From the NCBI GenBank assembly GCA_022766785.1, contig JALEOL010000073.1, positions 1 to 43,629 of the forward strand: a stretch of 43,629 nt of DNA, read 5' to 3'. Position numbers and translations under genes: made by a program. The notes under the pieces were generated by a model that was not told the origin of the DNA, searched no databases, and saw only the letters and a program-made list of their open reading frames with translations. Each line of letters opens with the position of its first letter. Position 1 is the first letter of the stretch. Origin of the DNA: Oscillospiraceae bacterium. GTDB taxonomy: Bacteria; Bacillota; Clostridia; Oscillospirales; Ruminococcaceae. Positions 1 through 43,629 of this stretch are shown piece after piece.

Positions 1-3000
1 TGCGTGCCGATGTAAATCGGAATGTTAGCCATTACCGCAGGAATATTCGCCATGCCGATCGCGCCGGATACTGCTGCCGAGACCATGGACTTAGCAGCTG
101 TAGGCGCTGTTGACAGCGTTCCGCCGCTCACTGACGTCATGATATCGCCCAGGGTGAGATCCTCGGTGCCCATCTTCTCGTTCCAGCCCTTTGTGAACTC
201 CTTCGCGACATCAACACCCACCTGGTACATGTCGCTTGACAGACCGGAGAAAACGCTGCGGAGCTTGTCAACAAAGCTCTCTTTGACGATATCGACCTGA
301 TCCTGGTAATATTTTTCGGATATGCTCGCGGCGGTCTGGTTCAGCTTCTCCAGGCTGCTGAAATAGCTGTTCCAGTCGGAGTCCGACATCTTGAGCAGCT
401 CCGCGCCGTATTTCATGCCCTCCTCGATATCCATCTCCAGGATAGAGTTGAGTGTGCCGGAGTCCGCTCCCCGGGCTTTCAGAGATTCAAGCATAGCGCC
501 GTATTCCTCCAGCACCTTGATATTATCCTCAATGCTGTCTGCGCCCATCTTGTAGACTTCCTCGTCATGCTCAGCGGTGGTGATCGTGAATTCACCCTTT
601 ACAGCGATAGTCTCCGGAATAGTCTCAGTGACCTTTTCGAAGCCTTTGTTGAACCCAAGGAGCTTCTGTGTAAGGCTGTCCCTGGCGGATAAGATCTTAT
701 CCAGAGCTGACAGAGCAGCGTCGCTGGTATCTGAAAGCATATCGTTCAGAGCGTCCTTGTTAGCCTGAAGTATCTTCTGGTTGTACTGATATGCTTCGAG
801 AAAAGCGCTGCGCCATTCATCGGAATTCTTGTCGAGGTACTTGTCCCGGATCTTAGCCAGCTCCTCGTAGTACTGCTTCTCTGTGATCTTGTTGGTTTTG
901 AGCTTAAATTCAAGCTGAGATTTCTCGTCAGAATAAGCCTGCTTGCGAGCTGCGGCAGCTTCATCAGCAGCCTTCTTCTGAGCGGCGGCAGCATCTTCGT
1001 CAGCTTTTTCCTGAGCGGCAAGCTGCTGCTCGTATGCCTTTTTCTGCTCCTCAGATAGCTTATCGTAGCCCTGCTTGATCTCAAGAGTAACAGAACGCCA
1101 CTCATCTGAATCCACATCATAGCTCAGATACTTGTCGCGGAGCGCCTGGAGATTGCTGTAGTACTCGGCAGCGTCAATCTCGCCCATGTCGTATTCGTAT
1201 TTGAGCCATTTCTGCTGTTCTTTGAATTTCTGAAGTTCTTCATCAATGTTGACGAAATCGCCAGTTGTCGAGGTATTACTATTTGAGGGTGTTTTTTTGT
1301 TATCATTGGTATAGCTTTCTAGTAGAAGCTCATTATATGTGTCAATTGTGCTTTGAGCATTCTCAATTTCTTCTTTTGCCTTTTGCCATGACCTTACATC
1401 CTGTATAGTTAAACCCGGAGCAATTTCTGCCGATTGATCCTCAGATCCAGAATCCCTTCCCGTGTAGTTATTGTACTTGTTTCTTGCATCAGCCGTACCT
1501 TCAATGTATTTCAGATAGAATTCCAGATCATCTTTGCCGAATTTGGCTTCTAAATCATCTACTATCTTCTGATTTTTATCAATAACAATATAAGCTTCTC
1601 GGGCTGCATTCTCATAAGCGGAGAGCTTAACCATCATGTTTTGTTTATTGATATAATTGTCCACTGCTGTTGTCAGATCGTTATACTCTCCGGTAAGAGA
1701 ATTAATAACAGATACATTATCTCCAAGTACATCTTGTAAATCCAATGCTAAGCCTTTAAGTTCTGCTTCCTCATCAGTGGTTCGACTAACCGCTGTACGG
1801 AGTACATCATACCGATCAGCTTTGTTTTTCAGCATGGACATCTCAGCTTCGTTTTCAGCAATGGCATTCTCTATGCTGTCGTTCATCTGAGCAACAGTCT
1901 CATTGTACTTATTAGCAGCAGATTCCGATTCATTAGTGCTTAACGCAAACCCAGTCAACGCCGTAGCCAGAAGTCCCACTCCGGTAGCAATCAGTCCTGC
2001 CGGATTCAGGCTCATAGCAGTATTCAATGCATACTGCTTTGCAGTCGCAATATCCAGTTTTCCGCTGAGCACAGCGTAGATCATTTCTTGCGTAGTGAGC
2101 TGACCATTCAGAGCGGCGGTCTTAACAGCAGCGAAGTTCTGAGCGGTACCGAGCATCTTCACCTGAAGCGCCGCTGTCTGCCAGCTTGAAATGACCTTTG
2201 TGAGCATAGCGGCAGTTTTGAAAGAAATAAACGCCGTAGTCACGCCTGCCACAGCCGAGGCTATCAACTTAATATTTTTCATCAGGAAGGAAAGAGTTCC
2301 GGAAATAAAGCTTGCTACTGATGTAGCTATCTCTTTAAGGTCGCCTTTCTGAGCCACCTCAGCAATCGTGTCAGCGGCTTCATTCAGGATAGGGATAAGG
2401 CTTTCTCCGATAGGCTGTATCAGCAGGTCTATCTGCCGCTTCACGCTCTCGATCGAATTGGACAGCGAGTTGTAATTAACGTCCTTGATACCGTCCATAG
2501 CACCGGCACAGTCATAAGCTGCGTCAGAAATATCGCCAAGCGCCAGAACTGCGTCCGCGCCCATATCTTCCCACATAGTGCCGAGAAGATTTACTCCGGC
2601 AATGTTCTGCGCAACAGGGTCGTCCATTTCGGCAAGAGCGGTGATTACTTCCTGAAAAGCTACTCTTGCAGAAATACCTCCTGCAGCGAACCTTTCCGCC
2701 ATGCTGTCAGCTTCAAAGCCCAGCGCTTCAAATCCCTCTTTACTTGTATTCGAGCCATCAATAACACGGATAGCAAGCTCTTTCACGGAATCGCCCACCT
2801 TATCAAGGTTCCAGGCTCCGTTTTCGGCGCCGTTTGAAAAAATGTTGAACATATCATCAGCTGACAGACCCATCTTCGCAAACTGAACCGAATATTCGGA
2901 TATACTATCCAGCAGCTCACCGGAATAATCAAGACCGTTCTGAGCGCCTCGGGCGATGTAGTCGTAGGCTTCGGCAGCGGAAATATTGAAGTTCTCCACC

Positions 3001-3563
3001 ATAGCCTTGACTGCTCTGGAGCTTTCGTCCACGCCGTAATCAAACACGTCCTGCAAAGCATAGGCGCTTTCGGTGATGTTGATAAGCTCGTCATCAGAAA
3101 GTTCGCCGAGGTTCTGCTTGATCTTGGATATGCTGTCCGCAATATCCTCGGCGCTTTCACCGAAATTATCGCCATATATCGTCTCAACAACAGTCCGAAG
3201 TTTTTCCATATCCTCGGCGCTGGCGTTAGTGGCAGCGGCTATCTTGTTGACGGCGCTGTTCATTCCATCAGCTATTTCAATAGTGTGGGAAGCCATGCTC
3301 TTCAGCGTGTCTCCCAGCTTCTGAATCCCCTGTGTGATCACATCAGAGATCAGATTAGCCTTGATGATATCCCCGGTTTTGAGAGCGGCTTCTCCGGTAT
3401 CCTCAACACCCTGACGAACACCGTCAAAAGCGTCGCTCATGCGATCGACCTGAGATGTATCAAGAGAATCCCGGATAGTATCGCCGAGCTGCTCCGTGGA
3501 ACGCTGCGCTTCGGTGGTGTCGTTCTGTGTGACGATACGCACATATCCATCTGCCTGTGACAT
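1..3563 (-). CDS. Phage tail tape measure protein (3' end outside window)
   Basis: The frame is open from ATG at 3563 to the window edge, at least 1187 codons. The protein sets tail length and is threaded inside the tail tube. The N-terminal third (about residues 60-400) has the TP901/PhageMin_Tail look, with helical repeats around NAVNKIAAATNAS-like text, followed by a hydrophobic, Ala/Gly-rich stretch (about 420-560) and a long charged coiled coil with K/A/E/Q-rich repeats (about 740-900). Two related segments, each containing DKYLS/DKYLD and SDEWRS, show internal repetition about 65 residues apart. The start follows AGGAGAGG and sits one base after the stop of the Gp15-like gene. Only the C-terminus is missing. 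Confidence 0.93.
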   Translation of the reverse strand, partial: MSQADGYVRIVTQNDTTEAQRSTEQLGDTIRDSLDTSQVDRMSDAFDGVRQGVEDTGEAALKTGDIIKANLISDVITQGIQKLGDTLKSMASHTIEIADGMNSAVNKIAAATNASAEDMEKLRTVVETIYGDNFGESAEDIADSISKIKQNLGELSDDELINITESAYALQDVFDYGVDESSRAVKAMVENFNISAAEAYDYIARGAQNGLDYSGELLDSISEYSVQFAKMGLSADDMFNIFSNGAENGAWNLDKVGDSVKELAIRVIDGSNTSKEGFEALGFEADSMAERFAAGGISARVAFQEVITALAEMDDPVAQNIAGVNLLGTMWEDMGADAVLALGDISDAAYDCAGAMDGIKDVNYNSLSNSIESVKRQIDLLIQPIGESLIPILNEAADTIAEVAQKGDLKEIATSVASFISGTLSFLMKNIKLIASAVAGVTTAFISFKTAAMLTKVISSWQTAALQVKMLGTAQNFAAVKTAALNGQLTTQEMIYAVLSGKLDIATAKQYALNTAMSLNPAGLIATGVGLLATALTGFALSTNESESAANKYNETVAQMNDSIENAIAENEAEMSMLKNKADRYDVLRTAVSRTTDEEAELKGLALDLQDVLGDNVSVINSLTGEYNDLTTAVDNYINKQNMMVKLSAYENAAREAYIVIDKNQKIVDDLEAKFGKDDLEFYLKYIEGTADARNKYNNYTGRDSGSEDQSAEIAPGLTIQDVRSWQKAKEEIENAQSTIDTYNELLLESYTNDNKKTPSNSNTSTTGDFVNIDEELQKFKEQQKWLKYEYDMGEIDAAEYYSNLQALRDKYLSYDVDSDEWRSVTLEIKQGYDKLSEEQKKAYEQQLAAQEKADEDAAAAQKKAADEAAAARKQAYSDEKSQLEFKLKTNKITEKQYYEELAKIRDKYLDKNSDEWRSAFLEAYQYNQKILQANKDALNDMLSDTSDAALSALDKILSARDSLTQKLLGFNKGFEKVTETIPETIAVKGEFTITTAEHDEEVYKMGADSIEDNIKVLEEYGAMLESLKARGADSGTLNSILEMDIEEGMKYGAELLKMSDSDWNSYFSSLEKLNQTAASISEKYYQDQVDIVKESFVDKLRSVFSGLSSDMYQVGVDVAKEFTKGWNEKMGTEDLTLGDIMTSVSGGTLSTAPTAAKSMVSAAVSGAIGMANIPAVMANIPIYIGT

Positions 3564-3564
3564 A

Positions 3565-4128
3565 TTATCCTCTCCTCCCTATTTTGGATATAAAGTCCTG
3601 CACGGCGCTGCTCTGGCGGCGTTCCGAAAGCGAGATCACATCAGGATTGTTCCTGACGAATTCTTTCTCGCTGTCGGTGAGCTTACCGGAGTTCTTCCGC
3701 GACCGCAGGCTTATCAATGTATTGAAAAAGCAGTCCTTGCCGAGATCGGAAAAAAGACTGCGGAATTTCCACCAGTGAAGATCATCAACAGTGTTTAAAT
3801 CAATGTTGAAAGTGCTTTTAAACGCCGTATAAATATAGGTTGAGTCCTTGTTAAGGCTGTATACCTGCGGCTGTCTGAGCCGGGATATATCAGCGTTCTC
3901 ACCCAGGTTCAAAAATTTCAGCCCCTGCTCAATTGCAAGGGCTGTATTGTCAGGTATATCCGGATGATAAAGGAGTGTGACCAACACTGTGAGCTTCTCA
4001 TGCTCCATGAGCTGCGGATCCTCCATCGCCTGTATTATCCGCAGGCAGATCCGGAAGTCTGTGTTTATAGGAACCGCAACGCCGTCGATCATGACAGCGT
4101 GCGGCAGCTTGTCTGTGAGATAGTTCAT
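3565..4128 (-). CDS. Tail assembly protein, bacteriophage Gp15 family
   Basis: 187 residues, matching the Gp15 family (PF06854) in length and in its signature DLHWWKFRSLFSDL near residue 118. These proteins lie just before the tape measure gene and are taken as the second tail-assembly chaperone of Gram-positive siphophages. The ATG overlaps the stop of the preceding chaperone gene by four bases (ATGA), so translation is probably coupled. The tape measure ATG follows its TAA after one base. The family assignment rests on recognition of the motif and position, not on a search. Confidence 0.88.
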   Translation of the reverse strand: MNYLTDKLPHAVMIDGVAVPINTDFRICLRIIQAMEDPQLMEHEKLTVLVTLLYHPDIPDNTALAIEQGLKFLNLGENADISRLRQPQVYSLNKDSTYIYTAFKSTFNIDLNTVDDLHWWKFRSLFSDLGKDCFFNTLISLRSRKNSGKLTDSEKEFVRNNPDVISLSERRQSSAVQDFISKIGRRG

Positions 4129-4538
4129 TCCATCACGCCGCCTTTTATAGCTTCGGTATAGTGCCTGATGAGCTTGTCAGAGGTCTGGGTGAAATAGTGC
4201 GCCGTTTCGCAGATGAAGCGGATAAGCTCTGTCGGCTCGCAGCGTCCGCCTGTAAGCAGCTTCGCCGTGCCCTCGCCATAGATCCCGTCCACCTGTTTGC
4301 CGAGGAATTCAGTGAAGCGGCGCAGCTCCCTGGCATTCTCAAGCTCGGCATTGGATACGCCGTTCTCGTCCACAACCGGGGTGATCTCCTTCGGCTTGTA
4401 GTTCTTGAGGTTCTCATAAACCTGGTAGAAGCGCTCACGAACAGCGAGGTCAGTAGGGTAGAAGCTGATATGGTGTGTCTCGCCGCCGGTTACGATCTCA
4501 ATGTCAACCGGCTTTTCTTCTGTAGTGCAAAATCTCAA
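4125..4538 (-). CDS. Tail assembly chaperone (first of pair)
   Basis: 137 residues; acidic, with an N-terminal beta-rich part (IEIVTGGETHHISFYPTD) like the tail-tube-like fold seen in gp14/G-type chaperones and a helical C-terminal half ending in LIRHYTEAIKGG. It would coat the tape measure during tail assembly together with the Gp15-like partner. The start is TTG at 4538, chosen because AAGGAGGAAG lies eight bases upstream and no ATG fits. The gene sits just downstream of the moron cassette hairpin (4561-4588), so its transcription must pass that hairpin or arise from the moron promoter. Confidence 0.8.
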   Translation of the reverse strand: MRFCTTEEKPVDIEIVTGGETHHISFYPTDLAVRERFYQVYENLKNYKPKEITPVVDENGVSNAELENARELRRFTEFLGKQVDGIYGEGTAKLLTGGRCEPTELIRFICETAHYFTQTSDKLIRHYTEAIKGGVME

Positions 4539-4560
4539 GTTACTTCCTCCTTATAAAGAA

Positions 4561-4588
4561 TTCAGCACCCATGTTTCAGGGTGCTGAA
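4561..4588. terminator. Perfect 10-bp stem hairpin behind the moron gene
   Basis: TTCAGCACCC and GGGTGCTGAA form a perfect ten-base-pair stem around an eight-base loop, six bases after the moron stop codon. The leftward side has only a weak T tract (TTCTTTATA), so it may attenuate or stabilise the transcript rather than end it fully. Confidence 0.65.
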
Positions 4589-4593
4589 AATTA

Positions 4594-5130
4594 TTATAAT
4601 AAGTAGTTGCCATCTGAATCTTTTTTCTGGATTACTTCCTGTTTAGGATGCCGACTAGCTTCATACTCAGCAGCGAAAAGTTTGCATATAGGTATAAAAG
4701 CATCGCGTTCTGCCCAGAAAACCAGATTTTGAATATCTGATTCGTTTTCTCCAGTGTATGCTATAATAAGGTATGGTGTTGTTTGAACTTTTGTTGTGGT
4801 TCCAATACCTGACATTCCACCAAGTATCATTCCGGCAGGACCGAATACCAAGCTCCCAATTAATCCTCGTGCGATAACACTTTTTTCCTTAACCTTGATT
4901 TCCTCGTTGGTCAGTACTTCAATTGTAATGACACGTTTATTGGGAATTTTGTAAGTTTCCTTAATCGGATCCTTTCCAAATATCTTAATATCTGCCAGTC
5001 TATCCAGATAGAGAAATTCATTATCATACCTTATATCAAGATACTCCCATTTTGTTATGTTTGGAATACCGCCTAACAGCATTAACCGAATCTTAGGATC
5101 AGAAGATTTGTATTTCAAGTTGTTATACAT
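4594..5130 (-). CDS. Moron: bPH/glycine-zipper-type protein of unknown role
   Basis: 178 residues. A beta-rich N-terminal region (residues 1-80) precedes a glycine zipper near 90-110 (GLIGSLVFGPAGMILGGMSG), which can insert in or oligomerise at membranes, then a short beta segment (PYLIIAYTGENESDIQ) and helix. Such bPH plus glycine-zipper proteins are frequent in Firmicute prophages; none has a firmly known function that I can name. It is clearly more AT-rich than the tail genes on both sides, has its own sigma-A promoter at 5159-5187 and is closed by a strong hairpin, so it is an independently expressed insertion in the tail operon. Candidate roles are superinfection exclusion or lysogenic conversion (inference). 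Confidence 0.8.
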   Translation of the reverse strand: MYNNLKYKSSDPKIRLMLLGGIPNITKWEYLDIRYDNEFLYLDRLADIKIFGKDPIKETYKIPNKRVITIEVLTNEEIKVKEKSVIARGLIGSLVFGPAGMILGGMSGIGTTTKVQTTPYLIIAYTGENESDIQNLVFWAERDAFIPICKLFAAEYEASRHPKQEVIQKKDSDGNYLL

Positions 5131-5158
5131 ATTATTCCTCCAGATGTGATTTTCTTAC

Positions 5159-5187
5159 ATTATATCACATACAGAGGATAAAGTCAA
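5159..5187 (-). promoter_or_regulatory. Near-consensus sigma-A promoter of the moron
   Basis: On the minus strand TTGACT (5182-5187) and TATAAT (5159-5164) are separated by exactly 17 bases. The predicted start lies about 22 bases before the moron ATG, which has GGAGG upstream. No operator-like repeat is visible, so expression in the lysogen is likely constitutive. Confidence 0.85.
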
Positions 5188-5202
5188 GCAGAAAATGTCG
5201 AT

Positions 5203-5967
5203 TTATGATCCATAAACCGCAGTCACGCTGCCAGCCTTGACAGCCTTGTTCGCCGCATCAGCTTCGACAACGGTAATGATCGCCGGGGAACCGGTGACAG
5301 TAACAGCGCTTCCGGGCGACAGATTAGTCCACGAGGACACGTCCTGCCCCTCGGTAACAGTCTGCGCACTTGTGCCGCCCTTGTAGACGTAGTGATTACC
5401 GGTCTCAAGCTGCGGCGATACGAACAGCACAGTGCTTGTCGCCGTTGTTCCGGCAGTGGATACTACTGTCAGAGCACCGATACCATCATCAGAGGTGAAT
5501 GTATTCGCAGAACGGTCATATACGCCGTAAGTACGCTCGCCCTCCCAGACTATATCGAACGGGGCTGTAACTCCGTCAGCCGCAGCGCCGCCCCAGCTCT
5601 TGAGGTCGATCTTGGCTTCCTGCGTCCACGCAGCGAACTTCTCATCGCCGACCTGATCAAATATGGAGACCTCCATGAATCTGTATTTCAGCTCGTCAAG
5701 CTGCTTGTCCAGCCTGTCGATCTCATACAGCTCCTTGCCCAGAGCGGAGTCTCTGTTGACAAGATAAGGAGATACCGATGTAACCTGATTTCCCTTTGTC
5801 ACCTTAGACTTAGTGGTACCGAGGACGTTCTTTGTCTGAGTGACAGTGTTGTTTCTGGTACGCTCCAGCGATTCGTTGTCATCGCCGATAGGATCCCAGA
5901 TACCGTTTATCTGGACGAATAAGATACTCTGTTCGCGCTCAATCGCGCCTGTTCCTGTGATTGCCAT
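5203..5967 (-). CDS. Major tail tube protein
   Basis: 254 residues. The first about 150 residues carry a tail-tube pattern: an early strand (REQSILFVQINGIWDPIG), a KSKVTKGNQVTSVSPYLVN segment and a central PFDIVWEGERTYGVYD strand pair. The last about 90 residues are Thr/Val/Gly-rich with TVTEGQDVSSW and SPAIITVVEADAANK, suggesting an added surface beta domain. It forms the stacked rings of a non-contractile tail. Position between the tail terminator and tail chaperones fits. ATG at 5967 follows GAAAGGAAG. Confidence 0.85.
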   Translation of the reverse strand: MAITGTGAIEREQSILFVQINGIWDPIGDDNESLERTRNNTVTQTKNVLGTTKSKVTKGNQVTSVSPYLVNRDSALGKELYEIDRLDKQLDELKYRFMEVSIFDQVGDEKFAAWTQEAKIDLKSWGGAAADGVTAPFDIVWEGERTYGVYDRSANTFTSDDGIGALTVVSTAGTTATSTVLFVSPQLETGNHYVYKGGTSAQTVTEGQDVSSWTNLSPGSAVTVTGSPAIITVVEADAANKAVKAGSVTAVYGS

Positions 5968-6396
5968 TTAAATCTTCCTTTCCTTATATTCAAATTGCAG
6001 CTGAGTAGTATACATTCCGGTCGTTCTTTCCTCGGAAACCTCTTCAAGACAACCGGTCTCAATGACCTTAATGCTCATGCCGGTCTGGTTTGCCGCCAGA
6101 GCAGGGAAGCTGCGGCGGTCGTTCTGCTCGTCTATCCAGCGGCAGAACTGCTCCAGGAATTCAACATTCTTTCCGCGTTCTACCTCGCTGCCTATCGCAG
6201 TGCGGTAGGCAAACTCGAACGTCACCGTGTATATCCTGTTGCCGAGGATATCCTTGCGGAACGGCGTATTCGGCACGGTAGTCACGCTGTAGCAGTCCTT
6301 GTCGTCCACATAGTCGAGGTAGAACGGCAGCTCCGGCTTCAGCAGCGGACAGCCTGAAAGATACTCGCATACGCTGTCCATGATAGAGTTACTCAC
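5968..6396 (-). CDS. Tail terminator / minor capsid-type protein
   Basis: 142 residues with a conserved layout for phage tail-completion proteins: an N-terminal helix (SIMDSVCEYLSGCP), the strand IYTVTFEFAYRTAIG, a helix with the WIDEQN motif, and a C-terminal strand TTQLQFEYKERK. It would cap the tail tube and help join it to the head. Start GTG at 6396 overlaps the previous stop (GTGA) and has GGAGG eight bases upstream. Family assignment is from order and these motifs. Confidence 0.75.
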   Translation of the reverse strand: MSNSIMDSVCEYLSGCPLLKPELPFYLDYVDDKDCYSVTTVPNTPFRKDILGNRIYTVTFEFAYRTAIGSEVERGKNVEFLEQFCRWIDEQNDRRSFPALAANQTGMSIKVIETGCLEEVSEERTTGMYTTQLQFEYKERKI

Positions 6397-6773
6397 GGCA
6401 TTAACCTCCTGGCATAGTTCTTGACCTCACGGACGATCTGATCCTTGCGTGCCGCCCACATACGGTGGAACCACCTCGAACCACGCTTGCCGTTAAGCCT
6501 GCTGTTGCCGCTGTAGTACCGCTTGTGAGCATACGGCGCGATGAACACCAGCTCGCCGCTTCCCATTCTGGAACCGAGGATAACCGACTTCTTCAGCATT
6601 CCGGTACGCATAGGAACGTAAGCGTCCATGTGCCGTACAACGGTGTTGTCAATGAATACCTGAAGCCGGTCGAAGTTCTCGTTCAGCCGCTGCGCGCCAC
6701 TGTTCCAGCGGATAACCGCCTGACCGTTGGCATTCTGGAAAAGCTGTCCACGGTCTGTAACTATCCTCATCAT
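6393..6773 (-). CDS. Minor capsid protein, neck type (Minor_capsid_2 family)
   Basis: 126 residues, basic. Motifs VPMRTGMLKKSV, IAPYAHKRYYSG and GSRWFHRMWAARKDQI are typical of the Minor_capsid_2 / gp10-like neck proteins that sit between head and tail connectors. Its ATG follows GGGAGGTGAG. The upstream 159 bases hold a direct-repeat-bounded insert instead of the usual tight gene junction. Confidence 0.85.
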   Translation of the reverse strand: MMRIVTDRGQLFQNANGQAVIRWNSGAQRLNENFDRLQVFIDNTVVRHMDAYVPMRTGMLKKSVILGSRMGSGELVFIAPYAHKRYYSGNSRLNGKRGSRWFHRMWAARKDQIVREVKNYARRLMP

Positions 6774-6791
6774 TTTCCGCTCACCTCCCTG

Positions 6792-6935
6792 TTACCTCCC
6801 AGTGCCCGGTTCAGACAACGCTAGCTGCAGCAGAGCCGCAGAGCGTTGTTCCTGAACTGCATCATTTTTCCTAACCCGTCCCGGAGTGGGACGGCTTTTT
6901 TCTTCGAAAACCGGAAAAATGACGCTGTATTCCAT
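6792..6935 (-). CDS. Tiny ORF inside the duplicated segment (47 aa)
   Basis: An ATG four bases after the preceding stop opens a 47-residue frame beginning MEYSVIFPVFEEK and ending in the duplicated GTGR, followed by the ribosome binding site of the next gene. It is basic in the middle (KSRPTPGRVRK) and has an Ala/Leu-rich end. It fills the gap neatly, but its sequence also encodes two strong hairpins, so it may be an accidental frame over a structured element. No family is recognised. Confidence 0.35.
   Translation of the reverse strand: MEYSVIFPVFEEKSRPTPGRVRKNDAVQEQRSAALLQLALSEPGTGR
6876..6901 (+). terminator. Rightward rho-independent terminator inside the leftward operon
   Basis: CCGTCCC and GGGACGG form a 7-bp stem with a 5-base loop, followed on the plus strand by CTTTTTT. 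It points against the structural operon and directly follows the inverted repeat at 6811-6858, so it may end a small antisense RNA; no convincing plus-strand promoter was seen nearby. Confidence 0.6.
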
Positions 6936-6939
6936 TTTA

Positions 6940-7335
6940 CTACACACCTGTTACCTCCCAGTGCCAAAGTTTTTTAGATCCGAAACGGCATTCACGAACC
7001 GCTGAAATTATCAATTTTTCGGTGTGCTGCCGATCCAGATCTGCGGCGCTGGTAATGTCGCCGCATTCTCCACGGGCTATTATGTCGCCCGGTGAAAGCG
7101 TGAATTTATCCTCCGGACAGCCCTGCGCGAACCAGTGCGCCGCCGGAATACACGAAGCCATGTCCGGTATCATCACGGTAACGCTGTCGCTGTCATACTT
7201 CCCGGTCTTGCTGAATGCCGCTCCGCTGGTGCTGTCCCAAAATACCCCATGAACTACCGTCCTGTGTATCTGTTCCGGATCTCGCCCCTGCTGCGGAATG
7301 ATGTTGTACACGGTAATGGTTTCCTGAAATATCAT
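6940..7335 (-). CDS. Head-tail connector, Minor_capsid_1 family
   Basis: 131 residues from ATG 7335, chosen because it overlaps the preceding stop by four bases and follows a GAGGG-type site; a longer in-frame start at 7362 exists but lies inside the previous gene. The sequence has FQETITVYNII at the start, the strand YDSDSVTVMIPDM, LSPGDIIARG and a C-terminal HWEVTGV, as in the stopper/connector proteins of siphophages that close the head-tail channel. Its last codons are duplicated 159 bases downstream. Confidence 0.8.
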   Translation of the reverse strand: MIFQETITVYNIIPQQGRDPEQIHRTVVHGVFWDSTSGAAFSKTGKYDSDSVTVMIPDMASCIPAAHWFAQGCPEDKFTLSPGDIIARGECGDITSAADLDRQHTEKLIISAVRECRFGSKKLWHWEVTGV

Positions 7336-7688
7336 TCCCTCGCCACCCCTCTGTACAGCCATTCAGCCGGAAGCCACGTCCGGCAAGCTGCCCTCGCCAT
7401 GACCGTTTCGGAAGCCCCCTCCGAGCCGCTCGCCAGTGAATAGCTCCAGCTGCCGACGCTCTCGGACTGCTTAACCATGCCGCCGTTTCCGTCAGTAAGA
7501 AGCAGGCTCTCGCAAAGCTCACAGCAGCACATCTTCAGCCGCTCATCGTCAGCGTTCTCGGCAGCTCGCCCGAATGTCAGCTGGTCAATGTAAGCGGAGG
7601 CTTTGGCGGCAAGCCGGGGGAAATCCTCCTCGCTCACCGCCTTGCCGCCGTAGGTTCCGGAGTAATAGATGTAATCAGCGTAGATCAT
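7332..7688 (-). CDS. Head-tail connector (gp6/adaptor-like)
   Basis: 118 residues from ATG 7688, which overlaps the capsid gene stop by four bases (ATGA). It is mostly helical, with YIDQLTFGRA near residue 34 and LKMCCCELCESLL near 50, the pattern of adaptor proteins (HK97 gp6-like) that bind under the portal ring. The C-terminal GASETVMARAACRTWLPAEW segment is also typical. Three adjacent cysteines in the second helix are unusual but seen in relatives by memory only. Confidence 0.78.
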   Translation of the reverse strand: MIYADYIYYSGTYGGKAVSEEDFPRLAAKASAYIDQLTFGRAAENADDERLKMCCCELCESLLLTDGNGGMVKQSESVGSWSYSLASGSEGASETVMARAACRTWLPAEWLYRGVARE

Positions 7689-8593
7689 GTCGCGCACACA
7701 CGGATAGACGGCAGAACATTGTCCTTGATCCAGATGTCGTGATACTTGCGATACTGTATCAGCCATGCGTCCGCGCTCTGGTTCACGTCAGGATCGAAGA
7801 TCTTGAAGTTGTCCGTCTTGGACACGGCTATCGGAGCGGACTTCGGGCATATGATCCAGTTGATCTGGGTAGCGCTTGATGCAGGCTCGAATCCGCCTTC
7901 CTCCTGACCGCTGGACTTGCCGTCCTTGAAGGTGTATTCGGTTTTCATTCTCACAGAGGGCACACGGATCACCGGTATGCCGTTGAAGGTCTTTACCTTA
8001 AGGCTGATATCTCCCTGCGCAAAATCAGCAACGTTAATGCTGCGGTTGATCTTCTCATTGTTGTCCAGCATGTCCGCGACAGTATACGGCATGATGATCA
8101 CCAGATCGGCAGCTCCGGCAGCGTCCTGGACGGCGGTGATATCTGCGGTAAGCGCAGACAGTATCGTGCTGGCTGCCGGGGTGTAGGTCTTGCCGTAACT
8201 GCCCTTTGCAAGAGAGTAGATCTTGCTGTAGCGGTAAGCGTCTACCTCCGGAATGATCTTGGTGAGCTGGAACTCGCTCATAACGGCAGCCGCGCTGGCA
8301 ACGAAATTGGTCTCGTCAACCTCATTTCTGTCAAGCATGAACTTCCTGCCTCTGTCCATGGTCATGGTCTTGGTCTGGTAGGTAAGCGTTACGGCACCCT
8401 GGCTGTAGCCGTTGTCGCGGTCGTAGTCGCCAAGACCGCTCAGAGACATCTTCGGGATCTTGATCTCATTGCCGCCGCTGTACTTAACCTGTCCGGCATT
8501 CTGTTCCATCCAGCCGGATGTACTGCCTTCGATCATCTGCTTATCGAGGACGGTCGTGAATATAGAAGCTGCTTCAAGTGTATTGATAGGCAT
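7685..8593 (-). CDS. Major capsid protein
   Basis: 302 residues. It follows the scaffold gene and begins MPINTLEAASIFTTVLDKQM without a protease-cleaved N-terminal arm, consistent with a separately encoded scaffold. Segments GNEIKIPKMSLSGLGDYDRD, TLTYQTKTMTMDRGRKFMLDR (split here by position 75-95) and KTFNGIPVIRVPS match the HK97-fold coat proteins of Gram-positive siphophages. ATG at 8593 has AAGGAGG at good spacing. Confidence 0.9.
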   Translation of the reverse strand: MPINTLEAASIFTTVLDKQMIEGSTSGWMEQNAGQVKYSGGNEIKIPKMSLSGLGDYDRDNGYSQGAVTLTYQTKTMTMDRGRKFMLDRNEVDETNFVASAAAVMSEFQLTKIIPEVDAYRYSKIYSLAKGSYGKTYTPAASTILSALTADITAVQDAAGAADLVIIMPYTVADMLDNNEKINRSINVADFAQGDISLKVKTFNGIPVIRVPSVRMKTEYTFKDGKSSGQEEGGFEPASSATQINWIICPKSAPIAVSKTDNFKIFDPDVNQSADAWLIQYRKYHDIWIKDNVLPSIRVCAT

Positions 8594-8608
8594 AGTGTTT
8601 CCTCCTTA

Positions 8609-9181
8609 TTAGTCCTTCTTCATGCCGAAAGCGCTGTAGATCTGGCTTTCGAGGTTGTTCGCCGCAGGATCGGCGGTGCTCTGGGTGCCGCTCATGAACA
8701 GACCGGGCTTCTCATTGGCGGCGAACACGGACGGCTCGGACTGCTTCAGCCCGTCCAGGAACTCCTTGCCGCCAAGGAAGGTGCCGTTCTCCAACTTAAA
8801 GCCCTTGCCCTTGAATTCGTCCAGCACGGACTTGCGGACGCGCTCGCTTGCGAACTTATATCCGCTGAACAGCTTTTCGGCAGCGTACTCGGTTTCCTGC
8901 GCCGTCAGCTTAGAGTTGAGGGCTTCGGTGTCGTTCTTGTACTTCTCGTTCAGCGCGTCAAGCTGCTTCTGAAGCTCCTCGGACTTGTTGTCTGCCTTGA
9001 GCTTTTCAAGATCCTTGTCGCGTTCAGCAAGCTGCTTAGTCAGCTCCTCCAGCTTGGTCTTGTCGGCGGCAGCGTCCGCAGCGGATACGAACTCCTTGCC
9101 GATGACTTCCTCGACCTGCTTCGCCTGGTCTGCGGTCAGCTCAATGCCGAGCTTCTGTAACAGTGCCTTTAACTTTTCCAT
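8609..9181 (-). CDS. Scaffold protein, phage GP20 family
   Basis: 190 residues. It opens MEKLKALLQKLGIELTADQ and continues in a long charged coiled coil (residues 30-100, LEELTKQLAERDKDLEKLKA), then a conserved region with FKGKGFKLENGTFLGGKEFL. This is the GP20 minor structural/scaffold family (PF06810), which directs capsid assembly from inside the prohead. ATG follows TTAAGGAGGA. A terminator-like hairpin lies just upstream (9206-9232), marking a module border. Confidence 0.9.
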   Translation of the reverse strand: MEKLKALLQKLGIELTADQAKQVEEVIGKEFVSAADAAADKTKLEELTKQLAERDKDLEKLKADNKSEELQKQLDALNEKYKNDTEALNSKLTAQETEYAAEKLFSGYKFASERVRKSVLDEFKGKGFKLENGTFLGGKEFLDGLKQSEPSVFAANEKPGLFMSGTQSTADPAANNLESQIYSAFGMKKD

Positions 9182-9368
9182 GGAAAATCCTCCTTAAAAA
9201 TAGGTATAAAAAAGCGCCCTCGGTGAGGGTGCAGGGTATCAGGTTGTGTTTCGCCCTGGAAATGACGAGAACGGGCGCGTCCCGGGGCTTGCAGCGCTGC
9301 CTTTTTCGGGCTGAGTCTGCCACCACCGCCGCCTGCCTCGTTTTGAGGTATCGGTTATTCGGGGTCAT
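9141..9368 (-). CDS. Doubtful small ORF in a structured GC-rich stretch
   Basis: A 75-residue basic frame beginning MTPNNRYLKTRQAA has a well-placed AGGAG before its ATG, but it reads straight through the 9206-9232 terminator hairpin and the ribosome binding site of the scaffold gene and ends inside that gene. The stretch 9233-9389 is rich in short inverted repeats and could instead be a structured RNA. No family recognised; kept only because of the good ribosome binding site. Confidence 0.25.
   Translation of the reverse strand: MTPNNRYLKTRQAAVVADSARKRQRCKPRDAPVLVISRAKHNLIPCTLTEGAFLYLFLRRIFHGKVKGTVTEARH
9206..9232 (-). terminator. Leftward terminator before scaffold gene
   Basis: On the minus strand GCACCCTC and GAGGGCGC form an 8-bp stem with one mismatch, loop ACC, followed by TTTTTTA. 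It would limit read-through from the methylase/toxin cassettes into the capsid genes unless the phage NusG-like factor overrides it. Confidence 0.65.
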
Positions 9369-9389
9369 GGGGTGCTCCTTTCATATTCT

Positions 9390-9530
9390 TTACTGCTTTT
9401 TGTCCTTGTGGCTCTGGATAGTACGGATTATTATTTCTATTCCAAATATCGCCCATGCCGCAATAAAGCACCCAGCAGGAATAGGTGTAGAAGCATTCAG
9501 CGCATATAACAAAATCAATGTCGCAGCCAT
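9390..9530 (-). CDS. Small single-pass membrane protein (46 aa)
   Basis: ATG at 9530 follows AAAGGAGAGAATTTC. The 46-residue product has one hydrophobic span broken by a proline turn (AATLILLYALN ... CFIAAWAIFGIEIII) and a basic tail HKDKKQ, so it should sit in the membrane with its C-terminus inside. It lies between the methylase and the scaffold gene, flanked by the AGGTATAAAAA repeats. No function is known; a small holin-like or exclusion role is conceivable but unsupported. Confidence 0.7.
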   Translation of the reverse strand: MAATLILLYALNASTPIPAGCFIAAWAIFGIEIIIRTIQSHKDKKQ

Positions 9531-9557
9531 GAAATTCTCTCCTTTCTAAAACAGGTA

Positions 9558-9581
9558 TAAAAATAGCCCGGTCTACCGGGT
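9558..9581 (-). terminator. Leftward terminator overlapping methylase stop
   Basis: Minus-strand CCCGGT-AG-ACCGGG stem followed by CTATTTTTATA. The stop codon of the methylase (9573-9575) lies inside the hairpin loop. Confidence 0.65.
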
Positions 9582-10289
9582 CAGATCATTTATTCTTGAT
9601 TTGTGTACAAATAGCTTTTCGGTCACTGTGAACCGTTTATCAGCGTTGCAGCAGATGTTTCTCTTCAGGTCTTTTTCCCATATAGGTACAAAATCTTCCG
9701 GCGCATTCTGTTCGGAAATAAAAACGAGGTGCTTTTCTGAAAGCACCCTCATATATTCCCAGAACTCTGCGCTGTCAAACTTTCCGACCGTATATCCGGT
9801 TGTTCCGGCGTATGGCGGATCGGCATACACAACAGCATTTTCCGGAATAGAAACATCACGGTAGTCCATGCAAAGGAACTCGGCATTTTGCATTCCCTGC
9901 ATTTTTCTAAGTAGGCTTCGCTTTCCATCCGCTGCATAATTCCTGCCGTTGCCTCTTGCGTAGCTGCCAAACCACTTTCCGCCGAACAAACACGCAAATC
10001 CGACAAAGCCTGAAAGAGCCTTATCATCATCTCGGTGTTCTTTGATGTATTGATACTGGTCTTCGGAAACATAATCCGGCAGTTCGTAACCGTTCTGGAC
10101 TGCCCGAAGCATTTCTATCAAGTGCTCGTGTTTGTCGTTAAGGATTTTCTTCTTTGCTTTAACCTTGCTCTCAATGCTGCAAGCGCCGCAGAACAGGCTG
10201 ACAAAAGGCTTCTCATATATATATATATATATATTCAGCAGGTTCGCAAGCTCGGTCGATACCCGAGACTTGCCGCCCATATATTGCAT
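9573..10289 (-). CDS. DNA adenine methyltransferase (Dam/D12 type) with internal AT repeat
   Basis: 238 residues. Motif GGKSRV (residues 5-10) plus FVSLFCGACSIES (29-41) bind S-adenosylmethionine, and VYADPPYAGT (about 153-162) is the DPPY catalytic motif of N6-adenine methylases. It would methylate phage or host DNA, probably to escape restriction. The first 20 codons are followed by IYIYIY encoded by (AT)10 at 10215-10234, just before FVSLF. Start ATG 10289 follows GGAGGTG. A second N-terminus-like reading frame lies directly upstream (10213-10347), so the N-terminal region looks recombined. It sits as a moron-like cassette between the MuF toxin/immunity pair and the scaffold gene. Confidence 0.85.
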   Translation of the reverse strand: MQYMGGKSRVSTELANLLNIYIYIYEKPFVSLFCGACSIESKVKAKKKILNDKHEHLIEMLRAVQNGYELPDYVSEDQYQYIKEHRDDDKALSGFVGFACLFGGKWFGSYARGNGRNYAADGKRSLLRKMQGMQNAEFLCMDYRDVSIPENAVVYADPPYAGTTGYTVGKFDSAEFWEYMRVLSEKHLVFISEQNAPEDFVPIWEKDLKRNICCNADKRFTVTEKLFVHKSRINDLTR

Positions 10290-10347
10290 TGGTCAACACC
10301 TCCGAAATCTCATTTGCTATTCTGGATTTTCCTCCTTGATATCGCAT
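10213..10347 (-). pseudogene. Remnant second N-terminus of an adenine methylase
   Basis: ATG at 10347, with a strong AAAGGAG site, opens MRYQGGKSRIANEISEVL, which parallels the N-terminus of the intact methylase (MQYMGGKSRVSTELANLL) but is in another frame. The frame continues over the second start and stops at TGA directly after the (AT)10 tract. With eleven AT units this frame would run into the methylase body; with ten it stops. It is either a scar of replacement of one methylase allele by another, or a switchable upstream start. Confidence 0.6.
10215..10234. repeat. (AT)10 microsatellite inside methylase
   Basis: Twenty bases of perfect AT repeat within the coding region near the N-terminus of the methylase. 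Gain or loss of one unit shifts the frame, the usual basis of phase-variable methylases. No other repeat of this kind was seen in the window. Confidence 0.95.
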
Positions 10348-10374
10348 ACACATCTCCTTTCAGGGTAAAGAATT

Positions 10375-10396
10375 GCACCCCCATTGCTGGGAGTGC
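10375..10396 (-). terminator. Hairpin between immunity gene and methylase
   Basis: Minus-strand GCACTCCC pairs with GGGGGTGC (one G-U pair) around a six-base loop, followed by AATTCTTTA. Together with the hairpins at 9558-9581, 9206-9232 and 4561-4588 it marks the borders of accessory cassettes. Confidence 0.5.
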
Positions 10397-10419
10397 GGAA
10401 ACTTTATATTGCATGTAAA

Positions 10420-10746
10420 TCAATAGTCAAAATCAAGATATGTTCCATAGTGGATAGCCTTTTCAAAAGTAGCGCACAATGTTGGCAACTCTTTAGAATG
10501 CGGCTTTACAAGGTTATAACACTCTTCAAGAAGGTTGCATGGTATTTCTCCACCCTCGCAGTCGCTGAAATCATCATCGCATATCTCAGAAAATCTGTCA
10601 TTTATTCCGCTACGGTTCAAATATTCATACTCTGCTTCAGGTAACAAAATTGTTTCATAGCTTGCATTGAGTTCTTCCTCAGTGTCAAAACCTGTACCTT
10701 GCGGATATTTTGAAGTGGTAACGTATCTTCTTGCGGTCTGTTCCAT
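10420..10746 (-). CDS. Putative immunity protein for the MuF-linked toxin
   Basis: 108 residues, strongly acidic (ICDDDFSDCEGGEIPCNLLEEC), AT-rich compared with the head genes, and its ATG is the base next to the stop of the minor head protein. Immunity proteins of polymorphic toxin systems are typically small, acidic and placed directly after the toxin gene. No named family recognised. Function is inferred from position, charge and composition; an alternative is an unrelated moron. Confidence 0.6.
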   Translation of the reverse strand: MEQTARRYVTTSKYPQGTGFDTEEELNASYETILLPEAEYEYLNRSGINDRFSEICDDDFSDCEGGEIPCNLLEECYNLVKPHSKELPTLCATFEKAIHYGTYLDFDY

Positions 10747-12327
10747 TTAATCACCTTTTTTCTTATCAGTGTTGTCAAAATGAGTAATTTCTTGATATTC
10801 CGATTTGCTTCTGCCATGCTGTTTATTGTTACTATCTGTATAATTAGCGACATTGTTACCATTTATATCGACATAGTGGCGCTTTCCAGAAATGCGTGTA
10901 TCTATTATTCGGAAATAGTCGTACACAGAATCGTAAACAACCTGATACGGAGAGGAATCGCTGACATAATAGATTTTGCCAGTATCTGTAACAGGAAGTT
11001 CCGTAGCAGCATCTCCTAAAAGCTTTTTTTTGGTAGCTTCTAAACTAGCCTTCTGCCAATTTGGACGGTGACGCTCAACTTTTTTTGCCCTTTCGCTATT
11101 TATTATACCACCATTCCCGGAATCTGTCAAGCGCATCTGCGCCTTATCAAACTCTCTCTGCTTCCTCGTAACCGCCCCGGTCTTACCGGCGAGCCTGCGG
11201 TCATACCCAGCAACGAAAGTCCGCTCATACTGCGTGTAGCTGTCCGCAGCCTTGCAGAAATCCTCGTAGATATCCTTCTGCCGCCGGAGCTTAATACTGG
11301 CAGCGGTGAAGTTCTCCTCGTCCCCGGCAGCGTCGGCAACAATGCAGCGGTCTTTCTGCTTACGCATAGCGCGCTCCATCTTCCTCATCTGCTGGGAAGC
11401 CTCGTATGCGGTGTATTTTCTGCCTTCATAGGTGAACGGCGGCGAGTCAATGTTCCGCAGCTCCTCCTCGGTGTAGGTCGGCTCGGACACGCCGAGGATT
11501 ATTGGGAAAACATCATGGCGGCAGTTCGGCTCCGATAGAAGCGACTTTATCTTCTTCTCGTACTCAGCCTGCGTATACTGCCGCCCCTGATAGACCGCAT
11601 GGGACGGGCGTGCGCCGGAATGAGCCGACATCTCCCACCCGTCCGCACCGAACTCCTTGCCGTTCTCCTCAGATATCCGGTGAGTTATATGCCCCACGCT
11701 TGTGAGCAAAGCCCTGCGGACAGCGACCTCCACCCGGTCAGAGCGACCGCTTTCATAGTCTATCGTCCGCACGCCGCTTGCCGCCAGCTTGTTGCAAGCC
11801 TGCCGAATAGCGGTCATGTAGTCCGTTGCTCCGGTCACGACCTTCATATGCGCCGAATCAAGCTCCCTGCGGTACATATCCGTCATTGACAGGTAGTACA
11901 CCCGTCCGAGGAAATCGTGGTCGGCGAAGCCCATAGTCCCGGTAAGGTTCTCACAGTCCCCGGCGGTTTCCTTTATCTGCGCCGCCATGAGCTTCTGGAG
12001 CTGCTTGTTGTCCTCCAGTGGAACAGCGGCACCGTCATCAGCGCCGAGCATTCGCCGGTCAAACTCATCGGACTGCGCCGCAGCGTCCCGGATCAGCGTG
12101 TCTATCACATCAACCGAAACACCGTTTATCTCGGCTATCTTGGCGGCAATTTCCTTTTCGGACAGCCCCAAAGACCGCGCCCGATACAACTGGTATTCCG
12201 CTGTATCGGTGATTTTCGCGCCCTTTGCAATGCGCCGCGCTATGTCCCGGAGGATGAACTCGGTAAGCTGCGAATATAGATCTGTAAGCTCTTTCGGCAG
12301 GTTCTGGAGCTGTTCCGGGGTCAGCAT
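10747..12327 (-). CDS. Phage minor head protein (min_cap2/MuF type) with C-terminal toxin-like domain
   Basis: 526 residues. Residues 1-390 match phage minor capsid protein 2 (PF06152) in length and in the signature SAHSGARPSHAVYQG near 245; this part binds the portal and head. After a basic linker (about 390-440) the last 85 residues change to an AT-rich, compact domain with KIYYVSDSSPYQVVYDSVYD, FRIIDTRISGKRHYVDING and HGRSKSEYQEITHF, rich in conserved-looking H, R, K, Y and E suited to an RNase active site. MuF proteins with swapped C-terminal toxins followed by immunity genes are known in temperate phages of Firmicutes. The toxin class cannot be fixed from sequence alone. Confidence 0.82.
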   Translation of the reverse strand: MLTPEQLQNLPKELTDLYSQLTEFILRDIARRIAKGAKITDTAEYQLYRARSLGLSEKEIAAKIAEINGVSVDVIDTLIRDAAAQSDEFDRRMLGADDGAAVPLEDNKQLQKLMAAQIKETAGDCENLTGTMGFADHDFLGRVYYLSMTDMYRRELDSAHMKVVTGATDYMTAIRQACNKLAASGVRTIDYESGRSDRVEVAVRRALLTSVGHITHRISEENGKEFGADGWEMSAHSGARPSHAVYQGRQYTQAEYEKKIKSLLSEPNCRHDVFPIILGVSEPTYTEEELRNIDSPPFTYEGRKYTAYEASQQMRKMERAMRKQKDRCIVADAAGDEENFTAASIKLRRQKDIYEDFCKAADSYTQYERTFVAGYDRRLAGKTGAVTRKQREFDKAQMRLTDSGNGGIINSERAKKVERHRPNWQKASLEATKKKLLGDAATELPVTDTGKIYYVSDSSPYQVVYDSVYDYFRIIDTRISGKRHYVDINGNNVANYTDSNNKQHGRSKSEYQEITHFDNTDKKKGD

Positions 12328-12329
12328 AA

Positions 12330-13676
12330 TTATTCACCTCCGAAAGTGCCAGTCATCTCCGGCAGCATCTCCCTCGCCTTATCCGGCGGGACACCGAAGT
12401 ACCATGCATTGAAGTCCTCCGGCTTGAGAAGTCCAGCCTGAACCATCTGGAAACGGCGGTTAAACTCCGTCCCGGTGTCTTCGAAAACGCTGTCGCCGAA
12501 CTCGATCGCACACTCGCCGTCCTCGCACTCTATGCCGTAGAACCTTGCCAGCGTGACGGTTATTTTGTTCAGCGCCTCCAGCACCGGTCGGAGCTGCCGC
12601 TGTAACTGGCTGACCGTGTTGTAGGTAGTTCTATCCTCGGACAGCACCTGCGTTGCGGTGACAAGCCCCTTGCTTGTATCGAACGAAAACGTCCCGGAGC
12701 TTACGCCTATCTGCGTTTCGTACAATCTCAGCTCCGTATTGATATCCGCCTTGTGCTCAGTCTCGCGGATCTGCGGCGCATACGCCATGATCTGGTTGTC
12801 TATAGAGGAAGTCCCGTCTCCGCTCACATTGACGAAGTAATCGTCGGGTATGCCCTTGTTTCCACGGAGCACGGTGCTGTCTGCAAACACCTTTGCGGAC
12901 ATCTTCTTGAACTCGGCTCTGTACTCGCTGTGCGCCTGATCGATATCGTGAAGCGTGCCGATAGAGTTTGCGAAGATTGAGACCGGCAGCTCGCTGTCAA
13001 GGTCTATGTTGTTGGCGTAGGGCGTGCGGAACGTCGCTATCATCGGAATGTCTGAGGGAATGCGCCCCTCCGGAAGCAGCATAGCCCACTTTGGAACCTC
13101 GGAAAGCTCCACAGTGCGCCTGGTGCCGTAGATGTAGGCGGTGTTCCGGACGGTATGCACGCCGTCCCGGAAGATGTGGTGTTCCCGGCGCTCGTAGATC
13201 TTGCCCTTGTAGCGTATACGTTCGTAGAATATGCCCTCGGTGATATGCCCGTTCTCGTCCAGCGCTATCGGCTTGAAATCCCTGCTTGTAGCGAAGTCGA
13301 AGAAGATCTTCCCGATCGGAGATATGTAAGGCTTTATGACGGTGTATCCGCCCACAAGAGTGAGCTGAACTATCCGGTCAAGGTTCGGCAGGAGGTTCTT
13401 CTGCACCTCGGCATTGAGATCCTTGTCCGCAATTTCGAACTTGATCTCGCCGGTAACAAGCTGCGCCAGATACGCCGTCGAGGTGTAAGCCACCGGCAGC
13501 GGCTTGAAATTCTTGTGCGTAGGCTCGAACGGAAGCATTCCCTGAAAAGCCTTCCACCAGATATCCGTAGCCGTCTGCATAGTGGCGCTGATGGCTGATT
13601 CGACTGTATCAAAGCTCTCCACAGCTGCACTTCCTTTCCCTTTAAATAAGCCTTTAATCGCGTTTAAAACGTTCAT
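12330..13676 (-). CDS. Portal protein (SPP1 gp6-like)
   Basis: 448 residues, the usual size of SPP1-type portals (PF05133). An N-terminal helical part is followed by the crown/wing region, and the clip/stem segment with DTSKGLVTATQVLSEDRTTYNTV near 360 is characteristic (described here in parts). It forms the dodecameric DNA channel of the capsid and docks the terminase. It lies between TerL and the minor head protein; two bases separate it from the latter and it abuts the TerL stop. Confidence 0.9.
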   Translation of the reverse strand: MNVLNAIKGLFKGKGSAAVESFDTVESAISATMQTATDIWWKAFQGMLPFEPTHKNFKPLPVAYTSTAYLAQLVTGEIKFEIADKDLNAEVQKNLLPNLDRIVQLTLVGGYTVIKPYISPIGKIFFDFATSRDFKPIALDENGHITEGIFYERIRYKGKIYERREHHIFRDGVHTVRNTAYIYGTRRTVELSEVPKWAMLLPEGRIPSDIPMIATFRTPYANNIDLDSELPVSIFANSIGTLHDIDQAHSEYRAEFKKMSAKVFADSTVLRGNKGIPDDYFVNVSGDGTSSIDNQIMAYAPQIRETEHKADINTELRLYETQIGVSSGTFSFDTSKGLVTATQVLSEDRTTYNTVSQLQRQLRPVLEALNKITVTLARFYGIECEDGECAIEFGDSVFEDTGTEFNRRFQMVQAGLLKPEDFNAWYFGVPPDKAREMLPEMTGTFGGE

Positions 13677-14923
13677 TAATCCCTCCTGATGAGCCTCGGA
13701 ATATACCTTTCGAAGCTGTATTCGAAAGCGTCCAGCGTATCAATATCCGATGTGCCGTTATCCAGCCGGACGTCCTCGCCGATCACCTTGTCGTCATAGA
13801 CCGCGCCCTGGAACGCTTCAACAAGAGTGCCGCACTCCGGCGTCAGGAAGAACCTCTCGCCGCCCATCAGCATGGTGGTGGCTTTGATCCGGTCGTTTAT
13901 CGGACGCTTCAGCGAGTTCTTGACCGTAACGCCGAGCGGCTTCAGCTCTTCGCGAAGTCCGGCGATAAGCGTCTGCTCCGCGCTGTCGGCGTAGATGTCC
14001 GCGATAGCGCCGTAGTGCTTCTGGATATACTCGCAGAACTCATACACACGCTTGTATATCTGCTGCGGCGTAATGCCGGTCGCCGGAACGCGCTCGCTGC
14101 GTACTGCAATGAGCTTGCCGAAATCAGATGTCATGCCGGTCGCTACCATTGCATGAGCCGAACCGTTGCCGCCCCAGTCGATACCGACATTGATGATATC
14201 AAGCCTTGGAAGCTCCTCCGGCGCTGCGAACGCCGGGATATTATCCGTAAACACCCGGTAAATAGCGCCCTCGGCGACAACCCATTTGCCCAGAATGAAC
14301 CGGTCGAAGAATACGCCGGTGTACTCCTTTTTCAGGCTTTCCACATACTCCTGCGGCAGCGTGGTGTTGTCGTCAATGCTGAAGAATACGCTCAGCAGAT
14401 CGTCCGCAAGGTTCTCGTTATCGAGGTATTCCTTTTTGAGCCAGTGGGTCGGAACGTCCGGATTTGTGGTCGCGAACAGCTTCGCCCCCGGCGCGGACAG
14501 ACGGGACAGCAGCATGGTGAAGAAGTCCTTCGGGAACAGCGTCAGCTCATCGCAGTAAGCGCCGCCAAGCGTAATGCCTCGAATCTTGCCCTCGGAACGA
14601 GCGTCATTAGCGCCCTCCAGCATTATCTTCCGCCCAAACAAAACGCCCTCCTTTGTGGAGAGCGAAAATGTGAAGTGTTTCTCGCCGATAAGCTCCTGCA
14701 AGGGGAACAGGCAGTTCCGTTTCAGGGTTTGTAGCGACTTTGCGCACATCATGTAAAGGTACTCTTTCGGTCGGCTTGCCACCCAGAACGCCCATAAAAT
14801 CAGGGATATCCACGTCTTGCCGGAACGGACAGAGCCTTGCAGGACAGTCAGACGGGGAAGCCGGCTCTGCTTGAACAGCCGCATAAGTTCGTTCTGCTTT
14901 TTGGTAAATGCAATCTTACCCAT
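13676..14923 (-). CDS. Terminase large subunit (PBSX type)
   Basis: 415 residues. Walker A GSVRSGKTW (about 30-38), Walker B GGAYCDEL (about 125-132), and the RNase H-like nuclease motifs NVGIDWGG (about 244), IYADSAEQ (about 312) and DIDTLDAFEYS (about 398) are all present, so the packaging motor and nuclease look intact. It pumps phage DNA into the prohead; in Mu-like phages this would package DNA with host flanks. It overlaps the preceding gene by eight bases. Confidence 0.95.
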   Translation of the reverse strand: MGKIAFTKKQNELMRLFKQSRLPRLTVLQGSVRSGKTWISLILWAFWVASRPKEYLYMMCAKSLQTLKRNCLFPLQELIGEKHFTFSLSTKEGVLFGRKIMLEGANDARSEGKIRGITLGGAYCDELTLFPKDFFTMLLSRLSAPGAKLFATTNPDVPTHWLKKEYLDNENLADDLLSVFFSIDDNTTLPQEYVESLKKEYTGVFFDRFILGKWVVAEGAIYRVFTDNIPAFAAPEELPRLDIINVGIDWGGNGSAHAMVATGMTSDFGKLIAVRSERVPATGITPQQIYKRVYEFCEYIQKHYGAIADIYADSAEQTLIAGLREELKPLGVTVKNSLKRPINDRIKATTMLMGGERFFLTPECGTLVEAFQGAVYDDKVIGEDVRLDNGTSDIDTLDAFEYSFERYIPRLIRRD

Positions 14924-15374
14924 TCTTCAGCGCCTCCAGAATATCCGCCAGAGCGCCGTCCGCATTGCCCGAACCGCCGCCTGCCTTGCTGTAATCCTCG
15001 CCCTTTTTGTTTACAAGGTAAAACTCAATCGCCGCCTGTGACGGAGCTATATGCCGCTCACGGGTCTCAACGGTTTTGACGCCGTTCACATATTTAATAG
15101 TATTCTCGGTGACGGTGTACCCGGTCGCCGCTCTGATCAGCGCCTGTTCCACCTCGGCGGTGAGCAGCTCACTGTTCTGGGACAGCAGCTCGTTCACGCC
15201 CTCGCACTGGGACTTGACCTCGGCTATCCTCTTGGCTCTTTTTGCCTCGTTGTTGGTAGAAAGAAACGCCTCGACAAGCTGCTGAACAGCAGACGCCGGG
15301 GCGGTGGAATTGATTTTCTCATGCTCAGCGATAGCCGCTCCGAGGGCTGCTATGCTCTTTTTCTTTTTGCTCAC
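14916..15374 (-). CDS. Putative terminase small subunit
   Basis: 152 residues. The N-terminus is basic and helical; the middle (about 70-95) has EVEQALIRAATGYTVTE and ERHIAPSQAAIEFYLVNKK, the latter strongly like small terminase subunits that recognise DNA and recruit TerL. Start GTG at 15374 follows AGAGGTGACA. The Mu gp27-like gene upstream (16062-16601) is another proposed DNA-recognition partner of terminase in Mu, so the phage may carry parts of two packaging systems. Confidence 0.75.
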   Translation of the reverse strand: MSKKKKSIAALGAAIAEHEKINSTAPASAVQQLVEAFLSTNNEAKRAKRIAEVKSQCEGVNELLSQNSELLTAEVEQALIRAATGYTVTENTIKYVNGVKTVETRERHIAPSQAAIEFYLVNKKGEDYSKAGGGSGNADGALADILEALKNG

Positions 15375-15395
15375 ACTGTCACCTCTTTCTGAATA

Positions 15396-15528
15396 TGCGT
15401 TTAAATCGGTTTTATTTGCGTTTAAATGCCCGATTTCCCGGTTGGTAATGAAACTACACTATAAATTGAATACCCCTGTTTCTGCGCGATTTTCGAGGGT
15501 ATAGCTTCGCCCTGTCCGTTCGGACGAA
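15396..15528 (-). promoter_or_regulatory. Structured leader and 21-bp-spaced direct repeats before late operon
   Basis: The 166-base gap between the NusG-like gene and the small terminase gene contains a stem closed by TTCG/CGAA and GTCC-GAAC-GGAC (15506-15528), a second stem with arms ATACCC and GGGTAT (15470-15502), and two copies of TGCGTTTAAAT exactly 21 bases apart (15396-15406, 15417-15427). No consensus promoter is seen. NusG paralogues such as LoaP act on RNA hairpins in the leaders of long operons, so this is the likely loading site (inference). Confidence 0.55.
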
Positions 15529-15540
15529 AATCCGCAGATA

Positions 15541-16062
15541 TCAAGGAATATTTTTTGCCGCTCCGGAGCTTATCAACGGAGTAGCCGGCGGAACATCAAA
15601 CTCGCAGCCGAGGGTTATCTCGTAATGCCTGCCATATATCGTAACGTCCGCCGTTGCGCGCTTGCCGCGCCTGTTGTATCTGATGATCTTGTGCTCAAAC
15701 TTACGCAGGAACCCGTCCGTGATGTGCAGCGCACCATCTGAGATGTATCCCCGACTTATTCCCAGCGCATGACCGCCGTTGCAGAGGAAGCTGATATACT
15801 CCTCCTCGGTGGGGCTTAACTGTGAGCGGCTGAGTATCCGCACAGTTCCGCAGCAGTTCTTAACCGTCTGCCATGTGTCTGGCGTAAGATCCGGGCAGTC
15901 CAGAAATACATATCCGCTGAACAGGAATATCTCCCTGCGCACCCACTTCCCGAAACGCCGTTCCATTACAAGGCGCCGCGGCGCATACGCCGTGATATCC
16001 TTTTCGGCAAGCTGCCGGACTACCGACATTTCCTTGCCGGACTGGCAATATACAACGTACAT
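15541..16062 (-). CDS. Phage-encoded NusG paralogue (LoaP-like antiterminator)
   Basis: 173 residues, the length of a minimal NusG. MYVVYCQSGKEMSVVRQLAE (1-20) is the start of an NGN domain, EIFLFSGYVFL (about 44-54) is its conserved core, and the C-terminal part (about 115-165) reads as a KOW domain with VITDG-like and KIIRYNRRGKRATADV-type strands. NusG paralogues bind RNA polymerase and let it pass terminators in long operons. The gene is the last before the structural operon, which holds several terminator hairpins. ATG overlaps the preceding TAA and has GGAGG upstream. Confidence 0.88.
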   Translation of the reverse strand: MYVVYCQSGKEMSVVRQLAEKDITAYAPRRLVMERRFGKWVRREIFLFSGYVFLDCPDLTPDTWQTVKNCCGTVRILSRSQLSPTEEEYISFLCNGGHALGISRGYISDGALHITDGFLRKFEHKIIRYNRRGKRATADVTIYGRHYEITLGCEFDVPPATPLISSGAAKNIP

Positions 16063-16601
16063 TATTCCTCCTGTGACTTACTGTTGACGAACTGAACGAG
16101 CTGCCGATAAAGCTCCGGATTTTCCTTAGCCATAGCGTCGAATATTTCCTCTTTAAAGCTCTCGAAAGCCACATTTTTGAGGTTCGCCGTCTTGATGTCG
16201 GTGGAATTTTTCAGGCTGACCGCGCGGATCAGCGCCGTTGCCTTCTCGATCAGCTTCAAAGGATCGGACTCTTTCAGCGTGGTATCGTCCATTTCCCGGA
16301 CTGCCTGCAATACCTTGTGAGATATTAATCGGGCAATGCCCTCGGTGGTGTCGAGCTGCGGAAACTTCTGCATTTCCTCGGTCAGCGCCCTCATGTTCTC
16401 GCTGGCGAGCCGGATATCCTGTATGCTGGCGTTAAGACCCTGCGCATACCGGCACACCGCCGCTTCGGACAGCGTGATGTTTGCGGTATCCCTTACGAAA
16501 TCACACACATCACGGTAGGTGTAATCTCCGAGGATCATCTGCTCCACCGCTTCCTTGATGTCGGACGGCAGCGCGTCTATCTTGCTGTGCTTACGTTTCA
16601 T
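16062..16601 (-). CDS. Mu gp27-like protein (DUF3486)
   Basis: 179 residues beginning MKRKHSKIDALPSDIKEAVE, with GDYTYRDVCDFV and QGLNASIQDIRLASENMRAL, all hallmarks of DUF3486/Phage_Mu_Gp27 (PF11985). The first 70 residues should form helix-turn-helix DNA binding; the rest is helical. In Mu it is thought to be part of DNA packaging. It is the third gene after the middle promoter and keeps Mu order gp25, gp26, gp27. Confidence 0.88.
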   Translation of the reverse strand: MKRKHSKIDALPSDIKEAVEQMILGDYTYRDVCDFVRDTANITLSEAAVCRYAQGLNASIQDIRLASENMRALTEEMQKFPQLDTTEGIARLISHKVLQAVREMDDTTLKESDPLKLIEKATALIRAVSLKNSTDIKTANLKNVAFESFKEEIFDAMAKENPELYRQLVQFVNSKSQEE

Positions 16602-16605
16602 CGGC

Positions 16606-16926
16606 TCACCGCCTTATGCAGGGATCGGATATCTTGCCGTTGAGGAACGCGATACCCTTTGCGGTGAGCTTAGCTTCCAGGGTGTGCAGCTCAGCGTCAG
16701 CCAGGTCTGCGACCTCATTGTGGAATTCCACGCCACGGAGCTTGATGTATCCGCCTTCATTGAGGTAGTTCACGCTGTCGGCGATCTCTGCCGGACTGAC
16801 CTCCACTTCCAGACCGTATTCAAGATCACGGATCTTGACGTACTGCGTCCGCAGCGTATTGATAGCACGGAGCACCCGTGCGTTGTTGTCGAGAAACTTC
16901 TCTCTCCTTACACGCTCCATATCCAT
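16606..16926 (-). CDS. Mu gp26-like small protein (winged-helix-like)
   Basis: 106 residues from ATG 16926, favoured over GTG 16935 because GGGAG lies eight bases upstream. RVLRAINTLRTQYVKIRDLEYGL and EIADSVNYLNEGGYIKLRGV look like a winged helix. It corresponds by order to Mu gp26, whose role is unclear. The stop is four bases before the gp27-like ATG. Confidence 0.7.
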   Translation of the reverse strand: MDMERVRREKFLDNNARVLRAINTLRTQYVKIRDLEYGLEVEVSPAEIADSVNYLNEGGYIKLRGVEFHNEVADLADAELHTLEAKLTAKGIAFLNGKISDPCIRR

Positions 16927-16931
16927 TCGTA

Positions 16932-17240
16932 TCACTCCCTTTTCAGATCATCAATCTTGGACTCAAGGCGCGTCATGGTGCGGATAAATTCGCTGTTCCG
17001 CACTGTGTTTTCCTTGAGGAAATCTATGCTGTTCTCGATCTTCTCAATAGATTTCTTCAGCTCACGCAGCTCTGCCTTTGTTGCGTACTTATCATCAGCA
17101 TGATCGATCTTCTCTTTCAGCTCATCAAGATCGGACTTGCTGGCGCGGCTGTCCAGCTTGTCAAAGCTGCGCTTCAGGAAGAATGTGATCGCTCCCATGC
17201 CGACCGTCAGGATCATGTTATAAATCGTATCAAAATCCAC
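16932..17240 (-). CDS. Mu gp25-like membrane-anchored coiled coil (DUF2730)
   Basis: 102 residues. A single N-terminal hydrophobic segment (TIYNMILTVGMGAITFF, residues 5-21) is followed by a long heptad coiled coil (25-100) of K/E/D/L. This matches the DUF2730/gp25 family placed at the same position in Mu. First gene behind the middle promoter. The start is GTG with AAAGGCGGTGA upstream. Confidence 0.75.
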   Translation of the reverse strand: MDFDTIYNMILTVGMGAITFFLKRSFDKLDSRASKSDLDELKEKIDHADDKYATKAELRELKKSIEKIENSIDFLKENTVRNSEFIRTMTRLESKIDDLKRE

Positions 17241-17278
17241 AAAATCACCGCCTTTAAATGCTGATTATTCCAATTCCG

Positions 17279-17332
17279 ATTATACTATTAAAATGTATTT
17301 TTGTAAAATGTGAAACCACTAAGCGAAACCAC
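17279..17332 (-). promoter_or_regulatory. Middle promoter with tandem activator boxes
   Basis: Minus strand TTTACA (17302-17307) and TATAAT (17279-17284), 17-base spacer. Five bases upstream of the -35 lie two direct copies of GTGGTTTC (17325-17332 and 17312-17319) 13 bases apart, a suitable place for an activator. The Mor-family gene ends 37 bases further upstream, as in Mu where Mor activates the middle promoter just after itself. Confidence 0.75.
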
Positions 17333-17362
17333 AAAAAAAGCGGCGCACCAGAGCAGTGCGCC
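17333..17362 (-). terminator. Early operon terminator
   Basis: Minus-strand GGCGCAC and GTGCGCC form a 7-bp stem with a 7-base loop, followed by GCTTTTTTT. It directly follows the Mor-like gene and precedes the middle promoter. Confidence 0.85.
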
Positions 17363-17368
17363 ATAAAA

Positions 17369-17632
17369 TTATTTACTTAACCGCCGGACTTCCGAAACCG
17401 GGATCTCCAGCTCTCTTGCTATCTGTTCCGGGGAATCGCCCTGCTGCCGCCGGATGCGGATATGCTCGGATATCTCCGGCGAGGATACCAGCGATCGCGC
17501 TTTAGGTATCCAGATCGGAGAACCGCCGAATGCATCCACCAGCGCCCGGTAGTTCTCCAGCCCAATGATGTCCGCCACCTCCTGCTGATCTGCGTTAAGG
17601 TGGCTCTTTTTTACAAGCATTGCCAGTCCCAT
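17369..17632 (-). CDS. Mor-family middle transcription activator
   Basis: 87 residues from ATG 17632 (AGAGGT seven bases upstream; GTG 17641 is less likely). VADIIGLENYRALVDAFGGSPIWIPKA (shown in part) is the Mor/C dimerisation core with the GG..I.IPK signature, and IARELEIPVSEVRRL is the C-terminal helix-turn-helix. Mor activates the middle promoter of Mu after early transcription. It is the last gene of the early operon, overlaps GemA by 38 bases and is followed by a terminator and the boxed promoter at 17279-17332. Confidence 0.85.
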   Translation of the reverse strand: MGLAMLVKKSHLNADQQEVADIIGLENYRALVDAFGGSPIWIPKARSLVSSPEISEHIRIRRQQGDSPEQIARELEIPVSEVRRLSK

Positions 17633-18092
17633 GCTTATCACCTCTTTTCAGCTTGGCTTCTTCGGAACGGAGAATGCGCTTCAGCATCTCGATTATCGCT
17701 GAACCCTCCGCCCGGGACACGTTATAAAAGATATCCCCGTCCGGCGGTATATTCCGGTTAAGCTCTTTCGCAACCACACCGCGCAGCCGTTCCCTCGGCT
17801 CAGCTTCGGACGGAGAAACCGCCGCAATGCGGTACATCAGCTTGAAGCAGAAGCTGATCTGCTCCTTTGTGATCTTCTCCTGAACCACCTCCGGAACAGC
17901 GTGCTTTTTGTAGTCCAGTAATCGTTCTATAATGAACGCCGCCTGCTTCTCCGTCAGCTCCGAAATATGCTCCTTAAGCGAGAACTGCCGCACCCAGAGG
18001 TGAAGATTATCCTCCGTCCCCAGACTGCTGTCCAGCAGCCCCGTTGCCGCTCCCAGCGCATATATCCGCTTAATCTGTTCCTTAGTAGCCAT
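17595..18092 (-). CDS. GemA / Mu gp16 family protein
   Basis: 165 residues. KEQIKRIYALGAATGLLDSS at the start and SLKEHISELTEKQAAFIIERL near 40-60 are diagnostic for GemA/gp16 (PF06252). In Mu, GemA modulates host gene expression and DNA topology. ATG 18092 shares its A with the preceding TGA (TGATG), implying coupled translation. Confidence 0.85.
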   Translation of the reverse strand: MATKEQIKRIYALGAATGLLDSSLGTEDNLHLWVRQFSLKEHISELTEKQAAFIIERLLDYKKHAVPEVVQEKITKEQISFCFKLMYRIAAVSPSEAEPRERLRGVVAKELNRNIPPDGDIFYNVSRAEGSAIIEMLKRILRSEEAKLKRGDKHGTGNACKKEPP

Positions 18093-18733
18093 CACGTCAC
18101 CGTCAGCTTTGTGGAACTGTCCACCGCAATGCCGAGGTTAATACAGCGGAGCAGCCGTGCATCGTCCGCACCGGACATCTCGGAAATGCGCCGGAACGTC
18201 TGCCAGACCACCGCCTCGGCGTAAAGATAGGCGTAGTCGCTCGCGTCCTGCTCCGAGAAACCGCCGATCTTGATAAGATTATCCCGGTCAGTTTCAAACT
18301 TCGCGCCCTTCAGCTTCTTAAACAGCGCCGCCTTAGCCTTGCTGTCGCAAGGAAGCTGCTCAATGACCTCTGACGGGGTCGCTCTGGTGTAGTTACCTGT
18401 ATACATACCGATAAGCATTCTCTCTATGTCCTTGTTCTTGGGCTTTACCTTGGTTTCAACTACCTCGTCAAACACGTCCGGGAAAATAGCTCCCAGCGCC
18501 GTTTTGAGGTAATTCGGGGAATTGATCGTCAGGCTTTCAGCCTCGGTGTAGGTGACAGCAGCATGACCGCAAGGATCAGAGTATGTAGCGGATTTGTACT
18601 TGGTGTCGGTAACATCAACGCCGCCTCGCTCCAGGAAATACGCTTCAAGCGCCTTTTTGCGCTCGTTCAGTTTCTCTATCTCAGATTTTACCTTGCTAAG
18701 TTCCCTGACCTTTGCAACGATATCCTCGCTCAT
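18092..18733 (-). CDS. Early phage protein of unknown function with N-terminal coiled coil
   Basis: 213 residues from ATG 18733, which overlaps the preceding TGA and has AGGAGGTG upstream. Residues 1-35 form a charged coiled coil (VRELSKVKSEIEKLNERKKALE). The remainder is mixed, with a C-terminal helical region (YAEAVVWQTFRRISE). No family is recognised. It sits between the AbrB-like gene and GemA in the early operon. Confidence 0.7.
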   Translation of the reverse strand: MSEDIVAKVRELSKVKSEIEKLNERKKALEAYFLERGGVDVTDTKYKSATYSDPCGHAAVTYTEAESLTINSPNYLKTALGAIFPDVFDEVVETKVKPKNKDIERMLIGMYTGNYTRATPSEVIEQLPCDSKAKAALFKKLKGAKFETDRDNLIKIGGFSEQDASDYAYLYAEAVVWQTFRRISEMSGADDARLLRCINLGIAVDSSTKLTVT

Positions 18734-18981
18734 CAGCTGCACACCTCCTCATACAGTGCTTTAGCGCAGTGAGGACAGCAGAATATTCCGCTGAAATACT
18801 TGATCCTCTCCGTTCCGCCGCAGAACCGGCAGGTGTCGGCATGCTTCGAAATAATGAGCCTGCCATCTCCTGTCGCGGTAAGATCCACCGCAGTCCCGGC
18901 TTCCAATCCGAGGTATGCTGCCATGTCGCGCGGAATAGTCACGCCGCGCCCCTTGGACAGCCGTTTGTGTTTTCTGTTCAT
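18733..18981 (-). CDS. AbrB-like DNA-binding domain fused to zinc ribbon
   Basis: 82 residues. Residues 10-46 (GRGVTIPRDMAAYLGLEAGT and LIISKH) are an AbrB/SpoVT swapped-hairpin domain; residues 50-75 contain two CxxC pairs (CRFC and CPHC) forming a zinc ribbon. A phage transcription regulator or DNA-bound adaptor is likely. ATG follows AAAGGAGGATCTTATT. The combination in so short a protein is unusual. Confidence 0.75.
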   Translation of the reverse strand: MNRKHKRLSKGRGVTIPRDMAAYLGLEAGTAVDLTATGDGRLIISKHADTCRFCGGTERIKYFSGIFCCPHCAKALYEEVCS

Positions 18982-19011
18982 AATAAGATCCTCCTTTAAA
19001 TAGTGTTTAAA

Positions 19012-19851
19012 TTAACTCCCACCCAGCAGCTCCCGCATTTCCTCGAACCCCTGCCGGGCTGCGGTTTTTCTGTGAGAAACGCCCCGGAACTCCACCGGAA
19101 AACACCGTTCCAGCACCCGGTCGTATATCCTCGCCAGCCGGATATCTGCCGGGCGTTTCAGCTCCTCCAACGTCAGATTTGTAGTGTAGATTACCGGTAA
19201 TCCTGCCCGATAACGGCTATCCACCACGTTATAAACCTTTTCCAGAGCATAGTCGGTTGACCGCTCCGCGCCGAGGTCATCAAGGATAAGCATGTCAATA
19301 GCTGCCATTCGGCAGCATAGTTCGTCTGCGCCGCCGTCAATCAGCTTGACAAGCGAGGTCATAACCACCGGAAAACCCTGCTCCAGCAGAGCATTGGCAA
19401 TGCAGGCGGCGGCGAATGTCTTGCCCGTCCCCACGCTGCCGAAAAGCAGCAGTCCCCGGTTTTCCTGCTTCATCTTCGGAAACAGGTCGGCATATCTCCG
19501 GCACATTCCTATGCTGACGGAGTTCTCGCGCTCATCGGCGGCGCTGAACCGAACCTCGGACAGCGCCGAGTCCATAAGCGACAGCTTACGCAGCTCCCAC
19601 TGCCTTGAAGCGGCAAGAGCGGCGGCGCTCTGTTTTTTCTCGGCTTCGGCGGCTTTCTTGCGGCATTCGCACCACACCGGAACGATTATCTCCTCGCCGC
19701 TGACTTCTATGCGGCTGCGCTTGAGCTGGCGGCACGTTCCGCAGCGGAGCAGTCCGTCCTCGCCGGTATAGTCGCCCTCCAGCGGAGGATTTGTCTGAAC
19801 ATGTACCGCTGCAAGGGATTTCACAAAGTCTGCTGCGTTAATCCTTTCCAT
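19012..19851 (-). CDS. DnaC/IstB-type helicase loader ATPase
   Basis: 279 residues from ATG 19851. An N-terminal zinc-binding part has CGTC (about 35) and CEC (about 60). The AAA+ core carries Walker A LFGSVGTGKTFAA (about 137-149), Walker B MLILDDLGAE (about 188-197), sensor 1 YTTNLT and an arginine region RIYDRVLERC. Loads the host replicative helicase on phage DNA. It overlaps the preceding replication gene by 14 bases, and the pair forms an initiation unit. Confidence 0.88.
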   Translation of the reverse strand: MERINAADFVKSLAAVHVQTNPPLEGDYTGEDGLLRCGTCRQLKRSRIEVSGEEIIVPVWCECRKKAAEAEKKQSAAALAASRQWELRKLSLMDSALSEVRFSAADERENSVSIGMCRRYADLFPKMKQENRGLLLFGSVGTGKTFAAACIANALLEQGFPVVMTSLVKLIDGGADELCCRMAAIDMLILDDLGAERSTDYALEKVYNVVDSRYRAGLPVIYTTNLTLEELKRPADIRLARIYDRVLERCFPVEFRGVSHRKTAARQGFEEMRELLGGS

Positions 19852-20275
19852 ACTCGTCAAACGGATTGCCTGTCATGGGAGCGGCGGTCTGATGTGCCGG
19901 AGTAGTGTCGGAGAATTGCCCCTCGGACACTTTCAGCAGATTAGACGGCTGCATTAACCAGTCGAAATTAGCGCGCCACTTTCGGCTGTTCCTTCCATTG
20001 AGAAACGGACTGGCGGCGACTTTCCGGAATACCTGCTCAAAATCGTAACCGTCCTTCTGCGCCCGGACTATTGCCCGGCGGCGCTTATCTGTCAGTCTGG
20101 TAGCCGGAGGAAGCCCGGTGCAGATACTGTTGTAGCAGTCCAGCACCGATTTGTAGTCCTGCTCCGGTGGATTCTTAAGTTCCTTGAGAAATACCTGAAG
20201 CTCTTTCCACTGGCTGGCGGTAAGCTCCAGATCCACCGAGCGGTCGTTATCATAGTCATAAAGCCTGAATTTCAT
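19838..20275 (-). CDS. Replisome organiser-like protein
   Basis: 145 residues. The region from about 40 to 120 (YNSICTGLPPATRLTDKRRRA, FRKVAASPFLNGRN, WRANFDWLMQPSNLLKVSEG) matches the C-terminal helicase-loader-binding segment of phage replication initiators (DnaD/O-protein-like). The N-terminal 35 residues are short, so a full origin-binding domain is absent. ATG has AAAGGAGAG upstream. It is the first gene after twister ribozyme 1 (20325-20401). Confidence 0.75.
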   Translation of the reverse strand: MKFRLYDYDNDRSVDLELTASQWKELQVFLKELKNPPEQDYKSVLDCYNSICTGLPPATRLTDKRRRAIVRAQKDGYDFEQVFRKVAASPFLNGRNSRKWRANFDWLMQPSNLLKVSEGQFSDTTPAHQTAAPMTGNPFDEYGKD

Positions 20276-20324
20276 GCAATCACTCTCCTTTCTGTCAGTG
20301 ACTTATGCAGCGCACTGACGTTAT

Positions 20325-20401
20325 CCCTGCTCTGTGTTTTCGGGCTTGCAACCGTTTCCGGAATTACCGGAAGCCACATTAGGGCGGGGGACTATGCCCC
20401 C
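20325..20401 (-). ncRNA. Twister self-cleaving ribozyme 1 with 5' GC hairpin
   Basis: On the minus strand: hairpin GGGGG-CATAGT-CCCCC (20386-20401), then CCCTAATGTGGC, a stem TTCCGG/CCGGAA, the invariant twister string CGGTTGCAAGCCCG, AAAACACAGAGC and AGGG. P1 is CCCT/AGGG, P2 TGTG/CACA, P3 TTCCGG/CCGGAA, P4 CGG/CCG. Cleavage would fall between U and A of CCU-AAU. The second copy at 21874-21956 shows matching compensatory changes. The stop codon of the upstream gene lies in the first hairpin. Confidence 0.9.
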
Positions 20402-20601
20402 GGAATCATACTATTTTGTTTTAATTTTATGATTTCTTCCGGAGCAAGTCCGGTGTCCTCGTATGCGGCAAGCCTATTGAGTGCATTGGTTAGAGCATTC
20501 GCTTCGGAGAAAGATAATTCTGCATAAAGTTCGGGCATTACATCAGAAAGCGCGATGATATCGGCATTTCCGAATTCGTCAATTTCTGTTAATCTATCCA
20601 T
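20392..20601 (-). CDS. Small phage protein of a common family, function unknown
   Basis: 69 residues from ATG 20601, preceded by GAGGAG; an upstream in-frame start lacks a site. It reads MDRLTEIDEFGNADI and contains ALNRLAAYEDTGLAPEEI, a string widely seen in small Clostridia phage proteins. No activity is known. Its last codons (GGG GCA TAG) form one arm of the hairpin before ribozyme 1. Confidence 0.75.
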   Translation of the reverse strand: MDRLTEIDEFGNADIIALSDVMPELYAELSFSEANALTNALNRLAAYEDTGLAPEEIIKLKQNSMIPGA

Positions 20602-20683
20602 GTTGCTACTCCTCATTCCACTGTTCCAGTAGGGTTTCATAGTTCATAACAGCCATTCAGCACCGCCCAGTATCTACGGGATT

Positions 20684-20875
20684 TCATTTTGCCACCTCTT
20701 CCTGAAGAAGCACATAACGTCCGCTGTTGTCCAGCTCATAGGTAAAAATGACCTTCCCGGTCTTGACATAGTGCATAGCGCAAATATCTGTTATGCGCAT
20801 TGCTTTTCCGTCCGGGGTAGCGATCACATCGCCAATCTCATACTTGCACCTTGCTGTAAATGCTGACACTTTCAT
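20684..20875 (-). CDS. Small early phage protein, SH3-like
   Basis: 63 residues from ATG 20875 (GAGGGTGG upstream). The text CKYEIGDVIATPDGKAMRITDI and YELDNSGRYVLLQEEV suggests a small all-beta, SH3-like or transcription-factor-binding fold. Function unknown. Its stop overlaps (ATGA) a 16-codon frame at 20637-20687 that may or may not be translated. Confidence 0.65.
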   Translation of the reverse strand: MKVSAFTARCKYEIGDVIATPDGKAMRITDICAMHYVKTGKVIFTYELDNSGRYVLLQEEVAK

Positions 20876-20892
20876 GTAACCACCCTCTTTCA

Positions 20893-21285
20893 TCAATGAC
20901 ATTCCACCAACTCAATCGACCGGTTATTCTTAATAAGATGAGCTTTCAGTCGGGAAAAGCTGCCCCAGTACGGAAGAAAAACAGAGTATGACGCTCTCTG
21001 CTCTATCCTTTCCCTATCAGCTTTTCTGAGTTTCTTCAGCTTGGCTTTCTCGGACTGTTTCAAAAGCGACTTCTTGGATTCAAAATAGAACCGGCGGCGG
21101 ATATCACAGTCATTTATTGACCATTCGCCTTTGATAAATCCGTCAACATAAACCGTAAACCCAAACTTCATTTTTCCGGTTAAAGCGACCACTATATCCA
21201 CGGTATATCCGTCAATTAACAGCTTGGCACGACCGAAAGGCGGTACTAAATTCTTTTCAAGCTCTTTCCACTGCTCGTCAGTCAT
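20893..21285 (-). CDS. Early phage protein, unknown function
   Basis: 130 residues from ATG 21285, which overlaps the end of the HD-domain gene by eight bases. It opens MTDEQWKELEKNLVPPFGRAK; the middle is beta-rich (AKLLIDGYTVDIVVAL, FGFTVYVDGFIKGEW) and residues 75-105 are very basic (SLLKQSEKAKLKKLRKADR), then YWGSFSRLKAHLIKNN. The basic part suggests nucleic-acid contact. I recall similar proteins in Firmicute phages but no function. Confidence 0.7.
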   Translation of the reverse strand: MTDEQWKELEKNLVPPFGRAKLLIDGYTVDIVVALTGKMKFGFTVYVDGFIKGEWSINDCDIRRRFYFESKKSLLKQSEKAKLKKLRKADRERIEQRASYSVFLPYWGSFSRLKAHLIKNNRSIELVECH

Positions 21286-21853
21286 TCCCGTACCCCCGTT
21301 CCACAATATAAGTAGCCTTCATATCCGCCAAATGCAGCAGAACCGCCAGAGGGTACTTTTCAAACGCGATATTCAGCCCCCGGTCGCCGCCCCGGAACGC
21401 GCTGTCGAAACCGCCCATGTGCCAGCGGATCGCCGCAGCCTCCTCATCGGTGAGCTTGATGTACTTACTTATAATATAGAGCGACTTTTCGCCATGACCG
21501 AGCGGCAGATCGTCCTGATAGGTGTAAACCTGTTTTTCCACCCACGCACCGTTTTCCTTGACGTTCCGGGTTTCCTTGCCGTAGCAGTTCGCCTTGCAGA
21601 TATCATGCAGCAGAGCTACAACAATGACGGTTTTGTAATCGTAACCTGCTTCATCAAGGCAGTCTAGCACATTCATACTGTGTTTGAGTAAACCACCCTC
21701 GAATGCTCCATGATACTTTGTGCTTGCCGGAGCGGTGAAAAAGTCTGTTTCCTCCTGCAAATAACGAATAAGCTCCTCAATGCCATCTCTTCCAGTGAAG
21801 CGGAGCAGCTTGACAAAATCGTCCGACAAATTCTTCTGCGTTTCCTTGTCCAT
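21278..21853 (-). CDS. HD-domain phosphohydrolase
   Basis: 191 residues from ATG 21853 (GGGAGGATATTT upstream). The metal-binding HD pattern is present: HSMNVLDCL (about 58), LLHDICK (about 81-87), a downstream GHGEKSLYII and IRWHMGG, and LLHLADMKA near the C-terminus. Such proteins hydrolyse nucleotides or phosphodiesters. In an early phage operon it could act on nucleotide pools or on host signalling nucleotides; the sequence does not tell which. It is the first gene after twister ribozyme 2. Confidence 0.8.
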   Translation of the reverse strand: MDKETQKNLSDDFVKLLRFTGRDGIEELIRYLQEETDFFTAPASTKYHGAFEGGLLKHSMNVLDCLDEAGYDYKTVIVVALLHDICKANCYGKETRNVKENGAWVEKQVYTYQDDLPLGHGEKSLYIISKYIKLTDEEAAAIRWHMGGFDSAFRGGDRGLNIAFEKYPLAVLLHLADMKATYIVERGYGND

Positions 21854-21873
21854 AAATATCCTCCCTGTAAAGT

Positions 21874-21956
21874 GTCCTTGCTCTGCGTTTCCACGGGCTT
21901 GCAACCGTTTCCAGACGAGCCGGAAGCCGCATTAAGGACGGGGGGACTAAGCCCCC
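21874..21956 (-). ncRNA. Twister self-cleaving ribozyme 2 with 5' GC hairpin
   Basis: Minus strand: hairpin GGGGG-CTTAGT-CCCCC (21941-21956), GTCCTTAATGCGGC, stem TTCCGG/CTGGAA, CGGTTGCAAGCCCG, AAACGCAGAGC, AAGGAC. P1 is GTCCTT/AAGGAC (6 bp). Relative to copy 1, P2 changes from TGTG/CACA to TGCG/CGCA and P3 keeps pairing through a G-U, which is real covariation. The conserved core is identical between copies while linkers differ, so both appear active. Confidence 0.9.
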
Positions 21957-21959
21957 TTA

Positions 21960-22202
21960 TCACGCTGGTATGGCAGGGCGCATAAATATCACCCTTCCGC
22001 CAGCCATTTGCCGCAAACGTTCGGCGCTGATTATAATACCGTAATTTATTTTCAGCAGCCCGGAAATCTCCACGGTATTGTTGAAAACACCCTCGCTCAG
22101 CAGCATTGAAATTCCGACCTTGACAGCCTCATATTGGCTTACCATATCAAGCCCGTTCAAGTATTCCTCAAGGAATTCCAACAGCAGCGTATCTTCATTC
22201 AT
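21960..22202 (-). CDS. Small helical early protein, unknown
   Basis: 80 residues from ATG 22202, which overlaps the end of the preceding membrane-protein gene. MNEDTLLLEFLEEYLNGLDM is followed by VKVGISMLLSEGVFNNTVEI, giving an acidic helical N-terminal half and a basic C-terminal end (GGRVIFMRPAIPA). No family is recognised. Two bases after its stop begins the hairpin of ribozyme 2. Confidence 0.6.
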   Translation of the reverse strand: MNEDTLLLEFLEEYLNGLDMVSQYEAVKVGISMLLSEGVFNNTVEISGLLKINYGIIISAERLRQMAGGRVIFMRPAIPA

Positions 22203-22470
22203 TCTCCAGAAACCTCTGAATTTCAGACTGCCGCTCCGCTCTGCCGACCCTGAGACCCATGCGAACGCCCTCATTATACGAGCGGCGCTGAACCAGCTTC
22301 CGGCAGCTCCTGCGACCTAAAATGAACGCTACCGCTGCGATCGCCGCCAGAGCTACCAGCAGGAATATCACCGCCAGCGCCTTGCCGGGAACAACTCCGA
22401 GCGAAAGCGCATTAGCCAGCGCCATGATCACTATCCCGAAAAGAAATGCAAGACCGTATTCGTATCTCAT
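22195..22470 (-). CDS. Small two-span membrane protein
   Basis: 91 residues. Two hydrophobic segments (about 7-30, GLAFLFGIVIMALANALS, and 32-51, LAVIFLLVALAAIAAVAFIL) are followed by a basic cytoplasmic tail (GRRSCRKLVQRRSYNEG). Found in the same place as small membrane proteins of other Mu-like phages; no function can be assigned. Its ATG overlaps the stop of the gene before it. Confidence 0.75.
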   Translation of the reverse strand: MRYEYGLAFLFGIVIMALANALSLGVVPGKALAVIFLLVALAAIAAVAFILGRRSCRKLVQRRSYNEGVRMGLRVGRAERQSEIQRFLENE

Positions 22471-22631
22471 CTTAAAAGCTCCTTCCTGATCACCTTGTTT
22501 TTGCCGCTTATCTTATGTACCAGAACCAGTTCCTCCAGGGTGTTCTTGCAGACAAGCCAGTTATCCGGATTCAGCCTTACCGAAGCTATGTCCTGCTTCT
22601 GGCGGCGCGTTGGCTTCTTACCATGCTTCAT
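22467..22631 (-). CDS. DUF6906-type small protein (54 aa)
   Basis: 54 residues: MKHGKKPTRRQKQDI, then LNPDNWLVCKNTLEEL and LVHKISGKNKVIRK. This short basic protein, with the MKHGKKPTRRQK opening, is common in Clostridia phages and conjugative elements and annotated as unknown function. ATG overlaps the MuB stop (ATGA), and its TGA overlaps the next ATG, so it is translated within the operon. Confidence 0.85.
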   Translation of the reverse strand: MKHGKKPTRRQKQDIASVRLNPDNWLVCKNTLEELVLVHKISGKNKVIRKELLR

Positions 22632-23599
22632 GACCGCACCACCTTTTCCGCGCCCTTCAGGTCAAGGTGCATCATCTTAGCCATATTCACTATGCCCTTG
22701 AAGTCATAGCTGCCAGCGTCGTAGGCGTTCCCGAAGAGCCTTACAGCGCCTCTTATACCCTCGGCGGTCTGAGCTACCTTGTAGAGGAGCGTCAGCTCGT
22801 CATCTCTGCCCTCAAGGATAGGGAACAGCATTCTGATGTCCTCCGGCTGTACGTCCGTAGTCGAGATCTGCTGCCGCTGCCATGCCCGGTTCGCGACCTG
22901 GCGGTACTGCTCCCGGGTGCGCCCCTCAATCTTCTCCCAGATACCCTGGTTGCCTACCAGCGCCACGCCGAGGGTCTGTCCACGCTCGGAGAAGAAGTCT
23001 GCAAAGGATCTCAGCGTTTCAATGCTGCCGTAGGTGAGCAGCTGCGCTTCGTCAACCGCCACCACCATGCCGTCATGCAGCTTCGCCGCAATGCTCATCC
23101 AGAGGTCGTCTCGGGACTGTGATACTGGAACACCCAGCTCCAGGGCGAGCATTTTAAGCACCGCCTTCGTACTCTTGGTGCAGGGATTAATGGTTATCAT
23201 CACGCTGCTCAGCGGATTGTCGGCGATGTACTTGCGCAGCGCCTTTGTCTTGCCGATACCAGCGTCCCCGGTAACGAATGCGAATCCGCCCTTCAGCTGC
23301 ACGTTCCGCAGCGTCTTGTATACCAGCGTGGATATCGAGGTAGGCGCGTATTCAACCTCGCTGTAAGCCTCGGCAGCGGCGTTTTTGTTCGAAAAGTAAG
23401 TAAATATCTTGTCGAACTGTTTGTCCCAGTCTCCGAGGTAGTATCCGCCGCGGATCTGCGAGATGATCGAGCTGTTCACGCCGATGCGCTCGCACATCCT
23501 CTTTTCAGAGATACCCAGCTCCGCAGCCGCAGCCGATATATTCTCCAGAGCTTCCTGCTGCTCCCTGGTAAGCTCCCTCTTGGTTTTCTGTTCAGCCAT
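22628..23599 (-). CDS. MuB-like transposition ATPase
   Basis: 323 residues. The N-terminus (about 20-60) has a Cro-like helix-turn-helix with ERIGVNSSIISQIRGG. The AAA+ core has Walker A GDAGIGKT (111-118) and Walker B MVVAVDEAQLL (178-188). A C-terminal helical domain has IRGAVRLFGNAYDAG. MuB binds DNA without sequence preference, chooses target sites and activates MuA. It starts one base after the MuA stop, with AAAGGACG upstream. Confidence 0.92.
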   Translation of the reverse strand: MAEQKTKRELTREQQEALENISAAAAELGISEKRMCERIGVNSSIISQIRGGYYLGDWDKQFDKIFTYFSNKNAAAEAYSEVEYAPTSISTLVYKTLRNVQLKGGFAFVTGDAGIGKTKALRKYIADNPLSSVMITINPCTKSTKAVLKMLALELGVPVSQSRDDLWMSIAAKLHDGMVVAVDEAQLLTYGSIETLRSFADFFSERGQTLGVALVGNQGIWEKIEGRTREQYRQVANRAWQRQQISTTDVQPEDIRMLFPILEGRDDELTLLYKVAQTAEGIRGAVRLFGNAYDAGSYDFKGIVNMAKMMHLDLKGAEKVVRS

Positions 23600-23600
23600 T

Positions 23601-25610
23601 TTAATCGTCCTTTCTGCGGCTTGCTGCCGCTGCGTTGAGCTTGTCGAGAATGTCTATGTTTACCGATATCTCCTGAATATCTCCGAGGTGAGGATCTGTC
23701 TCCAGCTTCTCCTCCGAGAACACCGGAACGAACTTGGCAGGCTTCTTGAATTGAAGCTGCTTCTCGCCCTCGACCGAGTTTTTCACCATGGCGGCGAAGA
23801 TATCTATGCGCTTGTCCGCGTCCACTCCGTCCAGGATACCCTTGCCGTACTCCCGAACCAGCCGCTTGCTCTCGGCAATCTGCTTCTCGGCGGTGGCGAT
23901 ATCCTCCCGGTGGTTGGTGAGATAATCCACGAACAGATCGTCGTCCAGCTCCCACGTCCACAGGTACTTATCCGTAGCCATATCGTATATACGCACCTTG
24001 CGGATATCCGCCGGATCGTACCGGAGATACACCTTTTCGCCAATATGCAGCACCGTATCAGCGCCGCGATACCACAACTTTTCACCTGCGAAGCTGATGT
24101 ACACACCGTTTCGGCTGACCGCCTGCGGCTTGCTGACGCGTTTCAGCAGCATTGACAGGTTTTCTTCGTCCGCCGTTCGGAATGCCGTATCCTGGATACT
24201 CTCGTTCCAGACCTCGAACCGCTTCATACCTTTATAGCGCCGTTCCTTGCCGCCGTATGGTGCGACGTTGTAGCAGCCGTCTATGTAAGCGTCCAGCGCC
24301 AGCCTTATCTGTTCTTCCTCCGGGATAATGCCATGCTTCAGCTTATATTTCAGGCTCTCCGGACGTTCCAGTATCGTGCCGCCGCAGAATGTCGGAATAC
24401 ATCGCGAAAACTGGTTCTTAAACGTGCAGAACGTCCGCTCAATGGGCTTTGCCTTAGCATTCCGGACGATAGCGTTGTGCATTTCGATACCGAGGAATTG
24501 CAGAATATTCGGCGGCAGCGGATCTTTGTTCCAGTCCTTACGGCGGCGGTGTCCTCGTCCGCCGATATCCGATACAAGAAACTCTGAACCGTTGTCGAAG
24601 TAAACCGCTTTCGGAACGCCGCACCTCAATATTCCATGCCGCAGCGCCAGCAGCGTGCTGTCGCCGGACGGTGCAAAGGTGAGGTTCCAGCCAACCATAA
24701 CGCCGGACTTCGCGTCAGTGAATGCTGTGAGGTACAGGCGGCGCGTCTTGCCGTCCTTGCCGATCGTGAAGAAGTCGAAGGTGTGGTTGTCGGCGATCCA
24801 TACGTCATTGGCGTGGAGATCGTCATACAGGCGATCAATCCACGGTAGACATTTATCTGCGAACGCCTTGTCACCGTGCCTAAAATACATCCTCACAGCA
24901 TACGGGATATCCTCCGCCCTCCGCCTGAATGTCCGCTCCGAGGGCATATCCGCAAAGCTCTCCGGGTAATGCTCCCTCACCCAGTCCTGCGTGAATTTGT
25001 AGCAGCACGTCACGGTCAGGCACTGCTGGTCGAGGTAGAACCGGCAGAATGCGTTCAACATGAATTCCGGAACAACCGTTGTCCCCTTGTTCTTTCCGCC
25101 TCGCTTGTCGATAAGTCCGGAAATGTCCGAATTGCGGTATGCTTTCAGCCGCCTGTAGAGGATATCCGTGCTGATATCCATATTCGGGTACTTCAGCCGT
25201 GCCGCCTGAACGAACATCTCGTCAACCTCGCCCTTGCTGTACTGCGGATATCTGTCGCGGATCTCCAACCAGTCATGAATGATAGATGTCCATACATACA
25301 GCTCAGTCCGCTGCTTCTCTGTGAGATCGTCCAGCGTCAACCGGGGCTTTTCTGCCGGGCTTAACTGCTGTTTATCTGCCTTATTAACGGGCTTTAAAGG
25401 CTCTAGTCCCAGCGAGCGGCGCTGCCTGTTTTCGTAGGCTATCTGCTCACTTTCGGTAAGCGCGGACAGCGGCACACGGTACTCGGTGCGGTTGTTGGCT
25501 GCTTTATCGGCGGTGATGTAGTCCATTTTCCCACTCTTAACAAGCTGCTGAACATGTCTAAGGCTACAGCCTTTGACCTCAGCGACCTCAGCCGTTGATA
25601 AATACGTCAA
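23601..25610 (-). CDS. MuA-like DDE transposase
   Basis: 669 residues, normal for MuA. An N-terminal helix-turn-helix/excisionase-like domain (1-50, TAEVAEVKGCSLRHVQQLV) precedes end-binding helices and the rve core. Likely catalytic acids are D274 (VWIADNHTFDFF), D339 (AVYFDNGSEF) and E391 (KAKPIERTF). The C-terminal Mu-transpos_C beta domain and MuB-contact tail follow. It cuts the phage ends and joins them to target DNA for integration and replicative transposition. Start TTG at 25610 with AAAGGAGAG upstream. A small antisense RNA gene lies in its leader. Confidence 0.95.
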   Translation of the reverse strand: MTYLSTAEVAEVKGCSLRHVQQLVKSGKMDYITADKAANNRTEYRVPLSALTESEQIAYENRQRRSLGLEPLKPVNKADKQQLSPAEKPRLTLDDLTEKQRTELYVWTSIIHDWLEIRDRYPQYSKGEVDEMFVQAARLKYPNMDISTDILYRRLKAYRNSDISGLIDKRGGKNKGTTVVPEFMLNAFCRFYLDQQCLTVTCCYKFTQDWVREHYPESFADMPSERTFRRRAEDIPYAVRMYFRHGDKAFADKCLPWIDRLYDDLHANDVWIADNHTFDFFTIGKDGKTRRLYLTAFTDAKSGVMVGWNLTFAPSGDSTLLALRHGILRCGVPKAVYFDNGSEFLVSDIGGRGHRRRKDWNKDPLPPNILQFLGIEMHNAIVRNAKAKPIERTFCTFKNQFSRCIPTFCGGTILERPESLKYKLKHGIIPEEEQIRLALDAYIDGCYNVAPYGGKERRYKGMKRFEVWNESIQDTAFRTADEENLSMLLKRVSKPQAVSRNGVYISFAGEKLWYRGADTVLHIGEKVYLRYDPADIRKVRIYDMATDKYLWTWELDDDLFVDYLTNHREDIATAEKQIAESKRLVREYGKGILDGVDADKRIDIFAAMVKNSVEGEKQLQFKKPAKFVPVFSEEKLETDPHLGDIQEISVNIDILDKLNAAAASRRKDD

Positions 25611-25640
25611 AAGTATCTCTCCTTTCTGTAAGATATTACC

Positions 25641-25669
25641 TTGACAAAAGCACTAAGCTCTGATATACT
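25641..25669 (+). promoter_or_regulatory. Consensus promoter of a small antisense RNA
   Basis: Plus strand TTGACA (25641-25646), 17-base spacer, TATACT (25664-25669). It points away from the transposase gene, against operon direction, and leads into a structured stretch ending in a terminator 75 bases on. Confidence 0.85.
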
Positions 25670-25675
25670 GAAGAC

Positions 25676-25744
25676 GGAGCCTTGGGTCTTAGCAGAATCA
25701 ACACGCCGGTCAATGTGTAGTCGCTGCTGCCGAGGCTCTTTTTT
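25676..25744 (+). ncRNA. Small structured RNA antisense to the transposase leader
   Basis: From the predicted start near 25676 the transcript would be about 69 nt. GAGCCTTGG (25677-25685) pairs with CCGAGGCTC (25730-25738), AGCAG (25691-25695) with CTGCT (25724-25728), and ACAC (25701-25704) with GTGT (25715-25718), giving one long interrupted hairpin, and six T residues follow. It lies wholly in the 195-base gap between the sigma-like gene and muA. As an antisense RNA it could restrain transposase expression in the lysogen, like RNA-OUT of IS10 (analogy). A trans-acting role is also possible. No known RNA family recognised. Confidence 0.75.
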
Positions 25745-25805
25745 CATGCTCCGACCTGCCATCATCAGCGCAGGGCGGTCATTCCCTGCGGACAAGCAAG
25801 CACAT

Positions 25806-26231
25806 TCAGCGCTTGCTTGTTTCGGCTAAAGTAATATCGTCATAACGCCAAGTAAAATCTGAGTGGATATCAGCAATGGTATCTGATAGTACAGGACAGT
25901 CCCCTGATGTTCCAGACCAGAAACTAGGATCAGGTTCATCCAGAGAAACAAATACAGCTTTTCCTTTGCGCCTTTTTTGTTTTGTGCGTTCAACTCCTAC
26001 AGCTGAACGCATGGCATTATATGCTATCGTACAGAAACTGTACTTGTGAAGTTCTGGAATAGCGAACCAGCGCTTTACTGAAAGCAGGTATCTGAATATA
26101 ACTACGTCATACCAGTCATCGAATGGAAGTCGGTCCTTCACTAGATATGAGATCACGATTCCATGATGTTCTGATGCAAAAATCTGTTCCTCGGATGTAA
26201 GAGGAGAGTAATGAAATCTTTCCCGGCTCAT
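25806..26231 (-). CDS. Sigma-factor-like protein (region 2 type)
   Basis: 141 residues. EEQIFASEHHGIVISYLVKD and DDWYDVVIFRYLLSVKRWFA followed by YSFCTIAYNAMRSAVG resemble region 2 of sigma-70 family factors (core binding and -10 recognition), then a basic stretch KQKRRKGKAVFVSLDEPDP. No region 4 is present, so it is either a truncated sigma factor or a core-RNA-polymerase-binding regulator. ATG overlaps the previous stop by four bases. A role in redirecting host polymerase early in infection is inferred. Confidence 0.65.
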   Translation of the reverse strand: MSRERFHYSPLTSEEQIFASEHHGIVISYLVKDRLPFDDWYDVVIFRYLLSVKRWFAIPELHKYSFCTIAYNAMRSAVGVERTKQKRRKGKAVFVSLDEPDPSFWSGTSGDCPVLSDTIADIHSDFTWRYDDITLAETSKR

Positions 26232-26788
26232 GTTTCGTCTACCAGGGAAACATCGAGGTTTAAAGTGCTATCAATGATTACATCACATGGAACACCGTAC
26301 TTCTTTATTTCATCTTTGATTTTAGCAACGACTGCAGATATTGACTTCTGGATTTTAACTGACTCGTTAAAATTGAAACTAGATAGATAGTCGATTTCAG
26401 GCTCCGCACCTTTCTCCTGCGGAGCTTCCTTTTTGCCCTGGAGCCTGCCGTGCTCCAGAACCATATCCTCCACCAGAGCCTTAGCCATGTCAACAGCGTT
26501 TTTTGCCTCGTCGAGGAAATCGTTGAAATCCTGTATCCGCTTCTCAGCTTCGTCCTCGATCATGTTGACCGGAGCATTGTCCTCGAACCACGGGAACGCC
26601 TTGCAGCAGAAGTCCCACTCAGCGTCCTCTTTGGTTTGAAGGTAGCTTCCGTTGCGAACGCCGCAGCCGTCCTCGTCAATGAACCATACCACATAGGGGT
26701 CAGGGGCAGTCTTGGAATGAGCCAGAGCCATTCCGTTGGCTGTAGCCAGTATTTTATAGCTTCCGATTATATCGCCGTTTCTGATCAT
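26228..26788 (-). CDS. Early phage protein of unknown function
   Basis: 186 residues from ATG 26788 with AGGAGAATATC upstream. N-terminal 70 residues are beta-rich (GDIIGSYKILATANGMALAH, YVVWFIDEDGCGV); residues 75-110 are an acidic helix, 115-135 a charged linker, and the end is mixed. The opening resembles proteins at the start of many Firmicute prophage early operons. No biochemical role is known. Confidence 0.65.
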   Translation of the reverse strand: MIRNGDIIGSYKILATANGMALAHSKTAPDPYVVWFIDEDGCGVRNGSYLQTKEDAEWDFCCKAFPWFEDNAPVNMIEDEAEKRIQDFNDFLDEAKNAVDMAKALVEDMVLEHGRLQGKKEAPQEKGAEPEIDYLSSFNFNESVKIQKSISAVVAKIKDEIKKYGVPCDVIIDSTLNLDVSLVDET

Positions 26789-26801
26789 TGTGATATTCTC
26801 C

Positions 26802-26972
26802 TTAATCAACAAAGGTATTGCGAGCAAAATCGAACACGCCGAAGTACTCGCCGTTCAGGTAAACGTTCGCCCTACTTTGTGCCGGGCAGATGAGCTGAAG
26901 TTCCCGAATCTTCCGGTATCCCAGCTTCTCCAGTGCCGCTTCTACAGCGGCGGTCTTTTCTCTCATGCTCAT
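26802..26972 (-). CDS. Small early protein (56 aa)
   Basis: ATG 26972 overlaps the stop of the Ner-like gene by four bases and has AGGGAGGG upstream. MSMREKTAAVEAALEKLGY is followed by a beta part with VYLNGEYFGVFDFARNTFVD, a C-terminal pattern frequent in small uncharacterised phage and plasmid proteins. It likely forms a helix plus three strands. Function unknown. Confidence 0.75.
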   Translation of the reverse strand: MSMREKTAAVEAALEKLGYRKIRELQLICPAQSRANVYLNGEYFGVFDFARNTFVD

Positions 26973-27172
26973 GATATTTCCCTCCCTAAAAGCATATCCG
27001 TAGAGCAGCGAAGCGTGTCGGCAATCGCGACCAGCTTCTCCACTGACGGTACTTTAATTCCGCGCTCATAAGCGCTGACATTCTGCTTCTGCAAGCCGAT
27101 CTTATCGGCAAGCTCTGACTGCGACAGACCACGGCGTTCGCGCATGATCCTGATATTTTCTGAAAGTGGCAT
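26969..27172 (-). CDS. Ner/Cro-like early regulator (XRE family)
   Basis: 67 residues from ATG 27172 (AAAGGAG upstream; a longer frame to 27253 would begin inside the operator region). SENIRIMRERRGLSQSELADK and QKQNVSAYERG form a classical XRE helix-turn-helix, with PSVEKLVAIADTLRCSTDMLL completing the five-helix fold. As first gene of the early operon it corresponds to Ner of Mu, which damps both early and repressor transcription. Probably binds some of the TGGATT boxes nearby. Confidence 0.88.
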   Translation of the reverse strand: MPLSENIRIMRERRGLSQSELADKIGLQKQNVSAYERGIKVPSVEKLVAIADTLRCSTDMLLGREIS

Positions 27173-27190
27173 TTTTTGAACTCCTTTCTG

Positions 27191-27219
27191 TTGATTTTTC
27201 CGTGGATTTATGATAGAAT
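27191..27219 (+). promoter_or_regulatory. Repressor promoter
   Basis: Plus strand TTGATT (27191-27196), 17-base spacer, TAGAAT (27214-27219); a TGGATT box (27203-27208) lies inside the spacer. Its transcript would run rightwards across the early promoter to the repressor ATG at 27349. Confidence 0.75.
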
Positions 27220-27319
27220 GTAGATGGATTAATATGCCCTGTGGGTAATCCACGGGTTACAAGTTTATTATAATCCATATATGTGGATTTGTCAAGAGAA
27301 AAATTCGCTTTTATGGATT
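27203..27319. promoter_or_regulatory. Operator cluster of six TGGATT boxes
   Basis: TGGATT at 27203, 27225, 27284 and 27314, and its complement AATCCA at 27247 and 27272 (first bases given). The first three are exactly 22 bases apart (two helical turns), and the 27272/27284 pair forms an inverted repeat AATCCA-N6-TGGATT in the early promoter spacer. Likely binding sites of the repressor and/or Ner-like protein. Confidence 0.75.
27267..27295 (-). promoter_or_regulatory. Early promoter Pe (perfect consensus)
   Basis: Minus strand TTGACA (27290-27295), 17-base spacer, TATAAT (27267-27272): a perfect sigma-A promoter for the early operon. The spacer contains the operator inverted repeat, so repressor binding would block it directly. 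It faces the repressor promoter, and the two transcripts overlap by about 35 bases, as in Mu. Confidence 0.9.
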
Positions 27320-27348
27320 TTTTTCTGAATTTTTATAGGAGGAACTGT

Positions 27349-28113
27349 ATGACTATATCTCAGAGAATTTTTATGGTGTTGAAGCAAAAACGGCTTAAAC
27401 AAAAGGATTTAGCCGCTTTCACAGGCATTTCTACATCTGCTATATCTGCTTGGAACAAGAATAACGTCAACCCAGCAGCAGAGAGTTTATCCACTATTGC
27501 GGATTTTTTGGGAGTATCTCTGAACTTCTTAATCACAGGTCAAGAAGCGCAGTTAACTGTTCCTGAAGATATTAACAAGCTGATAGTTAATTATAGTGCA
27601 GTTGATGAGATTTCAAAAAAATTGATTCAGGAACGCGCAGAAACACTCGCCGAACTCGCCGCCGAACGAGCTGCGGAACAGAAAAAAGAGCAGAGGACGG
27701 AGCCGATCCACGCCACCAATAAATGCTTGACCTTGAACGATACATGTAAAATAAGATACTATGATCGCGCAGCAAGTGCCGGAACCGGGCTGTTTCTTGA
27801 TGAAGCCATTGCGGAAACGCTCACTGTTCAGAACACTCCTGAAGCGCAACAAGCAGATTATGCAATCCCTGTTTCTGGCGACAGCATGGAAGAGGAATAC
27901 CATGATGGAGATATCGTTCTGGTAAAGTCTTGCCCCTGTGTTTGCAAGGGAGAAGTAGGCATTTTCTTACTTGATGGAAGTGTCTACATAAAAGAATACG
28001 GCGGAAAATTCCTGATATCTTACAATGAAGATTATCCTCCGATAGATCTCAGCAAGTATGAAACAGCAGCCTGTCTCGGAAAGGTAATAGGAATTGCAGA
28101 TGTGAATTATTAA
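27349..28113 (+). CDS. LexA/CI-type phage repressor (XRE + S24 peptidase)
   Basis: 254 residues from ATG 27349, with AGGAGG upstream. Residues 5-62 form an XRE helix-turn-helix (KQKDLAAFTGISTSAISAW). A Glu/Ala-rich linker follows, then an S24 peptidase domain: Ala144-Gly145 as probable self-cleavage site, Ser179 (SGDSMEEEYHDGD) and Lys215 (GSVYIKEYG) as catalytic pair. It should hold the prophage silent and self-cleave with RecA during DNA damage, unlike the Clp-controlled Mu repressor. A terminator follows at 28148. Confidence 0.92.
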   Translation: MTISQRIFMVLKQKRLKQKDLAAFTGISTSAISAWNKNNVNPAAESLSTIADFLGVSLNFLITGQEAQLTVPEDINKLIVNYSAVDEISKKLIQERAETLAELAAERAAEQKKEQRTEPIHATNKCLTLNDTCKIRYYDRAASAGTGLFLDEAIAETLTVQNTPEAQQADYAIPVSGDSMEEEYHDGDIVLVKSCPCVCKGEVGIFLLDGSVYIKEYGGKFLISYNEDYPPIDLSKYETAACLGKVIGIADVNY

Positions 28114-28133
28114 ATACATTTTTAATAGTATAA
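28112..28133. repeat. Copy of the middle-promoter core next to the repressor gene
   Basis: The string AAATACATTTTTAATAGTAT here matches, with one extra T, the sequence covering the spacer and -10 of the middle promoter (17280-17300, minus strand). Twenty-one of 22 positions agree. It overlaps the repressor stop codon and reads rightwards, without a good -35. Confidence 0.8.
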
Positions 28134-28147
28134 AAATGTGCACAAAA

Positions 28148-28180
28148 AAAGGCGCGAAACGAATGTTTTTGCGCCTTTAT
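28148..28180 (+). terminator. Repressor terminator
   Basis: AAAGGCGC (28148-28155) pairs with GCGCCTTT (28171-28178), followed by ATTTCTT; an A-rich run precedes it, so it may work in both directions. Confidence 0.8.
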
Positions 28181-28184
28181 TTCT

Positions 28185-28236
28185 TGTCAACGAAGTAGTT
28201 CGTTGACACCACTTTTTTTGTTCGTTGAGTTCGTTG
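28185..28236. repeat. TTCGTTG box cluster near the phage end
   Basis: TGTCAACGAA and TTCGTTGACA form a perfect 10-bp inverted repeat with a 4-base centre (28185-28208); two further direct TTCGTTG copies begin at 28221 and 28230, 22 and 31 bases after the 28199 copy. Terminal TGTCA and clustered boxes are typical of transposase-binding ends, so these may be MuA sites or an internal enhancer. Confidence 0.65.
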
Positions 28237-28562
28237 CTAAAATATACATAATCTGGCATAAAATGAAATCAAATGTTTCACCCGTTTTTTAAATTATTTC
28301 TATTTAAATCGCATAGCAAAGCCATTTAAACACCCGTTTAAAATTCCTTAAACGCTTTTTAAACTCCGCGCCGCTCTCGCCACAATTTCCAGATTTCAGC
28401 AAAAAAAGTGCCCGAAGCGTTTGACACACGCCCCGGACGCACCTTTTATATCCTTCCACCTGCTTGCGCTTACAATCGGCTGTATTAAGCCATTTATCGC
28501 GGTAACTAACGGTTTTTTTCGCTTTCTTCCACCTTATTTCACGTCCCCCTATTTCCTTGTCA
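28237..28562. other. Non-coding phage end region
   Basis: No gene is seen. The stretch holds six TTTAAA-type motifs between about 28285 and 28362, the terminator at 28401-28442, and two direct copies of CTTCCACCT 73 bases apart (28453-28461, 28526-28534), which could be outer transposase-binding sites. The last phage base is placed at 28562 (TTGTCA then host ATTAAC), by the TG...CA rule and by the host reading frame; the exact point is uncertain. Confidence 0.5.
28401..28442 (-). terminator. Leftward terminator guarding the phage end
   Basis: Stem built from GTGC/GCAC, CCG/CGG and GCGT/ACGC (28408-28442), with seven T residues on the minus strand at 28401-28407. It would stop host transcription entering the prophage from the right; the plus side also has CTTTT. 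Confidence 0.65.
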
Positions 28563-29354
28563 ATTAACAGTTATGGAAAAATGACCTATGTTGACGAGGG
28601 TGACGGAGAGGTAATTCTGTCCGTTCACGGTATTTTCGGCGGTTATGACCAGGCTTTTGATACCTGTAAGGACTTTGTTTCTGATTTCAGAATACTTGCT
28701 CCGTCAAGGTTCGGTTATCCCGGAAGTGCCGTTTCGGGAAAAGGAACTCCTGCAGAACAGGCTTCTGCATACACTGAGTTACTTGACAGGCTGGGCATTG
28801 ACAAGGTTTATCTGCTCGCGACCTCGGCAGGCGGCAGTATCGCCATTCGGTTTGCTCTCGATTATCCCGAAAGAACAAAAGGCTTGATTTTGTACTGCTC
28901 CGCAATGCCGTATGCCGAAAAGCCCGAAAAATATGCCGAATACGCAGGTCCGCCTGCTTTTCTTTGCAATGATTATGCTATGTTTTTGCTGAGCCCGTTA
29001 TTTGAGCCTGTCATGGGAATGGAACCGTCAACGATTTACAGTATGCTCCCCGTCAGCGAGCGAAAGGACGGCGTTGTTCTGGACGCCGGCGTGACAAATC
29101 CCGATATGGCGAGAAATTTTGACGATTACAGAATTGAGGAAATTCAGGCGCCCACGCTTATTTTACATTCAAAGGACGATAAACTGGCAAGCTATGAAGA
29201 TGTGGAAAATGCGCTTGAACGTTTTCAGAATTGTACTTTTGTTTCCTTTGAAACAGGCGGACATCTTATGACGGGGCATTCCGAGGAAGTAAAAAAAGCA
29301 GTGTCCGATTTCATCGGAAAACAAAAGCGGTCAATTCCGGAAAGTCTGTCTTGA
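28563..29354 (+). pseudogene. Alpha/beta hydrolase, 5' end cut off by prophage
   Basis: The frame (INSYGKMTYVDEGDGEVIL, then SVHGIFGGYDQAF) enters directly from the phage end. The oxyanion-side HGIFGG, nucleophile elbow LATSAGGS, a late Asp in HSKDDKLASYEDV and the catalytic His in TGGHLMTGH are present, so the catalytic core is whole, but the usual N-terminal leader or membrane segment and ribosome binding site are missing. Met at 28587 could restart translation but has no good site. The missing 5' part should lie beyond the other prophage end. Substrate unknown. Confidence 0.8.
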
Positions 29355-29379
29355 CAAAAGTACAGAAGTGTGTTATAAT
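29351..29379 (+). promoter_or_regulatory. Consensus promoter for the following membrane protein
   Basis: TTGACA (29351-29356), 17-base spacer, TATAAT (29374-29379), overlapping the hydrolase stop codon. The gene at 29442 therefore does not depend on the interrupted hydrolase. Confidence 0.88.
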
Positions 29380-29441
29380 TGCAAACAGAAAACGAACGTT
29401 AGCTTTATTGGCGCATGAGAAAATACCGGTGGGTAATGAAT

Positions 29442-30032
29442 ATGAAAAAAACAATAATCTTTGAATTTATAGTTGGATCATTATTGCTGGCTTCAGCTTT
29501 ATATACATATATCCCTCAGGCGCAATATATGTATGAATTGACTTTTATATCAAATATCGCGGGGGCTTCAGTGTTTATAGCTGACGCAGTTGTTGTAACA
29601 GTAATGCATAAGGAATTGCCCGGAGTTCTGTTTTTGACAGAGGCAGTAACGATCGGTATTGTCTTTATTGTTTCTGTGGGCGGAACTCTGTCGGGGTTTG
29701 CACATTTCAATTTCAGCGGCGGAATGTTTTTCCTGCACGTTATAAATCCGCTGTTGGTAATAGGGGCTTATCTGTTTTTTAAGGGCGAAAAAGACGTAAG
29801 GCTGAGTAGCGTGTTATTAGCGCCTGCCTTTGTAATGATGTATCTTGTGTTCGATTATATCCGCTTCCTGTTTACGGGAAGCTTTGTGTACGGATTGTTC
29901 CCGGATGAAGAAATGAGCCTTATTATCGCATTGCTTATTGGGCTGGCGGCATACCTGGTTTTGACCGTTTTGGGATTTGCGTTTATTATGGGAGGCAGGG
30001 CGATACAAAGAAAGAAGTCTTACCAAAGCTGA
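29442..30032 (+). CDS. Six-span integral membrane protein (Pr6Pr/FAR-17a-like)
   Basis: About 196 residues from ATG 29442 (GGTGGG eight bases upstream; in-frame starts at 29415 and 29436 are possible). Six hydrophobic spans are visible, with FFLHVINPLLVIGAYLFF near residue 100, the pattern of Pr6Pr/FAR-17a-type membrane proteins, and a GSFVYGLFP loop. The activity of bacterial members is unknown. The C-terminus is basic (RAIQRKKSYQ). Confidence 0.65.
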   Translation: MKKTIIFEFIVGSLLLASALYTYIPQAQYMYELTFISNIAGASVFIADAVVVTVMHKELPGVLFLTEAVTIGIVFIVSVGGTLSGFAHFNFSGGMFFLHVINPLLVIGAYLFFKGEKDVRLSSVLLAPAFVMMYLVFDYIRFLFTGSFVYGLFPDEEMSLIIALLIGLAAYLVLTVLGFAFIMGGRAIQRKKSYQS

Positions 30033-30190
30033 ACATTTGATGAGCAGGATAATAGTGAATAAACAAAATGCAATTTCTTATGTTCATAAAAGAATGGCGA
30101 AATAAACGCTGGCGGAACCATTGCACTTGAAATTTGGTGCGATCGTTTTATCCATGTATCAAAATCAGCCCCGTGAGTTTTCGCGTTTAG

Positions 30191-30244
30191 TTTCGCACAA
30201 TATGGTGGTTTTTTGTTATGGCATATGTGAATTTTTGTGCGAAA
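30191..30244. repeat. 10-bp inverted repeat in intergenic DNA
   Basis: TTTCGCACAA (30191-30200) and TTGTGCGAAA (30235-30244) are perfect complements around a 34-base loop. The gap 30033-30408 otherwise holds no convincing gene, only this and the repeat fragment at 30281. Confidence 0.6.
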
Positions 30245-30280
30245 CCAGGTGGGGGGATTTTGTTTTAATCAACGTGTCTC

Positions 30281-30341
30281 TGGATATCGGTACTGTCTTT
30301 CAGCAAATCTTTTTCTTCGTTCAAACGGCTATTAGTATAAT
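30281..30341. repeat. Half copy of the 160-bp palindromic repeat
   Basis: About 60 bases (GGATATCGGTACTGTCTTTC ... CGGCTATTAGTATAA) match, at roughly 90 percent, the reverse complement of the left half of the element at 40433-40592. It carries one terminal repeat end only. Confidence 0.8.
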
Positions 30342-30408
30342 AGTTGATAAAATAGCTATACGAAATAATTGGTCAAAGGCATATAAACAATTGCGGAGGA
30401 AATAAGAT

Positions 30409-32286
30409 ATGAATATGAATAAGACTCGAAATAAAGCAGCAATAACGATCGCGGCAATGGTAACAGTACTGCTGTTTTTTTCTATTCAGGGGACTGCTGT
30501 ATTTGTTTTCCAATTAACGGGAACGGCGGCAAGACTTATCCCGGCGCTGGTGATCTGGATACTTGCGGCTGCTTCATTTTTATTCGTTAAGATCATGAAA
30601 ATGCCGTTGCCGGATGTCGGCTTGAGAGCGCCACAAAAAGGCTCGTTAAAAAAACTGTATTACCTTATTCCGTTAATAGCAGTCGGAGCATTGGGGCTTA
30701 TCGGGGGAATAGACTTTTCACAGGGAATAGGTTACATGTTTGCCTGCCTGTGTTATGTGCTGGCGATAGCGGTTTCGGAGGAAATGTATTTCAGGGGCAC
30801 TATCTGCAATATATGGAAAGATACAGGCAGTAAAAAGGCGATCCTTATTTCTGCTGCGCTGTTTGGGGCGTGTCATGCGCTTCAGGCTATGGCAAATCCC
30901 GATCTGCTTCAGACCGTACTTGCGATATGCTTTGCTTTTTTCTACGGTATTGCATTTGCGCAGATTTTTATTCTCACGAAAAGCGTTCTGCCCGGAATAA
31001 TTATCCACGCTTTTCACGATCTCTGCTCGTTTATCGGTAATCCTGTCGGAAACGAAGCTGATGTAATTATAGGCGCAGTTCAGACAGTTCTTATTATAAT
31101 ATTCATTTGTGTAATTCATTTCCGAAGTTTTAGCAAGCATAATAATCCGGAAAAACAAATCGCTGAAAAGTGCAAAAGGGTAACAAAAATGAAAAAACAT
31201 ATATCAAAGAGAAATCTGCTAATAATCATTGCGATAATACTTGTTGCGGCAGCAGCTATTTTTATCTCATTAGCCGCTTATGGAAAATACAGAATGAGCC
31301 TTATCCCAAAGATGTCATCGCAGGAAATTCTGGACTATACTTTGAAGGATAATGAAAAGGGCATTATTACAGTCGGCATTATCAAAGACGGAAAAGCCTC
31401 CTATTCGGTGTACGGCAAGGACGGAAAACAGCTCGATAATGAGCTTCACACCTATGAGATCGGCTCTCTTACAAAAACAGTGACCGCCTCGCTGATAAAC
31501 AAGGCGGTCATTGAGGGAAAAATTGATATTGACGGGTCTGTTGATAAATACATTGAGCTTCCGGCAAAAGAGCATTACCCAACAATAAGGGAGCTGCTGA
31601 CGCATACCTCGGGATATAAGCCCTATTACCTTGAAGGCGTTATGATAAAATATCATTTCAGCAAGAATAACGATTTTTACGGAGTCGGCGACAGTGATAT
31701 TATCACCAGGCTTGAAAAGGAAAATATTGTGGGGAAAGACTATCCTTACAATTATTCCAACTTCGGATATGCCGTTCTCGGACTTGTGCTTGAAAAGGTG
31801 TATGCTACGGAATATACTACCCTTGTCAACGATTATCTTCACAATGAGCTGGGAATGAAAAATACAAAGATCTCCGAAGGCGACGGTGACCTCGGAAACT
31901 ATTGGGAATGGCAGCCGGGGGATACATATCTTGCCGCAGGCGGTATTACCTCTGATATTGAGGATATGCTGATATACGCGCGGCTTCAGCTTGATGAAGA
32001 TGAAACGTGGAAAAATGCCCATACCGCCCTGAAGCTTTTCGACGCAAACAGCGAGTCCTATAAAGCTCTTGGCATAAGAATTGACGGCACAGCCTACGGC
32101 TGGATCTGCGATACCGAAAGCGGCTTTTTATGGCACAACGGCGGAACCTCCGATTATAACGCCTACCTCGGATTTTCAACTGCAGATGATACGGCAGTGG
32201 TGGTGCTTTCAAATCTTTCGCCTGATTACAGGATCCCTGCAACCGTTCTGGGCAGGAAGATAATGGGGGAGCTTACGGGAAAGTGA
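30409..32286 (+). CDS. CPBP membrane protease fused to class C beta-lactamase-type serine hydrolase
   Basis: 625 residues. Residues 1-245 have eight hydrophobic spans and the CPBP (Abi) motifs SEEMYFRGTI (about 123), FGACHAL (about 148) and HAFHDLC (about 205). Residues 262-285 form another membrane anchor, followed by a serine-hydrolase domain with SLTKT (Ser about 352, SxxK), YSNFGYAVLG (YxN) and HNGGTSD (about 577). The join (near KMKKHISKRNLL) looks like the start of a once separate gene, but the frame is continuous. The hydrolase half would face outside. Possible peptide- or cell-wall-related function; unknown substrate. Confidence 0.85.
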   Translation: MNMNKTRNKAAITIAAMVTVLLFFSIQGTAVFVFQLTGTAARLIPALVIWILAAASFLFVKIMKMPLPDVGLRAPQKGSLKKLYYLIPLIAVGALGLIGGIDFSQGIGYMFACLCYVLAIAVSEEMYFRGTICNIWKDTGSKKAILISAALFGACHALQAMANPDLLQTVLAICFAFFYGIAFAQIFILTKSVLPGIIIHAFHDLCSFIGNPVGNEADVIIGAVQTVLIIIFICVIHFRSFSKHNNPEKQIAEKCKRVTKMKKHISKRNLLIIIAIILVAAAAIFISLAAYGKYRMSLIPKMSSQEILDYTLKDNEKGIITVGIIKDGKASYSVYGKDGKQLDNELHTYEIGSLTKTVTASLINKAVIEGKIDIDGSVDKYIELPAKEHYPTIRELLTHTSGYKPYYLEGVMIKYHFSKNNDFYGVGDSDIITRLEKENIVGKDYPYNYSNFGYAVLGLVLEKVYATEYTTLVNDYLHNELGMKNTKISEGDGDLGNYWEWQPGDTYLAAGGITSDIEDMLIYARLQLDEDETWKNAHTALKLFDANSESYKALGIRIDGTAYGWICDTESGFLWHNGGTSDYNAYLGFSTADDTAVVVLSNLSPDYRIPATVLGRKIMGELTGK

Positions 32287-32326
32287 TCAGTGCCACATCG
32301 GAATTTTTATAAAGAATGGGAGTATC

Positions 32327-32362
32327 ATGATAAGAAAAGCTGAACATGAGGATATTCCTTAA
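32327..32362 (+). pseudogene. N-terminal scrap of a GNAT acetyltransferase
   Basis: A GGGAG site and ATG open MIRKAEHEDIP, the classic opening of GNAT acetyltransferases, which then stops at TAA. No later GNAT motif follows before the araC gene. Probably the leftover of a deletion; a chance match is possible for so short a piece. Confidence 0.35.
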
Positions 32363-32405
32363 TTTCTGCTTTACAGTGATTATTCTGCTATAATGTACCT
32401 TCACA

Positions 32406-33212
32406 TCAGCTTCTTATAAACCTTGATGGTGAGATTCCTTCATACCTCTTGAACAGCTTACAGAAATAGCTGGCGCTGCAGAAACCACACGCTTCTGCGA
32501 TCTCCTCAACAGTTTTATCGGATCCGGTCAGAAGCTCCTTTGCTGCCTGGATCCTTCGTTTTGCAATATATTCCATGGGGCGTGTATCGAGAGTATCCCT
32601 GAACAGCTTGCAAAGATATTGCGCTGTTACTCCTGACGCATTACATAAATCGTTCATTGTAATATGTGAAGCGTAATTAAAATTGATATGATCTATTGCC
32701 TTGATCAGCGCCGAATTAGGTGTACCCACCGTTCCCTTTGAAGTGATGAGATGATAAAACTCAATGAGAAAATCGTATAAATAGCCGGACGCTCTGTAAT
32801 TTCCAAAAACGCTGTCTGACCTGATCGCTTCATGCATCTTCCTGAATATATGCTCAAGCTTGTTTATTCCGCTTATCTCATATACTGCCGGAGCGATAAG
32901 CCCAAAATGCTTCAATATATCCTCTGACGCAAACCCTGCCGGAACGACCCAGTGAATGTCCCAGATATCCTCTTCGGCGTAGTATTCGTGAGGATAGAAT
33001 GCCGGCAGGAATATCGCAGTAAAAGGGGGTATCGGTATTCTCTTTCCGTCAAGAATAAGTGTTCCGCTGCCCTTTGTGCAGTATAGTATCTGCGGACTGG
33101 GATAGCCTTCAGTCCGTATTATATGATCCTGACAATGATGCTGACCCATATTGAGCAGATACAGCGGCAGTTCCTTTTCATTTCGAATTATCGGGTAATC
33201 ACAAAAAAACAA
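32406..33212 (-). CDS. AraC-family regulator (cupin + AraC HTH)
   Basis: 268 residues. An N-terminal cupin sugar-binding part (PQILYCTKGSGTLILDGKR, about 40-58; FTAIFLPAFYPHEY) and a C-terminal double helix-turn-helix (MNDLCNASGVTAQYLCKLF and VEEIAEACGFCSASYFCKLF) are present. Start TTG at 33212, nine bases after AGGAGG; an ATG one base after AGGAGG is in another frame and too close. Divergent from lacZ, sharing a promoter palindrome, so it most likely controls lacZ in response to a galactoside or fucosylated sugar (inference). Confidence 0.88.
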   Translation of the reverse strand: MFFCDYPIIRNEKELPLYLLNMGQHHCQDHIIRTEGYPSPQILYCTKGSGTLILDGKRIPIPPFTAIFLPAFYPHEYYAEEDIWDIHWVVPAGFASEDILKHFGLIAPAVYEISGINKLEHIFRKMHEAIRSDSVFGNYRASGYLYDFLIEFYHLITSKGTVGTPNSALIKAIDHINFNYASHITMNDLCNASGVTAQYLCKLFRDTLDTRPMEYIAKRRIQAAKELLTGSDKTVEEIAEACGFCSASYFCKLFKRYEGISPSRFIRS

Positions 33213-33249
33213 AAAAACATACCTCCTATATTCATATTGTTACATAATG

Positions 33250-33291
33250 ATAATATCATATATTGACATTGATGTCAACAGGGGATATAAT
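33250..33291. promoter_or_regulatory. Overlapping divergent promoters on one palindrome
   Basis: Rightward: TTGACA (33263-33268), 17 bases, TATAAT (33286-33291). Leftward: TTGACA (33273-33278), 17 bases, TATTAT (33250-33255). The two -35 boxes are the arms of the palindrome TTGACAT-TG-ATGTCAA (33263-33278). The two polymerases cannot bind at once, and a dimeric regulator bound there would cover both. Confidence 0.85.
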
Positions 33292-33323
33292 GATTTCAGA
33301 TAATGTATTTTAGGAGGGATGAT

Positions 33324-36569
<3,246 letters not shown>

Positions 36570-36577
36570 TGTTGTAT

Positions 36578-36713
36578 AGGGCACCTCTAAAAACCATCGG
36601 CTATCGCCTTAGCACCTCATATGCTTGCATATTTTTAGGGAAGCACAACATATCACATCTACCTTATAGCTGAAGTGATGTTTTGCGCTGAACTGTATTT
36701 TAGTTCAGCGCAA
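36578..36713. repeat. Cluster of palindromic repeat fragments after lacZ
   Basis: At 36578-36595 a single copy of the 18-bp terminal repeat of the 38562-38776 element (17 of 18 bases) is followed by an ATTTTTAGGG partner near 36631. A perfect 12-bp hairpin, TTGCGCTGAACT with AGTTCAGCGCAA (36683-36713), comes next, and ACATATCACAT occurs twice around it. The stretch 36570-36803 contains no gene. Confidence 0.7.
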
Positions 36714-36803
36714 CATATCACATAATACTGTAGAAAAACGCAGCTGAGAAAGAATTAGACGAGCGTACAGTTAAGTGCGCCCGTCTTTTGAGTTTATTGA
36801 GGG

Positions 36804-38375
36804 TTATTCTCCGATAGCCTTATTTTCGCTTGATCTTGCTTTCTGGAAAAGCTCCTCCACCTTTGTCTTGTCTACAGTGGTGCACAAAGACACGATCACC
36901 ACCGCCGCCAGAGCCAGGAAGAACGCCGGCAGCAGCGAGTAGATACCTGTTGCTGCGGAGAGAGTCATGAAAGCATTTTCCCCGGGGATAACGGGCAGCA
37001 TTTCCCAGATGACTACCGACGCGCCGCCGGTGAGTATTCCTGCGACAGCGCCGCTCATTGTCATGCGCTTCCAGAACAGCGAAAGCAGCATAGCCGGGCC
37101 GAACGCTGCGCCGAGACCTGCCCACGCGTAGGATACCAGACCCATTACGGAGCTGTTGGGGTCAAGGGCGATGAAGTAAGCGATCACCGCTACAACGATA
37201 ACAGTGCCGCGGCTTATCCACATCAGGGTCTTGTCGTCCGCCTTCTTGTTGAACAGCTTGAACATATCGTTTGTGACGGACGACGCGGTGACGAGCAGCT
37301 GGGAGTCAGCAGTGCTCATGATTGCCGCGAGTATTGCCGCCAGAACTATTCCGGCGATAACACCGGGAAGCAGGTTGCTGCTGAGGAACATGAATATCTT
37401 TTCAGCGTCAACGCCGCCGTCAGTTCCGAGGTGCATGAATTTGTCGAGAAGCTCCTCGTTGCCTGCGGAGTGCAGGAAGATATAACCGAAAATACCCACC
37501 AGAACCGCCGCAGCCAGGGTGATGAATACCCAGACGGTGGCAATGATACGGGATTTCTTGATAAGGCCGCTGGACTTTATCGCCATGAAGCGAACCAGGA
37601 TATGCGGCATTCCGAAGTAACCGAGACCCCATGCCAGACCGGACAGGATAGTACTCCATGCGACGCTGCCGTCGGCGTTATGGAACATGTTGAGGTAGTT
37701 GGTGATCGCCGCGCCTTTTTCATTCACGAACTGCACCGCAGACATATCCGGAGTGCGGAACAGGCACACCAGCGGAACTACGACCAGCGCCGCGAACATC
37801 AGCAGACCCTGGATCATATCCGTCCAGCAGACCGCGATAAATCCGCCCAGGAAGGTATAGGAAATGATGATGAGCGCGCCTATCGTGAGAGACAGGGTGT
37901 AGTCAGTGCCGAAAAGGTAATTGAACAGCTTTGCGCCGCCGCTGAACGCAGAGGCAGTGTATACCAGGAAGAACACGAAGATTATCGCCGCGCACGCGAA
38001 GCGTATCACGGGATTTTGTGTAAAGAAACGTTTCTGGAAGTATTCCGGGATAGTGATAGCGTCGCCTGCCGCGTATGACATCTTGCGGAGCTTTGAAGCG
38101 AGCAGCCGCCAGTTGAGGTAGGTGCCGATGAAAAGACCTATGGCGATCCAGCTTTCAGTCAGACCGTTGAGGAATATCGCTCCGGGAAGTCCCATGAGCA
38201 GCCAGCCGCTCATATCCGACGCCTGTGCGGAGATCGCCGTCGTCCAGCTTCCCAGCTGACGTCCTCCTATGAAATAGTCGCTCATGTTCTTGGATCGCCT
38301 GTACGAAATGATACCGATGACAAGCATCACAAGCGCATAAATTACAAATGCGATAAGTATAAATATATCCGGCAT
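36804..38375 (-). CDS. putP: Sodium/solute symporter, PutP (proline) type
   Basis: 523 residues with about 13 hydrophobic spans. DYFIGGRQLGSWTTAISAQASDMSGW (in part, residues 33-60), the GGFIAVCWTDMIQG motif (about 177) and AILAAIMSTADSQLLV (about 341) are signatures of sodium:solute symporter family PutP, including the residues that bind Na+ and proline. It imports proline with sodium. ATG has AGGAGGACGC upstream and a promoter at 38420-38448. A terminator-like stem (AGACG-GGCG with CGCTCGTCT) lies just downstream. Confidence 0.92.
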   Translation of the reverse strand: MPDIFILIAFVIYALVMLVIGIISYRRSKNMSDYFIGGRQLGSWTTAISAQASDMSGWLLMGLPGAIFLNGLTESWIAIGLFIGTYLNWRLLASKLRKMSYAAGDAITIPEYFQKRFFTQNPVIRFACAAIIFVFFLVYTASAFSGGAKLFNYLFGTDYTLSLTIGALIIISYTFLGGFIAVCWTDMIQGLLMFAALVVVPLVCLFRTPDMSAVQFVNEKGAAITNYLNMFHNADGSVAWSTILSGLAWGLGYFGMPHILVRFMAIKSSGLIKKSRIIATVWVFITLAAAVLVGIFGYIFLHSAGNEELLDKFMHLGTDGGVDAEKIFMFLSSNLLPGVIAGIVLAAILAAIMSTADSQLLVTASSVTNDMFKLFNKKADDKTLMWISRGTVIVVAVIAYFIALDPNSSVMGLVSYAWAGLGAAFGPAMLLSLFWKRMTMSGAVAGILTGGASVVIWEMLPVIPGENAFMTLSAATGIYSLLPAFFLALAAVVIVSLCTTVDKTKVEELFQKARSSENKAIGE

Positions 38376-38419
38376 TTGCGTCCTCCTTTTGATTTATTCT
38401 GCAAAGCAGTATTTTATAT

Positions 38420-38448
38420 ATTGTATCATTTTTTCGTGCCAATTGCAA
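38420..38448 (-). promoter_or_regulatory. Promoter of the symporter gene
   Basis: Minus strand TTGCAA (38443-38448), 17-base spacer, TACAAT (38420-38425), about 40 bases before the ATG. Confidence 0.75.
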
Positions 38449-38511
38449 TAGCAGTAATGCCTTTTTGTGAAATTTGTGGGGAATAAGACGTTAAATCGTC
38501 GAATTTTTGTA

Positions 38512-38540
38512 TTGAATTATTTCCCGTAATGTGCTAAAAT
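38512..38540 (+). promoter_or_regulatory. Promoter of azlCD
   Basis: TTGAAT (38512-38517), 17-base spacer, TAAAAT (38535-38540). The transcript start near 38547 puts the whole MITE-like element at 38562-38776 in the azlC leader. Confidence 0.65.
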
Positions 38541-38561
38541 AATTAAGCTGCATGTTATTAA

Positions 38562-38776
38562 AGGGAACCTCTAAAAACCTCCTTCACGGCAGCTTTTCTA
38601 TGACTTGTCAAGAAACGTCGCTGCGCTCCTTATTCATCATCTGCTGCGTTGTCAAACCTTGAAATACATACAGTATGCGCATTATCGCTTCGCGAAAACG
38701 CTGCGGTTTGACGTCTTGCAGCTGATACAAGTCATTGACGAAAATCTGCTCGTGTCCCGGTTTTTAGAGGATCCCT
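38562..38776. repeat. 215-bp MITE-like element with 18-bp terminal inverted repeats
   Basis: Ends AGGGAACCTCTAAAAACC and GGTTTTTAGAGGATCCCT are inverted repeats with one mismatch. Subterminal TGACTTGT (38601) and ACAAGTCA (38727) add a second inverted pair. No transposase is encoded. A clear target duplication was not seen. A related single end lies at 36578. Confidence 0.85.
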
Positions 38777-38794
38777 AAAGGAAATGGGAGCAAT

Positions 38795-39529
38795 ATGAAA
38801 GAAAAAGAAAACTATTCCACGCGGGCTGAATATTTCAAGGGCTTCAGGGACGGGCTGCCAATAGGACTTGGTTATCTGTCGGTGTCCTTTGCATTTGGCA
38901 TTACGGCGGTGAATATGGGCATACCGCCGCTCGCCGCAATACTTATCTCCATGACCTGCCTGACCTCCGCCGGACAGGTCGCCGGTATCGGGGCGATAGC
39001 CGCCTGCGGAAGCTATGTGGAGATAGCGCTGGCTCAGCTGATAATCAACCTGCGCTATTCGCTGATGAGCCTTTCCCTCAGCCAGAAGCTGTGTGCGAAA
39101 TACAGCCTTTTCCACCGGCTGACGACTTCGTTCGGCGTGACTGACGAGGTGTTCGCGGTGGCGAGCGCACGCCCCGGGGAGGTCACTCCGCCGTACATGT
39201 ACGGGCTTATCACGCTGCCGTATGTCATGTGGTCGTCAGGTACGGCTTTAGGTGCGCTGCTGGGAGGGATACTACCGGATATTGTAAAATCCGCGCTGGG
39301 TATCGCTATATATGGAATGTTCATCGCGATAGTCGTTCCCCCGGCGAGACGTTTCAGGGGCGTGCTGGTCGTATCGCTTCTGGCTGCGGCTCTTTCCTGC
39401 GCGTTCAGGTTCCTGCCGTTCCTGGAGCCGCTGGGCGGTTTTTCGGTGATAATCTGCACGGTGCTTGCAGCGGCTGCCGGTGCGCTTATCTTCCCGAAAC
39501 CTGTAGAGGACGGTGAAGCAGATGACTGA
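38795..39529 (+). CDS. azlC: Branched-chain amino acid exporter large subunit AzlC
   Basis: 244 residues with about six spans. FRDGLPIGLGYLSVSFAFG (about 17-35), MTCLTSAGQVAGIGAI (about 52-67) and NLRYSLMSLSLSQKL (about 85-99) are the conserved AzlC motifs. With AzlD it forms an exporter of branched-chain amino acids or analogues in the cytoplasmic membrane. The ATG follows AAATGGGAG; the gene ends overlapping azlD by eight bases. Its leader contains a palindromic MITE. Confidence 0.93.
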   Translation: MKEKENYSTRAEYFKGFRDGLPIGLGYLSVSFAFGITAVNMGIPPLAAILISMTCLTSAGQVAGIGAIAACGSYVEIALAQLIINLRYSLMSLSLSQKLCAKYSLFHRLTTSFGVTDEVFAVASARPGEVTPPYMYGLITLPYVMWSSGTALGALLGGILPDIVKSALGIAIYGMFIAIVVPPARRFRGVLVVSLLAAALSCAFRFLPFLEPLGGFSVIICTVLAAAAGALIFPKPVEDGEADD

Positions 39530-39863
39530 TACGTTATATTTATGCCTGAGTATCCTCACAATGGCGCTGGTGACTTACCTTGTGAGAATGCTCCCCCTTG
39601 CCGCTTTCCGCAAAAAGGTGAAGTCGCAGTTCCTGCTGAGCTTCCTGTATTATGTACCATACGCCGTACTGAGCGCCATGACTATCCCGGGGATCTTTTT
39701 CAGCACTGGTACCGAAGTCACTGCCGCTACGGTGATTTCCGCTTCGGTGGGATTTGCCGCGGCGCTGGTGGCTGCTTTCTTCAACCGCGGACTTCTCACC
39801 GTGGCGATCTCCGCCTGCTGCGGTGTACTGGCAGCGGAGCTTGTCATGATGCTGATAGTTTAA
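39522..39863 (+). CDS. azlD: Branched-chain amino acid exporter small subunit AzlD
   Basis: 113 residues from ATG 39522 (ATGACTGA overlap with azlC; GGACGGTG upstream). Four hydrophobic spans and the AzlD pattern VTYLVRMLPLAAFRKK and SFLYYVPYAVLSAMTIPG are seen. It completes the AzlCD pump. A hairpin (GAATGCGGA with TCCGCATTC, 39867-39895) and a terminator follow. Confidence 0.92.
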   Translation: MTDTLYLCLSILTMALVTYLVRMLPLAAFRKKVKSQFLLSFLYYVPYAVLSAMTIPGIFFSTGTEVTAATVISASVGFAAALVAAFFNRGLLTVAISACCGVLAAELVMMLIV

Positions 39864-39927
39864 TTCGGAATGCGGAATTCTGGTATCCGCATTCGGAGGA
39901 GTAGTTAAATTTAATTTATAATGCGAA

Positions 39928-39970
39928 AAAGGAACGCTGACTGAGATAGAACGGCGTTCCTTTTATTCTT
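39928..39970. terminator. Bidirectional terminator between azlD and mazF
   Basis: AAAGGAACGC (39928-39937) and GCGTTCCTTT (39954-39963) form a 10-bp stem followed by TATTCTT, with A-rich sequence on the other side, so it can serve the convergent mazF gene too. Confidence 0.85.
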
Positions 39971-40014
39971 GTTCATTTAAAATCGTCCGCGAAACGGATA
40001 CCGAAAGTCATCGT

Positions 40015-40356
40015 TCAGAGACCAAAGCTGACAGAAAGAGCGTTGTTGACCTGCGACATCGCTTCGCTGTCCAGCTCTCCCATGCGCTCCTTGAGACGCT
40101 TTTTATCCAATGTACGCACCTGTTCCAGAAGTACGATGGAGTCCTTCGCAAGTCCGCAGGAGGCGGCGTTCAGCGAAATATGTGTCGGGAGCTTTGACTT
40201 GTCCTTCTGACTGGTTATCGCGGCGGCTATCACTGTTGGGCTGTGCTTGTTCCCGATGTCGTTCTGAACTATCAGCACGGGACGCACGCCGCCCTGCTCC
40301 GAGCCTACCACGGGACTCAGATCCGCGTAATATATTTCTCCTCGTTTTACCAGCAT
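40015..40356 (-). CDS. mazF: MazF/EndoA-type endoribonuclease, no antitoxin beside it
   Basis: 113 residues, full length for PemK/MazF. RGEIYYADLSPVVGSEQGGVRPVLIVQND (described by its start at residue 5), PTVIAAAITSQ and LAKDSIVLLEQVRTLDKKRL are the conserved blocks of the Gram-positive EndoA/MazF mRNA interferase, including the catalytic Arg (GGVRPVL) and Thr/Ser (TS). The normal partner gene (EndoAI/MazE type) should lie directly upstream, but 40357-40780 has no such frame. ATG has AAAGGAATG upstream. It may be restrained from elsewhere. Confidence 0.9.
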   Translation of the reverse strand: MLVKRGEIYYADLSPVVGSEQGGVRPVLIVQNDIGNKHSPTVIAAAITSQKDKSKLPTHISLNAASCGLAKDSIVLLEQVRTLDKKRLKERMGELDSEAMSQVNNALSVSFGL

Positions 40357-40432
40357 TTCACGATCATTCCTTTCATGTTTTTCCTGAGACCGGCGGTCTG
40401 TGTTTATATTATTGCCACGTCAGGGTAAGTTA

Positions 40433-40592
40433 TACTAATAACCGTTTGAATGAAGGAAAAGATTTGCGGAAAGACAGTACCGATATCTAGGAAAAGAAAC
40501 GCAGGCGTACTTTTTGTACGTCAAGTTTCTTTGACGAAGATAGCGGTGCTGGATTTCTGCAAAGATTTCCTGAATTTAAATGGTTATTAGTA
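40433..40592. repeat. 160-bp hairpin repeat with TACTAATAACC ends
   Basis: Perfect terminal inverted repeats TACTAATAACC (40433-40443) and GGTTATTAGTA (40582-40592) continue imperfectly inward, with AGTACCGATATCT against AGATAGCGGTGCT and AAGAAAC against GTTTCTT at the centre. The whole unit can fold as one hairpin. A half copy lies at 30281-30341. No coding capacity. Confidence 0.85.
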
Positions 40593-40782
40593 TTGTACAG
40601 ATATCGCCGGCTGCTTCATTTTATTCGGATAACATCGTCCGAGTTACCGTCGGACAGGGGATTTTTTGCGCGTTTCGGCATTCGGCTGGCAGAAATTACA
40701 TGGGTCGGCGGTCAAATTTGGTTTGTTCATATATTTGTGATATCTGAACATATTTACCGGCGATATTCAGTTAGAATTACCA

Positions 40783-40811
40783 ATGACAAAACAGCTTTTT
40801 TCGGGTATAAT
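40783..40811 (+). promoter_or_regulatory. Promoter of the Y-family polymerase operon
   Basis: ATGACA (40783-40788), 17-base spacer, TATAAT (40806-40811). No Gram-positive LexA box (GAAC-N4-GTTC type) was found around it, although such genes are often under SOS control. Confidence 0.6.
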
Positions 40812-40890
40812 AATATCACGGCAGAGATGTGCATATTATTCTTGCAGCATGAACGCAAATGTGGGTGAATATCACGAAAGGAGCGCCGGT

Positions 40891-42153
40891 ATGGATTACG
40901 GAGAGATATACATGTGCATAGACCTGAAAAGCTTCTTCGCCTCGGCGGAGTGCGCTGACATGGGGCTTGACCCGTTCACCACGAACCTGGTGGTGGCGGA
41001 TCCGTCCAGGGGCAGGGGAGCTATCTGCCTGGCGATAACGCCTGCGATGAAGGCGCTCGGGATACGCAACCGGTGCAGGGTGTTCGAGATACCCGACGGG
41101 GTGGAGTACATCACCGCCCTGCCCCGTATGAAGCGCTATATGGAGGTTTCCGCTCAGATATACGGCGTTTATCTGCGGTATATCAGCCCGGAGGATATCC
41201 ATGTGTATTCCATTGACGAGTGCTTCATTTACGCCACGCCATATTTAAATATGTACGGAATGCACCCGAAGCAGCTCGCCCAGACGCTCATGCAGGCGGT
41301 ATTTGAGGAAACTCACATCACCGCCACCGCCGGGGTGGGCACTAACCTTTTCCTTGCGAAGATAGCGCTGGACATCACCGCGAAGCATGTCCCGGATCAC
41401 ATAGGCTGGCTGGACGAGAATTCGTTCCGCAAGCGGCTGTGGCACCACCGACCGATCACCGACTTCTGGAACATCGGCGCAGGCACGGCGCGGCGGTTAG
41501 AGAAATACGGCGTGTACGATCTCGCCGGGGTCGCGCAGATGGACGAGGCGGTGCTGTTTAAGGAATTAGGCGTGAACGCACGGTTCCTGATAGACCACGC
41601 CAACGGGCGCGAGCCGTGCACTATCGCGGATATCCACGCATATGAGTCCAAAAGCCATTCGCTTTCCAGCGGTCAGATACTGTTTGAGGATTACGGCTAC
41701 GACGACGCACTGCTGGTAATGAAAGAAATGACGGACACTCTTGCGCTTGAACTGGTGGAAAAGCGGCTGGCGGCGGAGACGGTCTCCCTGATGATAGGCT
41801 ATTCCAAGGACTGCCACCTGCCCACCGGCGGCACAAGGCGGCTCGTGACCTGCACCGGGTCTCACCGGAAGCTGGCGGAGCGGCTGGAGCAGCTTTACCG
41901 CGAGACCACCAAAAAGAATATGCCGATACGCAGCATAAATATAGGCTTCGGGGGGCTTACCTCCGAGGAAAACAGCGGCTTTGACCTGTTCATGGATCCT
42001 GCCCGGGAGGAAAAGGAGAAAAATATGCAGCACGCGATACTTGACATAAAGCAGCGCTTCGGAAAGAACGCGCTCATAAAGGCGATGAGCTTACAGAGCA
42101 AGGCGACGGGGATACGCCGTAACAACATGGTCGGCGGACATAACGGGGGCTGA
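40891..42153 (+). CDS. Y-family DNA polymerase, UvrX/ImuB-like
   Basis: 420 residues from ATG 40891 (GAAAGGAGCGCCGGT upstream). MCIDLKSFFASAEC (about 8-21) gives the first catalytic Asp and steric gate region, and VYSIDECFIYA (about 105-115) the second Asp and Glu. Thumb and little-finger parts follow, with FWNIGAGTARRLEKYG (helix-hairpin-helix, about 193). The protein is closer to B. subtilis UvrX/YqjW than to DinB. It copies damaged DNA. YolD-like gene follows five bases after the stop, the typical pairing. Confidence 0.92.
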   Translation: MDYGEIYMCIDLKSFFASAECADMGLDPFTTNLVVADPSRGRGAICLAITPAMKALGIRNRCRVFEIPDGVEYITALPRMKRYMEVSAQIYGVYLRYISPEDIHVYSIDECFIYATPYLNMYGMHPKQLAQTLMQAVFEETHITATAGVGTNLFLAKIALDITAKHVPDHIGWLDENSFRKRLWHHRPITDFWNIGAGTARRLEKYGVYDLAGVAQMDEAVLFKELGVNARFLIDHANGREPCTIADIHAYESKSHSLSSGQILFEDYGYDDALLVMKEMTDTLALELVEKRLAAETVSLMIGYSKDCHLPTGGTRRLVTCTGSHRKLAERLEQLYRETTKKNMPIRSINIGFGGLTSEENSGFDLFMDPAREEKEKNMQHAILDIKQRFGKNALIKAMSLQSKATGIRRNNMVGGHNGG

Positions 42154-42157
42154 CAGC

Positions 42158-42502
42158 ATGAAAGAGATCACCAGAGCGGAGCGTGCGCGGCAGTTCATGC
42201 CGTTTGCCTCGCTGCGCGGATACTACGATTTTATACGGGAGCAGGAGAGGGTAAAAGAGCCGCGCCGGGAGCTTTCAGAAGACCAGGCGGAGGAGCTTTC
42301 CGCGCGGCTTTCGGGGTTTTCCCGGGGGGATATCGTCAGGGTGAAGCATTACGTTGCCGACCATTACGAGGTCACGGAGGGCGTGCTCACCGAGTTTGAC
42401 GAGGTATTCCGCCGCATGACGATAGTTTGCACCCGGGTGAGGTTCGACGATATCGTTTCGGCTGAGCTGCTCTCTCACCGGAGTGATATATCGGGCATAT
42501 AA
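42158..42502 (+). CDS. YolD-like protein
   Basis: 114 residues. RAERARQFMPFASLRGYYDFI (near residue 6) is the defining YolD motif (PF08863), and the C-terminal half is beta-rich (GDIVRVKHYVADHYEVTEG). YolD proteins are encoded directly after UvrX-type polymerases and are thought to act as UmuD-like accessory partners. The gene shares the transcript with the polymerase. Confidence 0.9.
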   Translation: MKEITRAERARQFMPFASLRGYYDFIREQERVKEPRRELSEDQAEELSARLSGFSRGDIVRVKHYVADHYEVTEGVLTEFDEVFRRMTIVCTRVRFDDIVSAELLSHRSDISGI

Positions 42503-42551
42503 ACTTTGTATACAATTACAAAGATTTTTGCTGAAAAATGCAAAATTCGTC

Positions 42552-42580
42552 TTGACTTATTGCAGAATATCGGGTATAAT
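42552..42580 (+). promoter_or_regulatory. Promoter of the PEP carboxykinase gene
   Basis: TTGACT (42552-42557), 17-base spacer, TATAAT (42575-42580); AGAAGGAGATAAC precedes the ATG at 42665. Confidence 0.85.
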
Positions 42581-42664
42581 GTTATTTGTGGAGAAAGTGG
42601 TTGTGGCAGGAAATGCTGCTTCGCTTCTCGTTATTTCAAAAAATGATAGAAGGAGATAACTATT

Positions 42665-43629
42665 ATGGCAAGAAATCCCGGTGTATTAACCAAGAACCCC
42701 AACGTTATCAAGTGGGTAGATGAAATGGTCAAGCTGACCAAGCCCGAATCTGTTATTTGGATCGACGGCTCCAAGGAGCAGCTTGACGAGCTGACTGACG
42801 AGGTTTGCGCTCTTCCCGAGGGCAACAGGGACAAGATGTACAGACTGAACCAGGACAAGCTCCCCGGCTGCCTTTATCACAGAACTCTCCCCAACGACGT
42901 TGCACGTGTTGAGGACAGGACATTCATCTGCACTCCCACCAAGGAAGAAGCAGGCCCCACCAACAACTGGTGCGATCCCAAGGAGATGTACGCAAAGCTC
43001 TCCAAGCTGTATGACGGCGTAATGAAGGGCAGAACAATGTACGTTATCCCCTACTCCATGGGTCCTATCGGCTCTCCTCTCGCTAAGGTAGGCGTTGAGC
43101 TGACCGACTCTATCTACGTTGTTCTCAACATGAACATCATGACCCGTATGGGCGCTGACGCTTTCAAGAACCTCGGCGACACCTCCAACGACTTCGTTCG
43201 CGGTCTGCACAGCAAGGCTGACGTTGACCCCGAGAACAGATACATCGTTCAGTTCCCGCAGGACAACACTATCTGGTCTATCAACTCCGCTTACGGCGGA
43301 AACGTTCTTCTCGGCAAGAAGTGCTTCGCTCTGCGTATCGCTTCCTATCAGGGCAAGAACGAGGGCTGGATGGCTGAGCACATGCTGATCCTCGGCGTTA
43401 AGAAGCCCGACGGCGAGATGAGATATATCACCGCTGCATTCCCCTCCGCTTGCGGCAAGACCTACCTCGCTATGCTCATTCCTCCGGCAGTTTACTAGGA
43501 GCAGGGCTATGACGTCTACCCCGTTGGCGACGATATCGCATGGATGAAGCCCGGCAAGGACGGCAGACTCGACGCTATCAACCCTGAGAACGGCTTCTTC
43601 GGCGTAGCTCCCGGCACCAACGCTAAGTC
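42665..43629 (+). pseudogene. pckG: GTP-type PEP carboxykinase with in-frame TAG (3' end outside window)
   Basis: The frame starts [20 protein letters not shown] and has the GTP-PEPCK blocks [32 protein letters not shown] (P-loop, about 259-266) and, past the stop, [20 protein letters not shown] and [13 protein letters not shown]. Codon 278 (43496-43498) is TAG, in frame with matching sequence on both sides. Residue 267, after GKT, is Tyr where the family has Asn (GKTN). Codon use is that of a highly expressed gene. The enzyme converts oxaloacetate to PEP. Either a real nonsense mutation, a sequencing error, or read-through. Confidence 0.85.

Follow-up and report, generated by a model that had tools for sequence, protein, structure and literature searches.

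A Mu-like prophage and its early operon

The window analysed here is the whole 43,629-nt stretch of Oscillospiraceae contig JALEOL010000073.1. It carries a Mu-like prophage with its early genes on the minus strand (table 1). MuA, MuB and Gp27 are clear family matches and stand in Mu-like order with the GemA- and Mor-like genes, whose matches are weaker and fall below the Pfam cut-offs. A small gene grouped with MuA and MuB is of the membrane type by eye. The operon would begin at a likely promoter upstream of the regulators and end at a terminator-like hairpin with a T-run directly after the Mor-like gene. Both scans report consensus matches; from them we infer, at the level of a suggestion, a single early transcript of about 9.9 kb. 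Between its two ends the minus strand also has seven promoter-like and three terminator-like sites, all weaker. Just past the Mor-like gene and terminator there is a further strong promoter-like site (11/12, 17307-17279, minus), at the spot expected for a Mu-type middle promoter.

Table 1. Features of the prophage early region in the window.
Feature	Position	Strand	Evidence
Likely early promoter, TTGACA-17-TATAAT	27267..27295	minus	consensus scan, 12/12
Hammerhead_II (RF02276), 5' of MuA gene	25750..25827	minus	42.8 bits, cut-off 37
MuA-like transposase, 669 aa	23601..25610	minus	phrog_310 transposase 3.5e-99; Mu-transpos_C 5.8e-10
MuB-like DNA transposition ATPase, 323 aa	22628..23599	minus	phrog_296 1.8e-48; AAA_22 1.4e-16
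P0-like hairpin 5' of twister 1	21941..21956	minus	GGGGG-CTTAGT-CCCCC register; sequence reading and fold
Type-P1 twister ribozyme 1	21875..21938	minus	RF03160, 57.4 bits, E 1.9e-10
HD-domain phosphohydrolase, first gene after twister 1	21278..21853	minus	PF01966 3.7e-5; phrog_28876 9.8e-46
P0-like hairpin 5' of twister 2	20385..20402	minus	sequence reading and fold
Type-P1 twister ribozyme 2	20324..20385	minus	RF03160, 43.6 bits, E 1.7e-6
Replication initiation/DnaD-like protein, first gene after twister 2	19838..20275	minus	phrog_345 3.8e-23; phrog_10469 1.9e-20
DnaC-like helicase loader	19012..19860	minus	phrog_50 1.3e-47
MazE-like gene	18981-18733	minus	family match
GemA-like gene	18095-17595	minus	match below Pfam cut-off
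Mor-like gene	17641-17369	minus	match below Pfam cut-off
Likely early-operon end, terminator-like hairpin and T-run	17341..17363	minus	directly after Mor-like gene
Gp27 gene	16601-16062	minus	clear family match

Three predicted cut points fall within this operon at gene boundaries, one at a type-II hammerhead and two at twisters, and cutting at fixed points would be expected from the known activity of these classes. The predicted cuts would yield four pieces: the regulators; MuA, MuB and small genes; the HD cassette; and the replication genes through to Mor. The initial annotation had described a Mu-like prophage whose early transcript is cut at two twisters. The prophage and the two twister sites stand; the number of cut points does not, as the hammerhead had been omitted.

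Both window elements are type-P1 twisters by model score, pseudoknot and conservation

The window was compared with 4227 Rfam families by cmscan, in which both copies matched all 68 positions (1-68) of RF03160. Both lie on the strand of their flanking genes, within one base of the positions first assigned to them. The covariance models gave no further twister in the window at E up to 5; the rest of the genome added one weak match (20.9 bits, E 0.079). The P1 and P2 helices and the UAA at the cut are present in each copy, and cleavage is predicted between 21934 U and 21933 A in twister 1 and between 20381 U and 20380 A in twister 2. P1 (UCCUU/AAGGA in twister 1) differs between the copies yet pairs in both (5/5 and 4/5 pairs), and P2 changes from TGTG/CACA to TGCG/CGCA with its pairing kept. 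The T1 pseudoknot, formed by L4 with the strand after GA(G), reads TGC:GCA in both. The letters of the T2 pseudoknot, at what we take to be their location, are present by eye and nearly invariant, so that there is no covariation to read in them. The linker after P4 is shorter in twister 2 than in twister 1. Each copy is flanked by two genes and closely followed by a ribosome-binding site outside the ribozyme: on the minus strand, twister 1 is followed by GGAGG (21864-21860) and an ATG at 21853, and twister 2 by AGGAG (20289-20285) and an ATG at 20275. Identity, cleavage-site details, paired changes and placement thus hold as the initial annotation had given them.

Significant E-values were obtained over the whole model, although both copies miss the RF03160 gathering score of 67.2 bits, which is a curation threshold and not a structural feature. 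For this reason both are absent from a default Rfam scan. A search of 100 genomes, the prophage's own included, returned 27 RF03160 matches in 15 genomes, the window's two among them; none of 14 control genomes was matched. Since none of the 27 reaches 67.2 (best 66.5), the cut-off appears too strict for this clade, and default Rfam annotation would miss every type-P1 twister scored here.

The Rfam structure line draws no T1 pseudoknot. In distinct instances from relatives, viral contigs (among the matches listed) and named genomes, we paired the three letters of L4 with the three letters after GA; 160 of 173 instances could be parsed. T1 was fully paired (three pairs) in 139 of the 160, whereas shuffled partners gave 64 on average and 78 at most; its types include CAC:GTG, TGC:GCA, CCC:GGG, GAC:GTC, TCC:GGA and CTC:GAG. 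The other 13 could not be parsed as type P1, and those of their loci that were read again have a permuted, type-P5 arrangement. The viral twisters are a pattern-defined sample of at least 137 instances; among the matches listed, 133 were distinct (105 type P1, 21 type P5 and 7 unassigned).

Model score, independent pseudoknot covariation and conservation together support the assignment of the window elements as genuine type-P1 twister ribozymes. They share with RF03160 a full-length match with P1, P2, P3, P4, the UAA cleavage site, the L4 core and T1, and differ from it in the gathering score not reached and in a 5' hairpin that is nearly always present (25/26 modules). It is very improbable that they are decayed, inactive relics. 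Scores under the Rfam cut-off, the weaker second copy and some core changes would fit such decay (CCAG for CAAG in 3/27 modules: L034 6083, L039, L040; AAGTCCG for AAGCCCG in 5/27 cores: two in L043, two in L044, L036 7039), but diverged phages preserve most of the core, P2 and T1 and show compensating changes in them.

A type-II hammerhead precedes MuA

The element 5' of the MuA gene has the type-II arrangement CGAAAC, stem III, GUC, stem I, CUGAUGA, with its predicted cut at 25791/25790. It is of the same type as RF02276 and above the family cut-off, and differs only in placement, its 5' part overlapping the end of the upstream ORF. The first 22 nt cover the end of the 26231-25806 ORF, which stops inside the ribozyme, 15 nt short of the cut, and its translation may accordingly compete with folding of the hammerhead or block it.

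The layout is conserved in the genus and partly seen in other phages

Twisters were found in 13 of 43 genus genomes, with exactly two in 11 of these. Of the 12 genus genomes in which MuA was matched, 11 carry twisters. In the twelfth, G023, there are MuA and a hammerhead but no twister, on a contig that ends 17 bases after the MuA match. One twister genome (G014) has a MuA match of only 30% identity; two others (G029 and G012) carry twisters without a MuA match, a twister lying within about 1 kb of the contig start. Hammerhead-II matches occur in 9 of the 43 genomes, and in G039 at a looser threshold; G041, with its partial MuA match, gave none.

On gene maps drawn with a simple ORF caller rather than from annotation, the commonest order is hammerhead, MuA, MuB, small genes, twister, DnaD-like, DnaC-like, twister, MazE-like. 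Several relatives have members missing or added (L031, L032, L044), and in the window and L034 the HD cassette lies between the two twisters, with no twister before the MazE-like gene. A similar order is seen among phages whose MuA is 51-66% identical to that of the window. In two gut-phage records, MT835475 and MT835795 (MuA identity 52% and 46%), MuA is closely preceded by a hammerhead and followed after about 1.4 kb by a twister. For the more distant Mu-like Bacillus phage BalMu-1 (MuA 39%), a scan of 12.8 kb returned nothing from Rfam at E up to 0.1. Among named isolates, Bacterium D16-76 (L166) carries a hammerhead and two type-P1 twisters, and Clostridium sporosphaeroides DSM 1294 (L172) a type-P5 twister. 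Modules and prophages are related, and the counts given here and below are not of independent cases.

Two relatives carry larger sets. In L030 (G050:C3, 7970-13916), six type-II hammerheads and one twister lie on one strand in a stretch of about 6 kb inside one Mu-like early operon, by total number the densest ribozyme cluster in this collection, with a RAGATH-28 RNA about 4 kb further downstream; viral contig L218 has the same ribozyme set with equal scores. L203 (G039:C3) has five weak type-II hammerhead-like elements of another subtype (AGTCGAAAC...CTGATGATGACAGG), all minus; a ribosome-binding motif and start codon come after four of them, and three were found again in a later scan.

The RAGATH-28 RNA brings in another feature of these prophages. 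The gene after Gp27 in the window (16062-15541, minus) is a LoaP-like NusG paralogue (NF033641, E 1.9e-25, below cut-off), and the gap between it and the terminase genes (15540-15375, minus) holds sequence blocks conserved in the genus. In relatives this junction holds Rfam RAGATH-28 (L030 4194-4275; L039 13704-13789). Of 10 RAGATH-28 matches, from 9 of 394 genomes, nine lie within about 250 nt 3' of a gene of the LoaP-like family; the tenth and weakest (L216, 32.4 bits) is not beside such a gene. Two gut-phage records also contain the RNA, at 46.9 bits and, below the cut-off, 38.5 bits. Instead of being a ribozyme, RAGATH-28 may serve phage LoaP as an antitermination RNA; the LoaP of Bacillus is known to need an RNA hairpin (PMC12691694).

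A hairpin lies between the stop codon and the twister cut

Just 5' of each window twister, and absent from the initial annotation, is a short, GC-rich hairpin at or just past the upstream stop codon. Hairpin 1 can also pair in other registers, and its tail to the cut, 7 nt in the register of table 1 and 8 nt in the scoring of the modules, is longer than usual, the longest of the modules. The loop of hairpin 2 holds the TAG stop codon of the 20640-20392 gene. An intrinsic terminator at the twisters was considered and rejected: no T-run comes after the window hairpins, and the minus-strand terminator scan lists none there.

A strong hairpin (stem score of at least 14) precedes the twister in 25 of 26 distinct modules. 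Dinucleotide shuffles reach this score in 27% of cases. When the best of three offsets is taken, the comparison is 25 of 26 with 138 of 411 other gene ends at the same loci (Fisher 1e-10), a control in which strong stems are common (34%). The one module of the 26 in which none was found is L038 6799. In 23 of the 25 strong cases the tail from hairpin to cut measures 3-5 nt. The first five pairs form in all 25, from 13 different 5' arms, whereas swapping arms gave a mean of 6.7 and a maximum of 12. The type-P1 cut falls 24-32 nt past the stop codon in 20 of 27 modules (11, 19, 35, 50, 70, 119 and 124 nt in the remaining seven), and the hairpin largely occupies this gap. Viral type-P1 twisters, among the matches listed, have a strong hairpin at 35 of 40 junctions between a gene stop and a gene start and at 34 of 65 other places (p 2.6e-4); without locus-edge instances the same comparison, again among the matches listed, gives 32/36 against 26/55. 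Outside clear junctions the viral proportion, among those matches, still exceeds that of shuffles (22%).

We take the hairpin 5' of the window twisters to be P0, a stem that sits 5' of P1. P0 is described as optional and as occurring in 21% of annotated twisters (PMC6154101), against 25/26 for the 5' hairpin here. Being a known optional stem, it may help the ribozyme to fold and not protect the 3' end, and the 3-5 nt tails in 23/25 would place it beside P1. We nevertheless regard it as unlikely that the hairpin is merely a structural helper stacking on P1, with cleavage carrying no selected role at the 3' end, since gene junctions have the hairpin more often than other places do, and at like sites type-II hammerheads and type-P5 twisters produce a hairpin end in which P0 has no part.

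Other ribozyme architectures leave a similar upstream end

The structure just ahead of the cut is the P1 hairpin itself in type-P5 twisters and stem III in type-II hammerheads, so that all three architectures leave upstream RNA ending in a hairpin. By a simple ORF rule, and with near-duplicate prophages included, 14 of 25 type-II hammerheads begin within 2 nt of the upstream stop codon; as the cut marks of the layout script are wrong for some relatives, only the cut of the window copy is used here. Among the matches listed, 8 of 14 type-P5 twisters at junctions begin within 1 nt of a stop codon. Arrays of type-P5 twisters in phage contigs (L126, RF02684) resemble the window in having ribozymes before successive genes, soon after a stop codon, and differ from its type-P1 copies in being circularly permuted, with the P1 hairpin ending the upstream RNA. 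In L126 there are four, each followed by a ribosome-binding motif and a start codon. It is possible, at somewhat under even chances in our judgement, that phages use type-P1 twister with hairpin, type-P5 twister and type-II hammerhead, whose architectures are unrelated or permuted, as interchangeable makers of mRNA 3' ends at stop codons.

A proposed role in making mRNA ends

Self-cleavage by ribozymes of this class leaves a 2',3'-cyclic phosphate and a 5'-OH, and 3' exonucleases act poorly on hairpins whose tail is only a few bases long. We therefore favour the making of mRNA ends as the function. We infer that genuine twisters and the type-II hammerhead probably cut a roughly 10-kb early transcript at three boundaries in this host, into separately stable mRNAs that end in hairpins. 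Just past the stop codon, each upstream mRNA would close with a short GC-rich hairpin whose short tail carries a 2',3'-cyclic phosphate; this hairpin would act like a terminator stem and block 3' exonucleases. Each downstream mRNA would have a 5'-OH at its start, then the folded body of the ribozyme and, after it, a ribosome-binding site left free. With the ribozymes as RNA-end makers, a single promoter would serve the genes for regulation, transposition, the HD cassette and replication, each group on its own individually stable mRNA, presumably to the benefit of the phage. From the positions of the elements it is reasonable to expect, as first proposed, that these mRNAs differ in lifetime. 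Against parts of the scheme, the 7-8 nt tail at twister 1 may be long enough for an exonuclease to load, and twister 2 has a lower score and a shortened linker.

Cleavage could instead serve mainly the downstream mRNA, whose 5'-OH end and structured leader would resist 5'-end-dependent decay or free the ribosome-binding site. We hold this to be a real possibility that falls a little short of probable. The start codon lies 60-90 nt past the cut in 22 of 27 modules and 105-154 nt past it in the other five, a ribosome-binding motif is present in 26 of 27 (L045 is the exception), and in both window copies the motif is left outside the ribozyme, all as expected for effects on the downstream message; the hairpin that fills the space from stop codon to cut in 25/26 modules would go unexplained. 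Effects at the downstream 5' end and the making of mRNA ends are rival accounts but compatible ones.

We also considered that the modules are mainly recombination boundaries, similar 80-nt repeats for swapping cassettes, with self-cleavage making the junctions tolerant of new neighbours. Module identity is higher within prophages (median 0.82, 11 pairs) than between them (0.73, 265 pairs; p 3e-4), and the contents of the inter-twister segment vary, from the HD cassette in the window and L034 to the order twister, DnaD-like, DnaC-like, twister in several relatives. Bare repeats, however, need neither an intact catalytic core nor a covarying pseudoknot, and we think this account quite improbable.

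Still more doubtful, with very little probability in our view, is that the segment between two twisters is circularised as an mRNA by RtcB or by the reverse reaction of the ribozyme, for which an engineered circle flanked by twisters is the comparison. Both ends of the segment would have the right chemistry, these segments measure 1.5-2.8 kb in 10 prophages, and RtcB was found in 9 of 11 host genomes checked, though neither the window's own genome (85.75% complete) nor G017 yielded it. A self-circularisation by re-docking of P1 was rejected, as P1 cross-pairing reaches 3.2/5 within a prophage (n=10) and 3.13 between prophages.

Implications for ribozymes near Mu-like phage genes

Twister and hammerhead ribozymes are enriched near Mu-like phage genes and near each other, according to PMC10085705 (its refs 25 and 26), which in 2023 stated that the reason for the association was unknown; PMC6155905 likewise calls the role of these ribozymes an open question. 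The literature searched, as far as its text was available (including PMC10085705, PMC6154101, PMC6155905 and PMC7761336), contains statements of association and no established role in phage operons. In the texts so covered, neither a hairpin set at the stop codon nor the splitting of an operon by these ribozymes was described. The ribozyme classes and their association with Mu-like phages are known already, and the window elements add new members. To the association reported in PMC10085705, the present analysis adds which gene junctions are involved, that these are conserved, and that the upstream products share a hairpin end.

With the window locus and its relatives, the clustering of ribozymes near Mu-like genes becomes concretely testable, since the cut sites are named, the segments are defined and the hairpin can be removed. 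If the three architectures are indeed interchangeable, the upstream message would end in a hairpin, as a rule with a tail too short for exonuclease loading, and ribozymes near Mu-like phage genes would have a common job, the splitting of operons, which would need no terminators, extra promoters or protein RNases.
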